Shown piece by piece: positions 1 through 64,000 of a stretch of DNA of 64,000 nt. How positions within the stretch are numbered: the first letter of the stretch is position 1; each line of letters starts with the position of its first letter. The notes below the pieces were generated by a model that was not told the origin of the DNA, ran no database searches, and saw only the letters and a list, made by a program, of their open reading frames with translations. The translations under genes and the position numbers were made by a program. Location: assembly GCF_011300455.1 (NCBI RefSeq), contig NZ_CP049869.1, forward strand, positions 2,197,501-2,261,500. The letters are read 5' to 3'. The stretch is from Sphingomonas piscis (GTDB lineage Bacteria; Pseudomonadota; Alphaproteobacteria; Sphingomonadales; Sphingomonadaceae).

Positions 1-438
1 GTGTTCTGGATGCATGAGAACTGGATCCTGCTGATCTGTTTGGCCGCTGGGATGCTGGTGTGGGTGACGCCGCGCCGCTGGTGGGGCGGAGGCCTCGCGC
101 TCGCCTGGTTCGATGCGGTGGGGCTGGCGGTTTATTCAACCTATGGCGCGGCCAAGGGGCTAGCATTCGGCGCTGCGCCCTTGCCGGCGTTCGGCATGGG
201 CGTGATCACCGCCTGTGTCGGCGGGATCCTGCGCGATGTACTGGCGGGGGAGCCGTCGATCCTTCTTCGGCCGGAGCTGTATGTGACCGCCGGTGCGCTT
301 GCGTCCGGGCTGATGGTGCTACTGACGGTGCTCGGCGTGCCGGAGGTGCCCGCGGGCGCCATCGCGGCACTGAGCGGCTTCGCGTTGCGCGCCGCGGCGA
401 TCGCGCGGGGATGGGCGCTGCCGGCCTATCGGCGCTAG
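1..438 (+). CDS. UPF0126/TRIC-type membrane channel protein, 5' end cut by the window
   Basis: Only about the last 145 residues are present; the frame is open from base 1 and the family is usually about 200 residues, so the N-terminus lies outside the window. The visible part is almost entirely hydrophobic, with four or more membrane segments. It contains the glycine-rich family signature GGILRDVLAGEPS near residues 75-87, which in UPF0126/YicG-like proteins sits in the second three-helix half. The family is related to trimeric intracellular cation channels in the inner membrane; the ion carried is not evident. It converges on the next gene with a 4-base overlap. Confidence 0.8.
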   Translation: MFWMHENWILLICLAAGMLVWVTPRRWWGGGLALAWFDAVGLAVYSTYGAAKGLAFGAAPLPAFGMGVITACVGGILRDVLAGEPSILLRPELYVTAGALASGLMVLLTVLGVPEVPAGAIAALSGFALRAAAIARGWALPAYRR

Positions 439-896
439 GAGGCGGAGATGCGCTCCACAGTTGCGGTCTGGGCGATGCCGGGAACATCCACCTCGTCCCC
501 CTCTTCGGCTCCCATCAGGGCGCGGCCGAGCGGAGAGGCGAAGGAGATGAGGCCGGCGGCGGGGTCTGCTTCGTCGTGGCCGACGATGGTCAGGGTGCGT
601 TGCTTGCCCGACTGGTCGATCGTGACCCGGGTGCCGATCGCGACGGTGTCGCCGGCGGGCGCAGGGGCGATCTGGGCGGAGGCGAGGCGGGCGCGCCAGT
701 AGCGGAGATCACGCTGCACCTTTTTGCGCTGCTCCTCATCGCTAGTGGCCGCGAGCTGGGCCTCCACCTCTGCGGTGCGCTGCTCAAGAAGTGAATAGCC
801 GCGGGGCGTGACGATGTTGGGGCCGGGCGGGATCGGCAATTCGAACTTGGGTTCGAGATGCTCGTCATCGCTTTCCCGGCGGAAGGCGACGCTCAT
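435..896 (-). CDS. GreA/GreB-family transcription elongation factor
   Basis: 153 residues. The middle, about residues 45-80, is a charged helical stretch that would form the Gre coiled coil. The C-terminal half has the GreA/GreB domain pattern with TIVGHDEADP and the signature SPLGRALMG near residues 121-129, followed by GDEVDV. Gre factors bind RNA polymerase through this domain and use acidic residues at the coiled-coil tip to stimulate cleavage of backtracked RNA. The N-terminus (MSVAFRRESDDEH) matches the alphaproteobacterial GreB-like subgroup as I remember it. The gene is monocistronic and convergent with the preceding membrane gene. Confidence 0.85.
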   Translation of the reverse strand: MSVAFRRESDDEHLEPKFELPIPPGPNIVTPRGYSLLEQRTAEVEAQLAATSDEEQRKKVQRDLRYWRARLASAQIAPAPAGDTVAIGTRVTIDQSGKQRTLTIVGHDEADPAAGLISFASPLGRALMGAEEGDEVDVPGIAQTATVERISAS

Positions 897-1042
897 AGGG
901 TGTTTGTCCGTTCCATGGGGCGACCTTGCGCCCTTTCGGCGCGTCCCGAAAGCTGAAGATTGCGGAGCCAGGCATTTTGTCGCGCGGGCGAAACCATCCG
1001 CATTTCAGGACGTTGGCGTTCGAAACAGAGGGACAAATCGGC

Positions 1043-1603
1043 ATGCGTAAAATCGTCTGCGCGTCTGTAAGTGCGCTTGTGTTGTTGTCTGCCTGCAAGA
1101 CCGACAATGCCGTGGTAGATGGCGTCAAAAGTGCGGGCTCCGCGGTTGCGGACGGGGTCGGCAATGTCACCACATCCCTCGTGAAGGTCGACCTGTCCAA
1201 CGTGCTGAACGACTTGGCGCTGGACCTGAACGTCGACAAGTCGAACATCCCGATCAACGCGCAGATTCCCATCTCACTGGCCGCTAACGTATGCGGCATC
1301 TCCATCAACATCCTGTCGATCGGCGGCGGCGGCGAGAGCAAGGGCTGCACCGCGACGACCGCCTCCCCCGAGCTGGTGCAGGCGGTTCAGCAGCAACTGG
1401 CCGCCAACGGCGGTGTCGGCGGCGGCGCGCAGACCAACGGAGGGGCGACCAGCACCAGCGGAACGGTGAGCAATGGCGGAACCACTGCGCCGGTGACGAG
1501 CAATACGACCACCAGCGGCACCACGACGACAGGGACCACGACCGCTCCGCCGACCACCGCGGCCGGTACGACGCAGACGAACAGCACCAGCACTCCCCAG
1601 TAA
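1043..1603 (+). CDS. Lipoprotein A of a tandem trio, Thr/Ser/Gly-rich tail
   Basis: 186 residues starting at the ATG directly before a lipoprotein signal; a longer in-frame reading from 926 has no signal and is unlikely. The lipobox is LLSAC, with the lipidated Cys near residue 17. A globular domain of about 80 residues follows (VKVDLSNVLNDLALDLNV, then AANVCGISIN and CTATTASPEL), then a low-complexity tail of Thr, Ser and Gly ending TNSTSTPQ. The globular domain recurs in lipoprotein C and the tail recurs in lipoprotein B. Function unknown. The three genes are closely spaced and probably form one operon. Confidence 0.75.
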   Translation: MRKIVCASVSALVLLSACKTDNAVVDGVKSAGSAVADGVGNVTTSLVKVDLSNVLNDLALDLNVDKSNIPINAQIPISLAANVCGISINILSIGGGGESKGCTATTASPELVQAVQQQLAANGGVGGGAQTNGGATSTSGTVSNGGTTAPVTSNTTTSGTTTTGTTTAPPTTAAGTTQTNSTSTPQ

Positions 1604-1625
1604 ACGCCTCGCTTTGGAGATTTTC

Positions 1626-1856
1626 ATGACCTCAGTCCCATTCAAGCTTTCGTTGCTTGCCGCCGGTGTGGCCATGGCGCTCACTGCGTGCGAGTCTCAG
1701 TCCGGTGCGCCGGCCGCGGCAGGGGAAACGGCGGTCCCGGCGCCGGACGCTGGTTCCAGCACCACGTCGGGAACGACGACGCCTGGAACGACAACGGCGC
1801 CGCCGACGACCGCCGGCGGGACGACCCAGACCAACAGCACCAACACTCCCCAATAA
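1626..1856 (+). CDS. Lipoprotein B, a short chimera-like member of the trio
   Basis: 76 residues from the ATG that begins MTSVPF, the same start as lipoprotein C; a start 12 bases upstream is also open. The signal peptide ends in the lipobox LTAC. Its first 50 residues closely match lipoprotein C, and its last 30 residues match the Thr-rich tail of lipoprotein A (TTAPPTTAGGTTQTNSTNTPQ, one residue longer than half of it shown here as TTAPPTT). The globular domain found in A and C is absent. It therefore looks like an A/C-type gene that lost its middle by recombination between low-complexity stretches. Whether it is functional cannot be told. Confidence 0.6.
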   Translation: MTSVPFKLSLLAAGVAMALTACESQSGAPAAAGETAVPAPDAGSSTTSGTTTPGTTTAPPTTAGGTTQTNSTNTPQ

Positions 1857-1877
1857 ACCAACGCGTTGGAGATCCCC

Positions 1878-2396
1878 ATGACCTCAGTTCCGTTCAGGTT
1901 TTCCCTACTGGCTGCCGGTGCAGCGCTGGCGCTTGCCGCCTGCGACTCCCAATCCCGCGAGCCTTCCTCCGCCGGCGACACGGCGGTGTCGGCGCCGGAT
2001 TCCGGGACGAGCACCGGCGGCGGCACGTCGACCGGCACCGGAACGTCGACAGGCACGGGGACGAGCAGCGGCGGCGGAACGAGCACTGGCGGTAGCACCG
2101 GAGGCGTGCCGGCGCTGGTCAGCGTCAACCTGCAGAATGTTCTCAACAACCTTTCGGTCGAACTGAACGTTAACCGCAACAACATCCCGGTCACCGCGCA
2201 GGTGCCGATCGATGTAGCGGCGAGCGTCTGCGGCGTGTCGGTCAGCGCACTGTCGGCAAGCATCGCCAGCGGAACGGCGAGCTGCACCGCGACAACCACT
2301 TCGGCGCAGCTCAACCAGGCGGTCCAGCAGCAGATCGCCTCCGGCGGCGACGTGACGGGCGGTCCGCAGACGATGGGAAGCACGCCGAGCAACTAA
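1878..2396 (+). CDS. Lipoprotein C of the trio
   Basis: 172 residues from the ATG beginning MTSVPF. The lipobox is LAAC near residue 17. A Gly/Thr/Ser linker with several STGTGT-type repeats (about residues 40-75) leads to a globular domain (VSVNLQNVLNNLSVELNV, then AASVCGVSVS and CTATTTSAQL) homologous to that of lipoprotein A. Both domains carry two conserved Cys that could pair. There is no long tail after the domain, unlike A. A strong terminator hairpin follows about 100 bases downstream, which supports an A-B-C operon ending here. Confidence 0.75.
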   Translation: MTSVPFRFSLLAAGAALALAACDSQSREPSSAGDTAVSAPDSGTSTGGGTSTGTGTSTGTGTSSGGGTSTGGSTGGVPALVSVNLQNVLNNLSVELNVNRNNIPVTAQVPIDVAASVCGVSVSALSASIASGTASCTATTTSAQLNQAVQQQIASGGDVTGGPQTMGSTPSN

Positions 2397-2493
2397 AACG
2401 AACCATATCGGTAAATTCTTGTTGACATCGTCACGCTGTTCGACTACCACTTAGGAACAGTGAAGAATTGCGAGTCGCCGGACGGGCGGCTCA

Positions 2494-2531
2494 GAAGGGC
2501 CGGGCAGCTTGAGTGCTGCGCCGGCCCTTTT
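2494..2531 (+). terminator. Rho-independent terminator after the lipoprotein trio
   Basis: The sequence AAGGGCCGG with an imperfect CAGC extension, a short loop containing TTGAGT, and the complementary GCTG...CCGGCCC runs directly into TTTT. The stem is long and GC-rich. It lies downstream of lipoprotein C and before the gene transfer agent relic, so it probably ends the lipoprotein operon. Confidence 0.8.
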
Positions 2532-2612
2532 GCTTGGAACAAGTCTTTCGAACGCCGCTGGATCTTAGACAGGCTCAGGACCGCGGCTCCTGAAGACGAA
2601 GGGCTAAAGGAC

Positions 2613-3023
2613 ATGGATGTGGCGAAGCGGGGATCGGCGGGGGCCGAGGGTGGCGCGCGGGCGCTGCAGCTAACGGATGGCAAGAAGCCGCAGATGCGTG
2701 CAGCGAACCAGTGCGGTTGGACCAAAGCAAAGGAAGCCGAATTTCTGGGTGCACTTGAGGAGACGTGCAACGTCACCGCAGCGGCGGCGGTCGCAAGTGT
2801 ATCGGTCAGCTCCGCCTATCGTCGCCGACGCACGCATGCGGCGTTCCGCATCGGCTGGCACGAGGCGATCGGGGTTGCCTATCAACAGTTGGAACTGGCG
2901 CTGATCGAGCGGGCGCTAGTTGGGACGGAGAAGATCGTCCGCCGCGGCGACGGTAGCGAAGAGGTGATGCGGGATTATCCCAACGCCATCGCCATGACTT
3001 TGCTGAAAACGGGTTCATCCTAG
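2613..3023 (+). CDS. Gene transfer agent gp1-like (small terminase-like) DNA-binding protein, C-terminus probably lost
   Basis: 136 residues from the ATG beginning MDVAKRG; an upstream extension would read through the terminator. Residues 30-75 (WTKAKEAEFLGALEETCNV, then ASVSVSSAYRRRR) have the form of a helix-turn-helix unit seen in the first gene of rhodobacterial and sphingomonad GTA clusters. It is followed by a helical stretch with LIERALVGTEKIV and YPNAIAMTLLKT. Relatives continue beyond LLKTH with more helix, but here the frame stops after three residues. A large terminase gene would be expected next and is absent. This is best read as the left edge of a decayed GTA cluster. Confidence 0.6.
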   Translation: MDVAKRGSAGAEGGARALQLTDGKKPQMRAANQCGWTKAKEAEFLGALEETCNVTAAAAVASVSVSSAYRRRRTHAAFRIGWHEAIGVAYQQLELALIERALVGTEKIVRRGDGSEEVMRDYPNAIAMTLLKTGSS

Positions 3024-3076
3024 CGCCGACAAACTACCACCTGATCTGGGAGGCCGCGCAGAATGGGCCGCTGCCG

Positions 3077-3487
3077 GTGCGGGAGGCGATGATTCGGCGG
3101 CTTCCCGAATTGGACAATGTGTTGCTCAACCAGATTCGGGTGGGGATCTTGTTCACCTTGTTCATGACCATCGGGTTGCGGGCGAGAGGAGGCAATGCGG
3201 GGCTGCATAAAAGGATGATGATCCTGGGCACGGCCATCGCGCTTCCACCCGCATTCGCGCGGATGACATGGTTGCCGACGACGATGCCGGGGAGCCCTCT
3301 GGCGCAGGACTTGTACGTGTTGCTAGCGGTGTCCCCGATGTTTGCCTGGGACGTGATCCGCAACCGGTCGGTGCACCGTGCTTACTGGGTGTGGCTGGCA
3401 GGTTTCGTGGCCGTGAGCGCGATCGTGCATTTGTTGTGGGACACGCCATGGTGGCACGCAGCGGCCCGGCAAATGATGGGTGTTTGA
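3077..3487 (+). pseudogene. C-terminal part of a multi-pass membrane protein, probably truncated
   Basis: The annotated GTG start gives 136 residues, but the same frame stays open upstream to at least base 2990, with protein-like sequence (GFILAPTNYHLIWEAA) that overlaps the end of the preceding gene in another frame. At least three membrane helices are visible. Similar sphingomonad membrane proteins, as I remember them, carry an extra N-terminal segment. It sits where a GTA large terminase gene would be expected between gp1 and the portal gene. I infer a deletion or insertion junction near 3010 that removed the end of one gene and the start of another. The function is unknown. Confidence 0.5.
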
Positions 3488-3561
3488 GGGGGAAATGACG
3501 AGTGGCATGCACAAGCGGGGTGCAGTGGCTTTAGCAATTCCTTAAATAGGAGCAGGCGAAC

Positions 3562-4712
3562 GTGGGATGGTGGTTCGGGCGCAAAGCTGCGCCGGCGGAC
3601 GTGAGGGCGTTTGCGCCCTCGTGGCTGAATACGGCCGACGTGGAGGTGGGGTTTGCTCGCTCCTATGAGGCGCGGTTTGCGGAGGTGTTTCACGACAATC
3701 CGGTGGGGCAGCGTTGTGTGCGGCTGGTGGCGGGGCTGGTGGGGTCGCTCACCGTCTATGCCGAGGTGGGCGATGAGCGGGCGGCAAAGCTGGTGCTTGC
3801 CGATGGGCTGCTGGAGGGCATTGCCGCGCACCTGATGTTGCATGGCAATGCATTCGTGCAGGCGGTGAGCAGTGACGGGGAGGTGCCGGACGAATTGTTC
3901 CTGCTTCGGCCGGAGCGGGTGAAGGTGCTGGCGGATGAGCGGGGGTGGCCTAGCGCTTACCTGTATGGCGCCGGGGAGCGGCAGGTTCGGATTGCACTTC
4001 GCGACGGGCTGGAGCGTCGGCAGGTGGCACATCTTCGAGCGCTGTCTCCGCGTGACGACCATTACGGAATGGGGTGCCTGGATGCGGCGATCGCTGCGGC
4101 GAGCGTGCACAATCGGGCGAGCCGCTGGAACAAGGCGTTGCTAGACAATGCGGCGCGGCCCTCGGGGCGCTGAGCTATGAGCCGGCCGATGGCGCGGTGC
4201 TGTCGGGCGAGCAGTTCGATCGATTGAAGACGGAGTTGGCGGCGGAGTTTTCGGGGTCCGGGAATGCCGGCCGCCCGCTGCTGCTGGAAGGCGGGCTGAA
4301 GTGGCAGGCGATGAGCCTGTCGCCGGCGGACATGGACTTCATCGCGCTGAAGGAAAGTGCGGCGCGGGACATCGCGCTGGCGTTCGGTGTGCCGCCGGTG
4401 CTGGTCGGGCTTCCGGGCGATGCGACCTATGCGAATGCTCGGGAGGCGGGGCGGGCCTTGTACCGGCAAACCGTGCTGCCGATGGCGGCACGGGTGCTTG
4501 CCGGATTGTCGGCGATGTTGAGCGACTGGCTGGGTGAGGTGAAACTGGCGGTCGATACGGATCAGCTGAGCGAGCTGGCGGAGGACCGGGCGCGGTTGTG
4601 GGAGATGGTGGGGGTCGCGACGTTTCTGAGCGATGAGGAGAAGAGGGGGATGTTGGGCTTTGCAGGCCCTCCCCCAACCCCTCCCGTATTGCGGGAGGGG
4701 AGTGAGCGATGA
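3562..4712 (+). pseudogene. HK97-type phage portal protein of a gene transfer agent, frameshifted
   Basis: The GTG start gives MGWWFGRK, typical of portal proteins, and the first 200 residues match the HK97-type portal fold region. At 4164-4167 (GGGG) the frame breaks. Adding one G restores PSGALSYEP and the remaining portal sequence in the next frame, including DFIALKESAARDIALAFGVPP and the NAREAGRALYR stretch typical of portal C-terminal halves. The restored product would be about 383 residues, normal for this family. The portal forms the DNA entry ring of the capsid. The following DUF6127 gene overlaps the end by ATGA. The single-base loss may be real decay or a homopolymer error. Confidence 0.8.
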
Positions 4713-5020
4713 CTGGCGATGCGGTGTTGGCGACGTTGATGGCGCAGGCTGAAGGAAAGGGCGTGGACCTGATCACCCTTCGGGCCCTGGTCGAGGAGTC
4801 GAGCCAGGCGGGGGCGCGGCGGGCGCTTGGGGCGCTGGGGCTGGATGACGAGCGGGCGCGGCGGGATATGGACGAGCTGCGCGAGCTGCTCGCCGCCTGG
4901 CGCGAGGCGAAGCGGAGCGTGTGGAAGGCGGTGGCGGGCTGGTTCGCTCGGCTGGCGCTGGCGATGGCGCTGGTGGGGCTGGCGGTGCGGTTTCGCTTGT
5001 CGGACCTGGTGGGGGCGTGA
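4709..5020 (+). CDS. DUF6127-like small protein of a gene transfer agent cluster
   Basis: 103 residues, translationally coupled to the portal gene by ATGA. Residues 1-75 are helical and charged (LITLRALVEESSQ, then RRALGALGLDDERARRDMDELRE), and the last 25 are a hydrophobic membrane segment. From memory, sphingomonad GTA clusters carry such a gene between portal and prohead protease, which is exactly its place here. Its role in particle production is not established. The gene itself is intact, although its surroundings are decayed. Confidence 0.65.
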   Translation: MTGDAVLATLMAQAEGKGVDLITLRALVEESSQAGARRALGALGLDDERARRDMDELRELLAAWREAKRSVWKAVAGWFARLALAMALVGLAVRFRLSDLVGA

Positions 5021-5328
5021 GGTTCGCGGGCTATGCGGCTTTGTTCGACCGGGTGGACCGGGGCGGGGACGTGATCCGGCCGGGGGCTTTCGCGGAGGCG
5101 CTGAAGCGAGGTGGACAGGTGCCGTTGTTGTGGCAGCACAAGGCGGGCGCAGTCATTGGACGGATCGAGCATCTGAGCTCCAAGTTGATGATCGGCGGGA
5201 AGCAGGTGGTTGGTGGGCGGGGGTCGCCCGTGCCATTGCCGAGCGGAGGTTCGACCGCTGACACCGAGGCCCGGGCGGCAATCTCCGCCATTGTGACGCG
5301 ACTTAAGGAGCATGGCCTGATCGACTGA
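5017..5328 (+). pseudogene. Fusion of prohead protease N-terminus with DUF2793 C-terminus, a deletion scar
   Basis: 103 codons from a GTG that overlaps the previous stop. Residues 1-54 (FAGYAALFDRVDRGGDVI, then PLLWQHK and IGRIEHL) are the start of an HK97-type prohead protease, normally about 150 residues or more. From about residue 56 the sequence changes to KQVVGGRG and then GGSTADTEARAAISAIVTRL ending in HGLID, which is the characteristic end of DUF2793 proteins, usually the last gene of sphingomonad GTA clusters. The capsid, connector, tail and tape-measure genes expected between them are missing. The simplest explanation is one in-frame deletion with its junction near 5180. Confidence 0.75.
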
Positions 5329-5435
5329 TGCATTGCGGCAACAGCTTGTGGTTTTGCCAGCTTGCGCGCGAACTTACCCCATAATAGTATGTTCTCACAG
5401 TTTCATAATGAGACCTGCTCGAAAGGGGATAATCA

Positions 5436-6275
5436 ATGCGGAAGACGGCCATTGCGGTGGCGTTTGCCACGACCATGTTGGCGACGCCTGCGGTCGCTCG
5501 TGACGGCGCATGGTATGCGGGTATCGAAGGCGGTTTGCTGCTCGCCGAAGATATCGATCTGGACTATTCCGACCCGACGGTTGTCGTTGCAGACGGAATC
5601 CTTCTTGATCACGGCACCGGCGTCGATGCCGATATCATCGGCGGGTACGACTTCGGCATGTTCCGGCTTGAAGCTGAGTCGGGTTACAAGCGTGCGCCGA
5701 TCAAGCAGATTTCGGTTGCTGCGCAGACGGATCTGCTGACCGGCTCCGGTGCTGGTGGCGGTGCTATTCTCGACAGCGATGGCAGCAGCAAAGTCATCTC
5801 CGGGATGGGCAACCTCTTGCTTGACTTTGGCGATGACGAGCCGTGGAGCGGTTTCGTCGGTGGTGGCGTCGGTCTGGCGCGCGTGACCGTCGATATGCTC
5901 GACATCAAGACCACCGATCGCGCGCTCGCTTGGCAGCTGCTCGCCGGTGTGCGCGGTTCGATCACTCCGCGCCTGCAGGCAGGTTTGAAGTATCGCTACT
6001 TCAACACGAGGAAGCTTGATCTCGGCAATGACGATGCGGTTGTGCCGTTTGCGCTTAGCGGCGGTAAGTTCCGGTCGCACAGCTTGCTCGCAAGCCTGAT
6101 CTACAACTTCTGGACGCCGCCGGCGCCGCCGCCTCCGGTCGTCGAGACCCCGGTTGCCCCGCCCCCGCCGGCCACTCAGACCTGCCCGGACGGATCGGTG
6201 ATCCTGGCGACGGACGCGTGCCCCGTGCCGCCGCCGCCGCCGCCGCCGCCGGCTCCGGAGCCCGAGCGCGGCTAA
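5436..6275 (+). CDS. Outer membrane beta-barrel protein (opacity/OmpA N-terminal type) with proline-rich tail
   Basis: 279 residues with a signal peptide ending AVARDG. Residues 25-225 alternate polar and hydrophobic strands with barrel-like motifs (GAWYAGIEGG, LKYRYFNT, LLASLIYNF), as in eight-stranded OmpA/opacity barrels. The last 55 residues are proline-rich (PPAPPPP blocks) around TCPDGSVILATDACP, resembling the linker before a peptidoglycan-binding OmpA domain. That domain is absent: the gene stops after PEPERG and a terminator follows at once. It may be a naturally short family member or a truncation. The protein would sit in the outer membrane; no substrate can be assigned. Confidence 0.8.
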   Translation: MRKTAIAVAFATTMLATPAVARDGAWYAGIEGGLLLAEDIDLDYSDPTVVVADGILLDHGTGVDADIIGGYDFGMFRLEAESGYKRAPIKQISVAAQTDLLTGSGAGGGAILDSDGSSKVISGMGNLLLDFGDDEPWSGFVGGGVGLARVTVDMLDIKTTDRALAWQLLAGVRGSITPRLQAGLKYRYFNTRKLDLGNDDAVVPFALSGGKFRSHSLLASLIYNFWTPPAPPPPVVETPVAPPPPATQTCPDGSVILATDACPVPPPPPPPPAPEPERG

Positions 6276-6298
6276 GCTGAGCTCAGGTGATTAAATGA

Positions 6299-6333
6299 AG
6301 AGCGGGGCGACATTGGTCGCTCCGCTCTTTTTT
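6299..6333 (+). terminator. Rho-independent terminator after the barrel gene
   Basis: AGAGCGG and its complement CCGCTCT enclose an inner CGAC/GTCG helix and a short ATTG loop, followed by six T residues. It lies 25 bases after the stop of the outer membrane gene. On the other strand it could also help to end the convergent L,D-transpeptidase transcript. Confidence 0.85.
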
Positions 6334-6377
6334 CTTTTTGATCGACGGAAAGTTTCCGCCGAAGCTTAGTCGCGTGA

Positions 6378-7727
6378 CTAGCGCGTTGCGGTCGGCACGG
6401 GCGCGCTGACCGCAGCCACCTGAGCACCCGGCACGTCCCAACCATAGATGTCGTCCAGGTAAGCAATGCCAGTGCTCGTCGGCTTAGCCGTCAGGTAGCT
6501 GAGATAGACGGGTATGCCGGCCGGCAGCTTGGTTCGGATTTCCGGATCCTTAGACGGCGCGACGGCATCTTGGCCAAGCAGCCAGCGCGCGAGCCGGGGA
6601 GCCGCTTCCAAACGCACGCAGCCGTTACTTCTGTCGCGGCGGGCAAGATTGAAATAGTCGCGTTGCGGCGTGTCGTGGAGGAAAATGTCCTGCCCGTTGG
6701 GGAACGGGAATTTCATCTTGCCCATCGAATTCGTGGGTCCAGGCAATTGCCGCACGCGGATCTGCTTGGCGCCGGCCGCAACCGCTTTCCAATCGACCGT
6801 GTCGGGCGAAATCACCGCCGCATCCTCGCTCCAGTCGGCCACAATCTCGTAGCCGCGCGCCTTCAGATATTTGGCGCCTTCCTTGAGATAGCCCGGCGCA
6901 ACCTTCTGACGAACCAGGTGATGGGGCACATTCCAATAAGGATTGAACGTCATGTAATGCATGATGCTGGCGATCATGGGCGTCGGCAGGCCAAAGTTCT
7001 TCTTGTCACCGACGACCACCTTCATCGAGTCCACGACGCGGCCGTTCTCATACATGTAAAGCATCTGCGAGCCGGCATCGACGAAGATGAACTTGCCCGC
7101 GGAGGGCAGCGAACGCACCCTTTCCAGATTAGCGAGAAGACGCGGGTCGGGCGTCATGTTGCCGGCACTTTGACCCTGCAGCCATGCCGCGTCACGCAAT
7201 TGCGCGTAGACGGGGTTCAGGTTCGATGTGCTGTTCACATAGGCTTGCAGCGATGGCGCCGCAGCGGCCGTGAGCAGGATCTGGTCGGCACGTGTGCCCT
7301 GCGGTGCGAGAACCGGATAAGCGTAGATCATGCCAGGCGTCAGCTGCTTGAGCGACTGCACGTAGGCAACCCAGGCAGTGGACACGGCTCGCTCTGCCGC
7401 CGTGATGTCGGCCTTGTTGCCGCTGGCTGCCTGGCGGATCGCGGCCTGAATCTGTGCCGCATATTGCGGACCGGCGGCGAAGCCGTCGAACGGTGCGCGG
7501 TAGAGAACGCGCTGAACGTCCGCGAGCGCCGGGCTTGCGACCCCGCCGCGAAACCAAATCGGCGGAACGCTATAGCTCTTGTAAAAGGCGGCGACGGCAT
7601 TTTGAGCCGCAAGGCCGCCCGCGTCCGCAAAGCTCCCAGCAATTAGCGGTTGAACCTGCGCTTGAGCAGCGAGCGGAAGCGCAACGGTCAGCGCTGCGCC
7701 GGTAAAGAGTGTCGCGAGATGCTTCAT
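6378..7727 (-). CDS. L,D-transpeptidase (YcbB/YkuD family), exported
   Basis: 449 residues with a signal peptide ending AQAQ. The N-terminal 200 residues are helical and resemble the scaffold region of YcbB-type enzymes. The YkuD catalytic domain occupies about residues 210-400, with FIFVDAGSQMLYMYENG at its start, MTFNPYWNVP, IFLHDTP and the active-site stretch DRSNGCVRLE, whose Cys would form the acyl-enzyme. The common motif is SHGC; here Asn stands before Gly, and YcbB-type enzymes also vary there. The enzyme makes 3-3 cross-links in peptidoglycan or anchors proteins to it, in the periplasm. Single gene. Confidence 0.88.
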   Translation of the reverse strand: MKHLATLFTGAALTVALPLAAQAQVQPLIAGSFADAGGLAAQNAVAAFYKSYSVPPIWFRGGVASPALADVQRVLYRAPFDGFAAGPQYAAQIQAAIRQAASGNKADITAAERAVSTAWVAYVQSLKQLTPGMIYAYPVLAPQGTRADQILLTAAAAPSLQAYVNSTSNLNPVYAQLRDAAWLQGQSAGNMTPDPRLLANLERVRSLPSAGKFIFVDAGSQMLYMYENGRVVDSMKVVVGDKKNFGLPTPMIASIMHYMTFNPYWNVPHHLVRQKVAPGYLKEGAKYLKARGYEIVADWSEDAAVISPDTVDWKAVAAGAKQIRVRQLPGPTNSMGKMKFPFPNGQDIFLHDTPQRDYFNLARRDRSNGCVRLEAAPRLARWLLGQDAVAPSKDPEIRTKLPAGIPVYLSYLTAKPTSTGIAYLDDIYGWDVPGAQVAAVSAPVPTATR

Positions 7728-7916
7728 GATGTCCCTTTAATGCGCTTAAGCTGAACCCAAAACGTACGAGTTCGATCGTGCAAAGGCCAAGCTTGTCACG
7801 AGCTTAGCACTCAAAATGTGAGAAGGCGTGACTCTTTTGCAATGCGCTTCCACCACTTGGAGCAGCGCTCGATCCGTAGCATAGGCAAGTCCACCGCATG
7901 CCGGACTGAAGGAAGA

Positions 7917-8699
7917 ATGATGAACCTGGAAGGTATAGCTGCGATCGTCACCGGCGCGGCGTCGGGGCTTGGGGAGGCAACAGCCAGGGAGTTGGCCCGG
8001 CGCGGGGCCAAGGTGGCTGTGTTCGATCGTGACAATGCTCGAGGGGAGTCCGTCGCGGCGGAGATCGGAGGAATTTTCTGCGAAGCCGACGTGACAAACG
8101 AGGCACAGCTCGCATCGGCCTTCGAGAGGGCCCGTGCGGCCCATGGGCAAGAGAGGGTGCTGGTTACGTGCGCAGGGATCGTCAACGCGTCAAAGACGGT
8201 CGGCCGCGACAAGCAAAGCGGCGGCATCAAGATGTTTCCTCTTGAGCAATTCGAGAGGGCGATTGCAATCAACCTGACAGGAAGCTTCCGATGCATCGTG
8301 CACGCGGCCTCCGGCATGATGGATCTTGCACCTCTCGAGGATGGTGAGCGGGGCTGCATTATCACCACGGCATCGGTCGCAGCCGAGGACGGGCAGATCG
8401 GGCAAGCCGCCTATTCTGCCTCCAAAGGCGGCGTACTGGCGATGACCCTGCCGATCGCCCGCGATCTGATGAACGAGGGTATCCGGGTGAACACGATACT
8501 TCCGGGCGTGTTCAAGACGCCGATGGTGGCGGGAATGCCCGAGCAGGTTCAGGATGCGCTTGGCGCACAGGTGCCGTTCCCCAAGCGGCTCGGCAAACCC
8601 GAAGAATATGCGGCGCTCGCCTGTTTCTTGATCGAGGCCACCTACATGAATGCCGCATCGGTCCGGCTGGACGGCGGTATTCGGATGGCGCCTCGTTGA
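7917..8699 (+). CDS. Short-chain dehydrogenase, 3-hydroxyacyl-CoA dehydrogenase type II-like
   Basis: 260 residues starting at either of two adjacent ATG codons after a GGAAG ribosome site; a longer in-frame start at 7818 adds unlikely sequence. The Rossmann motif is TGAASGLGEATARE near residues 11-24. The catalytic Ser is in TTASVAAEDG and the Tyr-Lys pair is in AYSASKGG. The length and the PFPKRLGKPEEYA segment fit HSD17B10-like 3-hydroxyacyl-CoA dehydrogenases, which act in fatty or amino acid breakdown with NAD. Substrate specificity is inferred. Its stop codon overlaps the TTG start of cysQ. Confidence 0.82.
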   Translation: MMNLEGIAAIVTGAASGLGEATARELARRGAKVAVFDRDNARGESVAAEIGGIFCEADVTNEAQLASAFERARAAHGQERVLVTCAGIVNASKTVGRDKQSGGIKMFPLEQFERAIAINLTGSFRCIVHAASGMMDLAPLEDGERGCIITTASVAAEDGQIGQAAYSASKGGVLAMTLPIARDLMNEGIRVNTILPGVFKTPMVAGMPEQVQDALGAQVPFPKRLGKPEEYAALACFLIEATYMNAASVRLDGGIRMAPR

Positions 8700-9526
8700 A
8701 ACATGATTTGACGCGGCTGATCGAGCCGCTCACGATCGCGGCGCAGGATGCAGGAGAGGCAATCCTCCAAGTCGTCGCGCGCGGCTTCGAGGTTGAAACC
8801 AAAAGGGACGCGAGCCCCGTCACCGAAGCAGATCGGGCTGCGGAAGCCATCATCCTGAAGGCACTGTCGGTCGCGGCACCGGACATTCCTATCATCGCGG
8901 AGGAAGAGGTCGCTGCGGGCCGTATCCCTGCGCACGGGTCGGACTATTTTCTCGTCGATCCACTGGATGGTACCCGCGAATTCGCGCATGGCGGCGATGA
9001 TTATACCGTCAACATTGGGCTGATCCTCGGCGGCGTGCCGGTCCTAGGGGTGGTGTACGCCCCCGCTACTCGGCGCCTTCACCGTGGCGTGGTTGGTGAA
9101 GGAGCAGAACTATTCGAAGCGGACAGATGGTCCGAGATCAGGGTCCGAGACAGGGCTAACGAGGTGGTCGCGGTTGCATCCAAGTCTCACCTTAACCAAG
9201 CCACGGTGGACTATCTGGCGGACGCTGTTGGCGAGTGCGAGCATGTCTCGGTCGGCTCGTCTCTAAAATTCTGCATCGTCGCCGAGGGCACCGCGGACAT
9301 CTATCCGCGCCTCTCGCCAACCAGCGAGTGGGATACGGCTGCCGGGCATGCCGTACTGGTTGCAGCCGGTGGGCGGGTCGACGGTCCTGACGGCACGCCG
9401 CTTCGGTACGGGAAAACGGCCTTTCTCAATCGTGGCTTTGTCGCGACAGGCGGGTGGCAAGCGCCGCGGATCGCGCCCTTCCTTGAGCCCTTCGCCGGCG
9501 GTGGCGATCTGCCTCAGGGCGTCTAG
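8696..9526 (+). CDS. cysQ: 3'(2'),5'-bisphosphate nucleotidase CysQ, inositol monophosphatase family
   Basis: 276 residues from a TTG codon that overlaps the preceding stop (TTGA). Metal-binding motifs of the superfamily are present: the Glu of PIIAEEE, DPLDGTREF, and the second metal site SEWDTAAGHAVL. The combination with GSSLKFCIVAEGTADIYPR is typical of CysQ rather than plain inositol phosphatases. CysQ removes the 3' phosphate from PAP/PAPS and so controls sulfate assimilation and sulfotransferase inhibition. Coupling to the upstream SDR may be only positional. It converges with the next gene by 4 bases. Confidence 0.85.
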   Translation: MKHDLTRLIEPLTIAAQDAGEAILQVVARGFEVETKRDASPVTEADRAAEAIILKALSVAAPDIPIIAEEEVAAGRIPAHGSDYFLVDPLDGTREFAHGGDDYTVNIGLILGGVPVLGVVYAPATRRLHRGVVGEGAELFEADRWSEIRVRDRANEVVAVASKSHLNQATVDYLADAVGECEHVSVGSSLKFCIVAEGTADIYPRLSPTSEWDTAAGHAVLVAAGGRVDGPDGTPLRYGKTAFLNRGFVATGGWQAPRIAPFLEPFAGGGDLPQGV

Positions 9527-9930
9527 TCGGACGAGTAATTCCCCAGACCGATCCGTTTTGAACCAATCTGCTGTACCGGTGCCCGCCACCCACCGAGTTG
9601 AAGGCTTCTGATCTCCTGCCGTGCCGCCGTTATCGCCGGGAGAAGAGCAGCGGCCTCGTCGTAGGCGTGGCTAGTGTAAAGCAGCTTGCGGGCGGTTGCT
9701 TCCGCCTCATCCATGGCGATCGCAAGCTCGGCAAGCCAGCGCGCCCGATGAAATCCTGATGATAGCCGCCCCAAGTCCATGATCTTACCTCCACCCGGTC
9801 GTGTCTTGAAGGGCTCACCATTGTGGAAGACTTCCTCCTGCATCCGTTTCGGAGCCAAAGCCGTCTGACTTTTCTCCGATTTGCGCGTAATCCCTTCATT
9901 GCTCGGTTGAATTGTCGGAGGTTGCGACAT
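9523..9930 (-). CDS. Conserved-looking hypothetical protein with helical C-terminal half
   Basis: 135 residues from the second in-frame ATG (MSQPPTIQ); the first, six bases upstream, is equally possible. The first 55 residues are polar and probably disordered. The rest is Ala/Leu/Glu-rich helix (WLAELAIAMDEAEATARKLL, then ALLPAITAARQEI). There is no signal peptide. I do not recognise a family. Its start overlaps the start of the divergent regulator gene, so the two share whatever control region exists. Third positions are GC-rich, as in its neighbours. Confidence 0.55.
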   Translation of the reverse strand: MSQPPTIQPSNEGITRKSEKSQTALAPKRMQEEVFHNGEPFKTRPGGGKIMDLGRLSSGFHRARWLAELAIAMDEAEATARKLLYTSHAYDEAAALLPAITAARQEIRSLQLGGWRAPVQQIGSKRIGLGNYSSD

Positions 9931-10849
9931 GAACATGCCGTGCGGCGTCAGTTATACATCCAATTCGAGCCTTGCAGCCGCACCGGTCTTGGTCACGGCT
10001 GACACTGACGAAGCCCTGCAACGCGGTCGCGAAACCGTGGAGCAATCCGGATATCGCATGGCCGCGGCGGTGTCGCTCTCCGAGGCATCTGAACGGCTCG
10101 AACGACAGGGAGCCGCCTCGGCCATTTGGATTGAGATTGGCGACGGCGGGGATGAAGTCGACGTTGCGATTGCGTTAGCGCAGCACGTCAGCCGTGAGGG
10201 ACGATGTTCGGCTATCTTGTCGGTCCCGATGCACCAGCTGGACCAGGTTTCCAGCCTGTTCGATGATGCAAACGTTGAAATTGTGGTTGACGGCAATGCA
10301 CACGAGCGAGCTTCGGCGCTCGCCCTTGCAGTCGCCAGTCGCGAGCTACCCAAGCGGCTTCACGATGCCGCTGCAGATCGCAATGCGGAACGTCTTCGCC
10401 AGTTAAGCGACGAAGTCAGCCGCATCGCTTCGACCCTTGCGCGTCTTTCAACCGGCCCGCAGCCGGCGCCTATGCTGCAGGCACCCCCGACGAGCCCCGA
10501 CGTCCCCGATATCTCGGTGGACACCGTCCGAACCGTGATCCGGGCTCGGCGGCTTCGCAGCCGCTTTTTCCCGGAAGAATTGTTCGCCGATCCCGCCTGG
10601 GACATGCTTCTGGATCTGCTACAGGCGGAGATCGCGCAGCTGCGGGTACCCGTATCGAGCCTGTGCATTGCGGCAGCGGTTCCCGCCACGACTGCGCTTC
10701 GTTGGCTAAAGACAATGACGGATCAAGGTTTGTTTGTTCGGCGAGCCGATCCGCACGACGGCCGCCGCGTATTCGTGGAGTTGGCTCCGGCAGCCAGCCA
10801 GTCGCTGCGGCGCTATTTCGCCGAGGTCGGGCAAGCCGCGACCATCTAA
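9929..10849 (+). CDS. MarR-type winged-helix regulator with a receiver-like N-terminal domain
   Basis: 306 residues. Residues 15-130 alternate beta and helix like a response-regulator receiver (APVLVTADTDEAL, then AASAIWIEI), but the usual phospho-acceptor Asp cluster is not clear, so it may be a pseudo-receiver. A helical linker with a Pro-rich stretch leads to a winged helix at about residues 205-300 (FFPEELFADPAWDMLLDLL, then SSLCIAAAVPATTALRWLKTM and DGRRVFVELAP), as in MarR-like regulators of sphingomonads. It probably binds DNA as a dimer. Target genes are unknown. The divergent gene at 9523-9930 overlaps its start. Confidence 0.7.
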   Translation: MNMPCGVSYTSNSSLAAAPVLVTADTDEALQRGRETVEQSGYRMAAAVSLSEASERLERQGAASAIWIEIGDGGDEVDVAIALAQHVSREGRCSAILSVPMHQLDQVSSLFDDANVEIVVDGNAHERASALALAVASRELPKRLHDAAADRNAERLRQLSDEVSRIASTLARLSTGPQPAPMLQAPPTSPDVPDISVDTVRTVIRARRLRSRFFPEELFADPAWDMLLDLLQAEIAQLRVPVSSLCIAAAVPATTALRWLKTMTDQGLFVRRADPHDGRRVFVELAPAASQSLRRYFAEVGQAATI

Positions 10850-10904
10850 GCGCACTTGCGGCAGCGTGCCCGAAGTGGCAACGGGCAGCGCTTGCCGCGC
10901 AAGC

Positions 10905-10980
10905 GGGCGCTTAGCTCAGTTGGTAGAGCATCTCGTTTACACCGAGAGGGTCGGCGGTTCGAGCCCGTCAGCGCCCACCA
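10905..10980 (+). tRNA. tRNA-Val (anticodon TAC)
   Basis: 76 bases that fold as a full cloverleaf. Acceptor GGGCGCT pairs with AGCGCCC, the D-arm contains AGCTCAGTTGGTAGAGC, and the anticodon stem TCTCG/CGAGA closes the loop TTTACAC, giving anticodon TAC. The T-arm contains GGTTCGAGCC. The terminal CCA is encoded. An accessory block begins just downstream, but I found no duplicated tRNA 3' end that would mark an integration site. Confidence 0.95.
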
Positions 10981-11011
10981 GCCCACCCTTCCGGGCCTCC
11001 GAAGCGCAGTC

Positions 11012-11587
11012 CTAAAGGCTTCGGACCAGCTTCATCGCCATCGCGATCCAGGGCGGATCGGTCACCACTGCCTGGCGCGACCCCGCGCCTGGTGGGAGAA
11101 GATGCAGTTTGCCGCCGCCTGTGGAGGCGTCGCGACCGATCAAGCGGCCGAAGATGAAGCGACCGGCGGGGCGGGGAACGAGAACGTCCCGGTTCAGTGC
11201 CTTGGCGAATGAATCAGGCTGCAGCGTCTCGCACCAGATTTCATCGCCGGCACGATACTCGCCGACACTTGCCGAAACTTTGACCGCGACTGCACCCGCA
11301 TCTACTTTGGGCGCTACAACGACCGCTGCCCGCTTGGGCGCGGTCGCGCCAGAGGGGCTCAAGAGGGCCGCAACGGACATCCTGAACGCTTCACCGCCGT
11401 CCACCAGGTCCGCCGCCTCGACGTTAAGGGCGGCAGCGATGCGGTTAAGCCACCCAACGGAAACCGTCCGTGTCCCGGTCTCCAGCCTTCCTACCGTTTG
11501 AGGGGTAGTGGGCGGGCTGCAGGCCTTGGCTACATCGTCGAGAGTCATCCCTCGAGCGCGTCTGACTTCCCGAATTCGAGTGATCAT
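11012..11587 (-). CDS. XRE-family regulator with S24/LexA-like C-terminal domain
   Basis: 191 residues from the ATG beginning MITRIREVR. Residues 3-60 form a Cro/CI-type helix-turn-helix (RRARGMTLDDVAKAC, then QTVGRLETGTRTVS). Residues 95-180 have the beta-rich layout of the S24 domain of phage repressors (VGEYRAGDEIWCE, DVLVPRPAGRFIFGRLIGRD), but no clear Ala-Gly cleavage site or Ser-Lys pair is visible, so self-cleavage is doubtful. It is probably a repressor from a phage or integrated element, given the tRNA on one side and the transposase on the other. Confidence 0.7.
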   Translation of the reverse strand: MITRIREVRRARGMTLDDVAKACSPPTTPQTVGRLETGTRTVSVGWLNRIAAALNVEAADLVDGGEAFRMSVAALLSPSGATAPKRAAVVVAPKVDAGAVAVKVSASVGEYRAGDEIWCETLQPDSFAKALNRDVLVPRPAGRFIFGRLIGRDASTGGGKLHLLPPGAGSRQAVVTDPPWIAMAMKLVRSL

Positions 11588-11620
11588 GCAGTCACGCCTT
11601 TGAACCAAGTTGGTTTTACA

Positions 11621-11710
11621 CCTGTCCTACAGAAATGCCGATGTGGCAAGTCCAGGGCAATTATATACTTTACTTAGCAGCCTGTTTCCTGCATAACCAC
11701 AGGACAGGAA
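11621..11710. other. Separated inverted repeat between regulator and transposase
   Basis: CCTGTCCT near 11621 and its exact complement AGGACAGG near 11701 flank about 70 bases that lie between the divergent regulator and transposase genes. It could be a pair of operator half-sites, part of an insertion sequence end, or chance. No matching copy was found downstream of the transposase. Confidence 0.3.
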
Positions 11711-11721
11711 AGCGACGAACC

Positions 11722-12639
11722 ATGAACGTGAACATCACCAACCCCATCTTTCACGACGAAGCCAAGGCAACGGCCCATATTGAGGCTTCGCGCTGGCCCG
11801 ATGGTGAGCCGGTGTGCCCGTTGTGCGAAAGCACCGGCGTAACCAAGATGGGCGGTAAGACCCAGGCTGGCATGTTCCTTTGCAACGTGTGCCGCCGCAA
11901 GTTCACCGTGCGTACCGGAACGGTGATGGAGCGCTCGCACGTCCCGCTTCACAAGTGGCTTCTTGCTACGCACCTCATGGCCGCTTCCAAGAAGGGCATG
12001 AGCGCTAAGCAGATGGAGCGTATGCTTGGCGTCACCTACAAGACGGCGTGGTTCCTCTGCCACCGCATCCGTGAAGCCATGGATGAGGCCAACAACCCGC
12101 ACGATCCGCTTGGCGGCCCCGGCAAGGTTGTCGAGAGCGACGAAGCCTTTGTCGGCGGGTTCAAGAACAACCGCCTGTCAGGCAAAACCGCTCCCAAGAA
12201 GAAGGTCGTTACCCTCGTTGAGCGCGACGGTCGCGCCCGTTCCTTCCATGTTACCAACGTGAACCACACGAACGTGCGTTCGGTCCTAGTGACCAGCGTT
12301 CACCGCTCGTCGGTTCTCATGTCCGATGATGCGCGTTTCTATCACAACATCGGCCTAGAGTTCGCTGGCCACCACACCACCATCCACAGCAACCGTGAGT
12401 TTGCCCGTCCCGGTGGCATTCACAGCAACACTGCCGAGAACTTCTTCTCCATCTTCAAGCGCGGCGTTGTCGGCACCTACCACCACATGAGTGAGACGCA
12501 CTTGCACCGCTACCTTGCGGAGTTCGACATGCGCTATTCGACTAAGAACACCACTGACACGGAGCGCGCTGCCGCTATCCTCAAGGGTATGGAAAACCGT
12601 CGCCTGACGTATCGGCGGATTGGTCAACTCGCAGCCTAA
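11722..12639 (+). mobile_element. IS1595-type transposase (ISXO2-like)
   Basis: 305 residues from the ATG beginning MNVNITN. An N-terminal zinc ribbon is present (CPLCEST near residue 32 and CNVCRRKF near residue 54), followed by a helical DNA-binding region. The ISXO2-like DDE nuclease domain holds VESDEAFVGG near residue 140, MSDDARFY, and HSNTAENFFSIFKRGVVG, the typical end of this domain. Such enzymes cut and paste DNA, and IS1595-type elements often carry passenger genes. The small unknown genes downstream may be passengers. I could not identify terminal inverted repeats or target duplications, so element borders are unknown. Confidence 0.9.
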
Positions 12640-12694
12640 GTATCACGTTGTGAAGGTTCGCATTGGCGAGCCTCGCCAGCGCTGGACTCGCTAG

Positions 12695-13078
12695 TTACTG
12701 CACGAGGCCTTGCAGCTTTTGCCCAAAGGTAATGGCGGCGGTCAGCGCCGCAATGATTGTCCCCGCTGTAGTGTAGAGCTTCGTGTTGCTGGGCATGTGA
12801 GAGACGCGCTCGGTTAGGGTGGCCAATAGTTGCTCAACCTTGCCTAAACGATCATCGACGCGCTCCAGACGCCGTTCTAGCGAGCCTAGCCTAGTCTCTA
12901 CACTGGATTGCCAAGGATCCATTCCACCTCCACCCCCAGGAGATGGGGGCACAATCTGCTTACCGCCACCCCCAGCCAAAACACCAGGACTATTGGTGGA
13001 ATCGGCGGGGCTTGGAAGAAGCTCGGGGCGCTGCCCTAAACCTAGTTTCTTAAGTAACTCGGCAGAGTCACCCTGCAT
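12695..13078 (-). CDS. Hypothetical protein with coiled coil and C-terminal membrane segment
   Basis: 127 residues. A Pro/Gly-rich region (about residues 25-52) precedes a heptad-patterned helix (ETRLGSLERRLERVDDRLG, then VEQLLATLTERV), and the last 25 residues form a hydrophobic segment (TAGTIIAALTAAITF). Tail-anchored coiled-coil proteins of this shape are common in phages and mobile elements. No function can be assigned. It follows the next gene upstream on the same strand with an 11-base overlap, so the two are probably co-transcribed. Confidence 0.6.
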   Translation of the reverse strand: MQGDSAELLKKLGLGQRPELLPSPADSTNSPGVLAGGGGKQIVPPSPGGGGGMDPWQSSVETRLGSLERRLERVDDRLGKVEQLLATLTERVSHMPSNTKLYTTAGTIIAALTAAITFGQKLQGLVQ

Positions 13079-13331
13079 TTTGAGCCTGCCTCGGCAGATT
13101 TTGAAGGTATTCGATCAAAAACGGCAAGGCGGCATCGCTTATGTTAAGGTTGATCACGGGCTTTGCAGTGGCGTTCGTTGCACCGGGAACGGTGTTGAAG
13201 ACGAATTCACCCAGGATAATTCGGTGCACACCTCCGAGAGTGGATGAGCCAAGAACCCCGTCCACGAAAATCGTTGGTACGGGATGCCATTCTCCCGCTG
13301 AAGGGTCCGGCGTATTCGAATCATCCGTCAT
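13068..13331 (-). CDS. Small hypothetical protein, beta-rich
   Basis: 87 residues. The middle contains FVDGVLGSSTLGGVHRIILGEF and the end contains PVINLNISDAALPFLIEYLQ, a layout similar to small proteins with an N-terminal beta sheet and one C-terminal helix that describe a response to a partner molecule. I do not recognise the family with confidence. The gene overlaps the downstream coiled-coil gene and both lie in the accessory block beside the transposase. Confidence 0.55.
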   Translation of the reverse strand: MTDDSNTPDPSAGEWHPVPTIFVDGVLGSSTLGGVHRIILGEFVFNTVPGATNATAKPVINLNISDAALPFLIEYLQNLPRQAQNAG

Positions 13332-13502
13332 GCAGCAGCTCCCCTTTTACGGGCTGCATATCAGTTCTTTTTGCTTGGGCCATCCTTGGCATATGCTGGC
13401 TTGTGCGGCTTGTGAGGCGTTGACAGCATCCGCTTTAGCGCCCGATCGGCGCGTGCCGCCGTCTCCTCTTCGGAGTAGGTTTCTTCTTTATCGGACGTTA
13501 CC

Positions 13503-14054
13503 ATGAATGACCGCCTCGCATTGATGATTGGCCGTGCGATCCTGGAATACGGTGAATTAGACCAGCTAATCTACACATACATTTCGCACTTCTTCGGCGC
13601 CTTACAGCTACGCGACCTCCGCAATAATCCAGAACCAGGCGAGTTGCGGGATCGAACACCAGCAGCGACTTATGCTTACCGGCTAAAGCAGCTCAGAAAG
13701 CTTCTGGTCGAAGCCAGCAACAACAACACCAGAGTGCTCTCCCAATTCGACCGCATACTAACAGCATTGAAAGAGCCTGTCAGGATGCGCGCACACCTTG
13801 CGCACGCGCAACTAAGCGTAGGTTTTGACGATGATATTGTGCGCGTTCACGACTGGGCGGAAGTCCACAAGTTGATCGAGGGACAACGAAAACTTTTAGA
13901 AGAGCGCGCCGACCAGAGGAGACACGAGGAACTTTGGAAGCGCCACCACATGATTCAATACACTTCGGAGCAGATTGCTCAGCTACAACCCACCCTCAGG
14001 CATCTTCGGAGGGAATTGAACTCCTTGCTATCAGATGCTCTTCGCGCAGCTTAG
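13503..14054 (+). CDS. Hypothetical helical protein
   Basis: 183 residues, almost entirely alpha-helical. The start (LMIGRAILEYGELDQLIYTYI) resembles proteins that begin with a helix-rich HEPN-like fold, but the RX4-6H active site motif is not evident. The C-terminal third is strongly charged and probably coiled coil. No signal peptide. Its codon use is less GC-rich than the core genes nearby. The 3' end overlaps the convergent small gene by 59 bases. Confidence 0.6.
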   Translation: MNDRLALMIGRAILEYGELDQLIYTYISHFFGALQLRDLRNNPEPGELRDRTPAATYAYRLKQLRKLLVEASNNNTRVLSQFDRILTALKEPVRMRAHLAHAQLSVGFDDDIVRVHDWAEVHKLIEGQRKLLEERADQRRHEELWKRHHMIQYTSEQIAQLQPTLRHLRRELNSLLSDALRAA

Positions 14055-14208
14055 TAGCAATGAACGTCGCCAGGTCTGAAACCATGAACAGAGCGTCAAA
14101 TTCAGGCTCGCCTAAGACCTCCTCGCGCTCCCAAGCGGCAAGGTAGGGGAGGATTACCTCGGCAACCCTCTTGGTTATCTCCGCCGATTCTTGCTCACTC
14201 AAGTACAT
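13996..14208 (-). CDS. Small hypothetical helical protein
   Basis: 70 residues from the ATG beginning MYLSEQESAEI; longer readings up to 14388 run into the DUF6456 gene on the other strand and are unlikely. The product is two or three amphipathic helices with many acidic residues. It lies between two opposite-strand genes and overlaps the end of the preceding one. No family recognised. Confidence 0.45.
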   Translation of the reverse strand: MYLSEQESAEITKRVAEVILPYLAAWEREEVLGEPEFDALFMVSDLATFIATKLREEHLIARSSIPSEDA

Positions 14209-14245
14209 AAGTGCCAAGTCCAGGCCGACTCGGCGGGAGATCGGC

Positions 14246-14731
14246 ATGGTGGAAGACAGGCGTTGGTTGGAAGAGCGAAGTGTTGATGTCACCGGGCAAG
14301 CGGTTGGACGGAAAGGGGGAGCCCGATCGGTGACCGTCAATCTGCTCGAGTCGCCGCTGGCCTGGTTGTTTGCCCGGGGGCACGTCACGCAAGCCCAGTT
14401 CGATGCGGGTGAGCGCCTGCGCGGAGACTGGGAGCGTGCTCAACTTGCGCCGCGCATCACCATGGCCTGGGATACAGCGCCGGTATCGCCCGGCCGAGGC
14501 GGCGCGAGCGTGGGGCCCGATCTGACCGGAAGCCAGCTCGATGCCAAGCGGCGGTTTGAAGGTGCCATCGACGCTGCGGGACCGGGCCTCGGCGACATAT
14601 TGTGGAGAGTGGTTTGTGCCGGCGACGGCATGCGGGATGCCGAAAGCGCCCTTGGATGGCCAGCGCGGGCGGGCAAGGTTGTCCTTGGGCTCGCACTCGA
14701 CAGGGTAGCAACCTTTTACAGGATTGGCTGA
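14246..14731 (+). CDS. DUF6456 protein
   Basis: 161 residues from an ATG; an earlier in-frame start at 14171 would overlap the opposite-strand gene. The core from residue 30 reads VTVNLLESPLAWLFARG, FDAGERLRGDWERAQLAPRITM, then LDAKRRFEGAI and LGDILWRVVCAGDGM, matching the DUF6456 pattern as I remember it from sphingomonads, where it often sits near DNA-binding proteins. The role is unknown. It marks the return to core-like sequence after the accessory block. Confidence 0.75.
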   Translation: MVEDRRWLEERSVDVTGQAVGRKGGARSVTVNLLESPLAWLFARGHVTQAQFDAGERLRGDWERAQLAPRITMAWDTAPVSPGRGGASVGPDLTGSQLDAKRRFEGAIDAAGPGLGDILWRVVCAGDGMRDAESALGWPARAGKVVLGLALDRVATFYRIG

Positions 14732-14940
14732 GCCGACATTGCCGGCGCGAGCTGCCGGCCAGTCTTAAGCATATGGTGTGCGGATGAACGGTAACGGGTA
14801 TCCGCGTTTACTCTCTTCTGCGCGGGATGTTCTCGAGCGGCCTTCCTTCGACAATCTGATCGAAGGTGAGCGAAGCCTGCTGGCGAATCAGGGAGAAGTA
14901 ACGCCGCGCCTCCGTCGAGGCACGGCGTACCTCAAGCGTG
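14732..14940. other. Non-coding interval
   Basis: No convincing gene, repeat or terminator is seen here. A 75-codon frame from 14778 crosses it but has neither a ribosome site nor a recognisable product. Confidence 0.4.
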
Positions 14941-15456
14941 TTAGTCGTTCTCGCCGGATTGTTCGCTGCCGGCTTCACCCATGCCGTCATCGTTACCCTG
15001 AGTAAGGCTGTCCTGACGGGAAAGCTCAGGATTGTTTTCCTGAAGGTAATCGTCGGAGCCGGTGCCCTGCGCGCCGATAAAGCCACTACCCTCGCTGTCA
15101 GTGTCGCTGAAACCGCTGCCGCCGCCGGCATTCTCGTTCAGCGAGTCCGACGATGAGCCGCTTTGCGTCAGCGTGTCGGTGCTGCCGCTGTCGTAACCCT
15201 GGCTGAGCGTGGTGCCGGTTCCCGTCCCGCTGTCGTTCCCGCCAAGGGGCTGGCCGGAATCACCGAAGCTGCTTGCCGGTTGCTCGGAACCATCGGGTGA
15301 CACGAACGGCGACTGACCGGCCTGTTCGCGCTCACTTTGGCTTTGCTGACCCTGCTGGCCGAACTCGCTTTGTTGGCTCTGCTGACCATTCACCCGATTG
15401 TCCTGCTGTTCGGACTCAGGCTGACGATCTTGTTCGTTCCACTCATTGGACATCAT
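14941..15456 (-). CDS. Highly hydrophilic, Gln/Ser/Gly-rich disordered protein
   Basis: 171 residues from the ATG beginning MMSNEWNEQ, which has a GGAG ribosome site; a longer frame upstream has Arg-rich sequence and is rejected. The product contains almost no hydrophobic residues except Phe and Leu at spaced positions, with Gln-rich (residues 15-45) and Gly/Ser/Asp-rich (60-171) sections. It is probably intrinsically disordered and could be a stress or desiccation protectant, but this is only inference from composition. Confidence 0.6.
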   Translation of the reverse strand: MMSNEWNEQDRQPESEQQDNRVNGQQSQQSEFGQQGQQSQSEREQAGQSPFVSPDGSEQPASSFGDSGQPLGGNDSGTGTGTTLSQGYDSGSTDTLTQSGSSSDSLNENAGGGSGFSDTDSEGSGFIGAQGTGSDDYLQENNPELSRQDSLTQGNDDGMGEAGSEQSGEND

Positions 15457-15580
15457 TTTTCTCCAGGAAAACACAGTCCCCGTGCTCTTGGATTTGAAAC
15501 GGCGCCCGCGTCCCCGCCGTTCCGGTGCGGCGGCGTCGGTTGCGACGAGTGGATGGCGATGCGACGAGCGGAACGCCAAA

Positions 15581-15613
15581 AGAAAAAGCCGCCAGCCTTT
15601 CGGCTGACGGCTT
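15581..15613 (-). terminator. Terminator of the rpsF-rpsR-rplI operon
   Basis: Read on the minus strand, AAGCCG(T)CAGCC pairs with GGCTG(G)CGGCTT around a GAAA loop and continues into TTTTTCTTTT. It lies about 25 bases after the rplI stop codon. Confidence 0.9.
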
Positions 15614-15636
15614 ATTCAATAGACTTGCGAGGACGC

Positions 15637-16239
15637 TTAGGCCTGCGCTTCGCCTTCGGCCTCCGGTTCGCCCGCAGCTTCTGCGCTGGCGCCCGGCTCG
15701 GCGTTGGGGTCATAGTCCTCGGTAAAGGCAGCAGTGTCGCGTTCGAACATCTGTGCCATCACGTCGACACCCTGGGCCTGAAGATCGGCTTCTTCCGGCG
15801 AGCGGGCGACGTTGACCTTGACCTGAACGCTCACCTCCGGGTGGAGGGCGACGCGGATCTCGTGCATGCCGATCGCCTTGATCGGGCGGTCGAGCACGAC
15901 CTGGCTCTTGGTCACCTTGGCGCCATCCGCCTCCAGCGCGTCGACGATGTCGCGGGCGCTGACCGAGCCGTAGAGCTGGCCGGTGTTCGATGCCTGACGG
16001 ATCAGCTGGACCGTCTTGCCGTCGACGGTCTTGGCCGCCGCCTCGGCACCGGAACGGCGCTCGGCATTGTCGGACTCGATCTTGGCGCGGTTGGCTTCGA
16101 AGACCTTGCGGTTGGCTTCGTTGGCGCGGAGCGCCTTTTTGTTCGGCAACAGATAGTTGCGCGCAAAGCCGTTCTTCACGGTGACGACATCGCCGATGCC
16201 GCCAAGCTTCTCGACTCGTTCGAGCAGGATCACTTCCAT
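15637..16239 (-). CDS. rplI: 50S ribosomal protein bL9
   Basis: 200 residues. The N-terminal domain is canonical (MEVILLERVEKLGGIGDVV, then GFARNYLLPNKKA), followed by the long connecting helix and the C-terminal domain (TGQLYGSVSARDI, then ALHPEVSV). Bacterial L9 is usually about 150 residues; here there is an extra acidic, Ala/Glu-rich tail of about 50 residues, common in alphaproteobacteria. L9 binds domain V of 23S rRNA and spaces neighbouring ribosomes. It is the last gene of the operon and is followed by a strong terminator. Confidence 0.97.
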   Translation of the reverse strand: MEVILLERVEKLGGIGDVVTVKNGFARNYLLPNKKALRANEANRKVFEANRAKIESDNAERRSGAEAAAKTVDGKTVQLIRQASNTGQLYGSVSARDIVDALEADGAKVTKSQVVLDRPIKAIGMHEIRVALHPEVSVQVKVNVARSPEEADLQAQGVDVMAQMFERDTAAFTEDYDPNAEPGASAEAAGEPEAEGEAQA

Positions 16240-16251
16240 GTCGAACTCTCC

Positions 16252-16476
16252 TTACTTAACGACATAGGGAAGCAGGCCGAGGTGGCGCGCGCGCTTGATC
16301 GCCTTCGCCAGCTCACGCTGCTTCTTGGTGGAGACGGCGGTGATCCGCGACGGCACAATCTTGCCGCGCTCGGACACGAAGCCCTGAAGCAGGCGCACGT
16401 CCTTGTAATCGATCCGAGGAGCATCCTTGCCCGAGAACGGGCAGCTCTTGCGGCGGCGGAAAAATGCGCGGGCCAT
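16252..16476 (-). CDS. rpsR: 30S ribosomal protein bS18
   Basis: 74 residues, normal length. Begins [16 protein letters not shown] and includes the typical [19 protein letters not shown] and [21 protein letters not shown]. It binds 16S rRNA in the platform together with bS6. The start codon overlaps the rpsF stop (TAATG), so translation is coupled. Confidence 0.97.
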
Positions 16477-16886
16477 TATTCAGCCTCCTCTTCACGGCGG
16501 AAACCGCCACGGTCACCACCACGGCCGCCACGATCGCCGTCGCCCCGCGGCGCACGGTCGCGCTCCTGGCGGCGCATCATCGCGGACGGGCCCTTTTCAT
16601 GCTCGTCAACGCGAATGGTCATGAAGCGAATGACGTCTTCGTTGATGTTGGTCTGGCGCTCGAGCTCCGCAATCGCGGCCGCCGGAGCGTCGACATCGAG
16701 AGCGACGTAGTGCGCCTTGCGGTTCTTGGCGATGCGATAAGCGAGGCTGCGCAGCCCCCAGGTTTCGGCCTTGACGACCTTGCCACCATTTTCGGTGAGA
16801 ATGTTGGTTGCGTTTTCCGCCAGCGCATCGACCTGGGCCTGAGCCAGGTCCTGACGCGCGAGGAAAACATGCTCGTACAACGGCAT
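16476..16886 (-). CDS. rpsF: 30S ribosomal protein bS6
   Basis: 136 residues from the ATG beginning [14 protein letters not shown]; the frame extends upstream without a credible start. The body matches bS6 ([41 protein letters not shown]). The tail is Arg/Gly/Asp-rich, as often in alphaproteobacteria. It is the first gene of the rpsF-rpsR-rplI operon. In many bacteria a leader RNA binds the bS6-bS18 complex; I could not confirm such a structure upstream. Confidence 0.96.
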
Positions 16887-17102
16887 GCGTGTCTCTTCAT
16901 GTTGGCCGATCGCTGACTTGCCCCCGTGGCAAGCCCCTCCGGCTGTCGTTCCAAAAAACACAGGCGCAGAGGACATGCCCCAGCGCCAGTGCCGCGGCCT
17001 ATGGCTCAAAGCCGGTCAGAAAGCAAGGCGGCAGACCGCCCGCCGCCATCTTCCCCGCTACCTCGTGACGTGCAACAGAAGCGACCGAGAGAGAGGGTAA
17101 CC

Positions 17103-18755
17103 ATGCGGCAATTCATTCGGCCAGCGATTGTGGCTGCACTGGCAATCGGCACGGCGGCACAGGCCCACCCAAAGGCATTTCCGGTCACCATCACAGTCGA
17201 TGCTTCGAAGACGATCGGAGAACTCAAGCCCGTGTGGCGCTTCTTCGGTGCTGATGAACCGAACTTCGCGACGATGAAGGATGGCCGCAAGCTGCTCGGT
17301 GAACTTGGTGCACTGAAACCCGGCGGCGTCTACTTCCGCGCGCACAACCTGCTTACCTCGGGGGATGGCACCCCATCGTTCAAGTGGGGCAGCACCGGGA
17401 TCTACCGAGAGGATGCGGACGGCAAGCCGGTTTACGACTTCACGGTCGTCGACCGAATCATCGACACCTACCTCGAGCGCGGGATCCATCCATATCTACA
17501 GCTCGGCTTTATGCCGGAGGCGATGTCGAGTGCCCCCAAGGGCACGCCGTACCAGCACAATTGGCGCCCGGGATTCGGCAGCGACTCTCTTCAGGGCGGT
17601 TGGAACTACCCACCAAAAGATTACGCTAAGTGGGGCGAGCTGATCTTCCAATGGACCCGCCACAACGTCGAACGCTACGGCGCCGGCGAGGTCCAAAAAT
17701 GGTATTTCGAGACCTGGAACGAGCCCAACCTCGACATCTACTGGAAAGGCACGTCGGAAGAATTCTTCCGCATGCATGACGAGGCGATCCGGGCAGTTCG
17801 CCGCGCCCTCCCAAGCGCTCGGGTTGGCGGACCGGATGTGGCTGGGTCGGGCGGCGCCTTCATGGATGCCTTCCTCGCCCACGCACGCTCAGGCGACGCA
17901 GCGCCGACCAACTTTCTCTCCTTCCATGCCAAAGGATCGCCCACGTTCGAGAACGGCCACGTGCGGATGGGCATCGCCGCCCAGTTGAAGACGGTGGACG
18001 AAGGGTTTGCCAAGATTGCTGCAGCCGGCCCGCTCGCGAACAAACCGATCGTCATCGGTGAAAGCGATCCCGAGGGGTGTGCCGCCTGTTCCAGCCCGCA
18101 GAACGGCTACCGCAACGGCACGATGTACTCCAGCTACACGGCCGCAAGCTTCGCCCGAATCTGGGAGCTTGCGCGGCGGCACAAGGTCAATCTGGAAGGT
18201 GTGCTGACCTGGGCATTTACCTTCGAGAACCAGCCCTATTTCGCGGGTTACCGGCAGTTGGCGAGCAATGGCATCGACCTGCCGGTGCTCAATACTTTCC
18301 GGATGTTTGCCCGCCTCGGTGAACAGCAGGTGGCGGCTAGCAGCAGTGGGCAGCTAGCGCTCGACAACATCATGGCCGATGGTGTGCGTGGCACGCCGGA
18401 CGTGGGCGTGCTCGCGACCCGTACGAGCCGGGGCGTGGTCGCGTTGATGATCTGGAACTACCATGATGACGATATCGCCGGTCCCGACGCTGCAGTCAGC
18501 CTTCAGCTCCGCGGGTTTGCCTCTCGGCGTCCAACCAAGGCGACTCTCTGGCGCGTCGACAAGAGGCACGGTAACAGCTTCGCCGCGTGGCAGGCGCTTG
18601 GATCCCCGGCTGCCATGGACGAGAAACAATATGCGACGGTGGAGAAGGCCGCTGCAATGACGCCGGAAACGATGCCGGTGGCATTTGCTCGTGGCCAGGC
18701 CCAGTTGAACGTCTCGGTCCCGCGTCAGGGTGTGCTGCTGGTTGAGCTACAATAG
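17103..18755 (+). CDS. GH39-family glycoside hydrolase (beta-xylosidase-like), exported
   Basis: 550 residues with a signal peptide ending AAQAHP; the ATG at 17103 follows a GAGAGGG ribosome site. Clan GH-A active-site motifs are present: the acid/base Glu in ETWNEPN (residue 207) and the nucleophile Glu in VIGESDPEG (residue 320). The substrate-pocket sequence FRAHNLLTSGDG and the C-terminal beta domain after residue 440 also fit GH39, which includes beta-xylosidases and alpha-iduronidases. It would act on plant or exopolysaccharide xylosides in the periplasm or outside. No sugar transporter genes are next to it, so the substrate is open. Confidence 0.85.
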   Translation: MRQFIRPAIVAALAIGTAAQAHPKAFPVTITVDASKTIGELKPVWRFFGADEPNFATMKDGRKLLGELGALKPGGVYFRAHNLLTSGDGTPSFKWGSTGIYREDADGKPVYDFTVVDRIIDTYLERGIHPYLQLGFMPEAMSSAPKGTPYQHNWRPGFGSDSLQGGWNYPPKDYAKWGELIFQWTRHNVERYGAGEVQKWYFETWNEPNLDIYWKGTSEEFFRMHDEAIRAVRRALPSARVGGPDVAGSGGAFMDAFLAHARSGDAAPTNFLSFHAKGSPTFENGHVRMGIAAQLKTVDEGFAKIAAAGPLANKPIVIGESDPEGCAACSSPQNGYRNGTMYSSYTAASFARIWELARRHKVNLEGVLTWAFTFENQPYFAGYRQLASNGIDLPVLNTFRMFARLGEQQVAASSSGQLALDNIMADGVRGTPDVGVLATRTSRGVVALMIWNYHDDDIAGPDAAVSLQLRGFASRRPTKATLWRVDKRHGNSFAAWQALGSPAAMDEKQYATVEKAAAMTPETMPVAFARGQAQLNVSVPRQGVLLVELQ

Positions 18756-18830
18756 CCATTCGGGTTGCGGCGACCGGAGGGCTGTGCAATCCGCCCGCGC
18801 TTGAATTTTGCAAACCAGCGAGAGATTTGA

Positions 18831-19769
18831 ATGCGTGCGTTTCTTTTCCCTGGGCAGGGCAGTCAAGCTGTCGGCATGGGCGCGGCTTTAGCTGATGCGA
18901 GTGCGGCCGCGCGGCACGTGTTCGGCGAGGTCGACGAGGCGCTCGGCCAAAACCTGTTCCGGTTGATGCGCGAGGGGCCGGACGAGGAACTGAGGCTTAC
19001 GGAGAACGCGCAACCCGCGATCATGGCGCACGCACTGGCGGTCTTCGCGAGTTTGACCCGCGAGGGCGGTGTATCGCTGGAAAAAGCGGCCCACTTCGTC
19101 GCTGGCCATAGCCTTGGCGAATATTCGGCGCTGGCGGCCGCCGGCAGCTTCGACCTTTCGACAACCGCAAGGCTACTGAAGCTTCGTGGGAAGGCGATGC
19201 AATCTGCGGTTCCTGTCGGCGAAGGTGCGATGGCGGCCTTGCTTGGTGCCGATCTCGCACTTGCGCAGAAGATCGCGGATGCCGCTGCCGAGGGCGAAGT
19301 CTGCACCGTCGCTAACGATAACGACCCGTCGCAGGTGGTCATCTCGGGTCACAAGGGCGCGATCGATCGTGCCGTCGATATTGCCAAGGACATGGGGGCC
19401 AAACGAGCGGTGCTGCTGCCCGTGTCCGCACCCTTCCATTGCCCGCTTATGCAGCTTGCAGCAGACGCCATGGCCAAGGCGTTGGACGAAGTCGTGCTTC
19501 AAGAGCCAACGATCTCGCTCTACGCCAATGTCACGGCGCAGCCGACCAGCGAAACCGAGACCATCCGTACTCAGCTGGTGGAGCAGGTAACCGGCATGGT
19601 TCGATGGCGCGAAAGCATCGCGAACATGGCGACGGCAGGTGTCGAGGAATTTGTCGAACTCGGCGGCAAGGTGCTCGGACCGATGGTGAAACGGATTGCA
19701 CCGGACGCGAAGGTCACCAGCGTGGTGACGATCGACGACATTGAAGCGCTTGCGAAGGAGATCGCCTGA
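18831..19769 (+). CDS. fabD: Malonyl-CoA:ACP transacylase FabD
   Basis: 312 residues, standard length. Begins with the family signature FLFPGQGSQAVGMG. The nucleophilic Ser is in GHSLGEYSAL (Ser94), the active-site His is in the VSAPFHCPLM region, and VANDNDPSQVVISG is also typical. The enzyme loads malonyl groups onto acyl carrier protein for fatty acid synthesis. It overlaps fabG by one base (TGATG), forming a fabD-fabG operon. Confidence 0.96.
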   Translation: MRAFLFPGQGSQAVGMGAALADASAAARHVFGEVDEALGQNLFRLMREGPDEELRLTENAQPAIMAHALAVFASLTREGGVSLEKAAHFVAGHSLGEYSALAAAGSFDLSTTARLLKLRGKAMQSAVPVGEGAMAALLGADLALAQKIADAAAEGEVCTVANDNDPSQVVISGHKGAIDRAVDIAKDMGAKRAVLLPVSAPFHCPLMQLAADAMAKALDEVVLQEPTISLYANVTAQPTSETETIRTQLVEQVTGMVRWRESIANMATAGVEEFVELGGKVLGPMVKRIAPDAKVTSVVTIDDIEALAKEIA

Positions 19770-20509
19770 TGTTCGACCTAAGCGGAATGACCGCGCTCGT
19801 GACGGGTGCGTCGGGCGGCCTTGGCAGCGCAATCGCCAAGGCGCTCGCGAGCCAGGGCGCGCGGCTCGCCGTATCCGGAAGCAATGTCGACAAGCTGGAA
19901 GGCTTTCGTGCGACGCTCGGCGGCGATCATGTCGCGCTGCCGTGCAATCTGTCGGACGGTGGAGCTGTGGACGAGTTGGTCCCGCAGGCTGTCGAGGCGC
20001 TCGGCGGAAAGCTCGACATTCTCGTCAACAATGCCGGCGTCACTCGCGACACTCTGCTGATGAGAATGAAGGATGAGGACTTCGCCGAGGTGTTGCGCGT
20101 CAACCTCGAGGCGGCGTTCCGGTTGATGCGCGCGGCGACCAAGCCGATGATGAAGGCACGCTTCGGCCGCATCATCTCCGTGACGTCCGTTGTCGGAGTG
20201 ACCGGCAACCCGGGACAGGCAAACTATGTCGCGTCGAAGGCCGGCCTGATCGGTATGACCAAGTCGGTGGCGCAGGAACTCGCCAGCCGCGGTGTGACCG
20301 TGAACTGCATCGCACCGGGCTTCATGGCCTCGGCGATGACCGACGCGCTTAACGAGCAGCAGCGGGCGGGCATCCTGTCCCGTATCCCGGCCGGAGCCAT
20401 GGGGACGGGTGAGGACATCGGTGCTGCGGCCGTCTATCTGGCAAGCCGTGAAGCAGGTTACGTGACGGGCCAGACCCTGCACGTGAACGGCGGCATGGCG
20501 ATGATCTAA
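19769..20509 (+). CDS. fabG: 3-oxoacyl-ACP reductase FabG
   Basis: 246 residues. The NADPH-binding motif TGASGGLGSAIAK is near residue 11, NNAGVTRD near residue 86, the catalytic Ser is in ISVTSVVGVTGNPGQ, and the Tyr-Lys pair is in ANYVASKAG. The C-terminus LHVNGGMAMI is typical of FabG. It reduces the beta-keto group in fatty acid elongation. Coupling to fabD supports this role over that of a general SDR. Confidence 0.95.
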   Translation: MFDLSGMTALVTGASGGLGSAIAKALASQGARLAVSGSNVDKLEGFRATLGGDHVALPCNLSDGGAVDELVPQAVEALGGKLDILVNNAGVTRDTLLMRMKDEDFAEVLRVNLEAAFRLMRAATKPMMKARFGRIISVTSVVGVTGNPGQANYVASKAGLIGMTKSVAQELASRGVTVNCIAPGFMASAMTDALNEQQRAGILSRIPAGAMGTGEDIGAAAVYLASREAGYVTGQTLHVNGGMAMI

Positions 20510-20540
20510 AGTGCAGCCGGGGGCTAAGATTTTGAATAGG

Positions 20541-21056
20541 ATGATGAGGGCGGCTGCGATTGCGGCTGCGGTGACAGTTGCGCCGCCGATTGCGGCGCAG
20601 AGTTCCAATCAGCAGATGCTGGAAATGGCGAAGACGATCCGTGCGCAGGCGGAGCAGCTGAAGAGCAGCCTTTCGCCCGACGATTATCAGGCCATGCTCG
20701 ATAGCGCCGCCCAGATCGAAAAGGATGTGAAGGCCGGCGGGTTCTCGGCTCCTGCCGGTCAGGAAGTGCCCTCCATCTCCAAGAAGATTTCCGATGAGCA
20801 TAACGGCCGTCTGGAATGGCTTACTGCGGAGGAAGCCTGCGTCGGCTTCCAATGGGAGAATTGGCGCACTTATGCGATGACCGTTGGCCCTGCGCTTCCT
20901 GGCCGTAACCAGCGCTGCAAGGCCGCATTCGCGGAGTACGAGACTTACTTCAAGCTGGCCCGGGATGGCCGGGGGGCCGAGGCGAACCGCCACCTTGAAG
21001 CCTACGAGCGGCTCGCGCACGAGGCAGTTGATTACTTCAACGCCAACAAGGGTTGA
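20541..21056 (+). CDS. Hypothetical exported protein
   Basis: 171 residues from the ATG pair beginning MMRAAAIAA; the frame also opens at a GTG 30 bases earlier. The signal peptide ends PIAAQSS. The mature part is helical (MLEMAKTIRAQAEQLKSSL, then YQAMLDSAAQIEKDV), with two Cys near residues 109 and 134, and ends in helices containing YETYFKLARDG. No family recognised. It follows fabG closely and may be carried on the same transcript. Confidence 0.65.
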   Translation: MMRAAAIAAAVTVAPPIAAQSSNQQMLEMAKTIRAQAEQLKSSLSPDDYQAMLDSAAQIEKDVKAGGFSAPAGQEVPSISKKISDEHNGRLEWLTAEEACVGFQWENWRTYAMTVGPALPGRNQRCKAAFAEYETYFKLARDGRGAEANRHLEAYERLAHEAVDYFNANKG

Positions 21057-21088
21057 TCCACTCGGCGCAGCCCTGTGCACGGCGCAGC

Positions 21089-21118
21089 CTTGTCGTGCCG
21101 CGGACCGCACCTATATCG
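21089..21118 (+). promoter_or_regulatory. RpoH (heat-shock sigma factor) promoter of dnaK
   Basis: CTTG at 21089-21092 is followed by exactly 17 bases and CCTATATCG at 21110-21118, a full match to the alphaproteobacterial RpoH consensus CTTG-N17-CYTATnTnG. It lies 65 bases before the dnaK start. No CIRCE element was seen, so sigma-factor control rather than HrcA is indicated. Confidence 0.8.
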
Positions 21119-21182
21119 CCCACGAAATCAACGTAATCGGCTGCCTGCTTAGGGGCCGACAGGGGCAATGAAGAGGAAGAAT

Positions 21183-23114
21183 ATGGCCAAGGTCATCGGT
21201 ATCGACTTGGGCACCACCAACAGCTGCGTCGCAGTGATGGAAGGGAGCACACCCAAGGTCATCGAGAATGCGGAAGGCGCGCGTACCACGCCTTCGGTTG
21301 TGGCTTTCACGAAGGACGGCGAGCGCCTGATCGGGCAGCCGGCGAAGCGTCAGGCCGTGACCAATCCGGACAACACGATTTTCGCGGTGAAGCGCCTGAT
21401 CGGCCGCCGCTTCGACGATCCCGTCACCAAGAAAGACACCGAGCTGGTCCCGTACGAGATCGTGCCTGGGAACAATGGCGACGCGTGGGTGAAGGCGGGC
21501 GGCAAGGATTATTCGCCGTCGCAAGTCTCGGCGTTCACGCTTCAGAAGATGAAGGAAACCGCCGAGGCCTATCTCGGCGAGACGGTTACCCAGGCGGTGA
21601 TCACCGTTCCGGCATATTTCAACGACGCGCAGCGCCAGGCGACCAAGGACGCGGGCCAGATCGCGGGCCTTGAAGTGCTCCGCATCATCAACGAGCCGAC
21701 GGCGGCGGCGCTGGCCTACGGCCTCGACAAGAACGACGGCAAGACCATTGCGGTGTACGACCTCGGCGGCGGCACGTTCGACGTGTCGGTGCTGGAGATT
21801 GGCGACGGCGTGTTCGAGGTGAAGTCGACCAACGGCGACACCTTCCTTGGTGGTGAGGACTTCGACGCCAAGATCGTGGATTATCTCGCCGATCGCTTCA
21901 AGGCGAAGGAAGGCATTGATCTCCGCACCGACCGGCTCGCGCTGCAGCGTCTGAAGGAAGCGGCCGAAAAGGCGAAGATCGAACTGAGTTCCGCGGCGAC
22001 GACCGAGATCAACCAGCCGTTCATCACCGCCCGCATGGAAGGCGGCGCGACGACCCCGCTGCACCTCGTGGAAACGATTAGCCGCGCGGATCTCGAGAAG
22101 CTGGTTGCCGACCTGATCGACCGCACGCTGGAGCCTTGCCGCAAGGCGCTCAAGGACGCCGGCATCGATGCCAAGGGCATCGACGAAGTGGTCCTCGTCG
22201 GGGGCATGACCCGCATGCCGCGCGTGCGTGAAGTCGTGAAGGAGTTCTTCGGCAAGGAGCCGCACACCGGCGTCAATCCGGACGAAGTCGTCGCCATGGG
22301 CGCGGCGATCCAGGCCGGCGTTCTGCAGGGCGACGTCAAGGACGTGCTGCTCCTCGACGTCACGCCGCTGTCCTTGGGCATCGAGACGCTTGGCGGCGTC
22401 TTCACCCGGATGATCGACCGCAACACGACCATTCCGACGAAGAAGAGCCAGGTCTTCTCGACCGCGGACGACAATCAGAACGCCGTCACCATCCGGGTTT
22501 TCCAGGGTGAGCGCGAGATGGCGGCCGACAACAAGGTGCTCGGCCAGTTCGACCTGGTCGGCATACCCCCGGCGCCGCGCGGCGTGCCGCAGATCGAGGT
22601 GACCTTCGACATCGACGCCAATGGCATCGTCAACGTGTCGGCCAAGGACAAGGGCACCGGCAAGGAGCAGCAGATCCGCATCCAGGCGTCCGGCGGTCTC
22701 GCCGATGCCGACATCGAAAAGATGGTCAAGGAAGCGGAGCAGTTCGCCGAGGAGGACAAGAAGCGTCGCGCGGCTGCCGAGGCCAAGAACAACGCCGAAA
22801 GCCTCATCCACTCGACCGAGAAGCAGCTCGCCGAGCATGGCGACAAGGTCTCAGCCGACGTTAAGTCGGAGATCGAGACTGCGATCGCCGAGGCGAAGAC
22901 CGCGGTCGAGAGCAACGATCCCGACCAGATGACGGAGAAGACCAACGCGCTTACCCAGGCGGCGATGAAGCTTGGTCAGGCCATGTACGAGCAGCAGCAG
23001 GCTTCGGCGGCTCAGGCCGGTGAAAACGCTGAGAGCTCGGAGCAGGCCAAGCCGGCCGACGAGGATGTCGTCGACGCTGAATTCTCCGAAGTCGACGAAG
23101 AACCCAAGGCGTAA
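21183..23114 (+). CDS. dnaK: Chaperone DnaK (Hsp70)
   Basis: 643 residues from the ATG beginning [15 protein letters not shown]; a start 15 bases upstream is less likely. The ATPase signatures are complete ([32 protein letters not shown]), followed by the substrate domain from about residue 390 ([14 protein letters not shown]) and the helical lid. The acidic tail ends [12 protein letters not shown], as in other proteobacteria. It folds and protects proteins in the cytoplasm with DnaJ and GrpE. dnaJ follows about 65 bases downstream, and an RpoH-type promoter precedes the gene. Confidence 0.98.
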
Positions 23115-23127
23115 CTGATGAGCAGGC

Positions 23128-23156
23128 GGGTGCCGGCTAGCAAAAGGTCGGCACCC
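23128..23156 (+). other. Hairpin in the dnaK-dnaJ gap
   Basis: GGGTGCCG and CGGCACCC form a perfect eight-pair stem with a 13-base loop, without a T-run after it. In this position it may lower read-through to dnaJ or protect the dnaK message; it does not look like a full terminator. Confidence 0.5.
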
Positions 23157-23179
23157 CCGTCGCCTGCGGGGGAAGCGTG

Positions 23180-24301
23180 ATGGTCGAGACGGACTATTAC
23201 GAATTGCTGGGTGTTGAGCGCACGGCGGACGACCGGACGCTCAAGGCCGCCTATCGTAAGCTGGCGATGGAATATCACCCTGACCGGCAGGGCGGGTGCA
23301 AGGACAGTGAGGCCAAGTTCAAGGCGATCAACGAAGCCTATGATTGCCTCAAGGATCCGCAAAAGCGCGCCGCCTACGACCGCTTCGGCAAAGCTGCGTT
23401 CCAGAATGGCGGAGGAGGCGGAAGCCCGTTCGGCGAGCAGGGCTTCGACGGCTTCTCCGACATCTTCTCATCGATCTTCGGCGATTTCATGGATCCGCGT
23501 GGGCAGCGTCAGAACGCCGCTCGCGGGTCGGATCTTCGCTACGATCTCGAACTGACACTTGAGGAAGCGTTTCACGGCAAGGAAGCCAGCATCACCGTGG
23601 AGGCGCTCGCCCGCTGCGACACCTGCGGCGGCAAGGGCTGCGCCAAGACGGACAATTGTGCCGCCACCTGCAAGACTTGCAACGGCATGGGCAAGGTCCG
23701 TGCGCAGCAGGGCTTTTTCGTGGTCGAACGCGGTTGTCCGACGTGCCGTGGCAGCGGCGAAGTCATCGCCGACCCATGCCGCGCCTGCGAGGGCGAGGGA
23801 CGGACAGTGAAGCGTCGCGCGCTCTCCGTGAAGATTCCGGCCGGCGTCGATGAGGGCACGCGCATTCGCGTGACGGGCGAGGGGGAGGCGGGCGTTCGCG
23901 GCGCCACCAGCGGGGACCTCTACATCTTCGTGCACATGAAGCGGCATCCGATCTATGCCCGTGAAGGCACGACCCTAGTGGCCGACTGTCCGGTGACCTT
24001 CACCACGGCGGCGCTTGGCGGCGTCATCAGCCTGCCCGGCCTGGATGGGGCCAAGGTCGACCTCAAGATCCCAGCCGGCGTTCAGTCGGGCGAGCAAATC
24101 CGCCAGCGCGGAGCCGGCATGTCCATCCTCAACAGCCGGGGCCGCGGCGACCTGGTCGCCCGGATCCATGTCGAGACGCCGACCCGAATGTCGGCCAAGC
24201 AGAAGAAGTTGCTGGAAGAATTCCGCGAGACGGAAACGGGTGACGAGTGCCCGTCGGCAAAGAGCTTCTTCGGCCGGATCAAGGACGCCTTCGGGGTCTG
24301 A
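23180..24301 (+). CDS. dnaJ: Chaperone DnaJ (Hsp40)
   Basis: 373 residues. The ATG is preceded by GGGGGAAG; a GTG three bases earlier is also open. The J domain has HPD in MEYHPDRQ near residue 32, then a Gly/Phe-rich region. Four zinc-binding CxxCxGxG repeats follow (CDTCGGKG, CKTCNGMG, CPTCRGSG, CRACEGEG), and then the two beta C-terminal domains. DnaJ delivers unfolded proteins to DnaK and stimulates its ATPase. The stop codon directly abuts the stop of the convergent next gene. Confidence 0.97.
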   Translation: MVETDYYELLGVERTADDRTLKAAYRKLAMEYHPDRQGGCKDSEAKFKAINEAYDCLKDPQKRAAYDRFGKAAFQNGGGGGSPFGEQGFDGFSDIFSSIFGDFMDPRGQRQNAARGSDLRYDLELTLEEAFHGKEASITVEALARCDTCGGKGCAKTDNCAATCKTCNGMGKVRAQQGFFVVERGCPTCRGSGEVIADPCRACEGEGRTVKRRALSVKIPAGVDEGTRIRVTGEGEAGVRGATSGDLYIFVHMKRHPIYAREGTTLVADCPVTFTTAALGGVISLPGLDGAKVDLKIPAGVQSGEQIRQRGAGMSILNSRGRGDLVARIHVETPTRMSAKQKKLLEEFRETETGDECPSAKSFFGRIKDAFGV

Positions 24302-25102
24302 TCAGCCCCCTTTGCCCATTGTGTAGACCTGGGCGAACAGTTCGGCAGCGGCGTGCGTCTCAAAACAAGGCTTTGCGGGCGACTGGCTGTCGCAACTGAA
24401 GATCTCGGCCTGCTTGCCGTTCACCGAAACCGGCACGTTCATCAGCGAACGAATGCCAAGGCTTTTCAATTGCTCCGCCTGATCCCGCGTCGGTGCGCGA
24501 AGCAGCGCGATGCTTGAGGCCGCTGCATCATTGCCGCGCGGGTGAACGGGTACGGCCTCCGCGTTTACGTCGAAGACGATAGGCGGCAGCGAACCAAGGT
24601 CGACGGTGCCGCGAGAGGGGAAGTTGCTGCGGCTGCAATCCGCCTTGAGCGCCCCATCGCTTCCCGCCAGCAGCACCCGGTCAAAGCCGCAGAGTGCGCG
24701 CATCCGCCGCGCCACTGCGGCATCGTCGCAGTCGGGCAAGCCTTCCAGAAGACGGCTGATCGTCCCCATCGAAGCGCCGAAGCTGTCGGCGCTCATCACG
24801 CCTTCCAGGATGTAGCGGCCGTCGGCCTGCTGGAAGGCGATGTCGAGGAAGGTCTGGCCGTCGGTCAGGCGTACTCGGTAGGCCCGAGCAATTCCGCTGG
24901 CGCTGCGCTGCCGCGACAGGCTGTTGCGGAGGTCGTGCAGCGGTTGCGCAAGCGTGAACTTGGCGAGCGGCTCGCCGACCATGCGCACATGATATTCGCC
25001 GAGGAACCTGTGCACGTTCTCCGAGGCGCGGAGCACGATCCAGTCGGCTGAAAGCTCGAGCAGGAAGCCCGATTGCTGAACGCTAAAGCTCTCGTTACTC
25101 AC
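24302..25102 (-). CDS. PAS-GAF protein resembling a reduced bacteriophytochrome sensory module
   Basis: 266 residues. The start (SGFLLELSADWIVLRASENVH, then FLGEYHVRMVGEPL) resembles the PAS domain of phytochromes. From about residue 125 a GAF domain follows, ending with LKSLGIRSLMNVPVSVNGK and EIFSCDSQSP. This aligns with the phytochrome pattern in which a Met-Gly-Val-Arg-Ala-Ser-Met stretch precedes a CHH motif. The His residues are replaced and there is no PHY or output domain, so bilin binding and light sensing are doubtful. It may act by protein contacts. The relation is inferred from pattern only. Confidence 0.65.
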   Translation of the reverse strand: MSNESFSVQQSGFLLELSADWIVLRASENVHRFLGEYHVRMVGEPLAKFTLAQPLHDLRNSLSRQRSASGIARAYRVRLTDGQTFLDIAFQQADGRYILEGVMSADSFGASMGTISRLLEGLPDCDDAAVARRMRALCGFDRVLLAGSDGALKADCSRSNFPSRGTVDLGSLPPIVFDVNAEAVPVHPRGNDAAASSIALLRAPTRDQAEQLKSLGIRSLMNVPVSVNGKQAEIFSCDSQSPAKPCFETHAAAELFAQVYTMGKGG

Positions 25103-25171
25103 TGAAGTTGTCGCGTCCCCGCTTGGCTCCGGTCCGTGCTCATTAGCGCAGGGATGCCCGGAAAGCTCCGA

Positions 25172-26506
25172 TTAAATCTTCGGCTCAGCTGCCCCAAACA
25201 CCCGTTCGAAGATCGTATCCACCCGCGCCATGTGGTGCCCGAGATCGAACAGCCGCTCCAGCTCCTCCGCACTCATCTTTTCCGCAACTTGCGGATCGTC
25301 CTTCAGCAATTGGAGAAGCGACAGTTGCCCGTCCGATTCCCACACCTTCATGGCGTTCCGCTGAACAAGCGCATAGCTGTCCTCGCGGCTGAGGCCAGCG
25401 TGCGTTAGCGCCAGCAGCACTCGTTGCGAATGGACCAGTCCGCCCATCCGGTCGAGGTTCTTTTGCATCCGCTCGGGGTAGACGACCAGCTTGTCGACGA
25501 CGCCCGTCAGCCGCGCCAGCGCGAAGTCGAGCGTAATGGTTGCATCCGGACCGATGTAGCGCTCCACGGACGAGTGGGAGATATCCCGCTCGTGCCACAA
25601 GGCGACATTCTCCAATGCCGGGGTAACGGCGCTTCGCACCACCCGGGCCAAGCCGGTGAGATTCTCGGTCAGCACGGGATTGCGCTTGTGCGGCATCGCC
25701 GAGCTGCCCTTTTGACCCGGCGAGAAATATTCCTCGGCCTCAAGCACCTCGGTCCGCTGCAGGTGCCGAATTTCCACAGCCAGCCGCTCGATCGATGAAG
25801 CGACAACGCCAAGCGTGGCGAAGAACATGGCGTGCCGGTCGCGGGGGATGACCTGCGTCGACACTGGCTCCGGAGTCAGCCCAAGCTCCTGCGCCACATG
25901 CGCTTCCACCGCAGGATCGATGTTCGCAAAGGTTCCGACCGCGCCGGATATGGCGCAAGTGGCGATGTCCTCCCTCGCCGCCACCAGTCGGGTGCGGCAT
26001 CGGTCGAACTCGGCATAAGCCTGCGCCAGTTTCAGCCCGAAGGTGGTCGGCTCGGCATGAATGCCGTGGCTGCGCCCGATGGTGGGTGTGAGCTTATGCT
26101 CGAACGCCCGACGCTTCAGCACCGCCAAAAGCTCGTCGAGGTCGCGGATCAGCAGGTCGGCCGCCTGCTTCAGCTGCACGGCCAGCGCAGTGTCGAGCAC
26201 GTCGGAACTGGTCATGCCCTGGTGCAGATAGCGGCTCTCCGGACCCATCTTGCTTCCAGCCCAGGTCAGGAAGGCGATCACATCATGCTTGGTGACCGCC
26301 TCGATCTCGTCGATGGCGGCGATGTCGATCTCGCCCAATACATCAGCGTCGTAAGCCGCCCGGATTTTCTGCGCGTCGGCGGCGGGGATCATACCGATCC
26401 TCCCCATCGCCTCGGCTGCGAACACCTCGATTGCGAACCAGATGCAGTAGCGGTTTTCGGGCGACCAGATGGCCGTCATCTCGGGGCGGGAATAGCGGGG
26501 TACCAT
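25172..26506 (-). CDS. purB: Adenylosuccinate lyase
   Basis: 444 residues, normal for the shorter PurB class. It starts MVPRYSRPEMTAIWS. The three conserved regions of the fumarase/aspartase superfamily are present: TSSDVLDTA near residue 98, the catalytic His region GRSHGIHAEPTTFG near residue 145, and the signature GSSAMPHKRNPV near residue 268. It catalyses two steps of purine synthesis, releasing fumarate from SAICAR and adenylosuccinate. It is a single gene here, convergent with nothing. Confidence 0.96.
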   Translation of the reverse strand: MVPRYSRPEMTAIWSPENRYCIWFAIEVFAAEAMGRIGMIPAADAQKIRAAYDADVLGEIDIAAIDEIEAVTKHDVIAFLTWAGSKMGPESRYLHQGMTSSDVLDTALAVQLKQAADLLIRDLDELLAVLKRRAFEHKLTPTIGRSHGIHAEPTTFGLKLAQAYAEFDRCRTRLVAAREDIATCAISGAVGTFANIDPAVEAHVAQELGLTPEPVSTQVIPRDRHAMFFATLGVVASSIERLAVEIRHLQRTEVLEAEEYFSPGQKGSSAMPHKRNPVLTENLTGLARVVRSAVTPALENVALWHERDISHSSVERYIGPDATITLDFALARLTGVVDKLVVYPERMQKNLDRMGGLVHSQRVLLALTHAGLSREDSYALVQRNAMKVWESDGQLSLLQLLKDDPQVAEKMSAEELERLFDLGHHMARVDTIFERVFGAAEPKI

Positions 26507-26619
26507 GGACGCGGCGGCTAGCAGAGCGTTGGCCGGGCATCAAATCACAAGGCACGGCAGAAGGAGAAAGGCCTGAAAAGGGTTGAATTTCGCCAGCCCG
26601 CCGTCACAGGGTCGCAGCA

Positions 26620-27282
26620 ATGATCAAGATAGGCGACTTCTTCTTCCCCGATGGTGAAAAGCATTTTGCCAAGTTCGGGGATTCGGTTTTCGAATATGGC
26701 AGCCGGGATCGTCAGGCGGCGTACCGCTATGTGAAGCAGTGGCGCCGCGCGCTCGATGTCGGAGCCAATGTCGGGATATTCTCCTGCGACTTTGCCAGCC
26801 GCTTCGACCATGTCGTCGCCTTCGAGCCGGTGCCGAGAACTCGGGACTGTCTGGTTCTCAACGTCCCGCCGAACGTCCAGGTCGAGCCGTTCGCGGTCGC
26901 CGATCAGGAAGGTGTGCTGACCATGTATCCGACCGTGCTCAACTGCGGCGGCTCGTTCATCTCCAATCATCCCGAGGTGATGACCCCGGAGGTCTCTGCC
27001 AAAGGCAAGGAGCAGATCGAGGTCCAGGTCAGAACCATCGACAGTTACGGGTTCGATGAGGTGGACTTGATCAAGCTCGACATCCAGGGTGCTGAATATC
27101 TCGCTTTGCTGGGTGCCAAGGAGACCATCGTCCGCAATCGACCGGTGGTCTTGGTCGAGCAGAAAGCGGTAAATGCCGAGCACATTCCCATCATCAAGAA
27201 GACTTCCCGGATGTTGCGGTCCTGGGGAATGACGGCGAAGGAAATCGCCCAGTCGGACCGCGTGTTCATCTTCGAGGACTGA
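26620..27282 (+). CDS. FkbM-family methyltransferase
   Basis: 220 residues. The SAM-binding region contains ALDVGANVGIFSCDFASRF, an acidic residue ending the second strand in VVAFEPVPRT, and then VDLIKLDIQGAEYLALLG, the FkbM hallmark in which the Asp-Ile-Gln/Glu-Gly-Ala-Glu stretch is characteristic. FkbM enzymes O-methylate sugars or polyketides. The neighbours (purB, radC) give no pathway. No signal peptide, so it is cytoplasmic. Confidence 0.88.
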   Translation: MIKIGDFFFPDGEKHFAKFGDSVFEYGSRDRQAAYRYVKQWRRALDVGANVGIFSCDFASRFDHVVAFEPVPRTRDCLVLNVPPNVQVEPFAVADQEGVLTMYPTVLNCGGSFISNHPEVMTPEVSAKGKEQIEVQVRTIDSYGFDEVDLIKLDIQGAEYLALLGAKETIVRNRPVVLVEQKAVNAEHIPIIKKTSRMLRSWGMTAKEIAQSDRVFIFED

Positions 27283-27325
27283 CACAACACAACACTCTAA
27301 GACAGCGGCGAAGTGCAGGGCGCTT

Positions 27326-28024
27326 CTAGATCAGCCCCATCGCCCGCATGCTTGATCGTCCAGAGGAGCCCACGATCACATGGTCGTGGACCGTCACCTT
27401 CATGTGGCGGCCAGCGTCGATCAAGTCGCGGGTCAGTCGAATATCCTGTTGGCTGGGGCTCGGGTCGCCACTCGGGTGATTGTGAACGATGATGATTGCC
27501 GTCGCACCAAGCTGTATGGATCGGGCGATGACCTCCCGAACGTGGACGGCCGCTTCGTCCACCGACCCTTGCCACATACGCTCGTTCGCCAGCAGCATGT
27601 TCTTGGAATTGAGGAACAGCACCCGCACTTCCTCGATCGGTGAGTGTGCCATCGCCGCCTGGAGGTAATCGCCGAGCGCGTCCCAGCTGGAAATTACAGG
27701 GCGACCTTCGATGCGTGTCTCCAAAAGCCGGAGCGCCGTCGCTTCGGCAATCTTCAGGGCGGCAACCACACCTTCGGTCAGACCTTCGCGCTTCAACGTC
27801 TCGGCGTCGGCGGAGAGCAGTGGGCCGATGCCGCCGAAGCGAGCGATCAACGTTTTTGCCTGCGCTTTGGTGTCGCGGCGCGGGATAGCCAGCGCGAGCA
27901 GATATTGCACCAACTCATGGTCGAGCAGGCCTTTGCCCGCTCCCTCGAATAGTCGCTTGCGAAGGCGCGCGCGATGACCCTCGCTTGCCCCGGTGTCAGA
28001 AATTTTGGAGGCAAGCTCGTTCAT
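27326..28024 (-). CDS. radC: RadC/JAB-domain DNA repair-associated protein
   Basis: 232 residues. An N-terminal helix-hairpin-helix-like part (residues 20-90, LLDHELVQYLLALAIPRRD) precedes the JAB domain with the metal-binding motif IIVHNHPSGDPSPS near residue 178 and the Asp of HDHVIVG. This arrangement is the full-length RadC form. Its biochemical role is still unsettled despite the DNA-repair name. The gene is divergent from the ydbH operon. Confidence 0.93.
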   Translation of the reverse strand: MNELASKISDTGASEGHRARLRKRLFEGAGKGLLDHELVQYLLALAIPRRDTKAQAKTLIARFGGIGPLLSADAETLKREGLTEGVVAALKIAEATALRLLETRIEGRPVISSWDALGDYLQAAMAHSPIEEVRVLFLNSKNMLLANERMWQGSVDEAAVHVREVIARSIQLGATAIIIVHNHPSGDPSPSQQDIRLTRDLIDAGRHMKVTVHDHVIVGSSGRSSMRAMGLI

Positions 28025-28140
28025 GGCGCCCTTCGCGCAATCAACCGAGCCTCTATGCCTTAAACGTCACACCCAATGAGGGAAAGCTCTGGTCATGCCG
28101 CATCTGGAACGGTGTTGGGCCGGAGGGGTTAGTATTGGCC

Positions 28141-31100
28141 ATGGCGGAGCGGCAGAGCGAAAACGAGGTGGCGGGAGGCGAAAACCGCGTCGCGATCCGG
28201 CGCGGTCGCCGGTGGCCACGAATGCTCTCGATCGTTGCGGTGGGGCTTCTTGCGCTTCTCGTCGCGGCGCTCGTCGCGGTCTGGATGGCGCGAAGGCCGC
28301 TCGCAACCCGCGTTCTTGCCCGCGAGTTCGATCGGCGCGGTGTGCAGGCCACCTATCGGCTGGACAGGGTCGGCCTTCGTACCCAGCAGGTCAGCAACCT
28401 CGTGATCGGCGATCCCAAACGCCCCGACCTCGTCGCTCGCTATGCACTGGTTCAGCTGCGCGTGAAGTGGAACGGCAGCGTCGAAGTCTATCGCATCGTC
28501 GCCCGTGGGGTCCGGCTGCGCGGTCGGCTGGTTGGCGGCAAGGTCAGCTGGGGTCAGATCGACAAGTTGATGCCGCCGCCCAGCGGAAAGCCGTTCGCCT
28601 TGCCGGATTTCACCGTCGACGTCGCCGACACGAGCATTTCGCTTGGTACGCCGTTCGGGGCCGTCGGCTTTGCGCTGGAGGGTGTCGGCAACCTTACCGG
28701 TGGGTTCAAAGGCAGGGCGGCGGTCAGAAGCCCTCTGCTGATTCCCGGCCGTTGCCAGGTTCAAAACCTGAGTGCCAATTTCGCAGTCGAGGTTACGGCG
28801 CGAAAGCCACATGTGATCGGACCGCTCGCCGCCCAGCGCCTGAACTGCCCGTCCAGTCGCTTCGACATCGCCGATCCCAGATTTGAGGTCGACAGCGGCT
28901 TCAACGAGAGCTTCACCAACTTCGACGGCCGCGGACGAATGGCGATCCGGACGCTGACGGCGGGCGAGAATGGACTTGCCGCCTTTACCGGCGACCTTAC
29001 TTTCCGAGGCGATCTCGATTCTATCCAGGGGCAGGTGAAGCTATCTGCGCGCCAGTCGCGGGTCGCGGCGATCTACGCGGATCGCACCCGCCTCGCAGGC
29101 AATTACCGCCTCGGCTATCGCACCGGCAGCTTCGTCATGGCCGGCGATTATGCGGCGCAGAGCAGTACGCTGGATCCATCGATGGTTGCCGGGATCACCG
29201 GCCCGATCAACGCCGTGGCGAGCACGCCGGTCGGTCCGATCGCCAAGACCATGGGCGATGCGATTCAGGCGACGATTCGAAATTTCGATGCGACCGGCAG
29301 GTTCCGCATGGTCAACTTCCCCGGCGGTGGGGCTGTTCGGGTCGACAGCGCCAATGTCCTTGCGCGCACCGGCGCGCGCGCTTCCGTCTCGGGGGGAGCT
29401 GGAATCACTTATTATTGGCCAGGTTCGAAGTTCCGCATCGACACTGCAATCGCGACCCAAGGCGGTGGCCTGCCGACCGCACGGCTGGTGATGCGGCAGC
29501 CGTATAGTGGCGCGCCGCTGCGCGGCTTTGCGGAGATGGCACCTTATACGTCGGGTAGCGCACGGCTTGAGCTCGCGCCCGTCCGGTTCAATGCCGCTGC
29601 CGACGGCTCGACCCGCGTGACCACGGTTGTTCAGCTCACCGGGCCATTCGCCGAGGGGCGGGTTGAGGCGCTCCGCGTTCCGGTGGATGGCCGTGTGGGA
29701 CAGGGCGGCAGTTTTGCGGTGGGCACCGGCTGCGCGGTGGTCAGCTTCAACGCGCTGCGGATGTCCGCGCTCCAGCTTGGGCCAACACGTTTACCCGTCT
29801 GCCCGGTCGGCAACGCCATTCTCGCCAAGGCGCCAGATGGACCGCTCAGGATCGGTGCGAGGATCAACGGCCCATCGCTCGCCGGCCGATTGGGCAGTTC
29901 GCCGCTACGGGTCGCGGCCACACGGGGCCAGATCATCGATCGCCGCTTCGACCTCTTCGGGCTCGCAGCGCGGCTCGGCCAGTCGGAGTCGCCAATCATT
30001 TTCGACGCCGCGAGGCTGGGGGGTAGCTTTGCCGGCAGTGGCATCAGCGGTACCTTCTCGGGCGCCAAGTCGACCATCGGTAATGTGCCGCTCGCCATGA
30101 GCGACATTGCCGGCACGTGGCGTGTCTACAACGGCGACCTGACCGCCAAAGGTGGTTTGCTGGTCTCGGACCGCGCCCCAGATCCCCGTTTCACGCCGAT
30201 GCGGAGCGACGATTTCAACTTCTCGCTCGCCAACAATCGCGTGCGTGCCTTCGGCGGCCTGGGGCTGCCGAGCCGCGGGGTGCGGATCGCCAACGTCGAC
30301 ATCGAGCATGACCTGAACCGAGACGCCGGTTACGCCAACCTGGACGTTCCCGGCCTAACCTTCGGCGACCAGCTCCAGCCAGAAGAGATTACCCGCCTCA
30401 CCCAAGGGGTCATCGCACTCGTTCAAGGAACAGTTCGCGGACGCGGGCGGATCGACTGGACGGGTAGCGGCAACGTCACTTCCTCCGGCGATTTCACCAC
30501 CGCCGACCTCAGCTTCGCAGCGCCGTTCGGACCGGTCACCGGAGTGGCCGGAACGATCCACTTCGACGACCTGCTTGGCCTCTCCACGCCACCCGGCCAG
30601 GTCATGACGGTGCAGTCGATCAACCCCGGTGTGCTCGTCGAAAATGGGGTGATCCGGTACCAACTGCTGCCCGACCAACTGGTGAAAATTGAGCGGGGGG
30701 AATGGCCGTTCATGGGCGGGCGCCTGATCCTCCGTGAAACGATCCTCAACTTCGGACGGCCGAGCGCCAAGCGCCTGACCTTCGAGGTGGTGGGGCTCGA
30801 CGCCAAGACTTTCGTCGACACCTTGGGCTTTAGCCAGATCGAGGCAACGGGTGTGTTCGACGGCGTGTTGCCGATGATCTTCGATGAAAGCGGCGGCCGG
30901 ATCGTCGGTGGACGCCTTGATGCGCGGCCCCCCGGCGGAACGCTTGCCTACGTCACAGACATTCCAAACCTCGGTTTTGCCCAGAAGATCGCGTTTGACG
31001 CGATCCGCAGCCTTCGTTTCCGCTCCATGATCATCCGCCTGGACGGCGACCTGGCGGGCGAATTCGCAGCCCGCCTGTCGATCGATGGCGTGGCGCTTGG

Positions 31101-31386
31101 TCAATCGAACCGGACCCAGCAGATCGTGCGCAGCCTTCTGTCGAAGGTGCCGGTCAAGCTGAACGTCAACATCACCGGCCCATTCCGTGCCCTGATCGCC
31201 ACGGCAAAATCGATCAGCGACCCGCGCCTGGTGATCGGCGACGTCCTGCCCCGGCCGCTGGAAGACGTGCCCGGTATCGTCACCGAGGTACGCCGCCGTG
31301 AAGAGGAACAGACTGCCACCACGACCACAGCCCCAGCGACGACCACCCCAACCAATCCCCCGACCAGAAAAGAGCAACGACCATGA
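28141..31386 (+). CDS. ydbH: YdbH-family envelope lipid transport protein
   Basis: 1081 residues from the ATG beginning MAERQSENE; the frame extends upstream into the radC region without a credible start. One membrane helix near residues 30-50 anchors a very long periplasmic beta-rich part. The end region (VLPMIFDESGGRIVGGRLDA and RPPGGTLAYV) is the DctA-YdbH domain. YdbH is an AsmA-like bridge for phospholipids between the inner and outer membranes, working with YnbE and partly redundant with TamB and YhdP in Escherichia coli. ynbE and ydbL follow in overlapping order, which confirms the assignment. The tail is Thr/Pro-rich. Confidence 0.9.
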   Translation: MAERQSENEVAGGENRVAIRRGRRWPRMLSIVAVGLLALLVAALVAVWMARRPLATRVLAREFDRRGVQATYRLDRVGLRTQQVSNLVIGDPKRPDLVARYALVQLRVKWNGSVEVYRIVARGVRLRGRLVGGKVSWGQIDKLMPPPSGKPFALPDFTVDVADTSISLGTPFGAVGFALEGVGNLTGGFKGRAAVRSPLLIPGRCQVQNLSANFAVEVTARKPHVIGPLAAQRLNCPSSRFDIADPRFEVDSGFNESFTNFDGRGRMAIRTLTAGENGLAAFTGDLTFRGDLDSIQGQVKLSARQSRVAAIYADRTRLAGNYRLGYRTGSFVMAGDYAAQSSTLDPSMVAGITGPINAVASTPVGPIAKTMGDAIQATIRNFDATGRFRMVNFPGGGAVRVDSANVLARTGARASVSGGAGITYYWPGSKFRIDTAIATQGGGLPTARLVMRQPYSGAPLRGFAEMAPYTSGSARLELAPVRFNAAADGSTRVTTVVQLTGPFAEGRVEALRVPVDGRVGQGGSFAVGTGCAVVSFNALRMSALQLGPTRLPVCPVGNAILAKAPDGPLRIGARINGPSLAGRLGSSPLRVAATRGQIIDRRFDLFGLAARLGQSESPIIFDAARLGGSFAGSGISGTFSGAKSTIGNVPLAMSDIAGTWRVYNGDLTAKGGLLVSDRAPDPRFTPMRSDDFNFSLANNRVRAFGGLGLPSRGVRIANVDIEHDLNRDAGYANLDVPGLTFGDQLQPEEITRLTQGVIALVQGTVRGRGRIDWTGSGNVTSSGDFTTADLSFAAPFGPVTGVAGTIHFDDLLGLSTPPGQVMTVQSINPGVLVENGVIRYQLLPDQLVKIERGEWPFMGGRLILRETILNFGRPSAKRLTFEVVGLDAKTFVDTLGFSQIEATGVFDGVLPMIFDESGGRIVGGRLDARPPGGTLAYVTDIPNLGFAQKIAFDAIRSLRFRSMIIRLDGDLAGEFAARLSIDGVALGQSNRTQQIVRSLLSKVPVKLNVNITGPFRALIATAKSISDPRLVIGDVLPRPLEDVPGIVTEVRRREEEQTATTTTAPATTTPTNPPTRKEQRP

Positions 31387-31595
31387 CCAGACGCATGCCC
31401 AAGCTGATCGGTGCAGCCGCTGTCGCCATCCCGCTGGCGAGCTGCATCTCGGTCAAAACGCCTGAGAAGCCGATCGAAATCAATCTCAACGTCAACATCC
31501 GTCAGGAGGTGCTGGTTCGCCTGCAGAGGGATGTGGAGCAGCTGATCAACCAGAATCCGCAAGCCTTTCCCCAGCGGACGAGGCCCGCGCAGTGA
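31383..31595 (+). CDS. ynbE: YnbE-family outer membrane lipoprotein
   Basis: 70 residues, overlapping ydbH by ATGA. The lipoprotein signal ends in the lipobox LASC. The mature part (TPEKPIEINLNVNIRQEVLVRL) is the conserved YnbE core, which adds a strand to the end of YdbH at the outer membrane in E. coli. The next gene starts within its stop codon. Confidence 0.92.
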   Translation: MTRRMPKLIGAAAVAIPLASCISVKTPEKPIEINLNVNIRQEVLVRLQRDVEQLINQNPQAFPQRTRPAQ

Positions 31596-31963
31596 TCAAC
31601 CGCATGATCGGCGTTGCCCTTGCGCTGGCGCTGACAGGAACCACGGGCAACGCGCAAACGCCGGCGCTGAACCAGGCGTTCGCGGCAGGACAGATCGGCG
31701 AGCGCTACGACGGCTACCTTGGTGTGGTAGGACCCGTCTCGACGACCGTCCGAAGCCAGGTCGCGACGATCAACATTCGCCGCCGCTCGCTTTACAACCA
31801 GCTTGCCGGGCAACGTCGGGTTGCGCCGCAAGAAGTCGGGATAACTGCGGGTTGCCAGCTACTCCGCAACACGGGCCCCGGCGAAATGTACCTGCTTGCC
31901 GAAGGCGGTTGGCGGCGACGCGTTCCGGGGCAGGCCGTGCAGCTGCCCGAATATTGCCGCTAA
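31592..31963 (+). CDS. ydbL: YdbL-family (DUF1318) periplasmic protein
   Basis: 123 residues from a GTG overlapping the ynbE stop (GTGA). The signal peptide ends GNAQT. The mature region contains AFAAGQIGERYDGYLGVV, then RSQVATINIRRRSLYNQLA and GITAGCQLL, the DUF1318 pattern. In E. coli YdbL is a periplasmic regulator or chaperone of YdbH-YnbE assembly. The three genes form one tightly overlapped operon. Confidence 0.9.
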   Translation: MINRMIGVALALALTGTTGNAQTPALNQAFAAGQIGERYDGYLGVVGPVSTTVRSQVATINIRRRSLYNQLAGQRRVAPQEVGITAGCQLLRNTGPGEMYLLAEGGWRRRVPGQAVQLPEYCR

Positions 31964-32105
31964 ACGCGGGTCGCCGGCGCGCTCGCGGTTGACTTAACTG
32001 GGGTCGGTTCATAAAGGGACCGCGCCTTGGCGGGCTTGATCGCCGGCATGTTTCACGCCCATTCGGTCTCCTCTCCGCAAGGGGCGACGCACAGGGGACA
32101 AGAGC

Positions 32106-32419
32106 ATGGCGGCGGACGAGAACGCGCAGGACCCGAAGCTTCCCGCCGATGCACGGCTCGATTCGCTCGAAGAGCGGCTCGCCCGGGCGCAGAAGGCGGA
32201 AGATGTGAGGAGCGGGAAGGCACCCGTGGCCGATGCCAATGAGCAACTCGGTCAAAAGGTGCTGTCGCTGCTGCTCGGGGTCTTGCAGGCGGTGCCTTGA
32301 TCGGCTGGCTGATCGACAGCTGGCGCGGATATGGGCATTTGTTCCTAGTGGTCGGCGTAGTGCTTGGCATTATCGGTGGCTTCTGGAGCATCTTCAAGAT
32401 TGCGAACCGGCGTCCGTAA
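32106..32419 (+). pseudogene. atpI: ATP synthase accessory protein AtpI, frameshifted
   Basis: The ATG gives a charged N-terminal helix (residues 1-50) and then GQKVLSLLLG before the frame stops early at 32300. At 32277-32280 the run GGGG needs one more G to read LLLGGLAGGALIGWLIDSW and the second membrane helix up to the stop at 32419, the normal AtpI/AtpQ shape of about 104 residues. AtpI helps to assemble the c-ring and supply Mg ions. The gene heads the F0 operon. Because loss here is unexpected, an assembly error in the G-run is a likely explanation. Confidence 0.8.
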
Positions 32420-32455
32420 GGGCAGCCGGTCTTTGGCTTAGAAGGACGGACAAGA

Positions 32456-33241
32456 GTGGCGGCCGAAAGCGGCAAGATCGATCCGATGCACCAGTTCCTA
32501 GTGCAGCCCCTGTTCGGGGAGCATTGGGAGATTGCCGGCCATTCGATCGCGTTCACCAACAGCGCGGCGTGGATGCTTGCGAGCTTTGTCGCCATCTGGC
32601 TGTTCATGATGGGCGGCATGAAGCGCAGCTTGGTTCCGGGCCGCTGGCAGATGGCGGTGGAAGGATTCACCGGGTTCATCACGAACATGATGGACACGAA
32701 CATCGGTCCCAAGGGCCGCCGGTTCACGCCTTACGTCTTCTCGTTGTTCATGTTCATCCTGTTCGCAAACCTTCTCGGAATGTTTCCAAGCGCGATCGCC
32801 GGAGTTCATCCTTTTGCGGTGACCAGCCACCTGACGATCACCGGCATCCTTGCCATCGTCAGCTTCTCCATCGTGCTGATCGTCGGCTTTGCGAAGCACG
32901 GCTTCCACTTCTTCTCGCTGTTCGTGCCCCACGGCACGCCCAAGCTGATGATCCCGCTGATCTTCCTGATCGAGCTATTCTCCTTCCTGATCCGCCCGTT
33001 TAGCCTGGGGCTGCGGTTGTTCGTCGCCATCACCGCCGGTCACATCCTGATGGAAGTGCTCGCCGGCTTCGTGATCAACGGTGGCAATGGCGGACCGCTG
33101 ACGCTCGGCATCGTCGCGTTGCCGAGTTTCGTGCTGATGCTCGGCATCACGCTGCTGGAACTGCTGGTCGCTGCCATTCAGGCCTATGTCTTCGCGCTGC
33201 TGACGTCCCTGTACCTCAACGACGCGATCAACCTTCACTAA
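32456..33241 (+). CDS. atpB: ATP synthase F0 subunit a
   Basis: 261 residues from a GTG. Five or six membrane helices are present, with the essential Arg in the helix containing LFSFLIRPFSLGLRLFVAI and the last helices around LLELLVAAIQAYVFALL, the family signature. Subunit a forms the proton half-channels against the c-ring in the inner membrane. It is the first of four F0 genes in a row; the F1 genes are elsewhere, as is usual in alphaproteobacteria. Confidence 0.97.
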   Translation: MAAESGKIDPMHQFLVQPLFGEHWEIAGHSIAFTNSAAWMLASFVAIWLFMMGGMKRSLVPGRWQMAVEGFTGFITNMMDTNIGPKGRRFTPYVFSLFMFILFANLLGMFPSAIAGVHPFAVTSHLTITGILAIVSFSIVLIVGFAKHGFHFFSLFVPHGTPKLMIPLIFLIELFSFLIRPFSLGLRLFVAITAGHILMEVLAGFVINGGNGGPLTLGIVALPSFVLMLGITLLELLVAAIQAYVFALLTSLYLNDAINLH

Positions 33242-33278
33242 TCCCTTCAACAACCAAGTTTTCTCAAGGAGTTTCAAA

Positions 33279-33506
33279 ATGGACGCAGAAGCCGCAAAGC
33301 TGCTCGGTGCCGGTCTCGCAGCAATTGGCGTCGGCATGGCCGCGCTTGGCGTTGGTAACGTGTTCGGTTCCTTCCTGGGCAGTGCGCTGCGCAACCCGGC
33401 GGCCGCCGACGGCCAGCAGGGCCGCCTGTTCATCGGCTTCGCCGCTGCCGAGCTTCTCGGCCTGCTGGCGTTCGTCGTTGCCATGATCCTGCTGTTCGTC
33501 GCCTAA
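33279..33506 (+). CDS. atpE: ATP synthase F0 subunit c
   Basis: 75 residues with two membrane helices. The polar loop is LRNPAAADGQQ, with the invariant Arg-Asn-Pro, and the proton-binding acid is the Glu in FAAAELLGLLAF. The subunit forms the rotating c-ring. A good ribosome site (AAGGAG) precedes the start, in line with the need for many copies. Confidence 0.97.
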   Translation: MDAEAAKLLGAGLAAIGVGMAALGVGNVFGSFLGSALRNPAAADGQQGRLFIGFAAAELLGLLAFVVAMILLFVA

Positions 33507-33534
33507 CCAGCGACACAGGACTTAGGGGTCGGCC

Positions 33535-34029
33535 ATGCCGCAGATCGCCCAAATCGGCGAAATCTATCTGTCCCAGCTGATTTGGCTGGCGGTGTTCTTC
33601 GGGCTCATCTTCCTTGTCGTGGGTCTCGGCATGCTGCCGAAGATTCAGGGCACGGTAGACGCCCGGAACCAGCGGATCGCGGCCGACCTTGCGGAGGCGC
33701 AGGCCGCGCGTGAGCGTGCCGATGCCCTGGAACAGGCGTACCGCGACAAGCTGGACCAGGCACGTGCGGACGCTGCCCGTGTGGCGACGGACGCTAAGGC
33801 TCAATCCGCTCGTTCGACCGAGGCTCGGGTTGCTGAGGCCGATCAGGCGATCAGTGGCAAGGTGGAAGCAGCGCAGTCCCGGATCGCCGAAGTGCGCGCC
33901 GCTGCCATGGCGGAGATCGAGGCCGTTGCCGCCGACGCTGCGAAGGAGATCGTCCATCGGGTTGCCGGCCTGACGGTCGATGATGGAGCGGTGCGAAGCG
34001 CCGTTGCACGGGAGCTGGTCAATGGCTGA
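33535..34029 (+). CDS. ATP synthase F0 subunit b' (peripheral stalk)
   Basis: 164 residues. One N-terminal membrane helix (LSQLIWLAVFFGLIFLVV) is followed by a long charged helix rich in Ala, Glu and Arg (RIAADLAEAQAARERADALE). This is the b' form found in photosynthetic and alphaproteobacterial enzymes and pairs with subunit b to form the outer stalk. The gene overlaps atpF by eight bases. Confidence 0.93.
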   Translation: MPQIAQIGEIYLSQLIWLAVFFGLIFLVVGLGMLPKIQGTVDARNQRIAADLAEAQAARERADALEQAYRDKLDQARADAARVATDAKAQSARSTEARVAEADQAISGKVEAAQSRIAEVRAAAMAEIEAVAADAAKEIVHRVAGLTVDDGAVRSAVARELVNG

Positions 34030-34609
34030 ACATCCGGTTGAGACCAGCGCGCCGGCAGGGGCCGACGCGGCCCACACGAGGGGCAGCGAGGTCGCCCATG
34101 GCGGTGCCGAGCATCACGGTCCGTCGCTGCTCGGCATTGAAGCGGCAGGGATCGTCTCTCTTGCCATGCTTATCGTCCTGATCGGCATGCTTTGGAAAAA
34201 GGTGCCGTCGACCATTGGTAAGTCGCTGGACGCCAAGATCGAACAGATCCGAACCCAGCTTGCCGAGGCCGAAACGCTGCGCAAGGAAGCGGAAGCGCTT
34301 AAGGCTGAATATCAGGCCAAGGCGGATGCGGCCGGTTCAGAGTCGGAAGCAATGCTCGCGCGTGCTCGCGCTGAATCCGACGCCATCATCGCCAAGGCTC
34401 AGAGCGACGCCGAAGCGCTGGTCGCCCGCCGCACCAAGATGGCCGAGGACAAGATTGCCGCCGAAGAGATGGCCGCGGTCAATGAGCTTCGTGCCTTGGC
34501 TGCGAATGCGGCGTCCAAGGCTGCGGCGCGCTTGATTTCGGAGCGTCACGACGCTGCGGCGGATCAGGCGGTGATCGATCGCACCATCGGCGAGATCGCC
34601 GCGCGCTAA
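34022..34609 (+). CDS. atpF: ATP synthase F0 subunit b (peripheral stalk)
   Basis: 195 residues from the ATG beginning MAEHPVETS, which lies inside the end of the b' gene. A His/Gly-rich N-terminus of about 40 residues precedes one membrane helix (GIVSLAMLIVLIGMLWKKV) and a long coiled coil. It dimerises with b' to hold F1 against F0. The b' and b genes are diverged paralogues in tandem. Confidence 0.94.
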   Translation: MAEHPVETSAPAGADAAHTRGSEVAHGGAEHHGPSLLGIEAAGIVSLAMLIVLIGMLWKKVPSTIGKSLDAKIEQIRTQLAEAETLRKEAEALKAEYQAKADAAGSESEAMLARARAESDAIIAKAQSDAEALVARRTKMAEDKIAAEEMAAVNELRALAANAASKAAARLISERHDAAADQAVIDRTIGEIAAR

Positions 34610-34623
34610 GCTAAGCGCAGTCG

Positions 34624-35052
34624 TTACTGCTGGTGCAGCTTGCCCGGCTGGCTGATACCTTCCAGTGCCACCTCGGCTTCGGAGCCTTCCGCTTCGCGGC
34701 TGAGGTCGCCGAGGCTGACGATGCCGACGAGCTTCTCCGTTTCATCGATGACGGGCAGGCGGCGGACCTGCGCTTCGCTCATCCGGGTTGCGGCCTCTTC
34801 GATCTCGTCGTCAGCACGGGTGCTGATCAACCCTTCGGTCATCAATTCTCGCACCGGCGTGTCCGGCCCTCGGCCGTTGGCGACCCCTCTCACTGCAATG
34901 TCGCGGTCGGTGATCATGCCGATCAGCCGGTCACCCTCCAACACTGGAATCGAACCGGCATCGGCACGCAGCATGAACCTGGCAGCCTCTTGCGCGGTCT
35001 GATCGGCGCGGACGGTGGCGACCTTGGTGGTCATCACTTCGCTGACTTTCAT
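34624..35052 (-). CDS. Two-CBS-domain protein
   Basis: 142 residues from the ATG beginning MKVSEVMTT, preceded by AGGAGACG; a start 36 bases earlier lacks a ribosome site. Two CBS motifs are visible: residues 8-60 (GSIPVLEGDRLIGMITDRDI) and 72-122 (RRLPVIDETEKLVGIVSLGDL). Such paired CBS domains bind adenine nucleotides or similar ligands and act as energy sensors. It lies directly after the ATP synthase genes on the other strand; a link is possible but unproven. Confidence 0.92.
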   Translation of the reverse strand: MKVSEVMTTKVATVRADQTAQEAARFMLRADAGSIPVLEGDRLIGMITDRDIAVRGVANGRGPDTPVRELMTEGLISTRADDEIEEAATRMSEAQVRRLPVIDETEKLVGIVSLGDLSREAEGSEAEVALEGISQPGKLHQQ

Positions 35053-35177
35053 TTTGCGTCTCCTGGCTGGCACGTCGGTGTAAACCAACGGGAGTTTGGC
35101 GACGTTCCGGCTCTTGCACCCTGGAAAGGTTAAGCACTGGCCTTTCGCTCGACTTTGCCGCTAAGGGGCTGCTCGCC

Positions 35178-36371
35178 ATGACCACCGAAACCAGCAGTGC
35201 CGTTGCCGGCCTCTCCGCCCTTGCCCCCGTTCAGCCGGATGCGCTCCTGGCGTTGATCGCCATGTGCAACGCCGATCCGCGCGCCGACAAAATTGACGTC
35301 GGCGTCGGGGTGTTTCGCGACGGCGAGGGGAGGACCCCGATCCTGGAGGTGATGAAACGCGCCGAGCAGATGTTGCTCGATACGCAGGAAACCAAGGCCT
35401 ACCTCGGCAGTGCCGGCGACAAGCGCTTCACCGAACTCCTTCGCCCCATTCTGCTCGGGCGTCATGCGGGCGACGAGCGGATCGTCGGGCTCCAGACTCC
35501 CGGCGGCTGCGGCGCGCTCCGTCTCGCCTTCGAGCTGATTGCCGCCGCCAACCCCAAAGCGCGCGTGCTGGTCGGCAACCCGACTTGGCCAAACCATCCG
35601 CCTGTCATCAAGGCATCGGGTTTGGAGATCGTCGACTATGCCTTCTACGACAAGGCGGCGGGGAGCATCCGCTTCGACGAGATGATGTCGGCGTTGCGCT
35701 CGGCGCAGGCTGGGGACGTCGTTCTGCTGCACGCGTGCTGCCATAACCCGACCGGCGCAGACCTAAGCGAAGCGCAATGGGATGAGGTCATCGCGGTCGT
35801 TGCGGAGCGAGGTTTGCTGCCAATGGTCGACATCGCGTATCAAGGCTTCGGGCGCGGCTTGGCCGAGGATGCCTACGGGCTTCACGGCCTGCTCGACGTT
35901 TGCGACGAGGTGCTGATCGCACAAAGCTGCGACAAGAATTTCAGCGTCTATCGCGACCGTGTCGGCTCCCTTTTCGTCAAGACGCGGTCGGTCGAGACGT
36001 CGACGACCGCAATGGCGCACCTGGCGCAGATCTCCCGTCAAATGTGGTCGATGCCACCTGATCACGGCGCTGCTGCCTGCCGCATCATTCTCGACACGCC
36101 GGAGCTTGCCGCCCGCTGGCATGAGGAGCTTGATGCGATGCGCGAGCGGATCAACTCGGTTCGTCAGCGGATCGCGGCCGCCGACCCGCGCCTGACCTTC
36201 ATCGGCGGGCAGTTCGGAATGTTCTCGATGCTGCCGCTGACAAAGGAGCAGGTTGTATCGTTGCGTGAAGATCATGCGATTTACATGGCCGACAGCGGCC
36301 GGTTCAACGTCGTCGGCATGGGCGATCAGGAGATCGGCCGCTTTATCGAAGCGGTAGTCGCCACCCTTTAG
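35178..36371 (+). CDS. Aspartate/aromatic amino acid aminotransferase (class I alpha)
   Basis: 397 residues. The fold-type I motifs fit the TyrB/AspC group: IDVGVGVFRDGEGRTPI near the start, TPGGCGALRLAFELI, HACCHNPTGADLS, and the PLP-binding Lys in AQSCDKNFSVYRDRVG. The C-terminal part contains GQFGMFSMLPLT and ends near GRFNVVGM. It moves amino groups between aspartate or aromatic amino acids and 2-oxoglutarate. Which substrate is preferred cannot be read from the sequence. Confidence 0.93.
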   Translation: MTTETSSAVAGLSALAPVQPDALLALIAMCNADPRADKIDVGVGVFRDGEGRTPILEVMKRAEQMLLDTQETKAYLGSAGDKRFTELLRPILLGRHAGDERIVGLQTPGGCGALRLAFELIAAANPKARVLVGNPTWPNHPPVIKASGLEIVDYAFYDKAAGSIRFDEMMSALRSAQAGDVVLLHACCHNPTGADLSEAQWDEVIAVVAERGLLPMVDIAYQGFGRGLAEDAYGLHGLLDVCDEVLIAQSCDKNFSVYRDRVGSLFVKTRSVETSTTAMAHLAQISRQMWSMPPDHGAAACRIILDTPELAARWHEELDAMRERINSVRQRIAAADPRLTFIGGQFGMFSMLPLTKEQVVSLREDHAIYMADSGRFNVVGMGDQEIGRFIEAVVATL

Positions 36372-36465
36372 CCCGTAGTCGCCTCTGTCCGCCCGTTGAG
36401 GGCGTGTAACGACAGGAACGGCCTACGTGCCCCTTGGTTGAGCCTCCCACGCGACGGAGGTCATC

Positions 36466-37140
36466 ATGGCGCAAGGCCGTTCCAATCATAGACGAGACAA
36501 TGACAATACGAAGGCGCTGATTGGCGCCGGGTTGGCGGTCGCAGCTGGCGCCGCCACCTTTCTGCTAGCGCGGCGATCTGCTGACGAGCGCGGCGGTTCG
36601 GGCATCAGCGATGCTCCGGACCATGTCTTTCGCGATGCCGATCGAGATGTGGTCGGTCGCACGCTGCTGGTGAACCGATCACCGCAGGAGCTTTACGCCG
36701 AATGGCACGACTTCACGCGCTTTCCCAGCTTCATGGACAATGTCCGGGACATCGTGAAGCTGGACGAGGAGCGTTCGCGCTGGACCATCGAGGCGCCGCT
36801 CGGATCGACCGTGGAGGTCGTGACCCGCATCACCGAGGACCAGCCCGGCGCTGCCATCGCCTGGCGGAGTGAACGGGACTCACAGATAGAAACCGAGGGC
36901 CGTGTCGAATTTCTTCCCGCGGCTCCCGGGCGGGGCACCATGGTCCGCCTTGTGATCCGATATAGTCCGCCCGGCGGGATCGTGGGCAAGGGCCTCGCTA
37001 AGCTGTTTCAGAGGGAGCCCGGCATCCAAGCCCGCCGGGATCTGCGCCGTTTCAAGCAGCTGATGGAAACCGGCGAAGTCTCCGTCAACGCTTCCCCGTC
37101 CGGACGCAAGTCGGAACAGCCAACCGAAGCGAGGATCTAG
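36466..37140 (+). CDS. SRPBCC/START-like protein with N-terminal membrane segment
   Basis: 224 residues. A charged start is followed by a hydrophobic stretch ([19 protein letters not shown]), then a SRPBCC domain from about residue 65 ([27 protein letters not shown], and [20 protein letters not shown]). Such domains hold hydrophobic ligands. It begins a cluster with an alcohol dehydrogenase, an SDR and a DUF1993 protein, all on the same strand and closely spaced. In alphaproteobacteria similar clusters are stress-linked, often under the general stress response; this is inference. Confidence 0.82.
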
Positions 37141-37151
37141 GAGAAACCGAC

Positions 37152-38371
37152 ATGCGTGCACTTACCTGGCAAGGCCGACACGACGTTCGGACGGAAACCG
37201 TTCCCGACCCCGAGATCGTCAACCCTCGCGACGCAATCCTGAAGGTCACCTCTACCGCCATTTGTGGGTCGGACCTTCACTTGTACGACGCCTACATCCC
37301 GACGCTCCGCGCCGGCGACGTACTCGGCCATGAATTCATGGGGGAGGTGGTTGAGGTAGGTCCAAAGAGCACACTCAAGAAGGGCCAGCGGGTCGTCGTT
37401 CCGTTCACCATCAGCTGCGGCCAATGCTTCTTTTGCGAGAAGCAGCAATTCTCCGCCTGCGACAACAGCAATCCATCCGAGACGTCCGACGCATCCAAGC
37501 TGCTGATGGGGCATGAGATGGGTGCGGCGTTCGGCTATGCGCACCTCACCGGCGGCTATGCGGGGGGCAGGCGGAGTACGTCCGCGTACCTTATTCCGAC
37601 GTCGGTCCGATCGTGGTGCCTGACCACCTCAGCGACGATCAGGTGCTGTTCTTGTCGGATATCCTGCCCACCGGCTGGATGGCGGCGGAGAATGCGGAGA
37701 TCGAACCCGGCGACACGGTGGCGGTTTGGGGTTGCGGACCTGTTGGCCTGTTTGCGATCCAGTCGGCATTCGTCCTTGGCGCTCACCGCGTAATCGCGAT
37801 CGACCATTATCCACGCCGACTTGAGCTTGCGAAGAGCATGGGCGCGGAAATCCTCGACTATCGCGAGGTGAACGTTCGCGCCGCGCTTGACGAAATGACG
37901 GGTGGCATCGGCCCGGACGCCTGCATCGATTGCGTAGGAATGGAAAGCCATGGGCTGACGATCGATAACCTGGTGGATACGGCCAAGGCGCACACCTTTC
38001 TGGGCACCGAGCGCCCGCATGCGCTTCGGCAGGCCATCCTTGCATGCCGCAAGGGTGGGCGCCTTTCCATCCCTGGCGTTTACGGTGGGTTTGCCGACAA
38101 GTTCCCGCTTGGACAGCTGATGGAAAAAGGGCTGACCGTGAAGACCGGCCAGACCCACGTCCAGAAATATACCAAGCCGCTGCTGGACCTCATCGAGCAG
38201 GGCAAGATCGATACGACCTTCATGATCTCACACCACGCGTCGCTCGAAGACGCTCCGCAAATGTACAAGCACTGGCACGACGACCAGAACAGCTACACCA
38301 AGATCGTCCTCAAGACGGACATGGCGGCTGGGCAGGTCGAGCGTGTCGGCGCTGAGATGGAAGCCGCTTGA
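37152..38371 (+). pseudogene. Zinc-dependent alcohol dehydrogenase, frameshifted
   Basis: The start [22 protein letters not shown] and the zinc and substrate motifs CGSDLHLYD and [12 protein letters not shown] mark the medium-chain, GroES-like family, close to glutathione-independent formaldehyde dehydrogenases. At 37562-37567 (GGGGGG) the frame breaks. One more G restores [17 protein letters not shown] and continuity with the NAD-binding half ([16 protein letters not shown]) through to 38371. The restored enzyme would be about 406 residues, normal for the family. The break may be an assembly error. Confidence 0.85.
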
Positions 38372-38383
38372 GGAGATAGGGAC

Positions 38384-39160
38384 ATGGCCAACAAACTCGC
38401 AATCGTCACCGGTGCGTCCAGCGGCATCGGCCTTGAGATCGCCCGGCTCGCCGCAGCCGACGGCTACGACCTGATTGTCGCCGCCGACACGCCGTTTGTG
38501 GACGCGGCCGCCGCCTTCAAGGAAAGCGGCACCGACGTCCGTCAGATCGAAGCAGACCTCGCGACGGATCAGGGCGTGCGCCAGTTGCTTGAGACGGTCG
38601 GCGACCGGGACATCGACGTACTTGTCGCCAATGCCGGACACGGTCTGGGTCACGCCTTTCTCGAGCAGTCCCCGGAGGATTGGCGACACGTCATCGACAC
38701 CAACATCACCGGCACCCTGCTGCTCATCCAACCGATCGCGCAGAAGATGGTGCAGCGAGGCGAGGGCAGGATCCTCATCACCGGCTCGATCGCCGGGCAC
38801 ATGGCCGGCTCGTTCCAGGCCGTTTACAACGGATCCAAGGCCTTCATCGACAGCTTTGCCGCGGCGCTTGGCAACGAGCTCAAGGATACGGGCGTAACCG
38901 TCACCTGCCTGAAGCCGGGTGCGACCGATACCGAATTCTTCGAACGCGCCGATCTCGAAGATACGAAGGTGGGTCAAGCCAAGAAGGACGATCCTGCCGA
39001 CGTCGCTAAGACCGGCTGGGGAGCGATGCTGAATGGCGAGCCGGCGGTGATTTACGGCGTTAAGAACAAGCTGCAGGTTGCCGCGGCCGGCGTGATGACG
39101 GACGCCACCACCGCCAAGCTCCACCGCATGCAGGCGGAGCCGGGTTCCGGGACGGACTGA
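38384..39160 (+). CDS. Short-chain dehydrogenase/reductase
   Basis: 258 residues. Rossmann motif TGASSGIGLEIAR, NAGHG, catalytic Ser in ITGSIAGHMAG, and Tyr-Lys in AVYNGSKAF. The C-terminal 60 residues (KKDDPADVAKTGWGAML) fit classical SDRs of unknown substrate found in similar clusters. It lies 12 bases after the alcohol dehydrogenase, so the two are probably co-transcribed. Confidence 0.88.
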   Translation: MANKLAIVTGASSGIGLEIARLAAADGYDLIVAADTPFVDAAAAFKESGTDVRQIEADLATDQGVRQLLETVGDRDIDVLVANAGHGLGHAFLEQSPEDWRHVIDTNITGTLLLIQPIAQKMVQRGEGRILITGSIAGHMAGSFQAVYNGSKAFIDSFAAALGNELKDTGVTVTCLKPGATDTEFFERADLEDTKVGQAKKDDPADVAKTGWGAMLNGEPAVIYGVKNKLQVAAAGVMTDATTAKLHRMQAEPGSGTD

Positions 39161-39230
39161 TCCGGGAGCTGTTGCCGAAGGCGTCCGGAATGTTCATGGC
39201 CCTCTGAACTGCACAAAGGCCGGAGGGGTC

Positions 39231-39746
39231 ATGAGCTTTGGAATATGGACTGTTTCCGTGCCGGTGTTCGTCAACTCGCTGACGAACATGCGTTCGTGGC
39301 TCGACAAGGCGGCTGAGGAGAAGGACGAAGCCGCGCTTCTCCAGGCGCGGCTTGCTCCCGACATGAAGCCGCTGCCGGCCCAGTATCAAATGGCGTCGGA
39401 TTCCGCGAAGAATGCGCTGGCCCGCCTTACGGGCACGAGTGCGCCGGCAATGCCGGACACCGAGGCGACCTTTGCCGAACTGAAGGACCGGTGCGACCGC
39501 ACCATCGATTACGTCCGCAGCTTCGATGAGCAGCAGCTTGCCGACAGTGAGGAGCGGGAGGTCACCCTGAAGTTTCCTAACGGAATGGGGTATCGTTTTC
39601 GGGGCGTCGACTATCTGACCGGCTTCGCGCTTCCCAACTTCATGTTCCATGTCACCACGGCCTACGCGATACTTCGCAACACCGGCGTATCCCTGGGCAA
39701 GCCCGACTTCCTGCAGCACCTCGGTCCGCCAAACCTTGGAGCCTGA
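39231..39746 (+). CDS. DUF1993 protein
   Basis: 171 residues. The pattern FVNSLTNMRSWLDKA, ARLAPDMKPLPAQYQMASD and LPNFMFHVTTAYAILRNTGVSLGKPDFL matches DUF1993, a DinB-like four-helix bundle with His residues that could bind metal (His near the end of the third helix is visible). The function is unknown. It ends the SRPBCC-dehydrogenase-SDR cluster. Confidence 0.85.
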   Translation: MSFGIWTVSVPVFVNSLTNMRSWLDKAAEEKDEAALLQARLAPDMKPLPAQYQMASDSAKNALARLTGTSAPAMPDTEATFAELKDRCDRTIDYVRSFDEQQLADSEEREVTLKFPNGMGYRFRGVDYLTGFALPNFMFHVTTAYAILRNTGVSLGKPDFLQHLGPPNLGA

Positions 39747-40379
39747 GCGAGGCAAACGGGATCGCCCCATCACGTGTGGCGGGTGACGGGGCAGTCGAAC
39801 CATTGGAGAAGAGTGGCGCACCCAAGAGGGGTGCAACAATCACATGCTTTCAAGGGGATACGGTGGCTAAGCGGCAGCTCCGCAAAGCTCAACTTCCCTC
39901 ACGACCTTTTTCGAAAGGCTAACCTATTTTGGACTGCGGGAACCGCGCCCGTGGGGGAGGGCGCACGCACCTAAGCGGAATCGCCTTGCCGGGGAGCTGA
40001 ATACACTGGCGGCAGGGCGGATCAGCCAAACCAGGGGGTCCGATCATATTGGCGAGCCGAGTCCGAAAGGCAGAGCGGTGATCGGCGGGGCAGGGGAAAG
40101 CCTCGTAAGCAACTGCTGAGCATCTGGCGACCTCTCGACCAGAAGCGTCCGAAAGCGACGGTTGGCTCCGACTGCCATACGTAAGCTCGAACGGACCGGA
40201 CTGCCTCTGGCATGCGGGCGATACCAAGCTCGGCGCCAGGGGTAGTTGTCCTATGTCCGTTCGCTCAGGTTTCACCAACTGCCATACACCTACTCTTCTA
40301 GGAGATTGGGCGGTTTGAAAAACTTTCAAGAAATCAAAGTCTTCTGATGATTTAGGAAAATCTGGAGGGTGGTGAGCAG
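39747..40379. other. Long interval without a convincing gene
   Basis: About 630 bases in which open frames on either strand lack ribosome sites and family signals. The interval contains an imperfect stem GCCCC...TCAC with GTGA...GGGGC near 39764-39795, no T-run after it. It marks the change from core-like genes to the accessory part of the window. Confidence 0.4.
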
Positions 40380-41000
40380 ATGGGCGGATGGGGATCGGGA
40401 CGGCATAGCGGACGCCCGACTGCTGACATGAGCAAGAAGATTGATCTGGCATGGATGATCCGAACCGGTCGAGCCAAGCCAGGTCAGTGGATCTCTGGCA
40501 GTCTGAGTTGGAACTGCGGTGGGGAGCCTGCCGGGTCGATCAGCTACTCGGCGAACATGGAAGATCCGTCGAATTCAATTCTGCGGCTTTCTTACTCAAG
40601 AGCTTATGGGGATGGCCGAGAGCACGTGGAGCAGACTGTTCGCCTCGTCTTCACTGAGCCGAACTTCGGGGGCCGGCGATGGTGGATGGTCTGCCCTTAC
40701 AAGCACGTTCGCGTCGCTAAGCTCTACCTGCCTAACGGCGGCGATCGCTTCGCCAGTCGCAAGGCGTGGCGGCTCGCGTACAATTCTCAGCGCGTCGCTT
40801 ATCGTGACAGAGCTTTTGAAAAGCTGTTCCGCCTGCAACGAAAACTGGGGTGCGAGGAAGGTTTTGACGCCTACATTCGCAAACCAAAGGGCATGTGGCA
40901 GCGCACCTTCGATCGCTACTTGGAGCGGTACGAAGAATTGGACGCGCAATGTGCAGGCGAGATGATGTCGCTCGTGCTGCGACTTGGCGGGAAGCTTTGA
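40380..41000 (+). CDS. Widespread hypothetical protein with MGGWGSGR start
   Basis: 206 residues. The N-terminus MGGWGSGRHSGRPTAD, the central GRRWWMVCPY and the motif KLYLPNGGDRFASRKAWRLAY followed by YNSQR define a family I have seen in many proteobacterial genomes, often near mobile elements, without known function. A Cys in the WWMVCPY stretch and several Arg are conserved in my memory of it. It may bind nucleic acid, judging by its charge. It precedes a serine recombinase on the opposite strand. Confidence 0.75.
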   Translation: MGGWGSGRHSGRPTADMSKKIDLAWMIRTGRAKPGQWISGSLSWNCGGEPAGSISYSANMEDPSNSILRLSYSRAYGDGREHVEQTVRLVFTEPNFGGRRWWMVCPYKHVRVAKLYLPNGGDRFASRKAWRLAYNSQRVAYRDRAFEKLFRLQRKLGCEEGFDAYIRKPKGMWQRTFDRYLERYEELDAQCAGEMMSLVLRLGGKL

Positions 41001-41088
41001 TCTTCTGAATAAAATAGAGAGAAATAGGCGATTGTCGCTAGCCTAGCCCGACCTCTCGCCTCAGATTTGCAGCTAATTTCGGAAAAAT

Positions 41089-41775
41089 CTAAGCCGAGGC
41101 ATCTGTGTTGATCAGCACGGCCCGCACTTGGGCCGCATGCCAGCGTCCACCGCGGGGCGCTGTAATGCCGCGGTCGTTTAGTATGTCTGCGAGCTGCCGA
41201 AGGCTGGCGCCCTCCCCTGAACTGACGATGCCTTCGATCTGGCGGCGAACCTTGGAACCACGTTCCCTTGCCTGGCGGCTCCGCACCTCAGCGCTCTTTG
41301 CAGGACCCTTTCGAAGATCCTCCAAGTTGCCGCGCTTGCCTCCAAGTCGAACCCCCCTTGCTTTCGCGACGGCCAACGCCTCCTTCGTTCTTTTAGAGAT
41401 CGCCTTACGTTCTGCTTGAGCCACTGCCGCCATGATGTGGATGGTCAGTTCGTTTGCTTCGGGCATATCGGCAGCGACGAAGCGAGCGCCGCTATCCTGA
41501 AGTCGGGCCAGGAACGCCAGATTACGGCTTAGGCGATCCAGCTTTGCCACCACCAGAGTGGCGCCTGTCAGTTCGCACATCGCAAGCGCTTGTTCGAGTT
41601 GCGGCCGATCGTCCGCCTTCCCCGATTCTACCTCCATAAATTCAGACGTGAGCTGCCATGAACCGCCATTGAGAAAATCGGCAACGGCTCGCCTTTGAGC
41701 GTCTAGGCCCAGCCCACTCTTGCCCTGCCGAGCGGTGCTGACGCGGTAATAGGCAACAAACTGACCATGAGCCAT
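41089..41775 (-). CDS. Serine recombinase (resolvase/invertase family)
   Basis: 228 residues from the ATG beginning MAHGQFVAYY; a start 12 bases earlier is possible, but it lies in the palindrome. The catalytic domain shows YYRVSTARQGKSGLGLDAQ with the nucleophilic Ser, VVAKLDRLSRN with the conserved Arg residues, and the dimer helix region AQAERKAISKRTKEAL. The C-terminal 60 residues form a helix-turn-helix (LRQLADILNDRGITAPRGGRWH). Such enzymes carry out resolution, inversion or integration. A 12-base perfect palindrome sits just before the gene. Confidence 0.92.
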   Translation of the reverse strand: MAHGQFVAYYRVSTARQGKSGLGLDAQRRAVADFLNGGSWQLTSEFMEVESGKADDRPQLEQALAMCELTGATLVVAKLDRLSRNLAFLARLQDSGARFVAADMPEANELTIHIMAAVAQAERKAISKRTKEALAVAKARGVRLGGKRGNLEDLRKGPAKSAEVRSRQARERGSKVRRQIEGIVSSGEGASLRQLADILNDRGITAPRGGRWHAAQVRAVLINTDASA

Positions 41776-41785
41776 AAAGCGTTCC

Positions 41786-41813
41786 ATTAGTAGCAACCAA
41801 CGTTGCTACTAAT
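41786..41813. promoter_or_regulatory. Perfect inverted repeat before the recombinase gene
   Basis: ATTAGTAGCAAC and its exact complement GTTGCTACTAAT are separated by CAAC. The site begins 11 bases upstream of the recombinase start codon. It could be the recombinase's own crossover or operator site. The low GC content of the arms stands out from the surroundings. Confidence 0.7.
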
Positions 41814-42339
41814 AAAACACAGGCGTGTTACAAGCAAGCTCGGGCAAGTTCCGCTTTCGCTGCGTCGCCGCCTCAAAGCGGAAGTTCCGCTTTCGACCCT
41901 TTGCGGACATTCAGCCAATGTCTGCAAACGACGCACTGCGTCCCCAATCCTTGGTTGAAAAGCAGCTTTTAACCATTGTCCGTCACAGCTTCGGGCTCGC
42001 TGAAGGTGTGTGAAAGATGAGGCTGGATCGTCGGTTTGCTGAGGGTGCACATGAGCTCGAAGCGCCCAAGAAGTCGTTCAAGAACCTCGCCGTAGAAAGA
42101 GATGAGAAGCTGGAGCGCCTCTGCGGTGAGCGTGCGGATCGCTTCGTGGGAAAACGCGCCGTCTCGATCGCACAGCTTGTTCTGCTCACCCGTATCTGGT
42201 GTCGCCTGCTATTTACACCTCTGATCAGGCTGAGACTTGAAGACGATGCGGAAGCAAAGCCAATCCGCAGATGGCTCGACAAGCGAACGTTTAGGTTGCG
42301 AAGCCCTCTTCACCAAGCCGCCTCGGTTCTTCGGATTGA
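41814..42339. other. Interval with a repeat copy and an unassigned open frame
   Basis: A hairpin TTCCGCTTT/AAAGCGGAA at 41849-41883 directly precedes the first copy of the regional repeat. A 145-codon frame at 42017-42451 has weak coding character (MRLDRRFAEGAHEL) and overlaps the next gene in another frame; I could not support it as a gene. Confidence 0.35.
41884..41940 (+). repeat. Regional repeat copy R1 (double-type, degenerate)
   Basis: GTTCCGCTTTCGACC, GCGGACATT and then GTCTGCAAACGACG show the two-hairpin form with changes in the second. First copy seen in the window from the left. Confidence 0.65.
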
Positions 42340-42894
42340 TCGTCGGTCAGATCCATTGGCCGGTTCGCGATTTGCTACGCTCCGCCGCATGGACCGGAAG
42401 GCCGCCAAGCTTGGCATTACCTGCGCCCCATTCCTGAACATGAGCGCGTAAAGCTACTGCGAGACGCAATCCATTTCGAGCAGAACCACCCCGACCGTCG
42501 CTATCGCCGCGAACAGCCGAACACTGCCGACCTGACTGACACGGGTCTTTGGCTTGCTGCCTATTCGTCTGATGGATCGCCTCTGGTGTTGGCTGTAACT
42601 CCGGTCTCCGGCAATGCCGCGTTGCTGCGGTATCTTCGAACCTTGGCATCGAACCAAGAGGCCACCCTAGCGCGCTATGCCATCACTTCCGAGCTAGTCC
42701 GCAGACTTGCTGCGATGAGGGTGAAATACCTCGTGGACAATGTCTCGCCACTCTCGCTTCCAACACCTCTGAGGCATTTTGCAACGATGGTGGGGTTCCG
42801 CATAGTTCGAGCAGAGTTGCAAACCTCACCCTCCGCGTTTCGAGCGGCGATGAGCCTCGCAAGCAGGGGTTTGCAGATCGGTTCGGCTATCTAA
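42340..42894 (+). pseudogene. Remnant of a GNAT-like hypothetical protein without a start codon
   Basis: An open frame of 184 codons reads RFAICYAPPHGPEGRQAWHY, LRPIPEHERVKLLRDAI, DTGLWLAAYSSDGSPLVLAV and LRYLRTLASNQEATLARYAI, a convincing protein with long hydrophobic strands and helices. There is no ATG, GTG or TTG until 42586, in the middle of the continuous region. Either the 5' end has been lost, a frameshift lies near 42340, or an unusual start is used. I recall similar unknown proteins in sphingomonads, but no function. Confidence 0.45.
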
Positions 42895-43092
42895 GGCTCA
42901 AGTACCGGCTTACACCCGCTGAGGCATTAGTCGGCGTAAGTATCGGGGTAGTGACGGTGCTAAGCTGGTTGCCTGTTTGCAAACGCGCTTAGGCGCCGTC
43001 GATATTGTCCGTTCTTTACATACGCCCGCTTCAACTCGCCCAAGCCTTCATCTAAGGTCGGCTTTGAACTCGCGCCCCTTGATAGGCGTCAG

Positions 43093-43188
43093 ATGCACAA
43101 CTCCAAGAAGGCGTTGCTCTTCCTGCTTGAGCTTGTTGTGGTTGCGGCTGCCTTGTGGGTGATCGTTGTGTCTGTGCGGCCGCCATAG
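43093..43188 (+). CDS. Possible 31-residue single-helix membrane protein
   Basis: The ATG is preceded by an AGG element seven bases upstream. The product has a short positively charged start (MHNSKKA) and one hydrophobic helix (LLFLLELVVVAAALWVIVV), ending in VRPP. Two further tiny membrane frames lie nearby at 43744 and 47355. No homology is known to me. Confidence 0.35.
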   Translation: MHNSKKALLFLLELVVVAAALWVIVVSVRPP

Positions 43189-43231
43189 GGTAGCCTCCAC
43201 CTGCAGCTGAGGACGGGTCCGAACTAGTAGC

Positions 43232-43262
43232 GAAGGTCTGCTACCGACCCGTTGCGGACATT
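43232..43262 (+). repeat. Regional repeat copy R2 (second half only)
   Basis: GTCTGC, loop TACCGACCCGTT, GCGGACATT. The first half is not recognisable upstream. Confidence 0.7.
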
Positions 43263-43316
43263 GGCTGGCGATCATTTGCGCGCCATACTGCGTCTGCCGA
43301 GGAGGGTAGACTGGGG

Positions 43317-43655
43317 ATGCGACTGCTGAAGTCTCTTGTGGCTTGGATGGACCGCGATTGGGAGGGTCGAAGCTACAATCCGCTCTTTGCCTTCGCTCAA
43401 AGGCTGGTGTGGGGCGTACCCATGATCGTTGCGCTCCTGCTAATGAGCCTGTTGGAAACCCTTGCTGTATCACGGGAAAGTTTCGTTGTGACCGCCCTGC
43501 TTATTTGCGGAGCGGTCGGCACCTTCGTGATGATGGGCGCATCAATATATCGCTGGATGGCGGGTTACAGCCGCAGCGCATTTCAGGAACAAGCGGCACA
43601 GGACTACCGTAGAAGTCGGGCTCGAAGTTGGCTACGGTTCGTTACTGGGCGCTGA
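43317..43655 (+). CDS. Small membrane protein with two or three helices
   Basis: 112 residues. Hydrophobic helices lie at about residues 27-47 (VWGVPMIVALLLMSLLETLA) and 53-80 (FVVTALLICGAVGTFVMMGAS); both ends are charged. No family recognised. A copy of the regional repeat begins on its stop codon. The gene lies in a run of small, unrelated membrane genes. Confidence 0.55.
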   Translation: MRLLKSLVAWMDRDWEGRSYNPLFAFAQRLVWGVPMIVALLLMSLLETLAVSRESFVVTALLICGAVGTFVMMGASIYRWMAGYSRSAFQEQAAQDYRRSRARSWLRFVTGR

Positions 43656-43718
43656 TGTCCGCTTTCCACCAGTTCCAGTTATTGGATGAAGGTCTGCAAA
43701 CGACCCATTGCAGACATT
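43655..43718 (+). repeat. Regional repeat copy R3 (double)
   Basis: Begins on the last base of the stop of the gene ending at 43655. The second hairpin is GTCTGC with GCAGAC, a compensatory T-A pair where most copies have C-G. Confidence 0.85.
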
Positions 43719-43743
43719 GGCCGATGCGGGCACCACCTGATTT

Positions 43744-43851
43744 ATGTTCGATTGGTTTGACCCGACCGTCCTTTTACCTTGGAAGGTTCAGGTCGGCTGC
43801 CTAGTCCTATTTGTCATCGCTGCAGCGCTGCTGTTACTGGTGATGCAGTAG
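43744..43851 (+). CDS. Possible 35-residue single-helix membrane protein
   Basis: The frame encodes MFDWFDPTVLLPWKV and then one hydrophobic helix (CLVLFVIAALLLLVM). It lies between two repeat copies. The ribosome site is weak, so this is an observation of a coding-like frame rather than a firm gene. Confidence 0.35.
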   Translation: MFDWFDPTVLLPWKVQVGCLVLFVIAAALLLLVMQ

Positions 43852-43859
43852 ACCGCCGG

Positions 43860-43885
43860 GTCTTCTAACGACCCGTTGCGGACAT
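43860..43885 (+). repeat. Regional repeat copy R4 (second half only, left arm weak)
   Basis: GTCTTC, loop with ACGACCCGTT, GCGGAC. The left arm no longer pairs well. It follows the tiny frame ending at 43851 by eight bases. Confidence 0.6.
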
Positions 43886-43980
43886 GCCGGGCAGCATGAT
43901 TGCTCACCGAACTCTCACCGCAAGCTCATGACATCTACCGCTGTTAGCGCGAGGACATCCGCCGCTGACTAGGGGAGTGC

Positions 43981-44370
43981 ATGGTGAGGCGACGTGGGTG
44001 CGCAATGGGTTGCGCAGTGGGTCTAGTGCTTCTGCTCGCAACGGGCGTCTGGCTCAACTTCGCACTGGCCTATGAACGAGAGCGAGCCGTGTCGCCTGAC
44101 GGCGAATGGCTGGCCATCGCCTATATCGACGGGACGCCGCTCACCGCCGAAAACGAGCGGGTGCACCTCTGGCGCTGGTGGCAACCTCGATTTGGGTGGC
44201 TGGGGTGCCAAGTTCTTGAAGCCAAGAACGAGTCTCCTACTCGGCTGCTTTGGCAGGGTAAGCGGTTGCACATTCAGCACGGCTTCCGTGCTCACGAATT
44301 AATAGCCGTTCGCGGCGGCTGCGGACCCGTGCAAGTGTCATTCGAGAAGAAGTTCAAGCCCTATGCCTAA
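43981..44370 (+). CDS. Hypothetical membrane-anchored exported protein
   Basis: 129 residues; AGGGGAG lies before the ATG. A short N-terminal helix (GCAVGLVLLLATGVWLNFALA) anchors a soluble outer part with VSPDGEWLAIAYIDGT and RVHLWRWWQPRFGW and three Cys. The outer part resembles single beta-propeller-like blades but is too short for a full propeller. The stop codon is overlapped by a repeat copy. Confidence 0.6.
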   Translation: MVRRRGCAMGCAVGLVLLLATGVWLNFALAYERERAVSPDGEWLAIAYIDGTPLTAENERVHLWRWWQPRFGWLGCQVLEAKNESPTRLLWQGKRLHIQHGFRAHELIAVRGGCGPVQVSFEKKFKPYA

Positions 44371-44433
44371 CGTCCGCTTTCCACCCGAAGCTGACGTTTA
44401 GCGAAGGTCTGCAATCGACCCGTTGCGGACATT
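44369..44433 (+). repeat. Regional repeat copy R5 (double)
   Basis: Starts inside the stop codon of the gene ending at 44370. First hairpin arm pair is decayed; the second is GTCTGC/GCGGAC with one G-U pair. Confidence 0.85.
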
Positions 44434-44860
44434 CGGCGCGTCTGAATGTTCTGCTCGCTTACGCACTCTGGCGACGACTGCCCGGCGAGGTGTAGCTCTT
44501 AACCTTCGGCGCGGTGAACCTGACGTGGAGGGGTTTGCAGATCTCGTCAGCGATCTAACGCTTAATTACCCGCTTCCCAGCCCGACTTATCTTCATTGAA
44601 GGTCGGCGGTTGACGTGCCGAGATTACATCTTCTGAACACGGGTAAGCTCGGCTGGCATGGCGAGGTCCGATCTAAGACTTGCCATCTCCGCCGACTTAA
44701 TGCGCCACTCGACAGCTTCCGCCGGGCGCTGCATAAAGCTTTGAATACGCCGACTAAACGTCCCAGACGATGGTAAACTAGCCGTTGACTCTGCCTTAGC
44801 CGCTGTTCACCTTGGCTGCATTGGCCGTTGTGAACGGTCCAGACGAATGTGGAGGATCAA
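44434..44860. other. Interval without a gene
   Basis: No gene is supported between the repeat at 44369-44433 and the protease start. A degenerate second-half repeat (AAGGTCGGCGGTTGACG near 44596) may be present. The serralysin promoter probably lies here but no clear boxes were recognised. Confidence 0.4.
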
Positions 44861-46519
44861 ATGGGGCGAGCACGTGACGCCGTAGTCGGCGCTACTCAGA
44901 ATTTTGGCGGTACAGGCGTATCTTCGGCGGCCGCAAGTGATGCGTTGCCGTTCCGACTTGAAGACTACGTAGGGATCGCAAATTGGAACGGAAAGCCAAT
45001 CTATGATCAGTCAGCCGTAATTGGTCAGATCGACAGCGGAGCTTTTCTGAACTCCAAGAATGGAGTCGTGACCTTCTCATTTTCGCACAAGCCAACGGGT
45101 CTCTACAACAATCCCAAGGAAGGCTTTCCCGAACCGGCCGGGTTCTCGCCTTTCTCAGCCGCAGAACAAGCAGTTGCTCGCCAAGCTATTCAACTATGGG
45201 ATGACCTAGTCCCTATCAAATTCGTTGAGAAGAACGGACAGGGTGCTGACATCCTTTTCGCAAACACCACCACAGGGCCAGCGCAGGCTTGGGCCTACTA
45301 CCCAGAAAGCAAGAAGTACTCCCATGTCAGTAGCGATGTTTGGACGGCTGATCCTACCGCTAACTGGACGAACGGCTGGCTGGGTTATGGCGACTACGGT
45401 CGCACCACGCTGGTCCACGAGCTAGGGCATACCCTCGGGCTAAGTCATCCAGGTGATTACAACTTCGGTGACGATTCTGACGGCGACGGTGAGCCTGATC
45501 CAATCACGTACACTGGCGACGCGTTCTATGCTCAGGACTCAAACCAATTTTCGATCATGTCGTATTTCTCTGAGCGAGAGACAGGTGCTCAGTCGATTAA
45601 CGTCTCAGTTGGGCTTCTGAATAATCCTCAGACGCCTCTGTTGCACGACATCCTGACCATACAGTCCAAGTACGGGGCGGACACATCGACACGGTCGGGC
45701 GACACTGTGTACTTTGCCAATTCCACCGCGGGGAACGCCGTTTACGACCTCAAAGCCAATCCCTTCCCAATGCTTTCAGTTTATGACGCGGGAGGAAACG
45801 ACACGTTCGATTTTTCAACCGCTAATTCCGGTGTCTTCATTGACTTGCGTGCAGGGTCATTCAGCTCCGCTACCGCTGGGTATCAAACGCTAGCGGAAGC
45901 AAATGCCGCAACTGAAGCTTTCAATGCCGTTACTGATGAAGACCAGGGCGACTTCGGGCTTTGGGACGCCGGCAGCTATGCCAGCTGGATCAGTACAGTC
46001 CAGTCGATCGGAGCAAGCCGAGTATTGAATGACACTGGCGTGAGCGGAGTAACCGCAACTTCGCACCGTAACATTTCGATCGCGTACAATACGGTGATCG
46101 AGAATGCAGTTGGTGGTTCTGCCCGCGATTATCTTTTGGGCAACGCAGTTTCCAACAAGCTGACCGGCAATGGCGGCAATGATGTCCTGGATGGCCTTGA
46201 CGGGAACGACGTCTACGCCGGTGGAGCGGGTGCCGATGAGTTCCGGATCAGCGGTGTTGGTGGAAACGACATGATCACTGACTTTGTCAGTGGCACTGAC
46301 AAGATTCGACTTTCCGAGATTGATGCAAATACAACGCTTGCAGGTAATCAGGCGTTTTCGGTGGGCGGATCAACGTTCACTAATGTTCCGGGCCAGCTGA
46401 TAAGTTATGGATCCGGTTCCAACCACTACCTTGCTGGCGACGTGGATGGGAACGGCATTGCCGATTTTACCATTCACCTTGGTTCAGCAACGGCACTTGC
46501 CACAGATATATTCATGTAA
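44861..46519 (+). CDS. Serralysin-type secreted zinc metalloprotease (M10B) with RTX repeats
   Basis: 552 residues from the ATG with GGAGG at the right distance; an upstream GTG would place the ribosome site inside the gene. The zinc motif HELGHTLGLSH begins at residue 186 and the Met-turn is SIMSYFSE. The C-terminal part has calcium-binding glycine-rich repeats (GNGGNDVLDGLDGNDVYAGG, about residues 438-457), then a VDGNGIADFTIHL stretch and a C-terminal region typical of type I secretion substrates. There is no signal peptide, as expected. No ABC transporter or inhibitor gene is adjacent. It digests proteins outside the cell. Confidence 0.9.
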   Translation: MGRARDAVVGATQNFGGTGVSSAAASDALPFRLEDYVGIANWNGKPIYDQSAVIGQIDSGAFLNSKNGVVTFSFSHKPTGLYNNPKEGFPEPAGFSPFSAAEQAVARQAIQLWDDLVPIKFVEKNGQGADILFANTTTGPAQAWAYYPESKKYSHVSSDVWTADPTANWTNGWLGYGDYGRTTLVHELGHTLGLSHPGDYNFGDDSDGDGEPDPITYTGDAFYAQDSNQFSIMSYFSERETGAQSINVSVGLLNNPQTPLLHDILTIQSKYGADTSTRSGDTVYFANSTAGNAVYDLKANPFPMLSVYDAGGNDTFDFSTANSGVFIDLRAGSFSSATAGYQTLAEANAATEAFNAVTDEDQGDFGLWDAGSYASWISTVQSIGASRVLNDTGVSGVTATSHRNISIAYNTVIENAVGGSARDYLLGNAVSNKLTGNGGNDVLDGLDGNDVYAGGAGADEFRISGVGGNDMITDFVSGTDKIRLSEIDANTTLAGNQAFSVGGSTFTNVPGQLISYGSGSNHYLAGDVDGNGIADFTIHLGSATALATDIFM

Positions 46520-46553
46520 CGCGAATTTCACCATCGTTGGTAGAGCAAGGAGG

Positions 46554-46577
46554 CCCGGCATCCCATTGGATGTCGGG
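46554..46577 (+). terminator. Hairpin after the serralysin gene
   Basis: CCCGGCATCC and GGATGTCGGG form a ten-pair stem (one G-U pair) with a CATT loop, 35 bases after the stop. There is only a short T-rich stretch after it, so termination strength is uncertain. Confidence 0.5.
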
Positions 46578-47354
46578 TTCGCCTTTCCACCGAGAAGCGA
46601 CCACCAGGTTCCCGCCTGAAGCTAAGCTTTCGTAAATTCGGGAGGAACTTGCCGTAGTAACCTTCGGCGAATTGCAGTAGGGATCGAGGGGAATATCCCG
46701 GTGAAAAGGTTTGTTGGTGCCACGCGGAGTGCCTGGAAGCCGAGAGTATGGAAGATTGCGGCCGAGCCCCCCGCAGCTTCGCCAATTCAGGATCGATAGG
46801 TTGCGAAAGCCTCATGCTGATGCTGCGCACCTCCGCGGTGAGTGTCGGCATGATCACCCTCTCACATTGGCGAATACCGTGAGCATTGGTAAAGTCGGTT
46901 ACCGATGCCGCATCTGTCACCGCGCCTACAATGGTCTGCAATGTCTTTTGCGGCCCATCTCGGTTAATGAAGGGCCGAGCTGAGTTCAGACGAACCGGGT
47001 TGATCAATCGAGACACAATGCGCAGGCTATGTCCACTTTCCACCCACTGCGGACCTTCAGTGACGGTCTGCCTTCGACCCAAGGCAGCGTTTAAGCAGCT
47101 CCAGTAAGTGGCCTGCCTTGTTTTCTAATGCCGGTTTTATGTCCTGGATTGCTTCGGTCGATCGTGGGCCAGCCAGCTCCGTCATCAGCACGCAGCGAGG
47201 GTAAAGGCCGACCATCCGCTCTCCACATTAACTGCGCATACTTTCCCACCTTTGCAGGCGGAAGTTCAGCTGTGCCTTCCGCTTTCAGCGAATATGCCTG
47301 GGGCGAGATTGTGGCGGTAACTAAGCGTTATAATCAAGTGGCTACGTCTGGAGC
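46578..47354. other. Long interval without a supported gene
   Basis: About 780 bases. Frames on both strands are short or lack start signals. The interval holds one repeat copy (47029-47092) and a weakly repeat-like stretch near 47205-47240. Part of it may be decayed coding sequence, since CFCGPSRLMKGRAEF-like stretches read open, but nothing is recognisable. Confidence 0.4.
47029..47092 (+). repeat. Regional repeat copy R6 (double, diverged)
   Basis: The second hairpin is CTGCCTT with AAGGCAG, a longer helix made of different bases from the consensus, again with pairing kept. It lies in a gene-poor interval. Confidence 0.7.
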
Positions 47355-47510
47355 ATGACCAAAAAGATTTCAAACTATAATTATGGTCCTACTGGCCCTC
47401 CTAAGACTCCAGTGTGGTTCACACCGATCCTTGTAATCTGCATCCTTGCGGCTCTTGCGATCTTGTTTGCTCTACTGCTGCTCTCTCGCGGACCTATGTC
47501 CTTGCTATGA
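47355..47510 (+). CDS. Possible 51-residue single-helix membrane protein
   Basis: The frame encodes a polar start (MTKKISNYNYGPTGPPKTP), then one hydrophobic helix (FTPILVICILAALAILFALL). No ribosome site at proper spacing. Its layout, a short soluble head and one helix, resembles the two other tiny frames at 43093 and 43744. Confidence 0.4.
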   Translation: MTKKISNYNYGPTGPPKTPVWFTPILVICILAALAILFALLLLSRGPMSLL

Positions 47511-47684
47511 CCCGTAACTGATCTGCTAACACCGCTCTTCTACCGCTTTCGACTATCTGGTCGATCGATCTGCGTCTTATATCGACGCAGAGGAGCTTCG
47601 TGTGAGGCGCTAATTGACATGGCGCTTACGCACGCTTTCCTCGCAACTAATCACCAGAACAAGCGCCAGATAGGGAGAAGGTAG

Positions 47685-47999
47685 GTGAAGCTTACTTCCA
47701 TTATAGCTTTTGCTGCAGTGACCGGTTGTGCCGCTGCTACCCCTCCGAATTTCTCGGTGAGCTTCGTCGAGGGGTCTTCTGAGGCGCTTCGGCATGTGGA
47801 AGCCGCGACCAAGGCCTGTGGTCACACAGGCTACTCGATCGAGCCTTCACCCGACAAAGTGTCCTCTTCAGTTCTGACTCTCTACTCCTACTACGGAGGG
47901 ACGCCGGAGACATTTAGTTGCGCGATTGGCTGGTCCGAAAAGTATGCTGACCAATTGCACGTAGCGGTAAGTCACGGCAGTGAGATCATCGTCCACTAG
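47685..47999 (+). CDS. Small hypothetical lipoprotein
   Basis: 104 residues from a GTG after a GAGAAGGTAG ribosome region. The signal ends in the lipobox-like VTGC at residue 15. The mature part contains two further Cys (KACGHTGYS and TFSCAIGW) that could pair. No family recognised. Confidence 0.55.
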   Translation: MKLTSIIAFAAVTGCAAATPPNFSVSFVEGSSEALRHVEAATKACGHTGYSIEPSPDKVSSSVLTLYSYYGGTPETFSCAIGWSEKYADQLHVAVSHGSEIIVH

Positions 48000-48080
48000 C
48001 TGCCACTCCCCACTCAGACGCTCGCGCGCGGATCAAACCGGGGAGACTCTTACCAACACCCACCCTTGCGGAGATGTTTG

Positions 48081-48509
48081 TTGACCATAAAAGAGCTTCT
48101 GCGCGAGATGGATGTATCACCTGTCATCTATTTGGCGTTCGTAAGGCAGGAATCGCTCCGCTTCATCCCCAAGCGACAACGCCGCACTGAAGACTTTCGC
48201 TTGGAACGTCTCATGGCGCTGAAGGCTTTCTCTCTTCTTCGGGAGTGCGGCTTCAAGGCCGCCCAGGCTGCGGACGCCGTAATGGCCGGTTTTCCTGAGA
48301 TTGTACGCTTCGTAGAATTAGGGAAGTTGGCCTCAGAGGATGCCTACGGTATCAGCTCCAAATTAGTGGTTCACAATAGGAAACTGGAAGCTGTTCCCGT
48401 TCAAAGTGACGACCTTCAAAGAGGAACTGCCATTGGAACACTCACTCTCGATTTAAGAGGCATCCTTCAGCTCATTCCGGATCATGTTCGACAAATAGGT
48501 GATGGCTGA
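48081..48509 (+). CDS. Hypothetical protein with a MerR-like N-terminal helix-turn-helix pattern
   Basis: 142 residues from a TTG with GGAG about eight bases upstream; other TTG codons lie just before it. The start TIKELLREMDVSPVIYLAFVRQ and FRLERLMALKAFSLLRECGFK have the spacing of MerR-type DNA-binding domains. The C-terminal half is beta-rich. It may regulate neighbouring genes, but this is uncertain. Confidence 0.45.
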   Translation: MTIKELLREMDVSPVIYLAFVRQESLRFIPKRQRRTEDFRLERLMALKAFSLLRECGFKAAQAADAVMAGFPEIVRFVELGKLASEDAYGISSKLVVHNRKLEAVPVQSDDLQRGTAIGTLTLDLRGILQLIPDHVRQIGDG

Positions 48510-48547
48510 AGCAGCCGCGTTGGTCAAATGGCCGCGCAGTGTTCCTG

Positions 48548-48973
48548 TTAGTCGCCAGCCACCCAAACCCGCTTCGACCTAGTGACCGTGATCGTTGGAC
48601 CAGGCAAGATTAGGAGATTTGTCGCTTGGGTGTAGGTCACCTTTAAATCGTAATATGCACCCGTCCCAGAGGTTGCCTTGGTCAGAGGTGAAACCACGAA
48701 CGATCCTGGCCCGATACCGTATACACTTGCAAGGATCTTGGCTTCGATGTTGGTCGTGGAGGGCGTGGTGCAACCCGTAACGGAGGGGTTGAGACAGAGG
48801 GTTGCATAGCGCGCGCCTTCGCCCAAAGCCTGCTGGATTCCAGCCGTTGCCCGAAAGACTTGAGCCAATTGGACGAACATCCAAATCATGGTGATGAGCG
48901 TCGGCAACGCCAAAGCCATTTCAATGGCGGCCGCTCCCCTCTGATCACGGATGATATGCCCTAGGCGGGTCAC
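48548..48973 (-). CDS. TadE-like pseudopilin-type membrane protein
   Basis: 141 residues from a GTG that overlaps the previous stop (GTGA). The N-terminal motif RDQRGAAAIEMALALPTLITMIW is the TadE signature with the Gly and Glu of type IV pilin-like processing sites. The soluble part is beta-rich with two Cys. It is third in a coupled operon with another TadE-like and a TadG-like gene. In Tad systems these are minor pilins for Flp pili. Confidence 0.8.
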   Translation of the reverse strand: MTRLGHIIRDQRGAAAIEMALALPTLITMIWMFVQLAQVFRATAGIQQALGEGARYATLCLNPSVTGCTTPSTTNIEAKILASVYGIGPGSFVVSPLTKATSGTGAYYDLKVTYTQATNLLILPGPTITVTRSKRVWVAGD

Positions 48974-49497
48974 TGCGTGCGCATCCCTGCTGTCGCGGAC
49001 ACGTGGTACGTGCCATCGGCATTGATGGCCGAGAAGAAGGTCCGAAAGTATGGCGTATACTTGTCCGTCACCGTGACCTCGATGTAGTCCGCCTCTTTCT
49101 GTCCAGTTGCGCAGTTCATAGCGTCGAAGGCGGTACTGTCTGTCGTCGTTCGGCTGCTGCTGACCGTTGATCCAGTCAGACAATCAATGCGATAGGTGAC
49201 GGTCACATTCGCCGCTGTAATTGGGCTGGTTTTGCAGGTGCCGTCGGCGTTGGTTCCGTTCACCTGGCACACCGCTTCTGCCTTCAGCGTGTTCTCCACG
49301 GTGTCGGTCTCAGTCGTCTGCATGATCTTTTCGATCGCGCGGTGCGCACCCTGCTCAACCGCCAGCTGCCGGCTAAATGCATTGCTTACGTCGACAATGC
49401 CGATCATGACGCCGATAAGCACCGGTGCAATCAAGGCAAGTTCGATCGTGACAGACCCGATCTCGGTTCGAACTAGGTGAGCCAGCAACCGCCTCAC
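48970..49497 (-). CDS. TadE/TadG-like pseudopilin-type membrane protein
   Basis: 175 residues from a GTG overlapping the preceding stop (GTGA). The region RTEIGSVTIELALIAPVLIGVMIGI has the TadE-like membrane helix with Glu at the pilin-like position. The soluble part carries four Cys (CQVNGTNADGTCKT, then DCLTG and NCATG). It is the second gene of the three-gene operon and a paralogue of the next. Confidence 0.8.
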   Translation of the reverse strand: MRRLLAHLVRTEIGSVTIELALIAPVLIGVMIGIVDVSNAFSRQLAVEQGAHRAIEKIMQTTETDTVENTLKAEAVCQVNGTNADGTCKTSPITAANVTVTYRIDCLTGSTVSSSRTTTDSTAFDAMNCATGQKEADYIEVTVTDKYTPYFRTFFSAINADGTYHVSATAGMRTQ

Positions 49498-50777
49498 GAT
49501 ACCAACCTCACCATGCGTAGCGATGCATTGCCACCCAGACCGTAGGCACCGCACTCGCTCATGCTCTTGAATTTGTTTGTGGTGCTACTGTTGCCACTGA
49601 ACTTCACCCGGAAGGTCACGAACATCGTACAAATCGCAGAGGTTGTGCCGCTGCCATTATAATCAAGTGACTGCGTTGGAAAATATAGTGCGCCCTGAAT
49701 TATTGAGCCACTATTCCCATTGACCTTATTGTCCTGATTGGAAGTGCCGGCGCGACGATCCTGCATGATAGCGATGCCCTTGAAGGTCCCGGTGGTTGGT
49801 GCCTCAATATTAATGTCGGCCGACGAGTTGACCTTGAGCTGCCCGATTGTCGGGCTGCTTGCTGAGCTATTGTTGGTTAAGACGAAGGTGCAGCGTTGGC
49901 ACGTTAGTGTTCCCTTGACGTCCATATCGCCGCCATTGATGTAGTAGGTTCGGTCATCAGGAAGGTCGAACGTTTCGCCCGGTCCGACGCTGATAGATCC
50001 CCAGCAGTTCTTGCCGGATGCGATATCCGCGCTTGGATTAGCGGGCATCTGACCGGCCTTACAGTTCATATCTGCGGGATTTGGGTCCACCGAAGAGAAG
50101 GGATCGTCAATGGTCACCGAGTAAGGCCGATAAGCCTGTACGTGCCAGTTGTTCGACGATTGAATTCCGCCAACCGCGGAAACGGCAAGTGCTGTCACGC
50201 TGGAACTACCACCAGCTGATGCCGAATTGGAGGAGCGCGAGTTGGAATGAATCAGGCAATTTGCCATTTCAACGCCGGCATTACCCGTGAAGCTCACCCC
50301 GGTTGAAGCACTGGTGTCCAGCGAATTAATGCACGGATCACCCTCGGATGGCACGCTGGCAGCACGCGCGGTCGCGGTGATTGTCGGCGCTGTGGTTAGA
50401 AAGAATGCGCTGAACGGCAGCGGTTGCTGCACCGCAAGTGATACTTCAACCTGGTACTTCGCAACGCCCGAGTCAGCCGGGAAACTAACCTGCGGATAGC
50501 CCGTCTTTAAGGCCATCCAAGTGTGGTCGTTGAGGGCGAGATCGCGGGTGACGGCGGCGTTGGTGTAAGTCGTCGCGCCGGTGTTCTGCGAGCGATCGTA
50601 GACGCCCGCAATCGCTGCCGAGTCCGCCGCGCGTTGCAACTGCCGCTTCCACAAGGTCCATTGAATCGTATCGGAGGCTAGCCCGGCGGCGGCAACCACC
50701 AACGGCATCGTCGCGCACACCACAACAAGAGCGTTGCCACTCCGGTCATTCCACAGCTTTTTCAGCAGAGAGATCAT
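49494..50777 (-). CDS. TadG-like pilus assembly protein
   Basis: 427 residues from the ATG beginning MISLLKKLW; an upstream extension is unlikely. Residues 8-60 (WNDRSGNALVVVCATMPLVVAAAGLASD) form the TadG/TadE_N membrane anchor, followed by AADSAAIAGV, typical of the family. The remaining 330 residues are a beta-rich, Ser/Thr/Asn-rich domain with seven or more Cys, probably an adhesive or structural part outside the inner membrane. The operon lacks tadA, tadB, tadC, cpaA or flp genes; they would have to be elsewhere. Confidence 0.85.
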   Translation of the reverse strand: MISLLKKLWNDRSGNALVVVCATMPLVVAAAGLASDTIQWTLWKRQLQRAADSAAIAGVYDRSQNTGATTYTNAAVTRDLALNDHTWMALKTGYPQVSFPADSGVAKYQVEVSLAVQQPLPFSAFFLTTAPTITATARAASVPSEGDPCINSLDTSASTGVSFTGNAGVEMANCLIHSNSRSSNSASAGGSSSVTALAVSAVGGIQSSNNWHVQAYRPYSVTIDDPFSSVDPNPADMNCKAGQMPANPSADIASGKNCWGSISVGPGETFDLPDDRTYYINGGDMDVKGTLTCQRCTFVLTNNSSASSPTIGQLKVNSSADINIEAPTTGTFKGIAIMQDRRAGTSNQDNKVNGNSGSIIQGALYFPTQSLDYNGSGTTSAICTMFVTFRVKFSGNSSTTNKFKSMSECGAYGLGGNASLRMVRLVS

Positions 50778-50938
50778 CCGAAAATTCCCACGCAGACTTT
50801 GCGCATCGAGCACGTCTACGCGGCTGTGGTTTCGGACATGTTTATGCGAATGGTTGAGAGGCGTTAATCTTTCGGAGGAAACTCTTCTAAAGGTTCATAT
50901 CAGTCATTGCGTGTTTTCGCCCGCTGGGGAGGCGTGAA

Positions 50939-50966
50939 GGTCCGCTTTCCACCCATTGCGGACATT
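50939..50966 (+). repeat. Regional repeat copy R7 (single)
   Basis: GTCCGC, loop TTTCCACCCATT, GCGGACATT. It lies in the divergent gap between the TadG-like gene and the lipoprotein gene. Confidence 0.9.
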
Positions 50967-51048
50967 CCTCAAAGGCGCGAGAAGACGCCATGATTGTCCA
51001 CTCAGAGGATGAAACCGGCACCAGCCACTTAGACGGGCAGACCGCCTG

Positions 51049-51483
51049 GTGAAAAGTCTGGGCATCCTCTCATTTATGGTCGCAGGGCTCTTGCCACTCG
51101 CTTGCTGCTCTGCCGCAAAAAGCGTGCCCATCCTGGACACAGAGAAGTCAAAACTCACTAAGCTGAACGGTGATCAGATAGAGGCGATGTTTAACAAGAC
51201 GTGGAGTATTTCCATCCAAGAAGGCGAGGGGCCGCCATGGAGCAAGGACCGCGAGTTTTACATTCGAAACGCCCGCGACGTTCTCCAAGAGATCGTTGAT
51301 CGGTGTCAGCTAGGGCCGACCTACTTAGACCATGGAGACCATGGACTCGCCCACCTTTGGATCGAGGAAGCTCCTCTACCGCCTGAGAAGGTGAAGTGCA
51401 TCCAAGACTCTCAACGCCGTGGTATCGAGGTCATCCAGCCGTCGGCCTCGCCTATGGAACAGCATACTCCTGAGCAACGCTAG
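51049..51483 (+). CDS. Hypothetical lipoprotein
   Basis: 144 residues from a GTG. The signal peptide ends LACCSAA, and either Cys could be lipidated. The mature protein has a single domain with NGDQIEAMFNKTWSI, YIRNARDVLQEIVDRC and FWIEEAPLP-type sequence. No family recognised. A repeat copy begins one base after the stop codon. Confidence 0.6.
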   Translation: MKSLGILSFMVAGLLPLACCSAAKSVPILDTEKSKLTKLNGDQIEAMFNKTWSISIQEGEGPPWSKDREFYIRNARDVLQEIVDRCQLGPTYLDHGDHGLAHLWIEEAPLPPEKVKCIQDSQRRGIEVIQPSASPMEQHTPEQR

Positions 51484-51547
51484 CGTCCGCTTTCCACCCC
51501 AAGCGGTCGCCCGGCTGAAGGTCCGCCTTCGACCCATTGCGGACGTT
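51484..51547 (+). repeat. Regional repeat copy R8 (double)
   Basis: Begins one base after a TAG stop. Lies in a convergent gap. The second hairpin is GTCCGC/GCGGAC. Confidence 0.9.
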
Positions 51548-51632
51548 CCGAGCCACTATTCAATAAGGCCAGGATTGCTTCGGCCTCACTGCTCCGCATC
51601 CACACTGCCCCCCCGGCTTTGCGTGAGGCACG

Positions 51633-52082
51633 CTATCGACGGGTGAGCTGGATCATCACGCCCTCGCCGGCGTCAACCACGGTGCGTTGGCCGGGTTCGA
51701 GCTCGACGCTTCCGTGGAAACTGAAGTTCTCATCCGCCGGGCGTCGCCGGGCGCAGGGATCGTTATCGTCGTTCCCTATCTTGCGGTATTCGGAGTAACT
51801 GAAATAGACATAGGATTCTGGCCCACTGTCGTTTCGCTTCGAGAGATAAAGCGTAGTTTTGCGGCCTCCGGCCTCAATTTCGCCGCCCTCGCAGGCAGGT
51901 GGAAGTGCCTGCTCCGTCTCCAAAGTCGCATAACTTCCGCTGAAAGGGTCGATGCTGCCCTTCGAAATGAGTTCGCCGTCCTTCTCGACCCTAAAATCGA
52001 GCAAATAGGCGGGCTCCCCTGGAGACTGTGCAGCGGATTGCGCGGCAAGGCACAGATAGGACAGTGCAAATGCGCGCTTCAT
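51633..52082 (-). CDS. Exported protein 3 of a three-paralogue operon
   Basis: 149 residues with a signal peptide ending SAAQS. The mature sequence begins YLLDFRVEKDGELISKG and ends with VELEPGQRTVVDAGEGVMIQLTRR (given here in parts VELEPGQRTV and VMIQLTRR). Both ends recur in the two genes before it, so the three are diverged paralogues. Its start overlaps the previous stop by ATGA. It looks like a compact beta sandwich in the periplasm; the function is unknown. Confidence 0.7.
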   Translation of the reverse strand: MKRAFALSYLCLAAQSAAQSPGEPAYLLDFRVEKDGELISKGSIDPFSGSYATLETEQALPPACEGGEIEAGGRKTTLYLSKRNDSGPESYVYFSYSEYRKIGNDDNDPCARRRPADENFSFHGSVELEPGQRTVVDAGEGVMIQLTRR

Positions 52083-52627
52083 GGCCGTGTGAGCCTGATC
52101 CTGTAGCCGACATAATCTGGCAAGGTGATGGTCTGCCCAGGCAGGATCTCAAATTCGAAGTTCATCTCGACAGTTCGACGAGCGGCCTCGTCGCAGCTTG
52201 GACCGGCCGGACCGATGCCCTTGGCGGACGCTTCGTAGTTGAATGCGAGATTGAACCGGGCGGGATCGGGCGACCGATGCAGATAGGGGTTGATGCGGAT
52301 CCGGAGTTCGGACGGACTGTTGAGTTCAAGCGGAAGAGACTCGGGGTGTCCCGAGCCGATGATGATTTCGCAATCGTCGGGCGTTTCCCACCCGGACCTC
52401 AGCTTGATCGAGTCACCCCTTGCATCCAGCTGCCCACGCCAAAAAAACGCCTGGTCATGCTGAATATCGATGTCCAGTAGAACGGGCCTCTTCGCCCCTT
52501 CGGGATCCGGCATCCGCCGGCTCCCGAAGGGGGCTGGTGCGGAACGCACCTCGCCAGTGGAGGTTTGTGCCCCAGACGGCTCGGCGCTCGCCAGCAGTAC
52601 AGCGGGCAGAAGCGCAAATCGCCTCAT
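52079..52627 (-). CDS. Exported protein 2 of a three-paralogue operon
   Basis: 182 residues with a signal peptide ending PSGAQT. A Pro/Arg-rich linker precedes VLLDIDIQHDQAFFWRGQL, which matches the start of the other two. The end has EILPGQTITLPDY and YRIRLTRP. Two Cys are present (DDCEI and SCDEAARR). It is coupled by ATGA overlaps to both neighbours. Confidence 0.7.
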   Translation of the reverse strand: MRRFALLPAVLLASAEPSGAQTSTGEVRSAPAPFGSRRMPDPEGAKRPVLLDIDIQHDQAFFWRGQLDARGDSIKLRSGWETPDDCEIIIGSGHPESLPLELNSPSELRIRINPYLHRSPDPARFNLAFNYEASAKGIGPAGPSCDEAARRTVEMNFEFEILPGQTITLPDYVGYRIRLTRP

Positions 52628-53127
52628 TTGCGGACGATCCTGAGGAACATTCCGTTATCACCGTAAAGTGTCAGCGGATTGTCGAAGTTCATATCCACTG
52701 TGCGCGACACCTTGGAAGCGAACTGGGTTCGTGGAAATGCCAGGCACGAAGGAGATTCGACACCCAGCGGCATCCCTGAATATGTGCGCCATTCGCCACT
52801 CACCCGCATGGGCCTGATGGCCTTGCGCCCGCGTTCGACCGGATTGAGCGCTTCAAGCAGGATTGTCACCCCTTCGCCCGCAGCGGCCCGGCGGATCGCA
52901 CCACGACCGTCGGTGCAAAAGTCGGTACCGATGATAGGCCAAGCGAGCGAATGTCGGGCAATCACTCCTGGGGAGACGCCAAGTTCTGTTCGCGCAAGAA
53001 CCTCGCCGTTCCTGCCGATCTCAGCCAAATAGGTTTGAATCACCGGACGCTGCTGCATCGCCTGAACCGCAGGCGGTGCGCTGCAGCCAACCGCCATTGC
53101 AAGCAGCAAGGTCACGCGTTGTGCCAC
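52624..53127 (-). CDS. Exported protein 1 of a three-paralogue operon
   Basis: 167 residues; the N-terminal 22 residues form a signal peptide, and VGCSAPP may be a lipobox. The mature part begins VIQTYLAEIGRNGEVLARTEL and ends with FDNPLTLYGDNGMFLRIVRK (exactly twenty residues). It contains Cys at DFCTDGRG and SCLAFP. It is the first gene of the operon, and a repeat copy lies in its promoter region at 53208. Confidence 0.7.
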   Translation of the reverse strand: MAQRVTLLLAMAVGCSAPPAVQAMQQRPVIQTYLAEIGRNGEVLARTELGVSPGVIARHSLAWPIIGTDFCTDGRGAIRRAAAGEGVTILLEALNPVERGRKAIRPMRVSGEWRTYSGMPLGVESPSCLAFPRTQFASKVSRTVDMNFDNPLTLYGDNGMFLRIVRK

Positions 53128-53207
53128 AGGAATCTCATCGTTCAGTCGGATCTGCCGTTTTCAAGCCCTGCAACCCTGACTACCGACGCAATATGAACGA
53201 ATAGATT

Positions 53208-53235
53208 ACGTCCGCTTTCCACCCATTGCGGACTT
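53208..53235 (+). repeat. Regional repeat copy R9 (single)
   Basis: Lies in a divergent gap, between the three-paralogue operon and the Rap1a-like gene. Consensus arms and loop. Confidence 0.9.
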
Positions 53236-53295
53236 CCGACATTTCTCTCATGCCTCAACATGCTCGGGCTCTGAAGTCCTTTGGGGAGGCCTCTC

Positions 53296-53670
53296 ATGTT
53301 AGTCGCTCTGGTCACTGTTAGCTTAATGTCAGCCGCGGAAGCCGCTCCACCCCCACATTTAGGAGCGTACATTCCGAACTCGCAGCTGCTTAGCTGGTGC
53401 AAACATAAGCAGGTCGGCGACTGGGAAAATTGTTCCTCGTTCATCGACGGCGTAATTCAGGCGACCGGTATGCAGGACACTAAGTGGCCCAAAGGCCCAA
53501 TTGCGCTGCCGATCCCGAAAACAGGGCGCGACGTTGTACCCATCGTCGTCCAGTATCTCGAGAAGCTAGGTTCGGAGGATATGTCCCGTCCCGCGGTGAG
53601 ATCTGTCTATGAAGCCGTGGTGAGCGCTTACCCCTACAAGAGCGACGCGGCTCCTATGCCTTCCAATTAG
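53296..53670 (+). CDS. Rap1a/Tai-like exported protein
   Basis: 124 residues from the ATG preceded by GGGGAGG; an in-frame TTG upstream would include that site. The signal peptide ends AEAAPPP. The mature pattern LLSWCKHKQVGDWENCSSFIDGVI, then PIPKTGRDVVPIVVQYLEKL and a final helical stretch, follows the Rap1a immunity protein fold, whose Cys pair and helices are kept. Rap1a-type proteins neutralise type VI effector amidases in Serratia. No effector is adjacent, so an immunity role is only inferred. Confidence 0.6.
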   Translation: MLVALVTVSLMSAAEAAPPPHLGAYIPNSQLLSWCKHKQVGDWENCSSFIDGVIQATGMQDTKWPKGPIALPIPKTGRDVVPIVVQYLEKLGSEDMSRPAVRSVYEAVVSAYPYKSDAAPMPSN

Positions 53671-53683
53671 TAGAGGGAAACGC

Positions 53684-53747
53684 AACGTCCGCTTCCCACC
53701 CTTAGCGGGCTTCAGCTGGAGGTCGGCAATCGACCCATTGCAGACGC
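53684..53747 (+). repeat. Regional repeat copy R10 (double)
   Basis: Lies in a convergent gap and ends directly at the end of the next gene. The second hairpin is GTCGGC with GCAGAC, with a mismatch. Confidence 0.85.
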
Positions 53748-54134
53748 TCAGGCTCGCTCGGGCGCGAGCCTGCCGAACTGCCGCATCGCCTCGTGTGGGA
53801 AGCGCGTCCTAAATCGTCGTAGCTCCGAACCAGCATCTGCATCGAGCCTAGCCGCATAAGCCAGTGCAGTCCGGTAGCCGATCATGTCACCTCGGTTCCG
53901 GTGCGTGATCGCGAGATTATATGCCGCTATCGCGTCGCCGCGCCGTGCTTGCTGTCGGAGAAGCCGAATAGCTTCAGCCTCAGAAACGTAGTCGCTCAGG
54001 ACGGTCACTGCTGGGGAGAAGCGTCGAACTGCCAGCTTCCGGATTATAGGCAAGGCGTGACCTGCCGCGCGGCCCTCAAGGATGTCGAGGGCACGAGCAT
54101 AGAGCTTCCAGTTAGGATCGGACTCGCCAACCAT
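53748..54134 (-). CDS. Hypothetical Sel1/TPR-like helical protein
   Basis: 128 residues from the ATG beginning MVGESDPNW; longer readings run into the repeat at 54169. Paired helices (SEAEAIRLLRQQARRGDAIA, then AYNLAITHRNRGDMIGYRT) resemble Sel1-type repeats that bind other proteins. No signal peptide. The gene ends exactly where a double repeat copy begins. Confidence 0.5.
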   Translation of the reverse strand: MVGESDPNWKLYARALDILEGRAAGHALPIIRKLAVRRFSPAVTVLSDYVSEAEAIRLLRQQARRGDAIAAYNLAITHRNRGDMIGYRTALAYAARLDADAGSELRRFRTRFPHEAMRQFGRLAPERA

Positions 54135-54168
54135 AGTCGCCCTGTTAGCCGAGAAGCGACTTGCCAGG

Positions 54169-54198
54169 AATGTCCGCTTTCCATCCGTTGCGGACATT
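54169..54198 (+). repeat. Regional repeat copy R11 (single)
   Basis: Divergent gap. AATGTCCGC, loop TTTCCATCCGTT, GCGGACATT. Confidence 0.9.
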
Positions 54199-54222
54199 GA
54201 GAAGAACCTGCACCTATCCACT

Positions 54223-54456
54223 ATGAGCGACTTCGATTGGCTTGCGGATGCGGTGATTGTGGCAGAAGGGCGAGACGAGGATCACGCTGTGCCCCAGTTC
54301 GTCTTTCGAAGCGTAGGCGAGGCCTGCCGGTACTTGGAGCACTGGTGGGTGGAGAATGGCGAGGGCTTCGCCTTTAGTGCTGCCGGACACCGCCTTAGCC
54401 TCGGCGTCGCCGCAAACGGTCGCGTGATTGTTGTTGATAGAGTTGACTATCCCTAA
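54223..54456 (+). CDS. Small hypothetical protein
   Basis: 77 residues. The sequence SDFDWLADAVIVAEGRDEDH and FRSVGEACRYLEHWWVENGEGFA has a helix-sheet layout and many aromatic residues. It resembles small immunity-like proteins that occur alone in genomes, but I cannot name the family. It is flanked by repeat copies. Confidence 0.5.
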   Translation: MSDFDWLADAVIVAEGRDEDHAVPQFVFRSVGEACRYLEHWWVENGEGFAFSAAGHRLSLGVAANGRVIVVDRVDYP

Positions 54457-54625
54457 TGGAGCCGAGATTGTCCAAGATTGGCTCCGTAGCCTCGCTGAGT
54501 CCGTCCTTGAGGCGAGAAGGACTAAGGCTCAAAAGGGCAAAGCAACACTGGCGAGCTTCGAAGAGTCAGGACAGCTCCCTCGATCCGCCGAGGGGTTAAT
54601 CGCCTACATTGGGTTCCAGCAATAA
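54428..54625 (+). CDS. Possible small hypothetical protein overlapping the preceding gene
   Basis: 65 residues from a TTG inside the end of the preceding gene (29-base overlap). The product is helical with a basic middle (EARRTKAQKGKATLASFEES). It is followed by a repeat that starts on its stop codon, as for other genes here, which mildly supports it as real. Confidence 0.4.
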   Translation: MLLIELTIPNGAEIVQDWLRSLAESVLEARRTKAQKGKATLASFEESGQLPRSAEGLIAYIGFQQ

Positions 54626-54687
54626 ACGTCCGCTTTCCACCCCTTCACCACGTCAGCGAAGGTCTGCAACCGACCCAAAGCGGACGT
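54625..54687 (+). repeat. Regional repeat copy R12 (double)
   Basis: Starts on the last base of a TAA stop, convergent gap. The second hairpin is GTCTGC/GCGGAC with one G-U pair. Confidence 0.9.
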
Positions 54688-54690
54688 CGG

Positions 54691-54963
54691 TTAGAGCCAA
54701 GCTGGGACGTCGAACGCTTCACCGGCGGCGTCCTTGGGAGGTGGCCCGATGTTGGTGACGCACCCTTCCTGCCAGCCAGTTAGGCCCAGTTTGGCTGAGT
54801 TGATTTGAAAGCCTTCAGGATAATCGCGAAAGCCCGGTTTGTCCTTGAGGGTCTCTACGACGTTTAAGGCATCCGCCTCCGACGCATAGATGCCAATGTG
54901 AAGCTCCGTGTCTTCACGATGTTCGTATTCGCGCACGAACCATAGATCGTAAACGGTGTCCAT
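54691..54963 (-). CDS. Small DUF7336-like protein
   Basis: 90 residues. The layout VYDLWFVREYEHREDTELHIGIYASEADA (in parts YDLWFVREYE and HIGIYASEADA), then LKDKPGFRDYPEGFQI and WQEGCVT, matches a family of small bacterial proteins I remember as DUF7336, found in toxin-immunity-type neighbourhoods. No signal peptide. It stands alone between two repeats. Confidence 0.55.
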   Translation of the reverse strand: MDTVYDLWFVREYEHREDTELHIGIYASEADALNVVETLKDKPGFRDYPEGFQINSAKLGLTGWQEGCVTNIGPPPKDAAGEAFDVPAWL

Positions 54964-54997
54964 GCTCGGAGGCTACCAGCTTGGATGAGAAAGAGGC

Positions 54998-55027
54998 AAC
55001 GTCCGCTTACGACCCATTGCGGACATT
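54998..55027 (+). repeat. Regional repeat copy R13 (single, hybrid loop)
   Basis: Divergent gap. The loop TTACGACCCATT combines features of the loops of the first and second half-units, as expected of a deletion between them. Confidence 0.85.
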
Positions 55028-55079
55028 AGACATCGGCAGGTAAACTTAAGCTAGTTCGTTAGCGTCGGGAGGCAGAGTG

Positions 55080-55280
55080 ATGTTCCGCTTAACTGGTATC
55101 CGCATGGCCATCGCAGGCTTAGCTGCCGGTTTGCTGATTGCAGTGCTCTACCTACGAGCAGCGCCAAACCTCGCCGAAAGCCTTGACCACCTTCGAGACG
55201 GCGCACTGCTACTCGTCATCGTGAGCATTGCACTGGCGCTCTGGCAGGCGAAAACTGCAAGAACACGACAGCGGGTCTAG
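55080..55280 (+). CDS. Small membrane protein with two helices
   Basis: 66 residues; GGGAGG precedes the ATG by about eight bases. Two hydrophobic helices (IAGLAAGLLIAVLYLRA and GALLLVIVSIALALWQA) are joined by an acidic loop. A repeat begins on the stop codon. Unknown function. Confidence 0.5.
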   Translation: MFRLTGIRMAIAGLAAGLLIAVLYLRAAPNLAESLDHLRDGALLLVIVSIALALWQAKTARTRQRV

Positions 55281-55307
55281 GTCCGCTTTCCACCCATTGC
55301 GGACGTT
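55280..55307 (+). repeat. Regional repeat copy R14 (single)
   Basis: Begins on the last base of a TAG stop. It is the only convergent gap with a single unit. Confidence 0.9.
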
Positions 55308-55313
55308 CGTATT

Positions 55314-55922
55314 TCAGAAGGCGAGCATGCCAACAAGCCTCCGGTGGGAGCCGCGATCAACGCACACCGAAACAGGATACCAGGGTTTACTGGCTGGCAG
55401 GCGATCATTGTTCAACGCGCAACACGCTAAAGCATCCGGTAATAGCCCAAACAGCGCCCATTCATTCAGGCGCGCTTCGTCGGATTCCAAACCGCCGCCA
55501 ATGGTGTCCATTGGAAAGTAGCCATCGTAAGACGCGGATACCCAGCCGTTTCCCGTGCACACATCCCAGCCGACATGGATCAGCTCATCTCTGAGCTTTG
55601 AGTAAAGATCTGCGTTCGGAGCAGTTTGCACGTGCTCCAAATAGGCTCGGTGCACTGCGCGGAAGCAGCAGAACAAACCTTGGCTTTCAATCTCCGGAAG
55701 AGCACGGCGATCTGCGATCTGGAGGAACCCGCCATACTTTGGGCTTGAGTTGCCTAGTTCGCCCGTAACCAGCGCAGCTATCGTTGAAGGCAGAGGACAA
55801 GCGGGCTCCCAAACGCCATCAGAGGCGGACAGCAAGCGCTTCTGGCCCGCAGCACGTGGCGCGCCGCAAATCATCACGGACGCGATATGCACATCGGCCG
55901 GTGGCGCTTGTTCGTGATTCAT
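55314..55922 (-). CDS. Hypothetical protein
   Basis: 202 residues without a signal peptide. Contains LYSKLRDELIHVGWDVCTGNGWVSASYDGYF and ends PWYPVSVCVDRG. It has six Cys, and many aromatic residues. No family recognised. Repeats flank it on both sides. Confidence 0.5.
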   Translation of the reverse strand: MNHEQAPPADVHIASVMICGAPRAAGQKRLLSASDGVWEPACPLPSTIAALVTGELGNSSPKYGGFLQIADRRALPEIESQGLFCCFRAVHRAYLEHVQTAPNADLYSKLRDELIHVGWDVCTGNGWVSASYDGYFPMDTIGGGLESDEARLNEWALFGLLPDALACCALNNDRLPASKPWYPVSVCVDRGSHRRLVGMLAF

Positions 55923-55948
55923 CCATCTATGTTGCGGTTGCGGCAGTT

Positions 55949-55978
55949 AATGTCCGCTTTCCACCCATTGCGAACATT
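55949..55978 (+). repeat. Regional repeat copy R15 (single)
   Basis: Divergent gap. One mismatch in the right arm (GCGAACATT). Confidence 0.9.
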
Positions 55979-56002
55979 CGGGAGCGTAGGTAGCCTCTTT
56001 CA

Positions 56003-56227
56003 ATGAGGTGGTTAAGGCTCTTCTCTTACACAGTCTTCTACTGGACGTGCGCCGTTCTGATTGTGGGTGTTATTGCCTTCGCTCATGGCGACTGTTGGGC
56101 TGACGGCACGGAGATGCAAACCGCTCAATGCGCTGACGAGAAGCGCTCGCTGATGTTCGCGTGTTTAGCTCTAGCCATAGTCCCATATCTATTCATCGTA
56201 AGAAGGACACTTCGACTCAGCCGGTGA
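56003..56227 (+). CDS. Small membrane protein with two helices
   Basis: 74 residues. Two hydrophobic helices (YTVFYWTCAVLIVGVIAFA and MFACLALAIVPYLFIVRR) surround a loop with Cys (GDCWADGT and AQCADEK), possibly a disulfide in the periplasm. Unknown function. Confidence 0.5.
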   Translation: MRWLRLFSYTVFYWTCAVLIVGVIAFAHGDCWADGTEMQTAQCADEKRSLMFACLALAIVPYLFIVRRTLRLSR

Positions 56228-56245
56228 AGCGTTCACCTCGTGGTC

Positions 56246-56310
56246 AATGTCCGCTTTCCACCCATCCCGGACGTTCGCTGAACGTCTGCAATTGACCCAA
56301 AGCAGACATT
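56246..56310 (+). repeat. Regional repeat copy R16 (double)
   Basis: Between two genes of the same direction. The second hairpin is GTCTGC/GCAGAC, a compensated pair. Confidence 0.9.
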
Positions 56311-56425
56311 CGGCGGTACTCGGCTGCGGCGGCACGTCAATTTTCAGCGTACCCTCACAACGCGCTCACAACTTCAATGCGAGATGCCGATACGAGCGCG
56401 GCAGTTAAGCATCGTGAGTTCGAGT

Positions 56426-56851
56426 ATGACCACCATCGCTCAGACTGGTTCGTGGATTGGGCTAGTTCTACTGCTGTTTGGCATCCTAACGCCGATTGCA
56501 GCTCTGATCGTGCTGCCGTTCCAAGCTGTGATTGTACAACCTGATCCTGCACGTGGAAGCATACTTGAGCCGGCTTCGACCACGCTGAATGATGCAGGCG
56601 TGGGGCTCAGCTTTCTGGCTTGGCCACTCTACGCGCTTCTGACGTGCTCGGCATTCCTCGGTGAGATGAACACGCTCTATTCCGACGCCGGCTTAGGCTA
56701 CATCTACATCACAGTTGGTATGCCGGCATTTTTCGTCGGATGGCTCGGACTCATCTTCTACTCGAGCGTTCGACCGGCTCGCACTGAACTGTTGTTCGGC
56801 GCGCTTGGAGCCGCGGTGCTGATCTCAATTGGCTATGGAAGTATCAATTGA
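56426..56851 (+). CDS. Membrane protein with four helices
   Basis: 141 residues from the ATG beginning MTTIAQTG; other starts lie upstream. Four hydrophobic helices are visible, and the loops are short. No family recognised. It is the only gene in this stretch that has the same orientation as the preceding one. Confidence 0.55.
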   Translation: MTTIAQTGSWIGLVLLLFGILTPIAALIVLPFQAVIVQPDPARGSILEPASTTLNDAGVGLSFLAWPLYALLTCSAFLGEMNTLYSDAGLGYIYITVGMPAFFVGWLGLIFYSSVRPARTELLFGALGAAVLISIGYGSIN

Positions 56852-56862
56852 GGCGTCTGCAA

Positions 56863-56926
56863 AACGTCCGCTTTCCACCCGTTTCAGACGCTCGCCTAAG
56901 GTCGGCAATCGACCCAATGCGGACAT
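56863..56926 (+). repeat. Regional repeat copy R17 (double)
   Basis: Convergent gap before the truncated haemoglobin gene. The second half is GTCGGC with GCGGAC. Confidence 0.88.
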
Positions 56927-56956
56927 GGGCTAACTCAGGTCAAAACGTTCCGCTGT

Positions 56957-57427
56957 TTACCGCTCAACTACGTCCTTGCGCATGGGCGCTAGCTTCGCAA
57001 GCAGGCGGTTCTGGGCCCAAATGGGCACCTTTTCGGCTGCCATGGCTGCTTGCAAGTTCTCTACCAATGCGTTCATGTCAGCCGTTTGGATACCAAGGTC
57101 CTTGTGCGCATTGCGCATGTTTCGACCACTGTAGTCGCACCCGGCCCCGAGGATGTAGCAGAACTGCTCCTTCAGCAATCGACGAAGCCTGACCTGATCC
57201 TGGTTGCGAAAGATGTCGGAAATGCGTGGGTCGGCGACGCTGAGATCGATCAAGGTGTCGATCACCCGATTGATCCCTGCACGGCCATGCCAAGCAGCCA
57301 GTAGTCGCGGGTCTGACGTGGGCTGAGCACCGGCATTTGCGTTGCTCACCGCGTACGCTGCGACAGGCTCTTCCCCCTGCGGAGTGGCGCTAAACTGAAC
57401 AGCAAGCAGGACTGCTGGGAGGATCAT
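56957..57427 (-). CDS. Exported truncated haemoglobin (group 1-like)
   Basis: 156 residues from the ATG beginning MILPAVLLAV; the longer frame upstream has no signal. The first 20 residues look like a signal peptide. The globin part includes INRVIDTLIDLSVADPRISDIF, VRLRRLLKEQFCYILGAGC and the proximal-His region GRNMRNAHKDLGIQTADMNALVENL, typical of group 1 truncated haemoglobins. These bind oxygen, nitric oxide or peroxide species at haem. An exported form is unusual. It lies just after the DUF3034 gene on the same strand. Confidence 0.8.
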   Translation of the reverse strand: MILPAVLLAVQFSATPQGEEPVAAYAVSNANAGAQPTSDPRLLAAWHGRAGINRVIDTLIDLSVADPRISDIFRNQDQVRLRRLLKEQFCYILGAGCDYSGRNMRNAHKDLGIQTADMNALVENLQAAMAAEKVPIWAQNRLLAKLAPMRKDVVER

Positions 57428-57428
57428 A

Positions 57429-58295
57429 TTAGAAAGCTCCTTGCAGCGACAGGTATATACCACGCTGCTTGCTGAAAGTGGCGATGCTACCGAGATCGGC
57501 GTAGCCAGCGGTGATCCCAACATTGCGGTGAATTGCGTACGCCGCAAAGAGGTCGACAGCATCCTGTTCTTTGGCAAAAGCGAGGTTGTCAGGCTTTGAG
57601 CGATATTCCGCGCCGATCAAGAGCCTGCGGGTCAGCAGCTTTCCAACTGATCCTTCAACCTGCATCGACATGCCGCGTTTCTGGTCGCCGCCAAAGCCGA
57701 GGAGCCCAAATTGATTAGCTCTGGTCAGTCGGGCCGTGACTCCCATCAGAAAGCCGGTGTCCAGCTGCAGCTTCGTGGCAGAAACAAACACGTCGGTGCC
57801 GCTGGTATGGCGAGCGCCGAGAGCTCGCAGCAGCGTGCCCTTATCTGCAATCTTATGCTGCACGCCAAGAGAGATCTGCGGAAGCCAAGGTTCATCGTAG
57901 ACGGCGTCGCCCACAACCTTCACCTTTGCCCCGATGACGTGCTGACCCAGTTTGTAACCTCTGCCGAGGCCAAGCTTCGCGCCAGCGGAGCGCGTATCAA
58001 ACACTTGGCGACCGTAGGAAAGCTCCACCCGGTCAAACAGGCCGACCTTTGCACCGACTGCGCTAAGGGTAAATCGCCCGGTTCGAACAAGGGTGGAATG
58101 AGCGCTTACGCCGATTCCCGCATCTGTTTCCTTCCCGCCGATCAAAGCCCAGGTTGCGAGGCCGCCACCGGCAGAGCCTTCGACTGAAGTCATTCCGTCC
58201 GTGAGCAGCAGCTTGCCACCCTGCCGAAGGTTCTCCGCCGTTGCGGGCGCAGGCACCAGCAACCCAGCAAAGCAAAGGATCCACTTTCCTAGCAT
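57429..58295 (-). CDS. DUF3034 outer membrane-type protein
   Basis: 288 residues from the ATG beginning MLGKWILCF; the upstream extension is not protein-like. Signal peptide ending ATAENL. The mature part is beta-rich with alternating residues (LLTDGMTSVEGSAGGGLATWALIG, in parts, and LGLGRGYKLGQHVIG), as in DUF3034 proteins, probably a small barrel. In several sphingomonads I recall it beside cupredoxin and c-di-GMP genes, as here. Unknown function. Confidence 0.75.
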   Translation of the reverse strand: MLGKWILCFAGLLVPAPATAENLRQGGKLLLTDGMTSVEGSAGGGLATWALIGGKETDAGIGVSAHSTLVRTGRFTLSAVGAKVGLFDRVELSYGRQVFDTRSAGAKLGLGRGYKLGQHVIGAKVKVVGDAVYDEPWLPQISLGVQHKIADKGTLLRALGARHTSGTDVFVSATKLQLDTGFLMGVTARLTRANQFGLLGFGGDQKRGMSMQVEGSVGKLLTRRLLIGAEYRSKPDNLAFAKEQDAVDLFAAYAIHRNVGITAGYADLGSIATFSKQRGIYLSLQGAF

Positions 58296-58376
58296 GCATC
58301 CCGTATAATTCGCCTGAGTTAGAGATCGGTAAACACTGATGCACTTACTAAGCTTTCGATGAGAGGTCTTGTTACG

Positions 58377-58976
58377 ATGAAGAGTGCTCTTGTTTTTACC
58401 CTCCTGCTTAGTGTCGCGACGCCGGGTGCTACGGCCTCGTCTACGCTGACTGTTATCGTGCTTGATTCTGCGGGCCGGCCTGTACGCGATGCTGTCGTAT
58501 CTGCTCGTCCTCAGGGTAGTCCGGGAGGCGTGCCGCGCTATGCCTTTGGACGGTCGATGAGCCAACGCAATATCCAGTTCGCACCAGGTACGTTGGTGGT
58601 ACCCACCGGAACAACGGTTAGTTTTCCGAATTACGACAAGGTTCGTCACCATGTCTATTCGTTCAGCAAGGCCAAACGATTTGAACTAAAACTTTTCGGA
58701 CGAGACGAAAGTCGGTCGGTAACTTTCAACACTCCGGGCACGGTAGCAATCGGCTGCAACATCCATGACCAGATGCAGGGTTTCATCCGCGTCGTTGATG
58801 CGCCTTTTGCCGGAGTAAGCAACGAAGCCGGCAAGGTCACGTTCAATGGCGTGCCCGGTGGCAAGGTGCAGCTGGTAGTTTGGCATCCGAACTTGCGGGC
58901 GCGGGAGAATGAGATGAGCATCGTCGCCGCGAGCAGCGTCATGCAGGTCATCAAGCTTCCCATCCTTAAACGATAA
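58377..58976 (+). CDS. Cupredoxin-domain (methylamine-utilisation-like) exported protein
   Basis: 199 residues from the second ATG (MKSALVFTLL), which opens a clean signal peptide ending ATASST. The central part has FPNYDKVRHHVYSFS, with His near 85-90, and the C-terminal copper-site pattern AIGCNIHDQMQGF, with Cys, His and Met in cupredoxin spacing. A carboxypeptidase-regulatory-like beta domain follows (ARENEM at its end). It probably carries electrons through a type 1 copper site in the periplasm. It is divergent from DUF3034, so they share a control region. Confidence 0.8.
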   Translation: MKSALVFTLLLSVATPGATASSTLTVIVLDSAGRPVRDAVVSARPQGSPGGVPRYAFGRSMSQRNIQFAPGTLVVPTGTTVSFPNYDKVRHHVYSFSKAKRFELKLFGRDESRSVTFNTPGTVAIGCNIHDQMQGFIRVVDAPFAGVSNEAGKVTFNGVPGGKVQLVVWHPNLRARENEMSIVAASSVMQVIKLPILKR

Positions 58977-59050
58977 AGCATCAAACTCTGGGCTATCGGT
59001 GAAGACACTCAGCGAAGGCCTGAGTTCAAACATAGCGGACGCGAGAGGGA

Positions 59051-59338
59051 TCAGGTTCGCCCGACAGGAGAGCTTTCGAAAAGCATTCCACCGGCTTTGG
59101 CTTCGGCTACCCAGCGTATTTCGCCTTGCACGTTACCCTGCTTGCCTAAGCGCAGGTAGATTTGTTCACCTACGCTAAGGCCAGATTGGCCTTCTAAGCT
59201 GAACCCGTTGGCAGATATGTCCGTTACGGTAACCGCCTGTTCCTCGCCGCTCGACCTTGTGACAGTCGCAGGCTGTAGAACGCGCACTCTAGCGGGCCGT
59301 TTCGCCGCATCGGGTAGCTGATCTTCCTGCGCTTTCAT
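59051..59338 (-). CDS. PilZ-domain protein
   Basis: 95 residues. The PilZ pattern is present: RPARVRVLQPATV at the start (the RxxxR c-di-GMP contact is recognisable in KRPARVR), then VTDISANGFSLEG, the D/NxSxxG motif in a degenerate form, and LGKQGNVQGEIRWV. PilZ proteins bind cyclic di-GMP, though some have lost this. It lies between the cupredoxin and BLUF genes. Confidence 0.82.
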   Translation of the reverse strand: MKAQEDQLPDAAKRPARVRVLQPATVTRSSGEEQAVTVTDISANGFSLEGQSGLSVGEQIYLRLGKQGNVQGEIRWVAEAKAGGMLFESSPVGRT

Positions 59339-59484
59339 GAAAACCGATTACCACATAGATCAGGAGAGGACTTACCGGCTTTCTCCCGCCTTTCGCAGGT
59401 GAAATTTTCGCAAGTCCTTATCGAGTTGCCTCGTATTGGTGCCGTTTCTCAAATCTAACAGTGCAGCAACGTGGGGCCTCAGTG

Positions 59485-59892
59485 ATGCATCAGCTAGTTT
59501 ACATCTCGACTGCACGCGCACTCCCCTGTGCTCGTGATCTGGAGCAAATTCTCTCGGTCTCTCGGGTAAACAATGCACGTGACGGTGTGACCGGACTGCT
59601 TGTGTCCGGTGGCAATCGTTTCCTGCAGGCTCTGGAAGGGCCGACTGCTAAGGTCGTCGCAACATACGATCGCATACAGGCTGATACCCGCCACTTTGCA
59701 TGTGTAGTGCTGACGTCCCGGTCAATCGACCAGCGCGTGTTCGGTTGTTGGGAAATGTCCTATGAGCGGGCTCGGAGTACCGATGCGACGGCAATCGAGG
59801 AAGCTGTCAGGCAACTCACCGAGGGGGTGCACGACAAGGGATTGCAGGCTGAGTTCCGAACATTTGCGGAGCTGAATGCACGGCGCTCATAA
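59485..59892 (+). CDS. BLUF-domain blue-light sensor
   Basis: 135 residues from the ATG beginning MHQLVYISTA; upstream codons are read but unlikely. The flavin-binding residues are conserved: Tyr in QLVYIS, Asn in RVNNARDGVTGLLV and Gln in RFLQALEGP, followed by the Trp of GCWEMSYE. BLUF proteins sense blue light through FAD and control cyclic di-GMP enzymes or regulators through contacts. Here no output domain is present, so it acts through a partner; PilZ is the nearest candidate. A double repeat follows. Confidence 0.9.
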   Translation: MHQLVYISTARALPCARDLEQILSVSRVNNARDGVTGLLVSGGNRFLQALEGPTAKVVATYDRIQADTRHFACVVLTSRSIDQRVFGCWEMSYERARSTDATAIEEAVRQLTEGVHDKGLQAEFRTFAELNARRS

Positions 59893-59931
59893 GCGCTTCA
59901 CTGAGAGTTCCTAGATGTCCGGACGTCTACG

Positions 59932-59990
59932 GTCGGCTTTCCACCCATTCGAGACGTTTAGCGAAGGTCTGCAATCGACCCATTGCGGAC
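59932..59990 (+). repeat. Regional repeat copy R18 (double)
   Basis: Convergent gap between the BLUF gene and mreB. The first arm is GTCGGC; the second hairpin is GTCTGC/GCGGAC. Confidence 0.88.
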
Positions 59991-60157
59991 TAGCACGAAC
60001 ATTTTGAACGTCAGGCGGATTTTACGCTGATGCGTGCTTGCCGATCGACTAACGTGTAGTAACGGCAGTCGGCGCGGAGGCAGCTCGAGTTCAGTCGCTC
60101 TTGCCTGAAGAGGGAACCCCGATCAGGGTACGAGAGTGACCTTGAATGTCGCGGGCG

Positions 60158-61228
<1,071 letters not shown>

Positions 61229-61476
61229 TCACGATGACACAAATAGAAGTGAGCGCAGCACTTTAACGCTGCTAATAACCACATTAACCATAGCTGGAGT
61301 GTTTGCACGGGTCGGCCGAGGAACCGTCAGTGCTCTTGATTATGAACCGCTAATTCAAAGCGCGTTCATTCGCTACGGCTAGATTCTGCCTACGGTGCCC
61401 TCCTGGGCTTCGCAGTTAGAGCAACCATCAGACCCAAATGGCTGTTCATCAACAGAATCAAATGGGAGTAAGTGTG

Positions 61477-61806
61477 ATGCGCAAGTTTTCGATGTTGGCC
61501 GCCGCTGCAGCAGTGGTCGCAACCAGTTCCGTTCCGGCTGTGATGGCATCGGCCAATGCTCATGCGACTGGTCGTTACCACGTTCATCATCTCAAGAGCG
61601 GACGGACCCACTATGCTCGTAAATACTGCCGTCGTTCGAATGGTACGACCGGCCTAGTTGCTGGTGGTGTTGGCGGTGCGTTGGTGGGCCGCAAGGTTAT
61701 CGGTAAGGGTATCTTGGGTACTGTAGCAGGGGCCGCCGGAGGCGCTCTCGCAGGTCGGGCTGTCGATCGCTCCATTACGGCCGGTTCGCGCTGCTATTAT
61801 CGATAA
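61477..61806 (+). CDS. Glycine-zipper membrane-associated exported protein
   Basis: 109 residues from the ATG beginning MRKFSML; the frame extends upstream. Signal peptide ending ANAHATG. The C-terminal half has a Gly-zipper (TGLVAGGVGGALVGRKVIG, then GTVAGAAGGALAG), as in 2TM/17 kDa surface-antigen-type proteins that insert in membranes. Two Cys flank it. It is followed closely by a TonB-like gene and may share its transcript. Confidence 0.7.
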   Translation: MRKFSMLAAAAAVVATSSVPAVMASANAHATGRYHVHHLKSGRTHYARKYCRRSNGTTGLVAGGVGGALVGRKVIGKGILGTVAGAAGGALAGRAVDRSITAGSRCYYR

Positions 61807-61823
61807 GCTAAGGCAGGGCATCT

Positions 61824-62564
61824 ATGGCCCGCAGCCTTGAGCGGACACCGCCGCGGGAGCGCTACTCTGCGCTTGCCGCGGCGGCTGTCGTTACCGTAGG
61901 TTTCTGCATCGCTCTTTCGTCGGGTCTTCACGTCAGCGTGGGCCGAATGAGGACAGGAGCGCAGCAGCTGATCCAGATCACGTTGCCGCCACTTCCGAAC
62001 ATTCAGCCTTCAAGACCTAAGGTCCCTGAGGTCCGGCGGCGCAGGTCAGAAGCGCAGCAACAAAATGCACCAAAGGCTCCTCCAGCGCGCTTGGGAGGAT
62101 CGCTGGGAGACGCCCAAGGGAGGGCAAGTCCGGCTACCCTTCCCATCGTCCCCACCCGCGCCGCGCCACTGCCTACTTCCGGCGGCGGATTAGGGGCCGG
62201 CCCAGCGATCGGCAGCGGGTCCGGTGGAGGAACCGGCTCGACAGGGTCTGGTCTCGGAGGCGTCGGGAACGGAGGAGGAACCGAGCTCGAACAGATCGCC
62301 GGTGACATCTTTCCGTCCGACTATCCGAGAAAACTTGGGAACGCGGGGATCGGAGGGGTGGTGCGCGTCACCTTCAGCGTCGAGGTCAATGGCCGGGTCA
62401 GCCGCTGCAGGGTCGGTCGTTCGAGCGGCATCCCTGAACTTGATACACTGACCTGCAACCTGATCGAGCAACGGTTTCGTTTCAGACCAAGCACAGACCC
62501 CGTTGGTCGAGCGATCGCGGACGAAGTCGAGTACGAGCACGAATGGACCGTCAACCGTCGGTAA
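61824..62564 (+). CDS. TonB-family energy transducer
   Basis: 246 residues. An N-terminal membrane helix (YSALAAAAVVTVGFCIALS) is followed by a Pro/Arg-rich and then Gly/Ser-rich spacer (residues 50-155), and a TonB C-terminal domain (YPRKLGNAGIGGVVRVTFSVEVNGRV and RFRFRPSTDPVGRAI, in parts). TonB couples the proton gradient through ExbB/ExbD to outer membrane receptors. exbB and exbD are not adjacent. One of several such proteins usual in sphingomonads. Confidence 0.88.
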   Translation: MARSLERTPPRERYSALAAAAVVTVGFCIALSSGLHVSVGRMRTGAQQLIQITLPPLPNIQPSRPKVPEVRRRRSEAQQQNAPKAPPARLGGSLGDAQGRASPATLPIVPTRAAPLPTSGGGLGAGPAIGSGSGGGTGSTGSGLGGVGNGGGTELEQIAGDIFPSDYPRKLGNAGIGGVVRVTFSVEVNGRVSRCRVGRSSGIPELDTLTCNLIEQRFRFRPSTDPVGRAIADEVEYEHEWTVNRR

Positions 62565-62621
62565 AAGTAAGGCGGAGGGTCGGGTTCTGATGCGAGAACC
62601 AGCCTAAGCACAAGAACACAC

Positions 62622-62686
62622 AACGTCCGCTTTCCATCCGTTCCGGTCGTTCAGCCAATGTCGGACTATGACCCCTTGCAGACATT
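62622..62686 (+). repeat. Regional repeat copy R19 (double)
   Basis: Lies after the TonB-like gene and before a co-directional gene. The second half is diverged (GTCGGAC with GCAGAC). Confidence 0.8.
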
Positions 62687-62711
62687 CACGCTTCGTTGCA
62701 GATGATTGTGC

Positions 62712-63008
62712 ATGGTCGCAGCCCAGACAGCCGACGCGAGCGCAGGGCATTTGGGGAAAGCTAGCATTTTTAATTCGCTGCTGCTCTTCCCGGCGGCGGC
62801 TCTTCAGTCGGCTGCCACCTTCTGGGTGCTAGTCGTGACGAACTTTGCTTTGCTGCACGCTGTTTGGCTCACCCAACTCATTCGCCAGAAGCGATGGGGA
62901 GCAATAGATTTCCGACCAGTCAAATGGCCACTCGTGGCTTTCGGTGTGCTGGGTAACGCTGCACTGCTAATTTGGGACGACGGGCTTCTCGCTGCCTTTC
63001 CTGCGTAG
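62712..63008 (+). CDS. Small membrane protein with two or three helices
   Basis: 98 residues from the ATG beginning MVAAQTADA; a TTG lies six bases upstream. Hydrophobic helices occur at about residues 20-35, 38-55 and 75-95. No family recognised. A single repeat copy starts immediately after the stop codon. Confidence 0.5.
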   Translation: MVAAQTADASAGHLGKASIFNSLLLFPAAALQSAATFWVLVVTNFALLHAVWLTQLIRQKRWGAIDFRPVKWPLVAFGVLGNAALLIWDDGLLAAFPA

Positions 63009-63036
63009 CGTCCGCTTTCCACCCATTGCGGACATT
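63009..63036 (+). repeat. Regional repeat copy R20 (single)
   Basis: Begins immediately after a TAG stop codon; arms and loop match the consensus exactly. Confidence 0.92.
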
Positions 63037-63063
63037 CGTTTATCGGATAGGCTGCACAGATGA

Positions 63064-63121
63064 AGCTTTTCTAGTGTAAGAAAAAGCTCGTTTTAAGACT
63101 TGATCTCAAAACGATTTGAGA
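63064..63121 (+). promoter_or_regulatory. Two inverted repeats before the right-edge gene
   Basis: AGCTTTT and AAAAGCT (63064-63088, loop of about ten bases) followed by GTTTT may be a weak terminator. TCTCAAA and TTTGAGA (63104-63121, spacer ACGA) form a perfect small palindrome of operator size. The second overlaps an upstream TTG start, which favours the start at 63136. Confidence 0.45.
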
Positions 63122-63135
63122 CTAGATCTCGAAAC

Positions 63136-63885
63136 GTGGCGAAGCTTGCGAGATTAGTGGACGGGATGACTGCGGCTTTGCAGATCGAGCCAAGCCGCAT
63201 TCGCACAGCCGCCGCTCAGCTAAGGAAGTACAAGCTGCTTAGCTCTGGTCCTCGTGGTTCCGGAGCTCCCGAAATGGGGCCTACAGATGCGGCGAATCTG
63301 CTTCTTGCGGTGATGTATGACGGGGAACTAGCCGACGCGCAGAACACTGTTCAGCGTCTCCGAGCTGCTAAATTGTGCAATTTCGAAGGCAGCAGACCTG
63401 GCCCGAATGGAGAGAAAATGCATTCTCTTCCTCGGAACGGCTTCATTACGACAAGTTCTGGCGAAGCATACGATCTCGGGACGCTTCTTGAAACCGCGTT
63501 GGACTGGTGGGTGCGCTACGGCTACCTCGACGAAGGTGACGAAGGCGATAATTACGACCTGGACGTCGTGAATTTCAGACTGGAAGTATCCTGCCCTGGA
63601 TATCAGGCTGACGTCTCATTCAACACTCCGACGGGGCTGTTCTGGCGTCTCAGGTACGAGTGGAAGTCGCCGGAGCGGATTGCCTATGAGGCAGATGGCG
63701 ATCAGAGGTTCCGTGCGGTGTGGAATGCTCGAACCGGTCCTCACCTTTGGAGCTCACGCACAGTCAGCGAAGACTGCCTGTACCAACTGGCGCAGGTGCT
63801 GCGTGGTTGCGAATGGAATGACGAATGGGATGAGTTCACGCCGTCCTACGATGCTGTTCAGACAAAAGTGCTGGAAACAGCATGA
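63136..63885 (+). CDS. Phage- or integrase-associated hypothetical protein
   Basis: 249 residues from a GTG; an upstream TTG lies within the palindrome. The N-terminus (AKLARLVDGMTAALQIEPSRI, in parts, then RKYKLLSSGPRGSGAPEMGPTDAANLLLAV) matches a family I remember from alphaproteobacterial prophages and islands, where it precedes small DNA-binding and integrase genes. The C-terminal half is beta-rich. The next gene overlaps it by ATGA. Confidence 0.6.
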   Translation: MAKLARLVDGMTAALQIEPSRIRTAAAQLRKYKLLSSGPRGSGAPEMGPTDAANLLLAVMYDGELADAQNTVQRLRAAKLCNFEGSRPGPNGEKMHSLPRNGFITTSSGEAYDLGTLLETALDWWVRYGYLDEGDEGDNYDLDVVNFRLEVSCPGYQADVSFNTPTGLFWRLRYEWKSPERIAYEADGDQRFRAVWNARTGPHLWSSRTVSEDCLYQLAQVLRGCEWNDEWDEFTPSYDAVQTKVLETA

Positions 63886-64000
63886 GCAAGCAAAGATCCT
63901 CGTTCAAGCAAGCTGACGCCGCCCGAGCGCTAAAAGCCGCTGTGGCAGCTGGACTTTACCCAAGCGGATACACGATCGGCATAGACGGTTCGATCACAGT
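63882..64000 (+). CDS. Start of a small gene typical of a position upstream of integrases, cut by the window
   Basis: 39 residues are visible, starting MSKQRSSFKQADAARALKAA and continuing to a beta hairpin (YTIGIDGSI). In alphaproteobacterial islands such short proteins often precede a tyrosine integrase. The end and anything after lie outside the window. Confidence 0.5.
   Translation, partial: MSKQRSSFKQADAARALKAAVAAGLYPSGYTIGIDGSIT

Follow-up and report, generated by a model that had tools for sequence, protein, structure and literature searches.

The window, a 64,000-nucleotide stretch of Sphingomonas piscis (contig NZ_CP049869.1, positions 2,197,501 to 2,261,500), carries mostly single small genes on alternating strands with a hairpin-forming repeat between them (Table 1). 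PADLOC found no defence genes among ten of the cassette proteins. Both the repeats and their arrangement described in the first-pass annotation are confirmed; its statement that every gap holds one applies between transcription units and fails among the three tandem genes at 51633-53127. All 30 sites detected in the window by a 36-nt matrix lie on the + strand, in agreement with the claim that the repeat points the same way whatever the strands of the genes.

Each repeat unit contains a core site resembling dif or lox, in which inverted arms of about 12-15 bp flank an asymmetric 6-bp spacer with the consensus CSACCC. A double unit consists of two core sites, nearly always spaced by 35 bp. The matrix, trained on the same repeat copies that it then finds, detects 134 oriented sites in clusters of this genome and none in the reversed sequence, which excludes a chance origin of the repeats. 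A 62-bp segment of R10 (53684-53745) recurs at genome positions 530072-530133 with 97% identity. An Rfam search of window positions 40000-64000, with E values up to 1, gave no matches.

Table 1. Repeat units and cassette genes in the window, and integrases beside arrays of the same genome (window positions unless marked as contig positions).
Feature	Position	Strand	Context
Upstream section of the same array; sites 41885, 43236, 43657/43692, 43860, 44372/44407, 47031/47066	41885..47089	+	
R7, single core site GTCCGCTTT-CCACCC-ATTGCGGAC	50940..50963	+	divergent gap
Gene, no Pfam match	51049..51483	+	stop codon 1 bp from R8
R8, double: 51485 (CCACCC) and 51521 (CGACCC), 36 bp apart	51485..51544	+	convergent gap
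Three tandem genes (51633-52082, 52079-52627, 52624-53127), no Pfam match	51633..53127	-	
R9, single core site	53210..53233	+	divergent gap
Gene, Rap1a immunity protein family PF18602 (E 2.4e-8)	53296..53670	+	
R10, double: 53687 (CCACCC) and 53722 (CGACCC)	53687..53745	+	convergent gap
Gene, no Pfam match	53748..54134	-	stop codon 2 bp from R10
R11, single core site, spacer CCATCC	54172..54195	+	divergent gap
Two short overlapping ORFs (54223-54456, 54428-54625), no Pfam match	54223..54625	+	
R12, double: 54628 (CCACCC) and 54662 (CGACCC), 34 bp apart	54628..54685	+	convergent gap
Gene, no Pfam match	54691..54963	-	
R13, single core site, spacer CGACCC	55001..55024	+	divergent gap
Gene, no Pfam match, membrane-like by eye	55077..55280	+	stop codon abuts R14
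R14, single core site	55281..55304	+	convergent gap, exception in the first-pass annotation
Gene, no Pfam match	55314..55922	-	
R15, single core site	55952..55975	+	divergent gap
Gene, no Pfam match, membrane-like by eye	56003..56227	+	
R16, double: 56249 (CCACCC) and 56284 (TGACCC)	56249..56307	+	tandem gap
Gene, no Pfam match, membrane-like by eye	56384..56851	+	
R17, double: 56866 (CCACCC) and 56901 (CGACCC)	56866..56924	+	convergent gap
R18, double: 59932 and 59967	59932..59990	+	convergent gap
Double: 62625 and 62660	62625..62683	+	matrix
Single core site, final one detected in the window array	63010..63033	+	matrix
Phage-type integrase	511545-512831 (contig)		beside array
Phage-type integrase	1372259-1373395 (contig)		beside array
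Phage-type integrase	2261567-2262646 (contig)		beside array

Single units had been proposed for divergent gaps and double units for convergent gaps. In the window the five divergent gaps R7, R9, R11, R13 and R15 indeed hold single units, and the convergent gaps R8, R10, R12, R17 and R18 hold double ones, with R14 single; over the window array, double units occupy five convergent and two divergent gaps and single units one and six, respectively (Fisher p = 0.10). R16 (56249) is classed here as divergent and not tandem because the simple purpose-made codon-usage caller that supplied the gene calls missed the short + strand gene 56003-56227. Over all clusters analysed in the genome, double units fall in 12 convergent and 11 divergent gaps and single units in 15 and 14 (Fisher p = 1.0; 90 of the 95 groups entered, four lying within a called gene and one having no neighbour in its stretch). 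Thus the rule is a local pattern only. The double unit would be a filler bounded by spacers, or else a composite site, with no tie to one type of gap. A terminator role was rejected as well and the insulator reading is not supported, given this lack of association with convergent gaps and a number of terminator-like sites at shuffle level (five against a shuffle mean of 6.0), none of the five being carried by a repeat.

The repeats might more generally be REP- or BIME-like palindromes or intrinsic terminators that stand between genes and take no part in gene movement, as hairpin-forming, intergenic repeats frequently near stop codons would suggest. Against this, terminators are not in excess, unit type shows no association with gap type, and no RAYT was found in this genome, which has no match to the Y1 transposase (PF01797); the same search was positive in five of 14 control genomes. 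Such elements also fail to predict the single polarity per cluster and the spacer breakpoints given below, which largely contradict this explanation and make it highly improbable.

One site polarity per array, as in cassette arrays, prevails across the genome: orientation switches nine times along 133 sites, compared with a mean of 65 and a minimum of 40 in 2000 shuffles. Homologous units kept their orientation relative to the site in 25 of 26 pairs. Among such units with an alignment that reaches a site, divergence begins at the spacer for 13 of 14 boundaries (eight pairs of at least 78% identity, three of them derived from a single three-copy cassette), the contrary boundary being L109/16024 versus L222/9129. 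Identity at the 14 boundaries is 0.91 in the body, 0.93 in the cassette-side arm, 0.72 in the arm beyond the spacer and 0.55 in the flank (Wilcoxon p = 0.0014). Without gaps the arms compare as 0.89 and 0.70 (p = 0.022), and those beyond the spacer are still more similar than random arm pairs (0.60). In 16 of the 26 homologous pairs the alignment stops more than 15 bp short of any site, and in one 94% pair (L109/12989 and L221/10913) similarity stops within the unit.

Units recur with other flanks. A 378-bp cassette is present in three copies in this genome (97-98% identity), flanked by single or double units, and between species, cassettes of the array in G016 are found again in G020 (94%) and G092 (80%), with differing flanks. 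Because boundaries lie at the spacer where they can be observed and orientation is kept, the genes behave like cassettes that move in a site-specific manner; the recombination itself we infer from these comparisons. Together with the uniform array polarity, these findings support well the likeness to gene-cassette arrays noted at first sight.

It is likely that the repeats are core sites of a site-specific tyrosine recombinase and that neighbouring sites delimit mobile gene cassettes. Each cassette would be cut inside its bounding spacers and then joined to a site elsewhere that points the same way. Site orientation would thereby stay uniform and each gene would keep its orientation to its own sites, with unrelated genes free to face either way. 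RecA-dependent recombination between the repeats could likewise shuffle genes, as the repeats are direct within arrays and homologous exchange also preserves polarity. However, the repeats measure just 24-65 bp, random arm pairs are about 60% identical, the observed breakpoints lie at the spacer, and the recombinase found at the polarity flip in relatives would be left unexplained, so RecA is a very unlikely agent.

A degraded chromosomal integron with divergent attC sites (CALIN) would account for structured sites, one polarity per array and cassette-like genes mostly without known families. No integron integrase had been visible at first reading, and none exceeded the TIGR02249 cut-off in this genome, where four weak matches were found; the search also gave none over the cut-off in 14 control genomes and thus had no positive control. 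Crossover at attC takes place in the terminal R' box (GTT) and would leave the right arm with the upstream gene. In the pairs aligning up to a site, the break observed here falls within the inner spacer, and the right arm travels with the downstream gene, opposite to attC. The earlier judgement that no obvious attC is present was right, and the CALIN explanation is largely contradicted, to the point of being scarcely credible.

For the mechanism, left open in the first-pass annotation, a candidate is a tyrosine recombinase of about 207 aa that lies, with exceptions, at the flip of array polarity in related Sphingomonas. It belongs to the tyrosine recombinase family PF00589 by family score (64.9 and 79.7 bits) and catalytic residues. 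R58, K86, H155, R158 and Y190 are invariant in 11 of 11 copies and H181 is found in 10; ten copies have all six residues assigned a catalytic role, and in the remaining copy Asp replaces the second His. The AlphaFold2 model (mean pLDDT 79.7) matched XerA, XerH and Cre in Foldseek. Against TIGR02249, one of two copies scanned scored 24 bits (cut-off 265) and the other gave no match.

At 20 loci, chosen by the position of the recombinase, sites to its left number 57 on the + and 12 on the - strand and those to its right 16 and 54 (Fisher p = 7e-13, or 1e-8 minus two loci with sites known beforehand, sites within one locus not being independent). Four of these loci have no sites (L202, L203, L211, L215) and eight are one-sided, mixed or reversed (L201, L205, L207, L212, L216, L217, L218, L219); in a set of 15 copies, several are likewise surrounded by few or no sites (L101, L102, L103, L108, L113, L114). 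The acting enzyme would most likely be this recombinase, placed in relatives between two inward-pointing half-arrays, with cassettes accumulating on either flank. It would cut the sites described here, presumably by way of a circular intermediate.

A long uninterrupted copy (match E < 1e-95) is present in 33 of 71 members of the genus. Among 37 genomes its presence is weakly related to the number of sites, as counted by hand (median 19 versus 12.5, p = 0.087), and G013 and G032 are rich in sites (64 and 88 pattern hits) without such a copy. Many sites in genomes of this kind, and the dif-like design of two arms around a 6-bp centre, would suit an alternative in which XerC/XerD recombine the sites as dif-like cassette flanks, comparable to Acinetobacter pdif, with the short recombinase carried as a passenger cassette. 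The gene lies at the polarity flip in many loci, where a passenger would not be expected, and in other classes too it has similar sites nearby, and XerC/XerD recombination is accordingly considered unlikely.

In the genome of the window, the sole copy of the short recombinase is frameshifted, lies 1.7 Mb along the contig and is broken (or misassembled), with the nearest + sites to its left 14 kb off. Because this gene is broken, the arrays of this genome are probably frozen remnants. At their own polarity flip (2474.9-2479.9 kb) no remnant recombinase was detected; the ORFs there, named by eye, are presumably uvrC, recO and apaG. The phage-type integrases near three of the arrays were set aside as ordinary island integrases on account of their length (359-428 aa), their sequence of another type and the tRNA-Arg that the third adjoins.

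Relatives of the short recombinase are spread across Proteobacteria, and the family is large: of the best 8,000 candidates scored, 7,999 have E <= 1e-20. An arm match lies within 500 bp of the gene at 22 of 77 loci outside the genus group (80 named loci, three of them Sphingomonas) and at none of the 77 in the reversed control. De novo recurrence of palindromes around the gene gave no signal (3 of the 75 named loci of at least 6 kb versus 12 of 356 control windows), the identity demanded being thought too strict for diverged sites. These relatives may represent a separate gene-capture platform across Proteobacteria, a reading to which we lean slightly less than not, in which a catalytic-domain-only recombinase with two inward core sites would capture double-stranded cassettes on two sides and build mirror-image arrays. 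If so, one arm sequence would be kept while lineage-specific 6-bp spacers serve as compatibility codes, a separate system would fill the role of integrons in these bacteria, and alphaproteobacterial 'hypothetical' genes ending in GTCCGC palindromes would be cassettes.

Integrons are the textbook route by which bacteria collect single genes. The genes described here are probably swappable cassettes of a system that resembles integrons and is built from different parts. In Alphaproteobacteria, a second cassette system unrelated to integrons would account for a large number of small genes that have so far had no place, and it would supply a small recombinase with a spacer that possibly acts as a compatibility code. 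In open-licence papers no description of such sites or array type was found at title and abstract level, which does not prove its absence; those with a site word treated unrelated subjects by title.

Recombinases of the FimB/FimE type and shufflons have about 200 aa and invert flanked DNA, in one or few fixed segments. The present recombinase is similarly short, whereas its arrays vary in gene content between species and contain direct sites by the dozen. Like integrons and CALINs, they combine small, mostly single genes of unknown family with a neighbouring tyrosine recombinase, and the recombination sites that delimit the genes share one polarity. Unlike in those systems, the recombinase is short and not IntI, the break is in the inner 6-bp spacer instead of the terminal GTT, genes run in both directions and half-arrays flank the recombinase gene on either side. 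A passage of PMC9024848 describes integrons as extremely rare in Alphaproteobacteria.

The GInt islands, according to one report (PMC5385486), also combine a tyrosine recombinase with varied cargo, but they have an operon in which three integrases are joined by a helix-loop-helix gene, and the entire island moves. The pdif (xrs) modules of Acinetobacter share the placement of genes between core sites with inverted arms and a 6-bp centre. They are described in another report (PMC11705084) as using XerCD, with flanking pairs mostly inverted or unlike-centred and no excision of the tested pairs. In contrast, the sites described here are direct, with a conserved centre, and form chromosomal arrays that in many relatives have a dedicated recombinase at their centre.

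Between 51.0 and 57.4 kb of the window, the first-pass annotation had placed a repeat in every gap between transcription units, always in the same direction regardless of the genes. One group of sites was indeed found per gap, and all 30 sites detected in the window by a 36-nt matrix, trained on the same copies, point the same way. The matrix consensus reads GCGAAYGTCCGCTTT-CSACCC-ATTGCGGACRTTCGC, i.e. two inverted arms around a 6-bp centre, or spacer. Tyrosine recombinase core sites like dif and lox have this arm-centre-arm form. Because the centre is asymmetric, the site has a direction. Among the 133 sites of the fetched clusters, orientation switched 9 times between neighbouring sites, compared with a mean of 65 and a minimum of 40 in 2000 shuffles. 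The gene just downstream runs along the site in 49 and against it in 41 of 90 site groups. A genome-wide search with the left half of the repeat gave 92 places, against 15 with a backward control, concentrated in a few clusters. Ten of them lie outside the fetched stretches, each with two mismatches, so the fetched stretches contain nearly all repeats; place 2196152, in the fetched stretch L055, was left out of the counts. Three window ORFs (50904-51158, 55784-55993 and 56247-56408) have false ends that are translated repeat (NVRNGWKAD, NVRFPPIAN, MSAFHPSRTFA), and similar peptides recur as spurious termini of database proteins.

The repeats occur as single sites or as doubles, and single units had been assigned to divergent gaps and double units to convergent gaps. 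Between 51.0 and 57.4 kb, all five divergent gaps do hold singles. Over all fetched clusters (95 site groups, minus four inside a called gene and one without a neighbour), the gaps with doubles were convergent in 12 cases, divergent in 11 and tandem in 14; for singles the respective counts were 15, 14 and 24. The proposed association was absent here (Fisher p = 1.0, convergent against divergent), and the pattern is therefore local. In the 38 doubles the site-to-site distance is nearly always exactly 35 bp (range 24-36). The first site carries the spacer CCACCC in 31 and the second CGACCC in 30 of the 38, and conservation is lowest in the first site's right arm (0.76, the other three arms 0.88-0.93).

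Comparison of 274 site-to-site units from S. piscis and its relatives yielded 26 homologous pairs, of which 25 preserve their orientation to the site (the exception being L206|5860 vs L210|5504). A 378-bp unit is present in three copies in the S. piscis genome, 97-98% identical and bordered by single or double sites. At one end the copies agree up to the spacer and diverge past it; at the other they diverge ahead of the spacer and agree past it. The same break at the spacer was seen in a pair within the relative's locus L219 and in an interspecies pair of genomes G016 and G020 (94%). At 14 boundaries from eight pairs with at least 78% identity, three of which derive from one three-copy unit, agreement was 0.93 in the cassette-side arm, 0.72 in the arm past the spacer and 0.55 in the flank (Wilcoxon p = 0.0014). 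A gap-free comparison gave 0.89 vs 0.70 for the arms (p = 0.022; random arm pairs 0.60), and one boundary was contrary (L109|16024 vs L222|9129). G016 and G020 have two cassettes in common with different intervening DNA, and a G016 segment adjoining a site is inverted in genome G070, across a polarity flip. The same cassette occurs in different places and species, with breakpoints at the spacer where visible. To within 15 bp, the alignments of six pairs reach both sites, those of four reach one and those of 16 reach neither. In one of these 16, 94% identity over 1049 bp ends inside the unit.

As the first-pass annotation had noted, no integron integrase is visible; none scored above the cut-off. 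A PF00589 search of relatives revealed short recombinases, roughly 200 aa long, several of which adjoin repeats. Their catalytic set is full, with the second His replaced by Asp in one of 11 copies; at most about 40 residues precede the catalytic domain, and in structure they best match XerA, XerH and Cre. Long matches (E < 1e-95) numbered 42, in 33 of the 71 genomes of the genus in the comparison set. Twenty of these loci were selected on the position of the recombinase. To the left of the gene, 57 sites are in plus and 12 in minus orientation, and on the right 16 and 54 (Fisher p = 7e-13). Sites near both L208 and L214 were known beforehand; excluding these loci leaves 39/12 and 15/49 (p = 1e-8). 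The flip is perfect in six loci (L206, L209, L210, L213, L214, L220) and nearly so in two (L204, L208), four lack matrix sites (L202, L203, L211, L215), and in the remaining eight the sites are one-sided, mixed or reversed. Fifteen further copies, chosen partly for nearby repeats, brought coverage to 35 of 42. Among them the flip was seen in G016 (L109), G021 (two), G009 (two) and G014; L104 and L107 have plus sites on one side only, L104 being mixed further out, and around L101, L102, L103, L108, L113 and L114 sites are few or absent. The strand of the recombinase gene is variable.

Loci L201-L203 contain almost no CSACCC sites; an arms-only match with the spacer CGGCCA (or TGGCCG) lies about 40-80 bp from the recombinase, whose branch may use another spacer. 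In L135 and in L118/L119 (G060), the spacers TGACCC and TAGCCA/TGGCTA are mixed in one locus with one recombinase. Genomes G013 and G032 gave 64 and 88 half-site pattern hits without a long short-recombinase match, and so contain orphan, CALIN-like arrays.

Features of the S. piscis genome considered here
Feature	Position	Remark
Window	2197501-2261500	single-contig genome of 2.72 Mb
Short-family recombinase relative, sole copy in the genome	555676-556306	split between two reading frames
Phage-type integrase (359 aa)	G000:C1:2261567-2262733, just right of the window	directly adjoining tRNA-Arg(ccg), right end of the cassette array
BLUF blue-light sensor gene (PF04940)	window 59461-59892	between array sites

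Beyond the recombinase copy of S. piscis itself, a minus site lies at a distance of about 110 bp, and to the left of the gene there are plus sites, of which the closest is 14 kb off. Since this sole copy is split and lies 1.7 Mb along the contig from the window array, the arrays of this genome are probably inactive now, or depend on outside help for their activity, although the split may be a sequencing error. The phage-type integrase beside the window is probably part of a separate genomic island.

A scan with one genome per species confirmed at least 585 relatives of the short recombinase. The 80 kept belong to Alpha-, Beta- or Gammaproteobacteria or unclassified Proteobacteria; three (L121-L123) are Sphingomonas, two of them identical in DNA to L107 and L214, and were left out. 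In the 77 loci outside Sphingomonas, an arms-only match within 500 bp of the recombinase gene was found in 22, compared with none of 77 in a reversed control (12 vs 0 at a stricter threshold). Spacers vary with lineage: CGACCC in a Dyella array, ATCCCG in a sphingomonad, ATACAC/ATACTG in an acidiferrobacterium and TGGCCG/CGACCC in Massilia. Dyella sp. OK004 (L152) has 17 sites left of the recombinase, 16 GGGTCG and one GGGTAG read on the plus strand, of one polarity throughout, the reverse of that in Sphingomonas. On plasmids, relatives covering at least 80% of the query occurred in 349 records, the best place being at least 60% identical in 86; phage relatives were hardly found (three records with at least 80% covered).

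A Pfam scan of 13 cassette proteins from the 51.0-56.9-kb array matched one, a Rap1a-type immunity protein, and left 12 without a match; PADLOC matched none of 10 cassette proteins to defence genes. One site-to-site unit (window 51633-53127) holds three tandem minus-strand genes, which may be paralogues, as two have a common 23-bp stretch at 83% identity.

The sequences themselves show the core-site anatomy, one polarity per array and, in many loci, a recombinase at the flip. They also show breakpoints at the spacer, where visible, and cassettes that recur in different places and species. The short recombinase would cut both spacers bounding a cassette, which would be freed, probably as a circle, and joined to a further site whose spacer is compatible. 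As its gene sits between two inward-pointing sites, cassettes could be received on both flanks, and inversion between the flanks would keep the array pattern. As a cassette system this would work like an integron, yet it differs in two defining features, IntI and the attC crossover. The core sites resemble in form those of Acinetobacter pdif modules, but according to PMC11705084 those modules depend on XerCD and their site pairs are mostly inverted or unlike.
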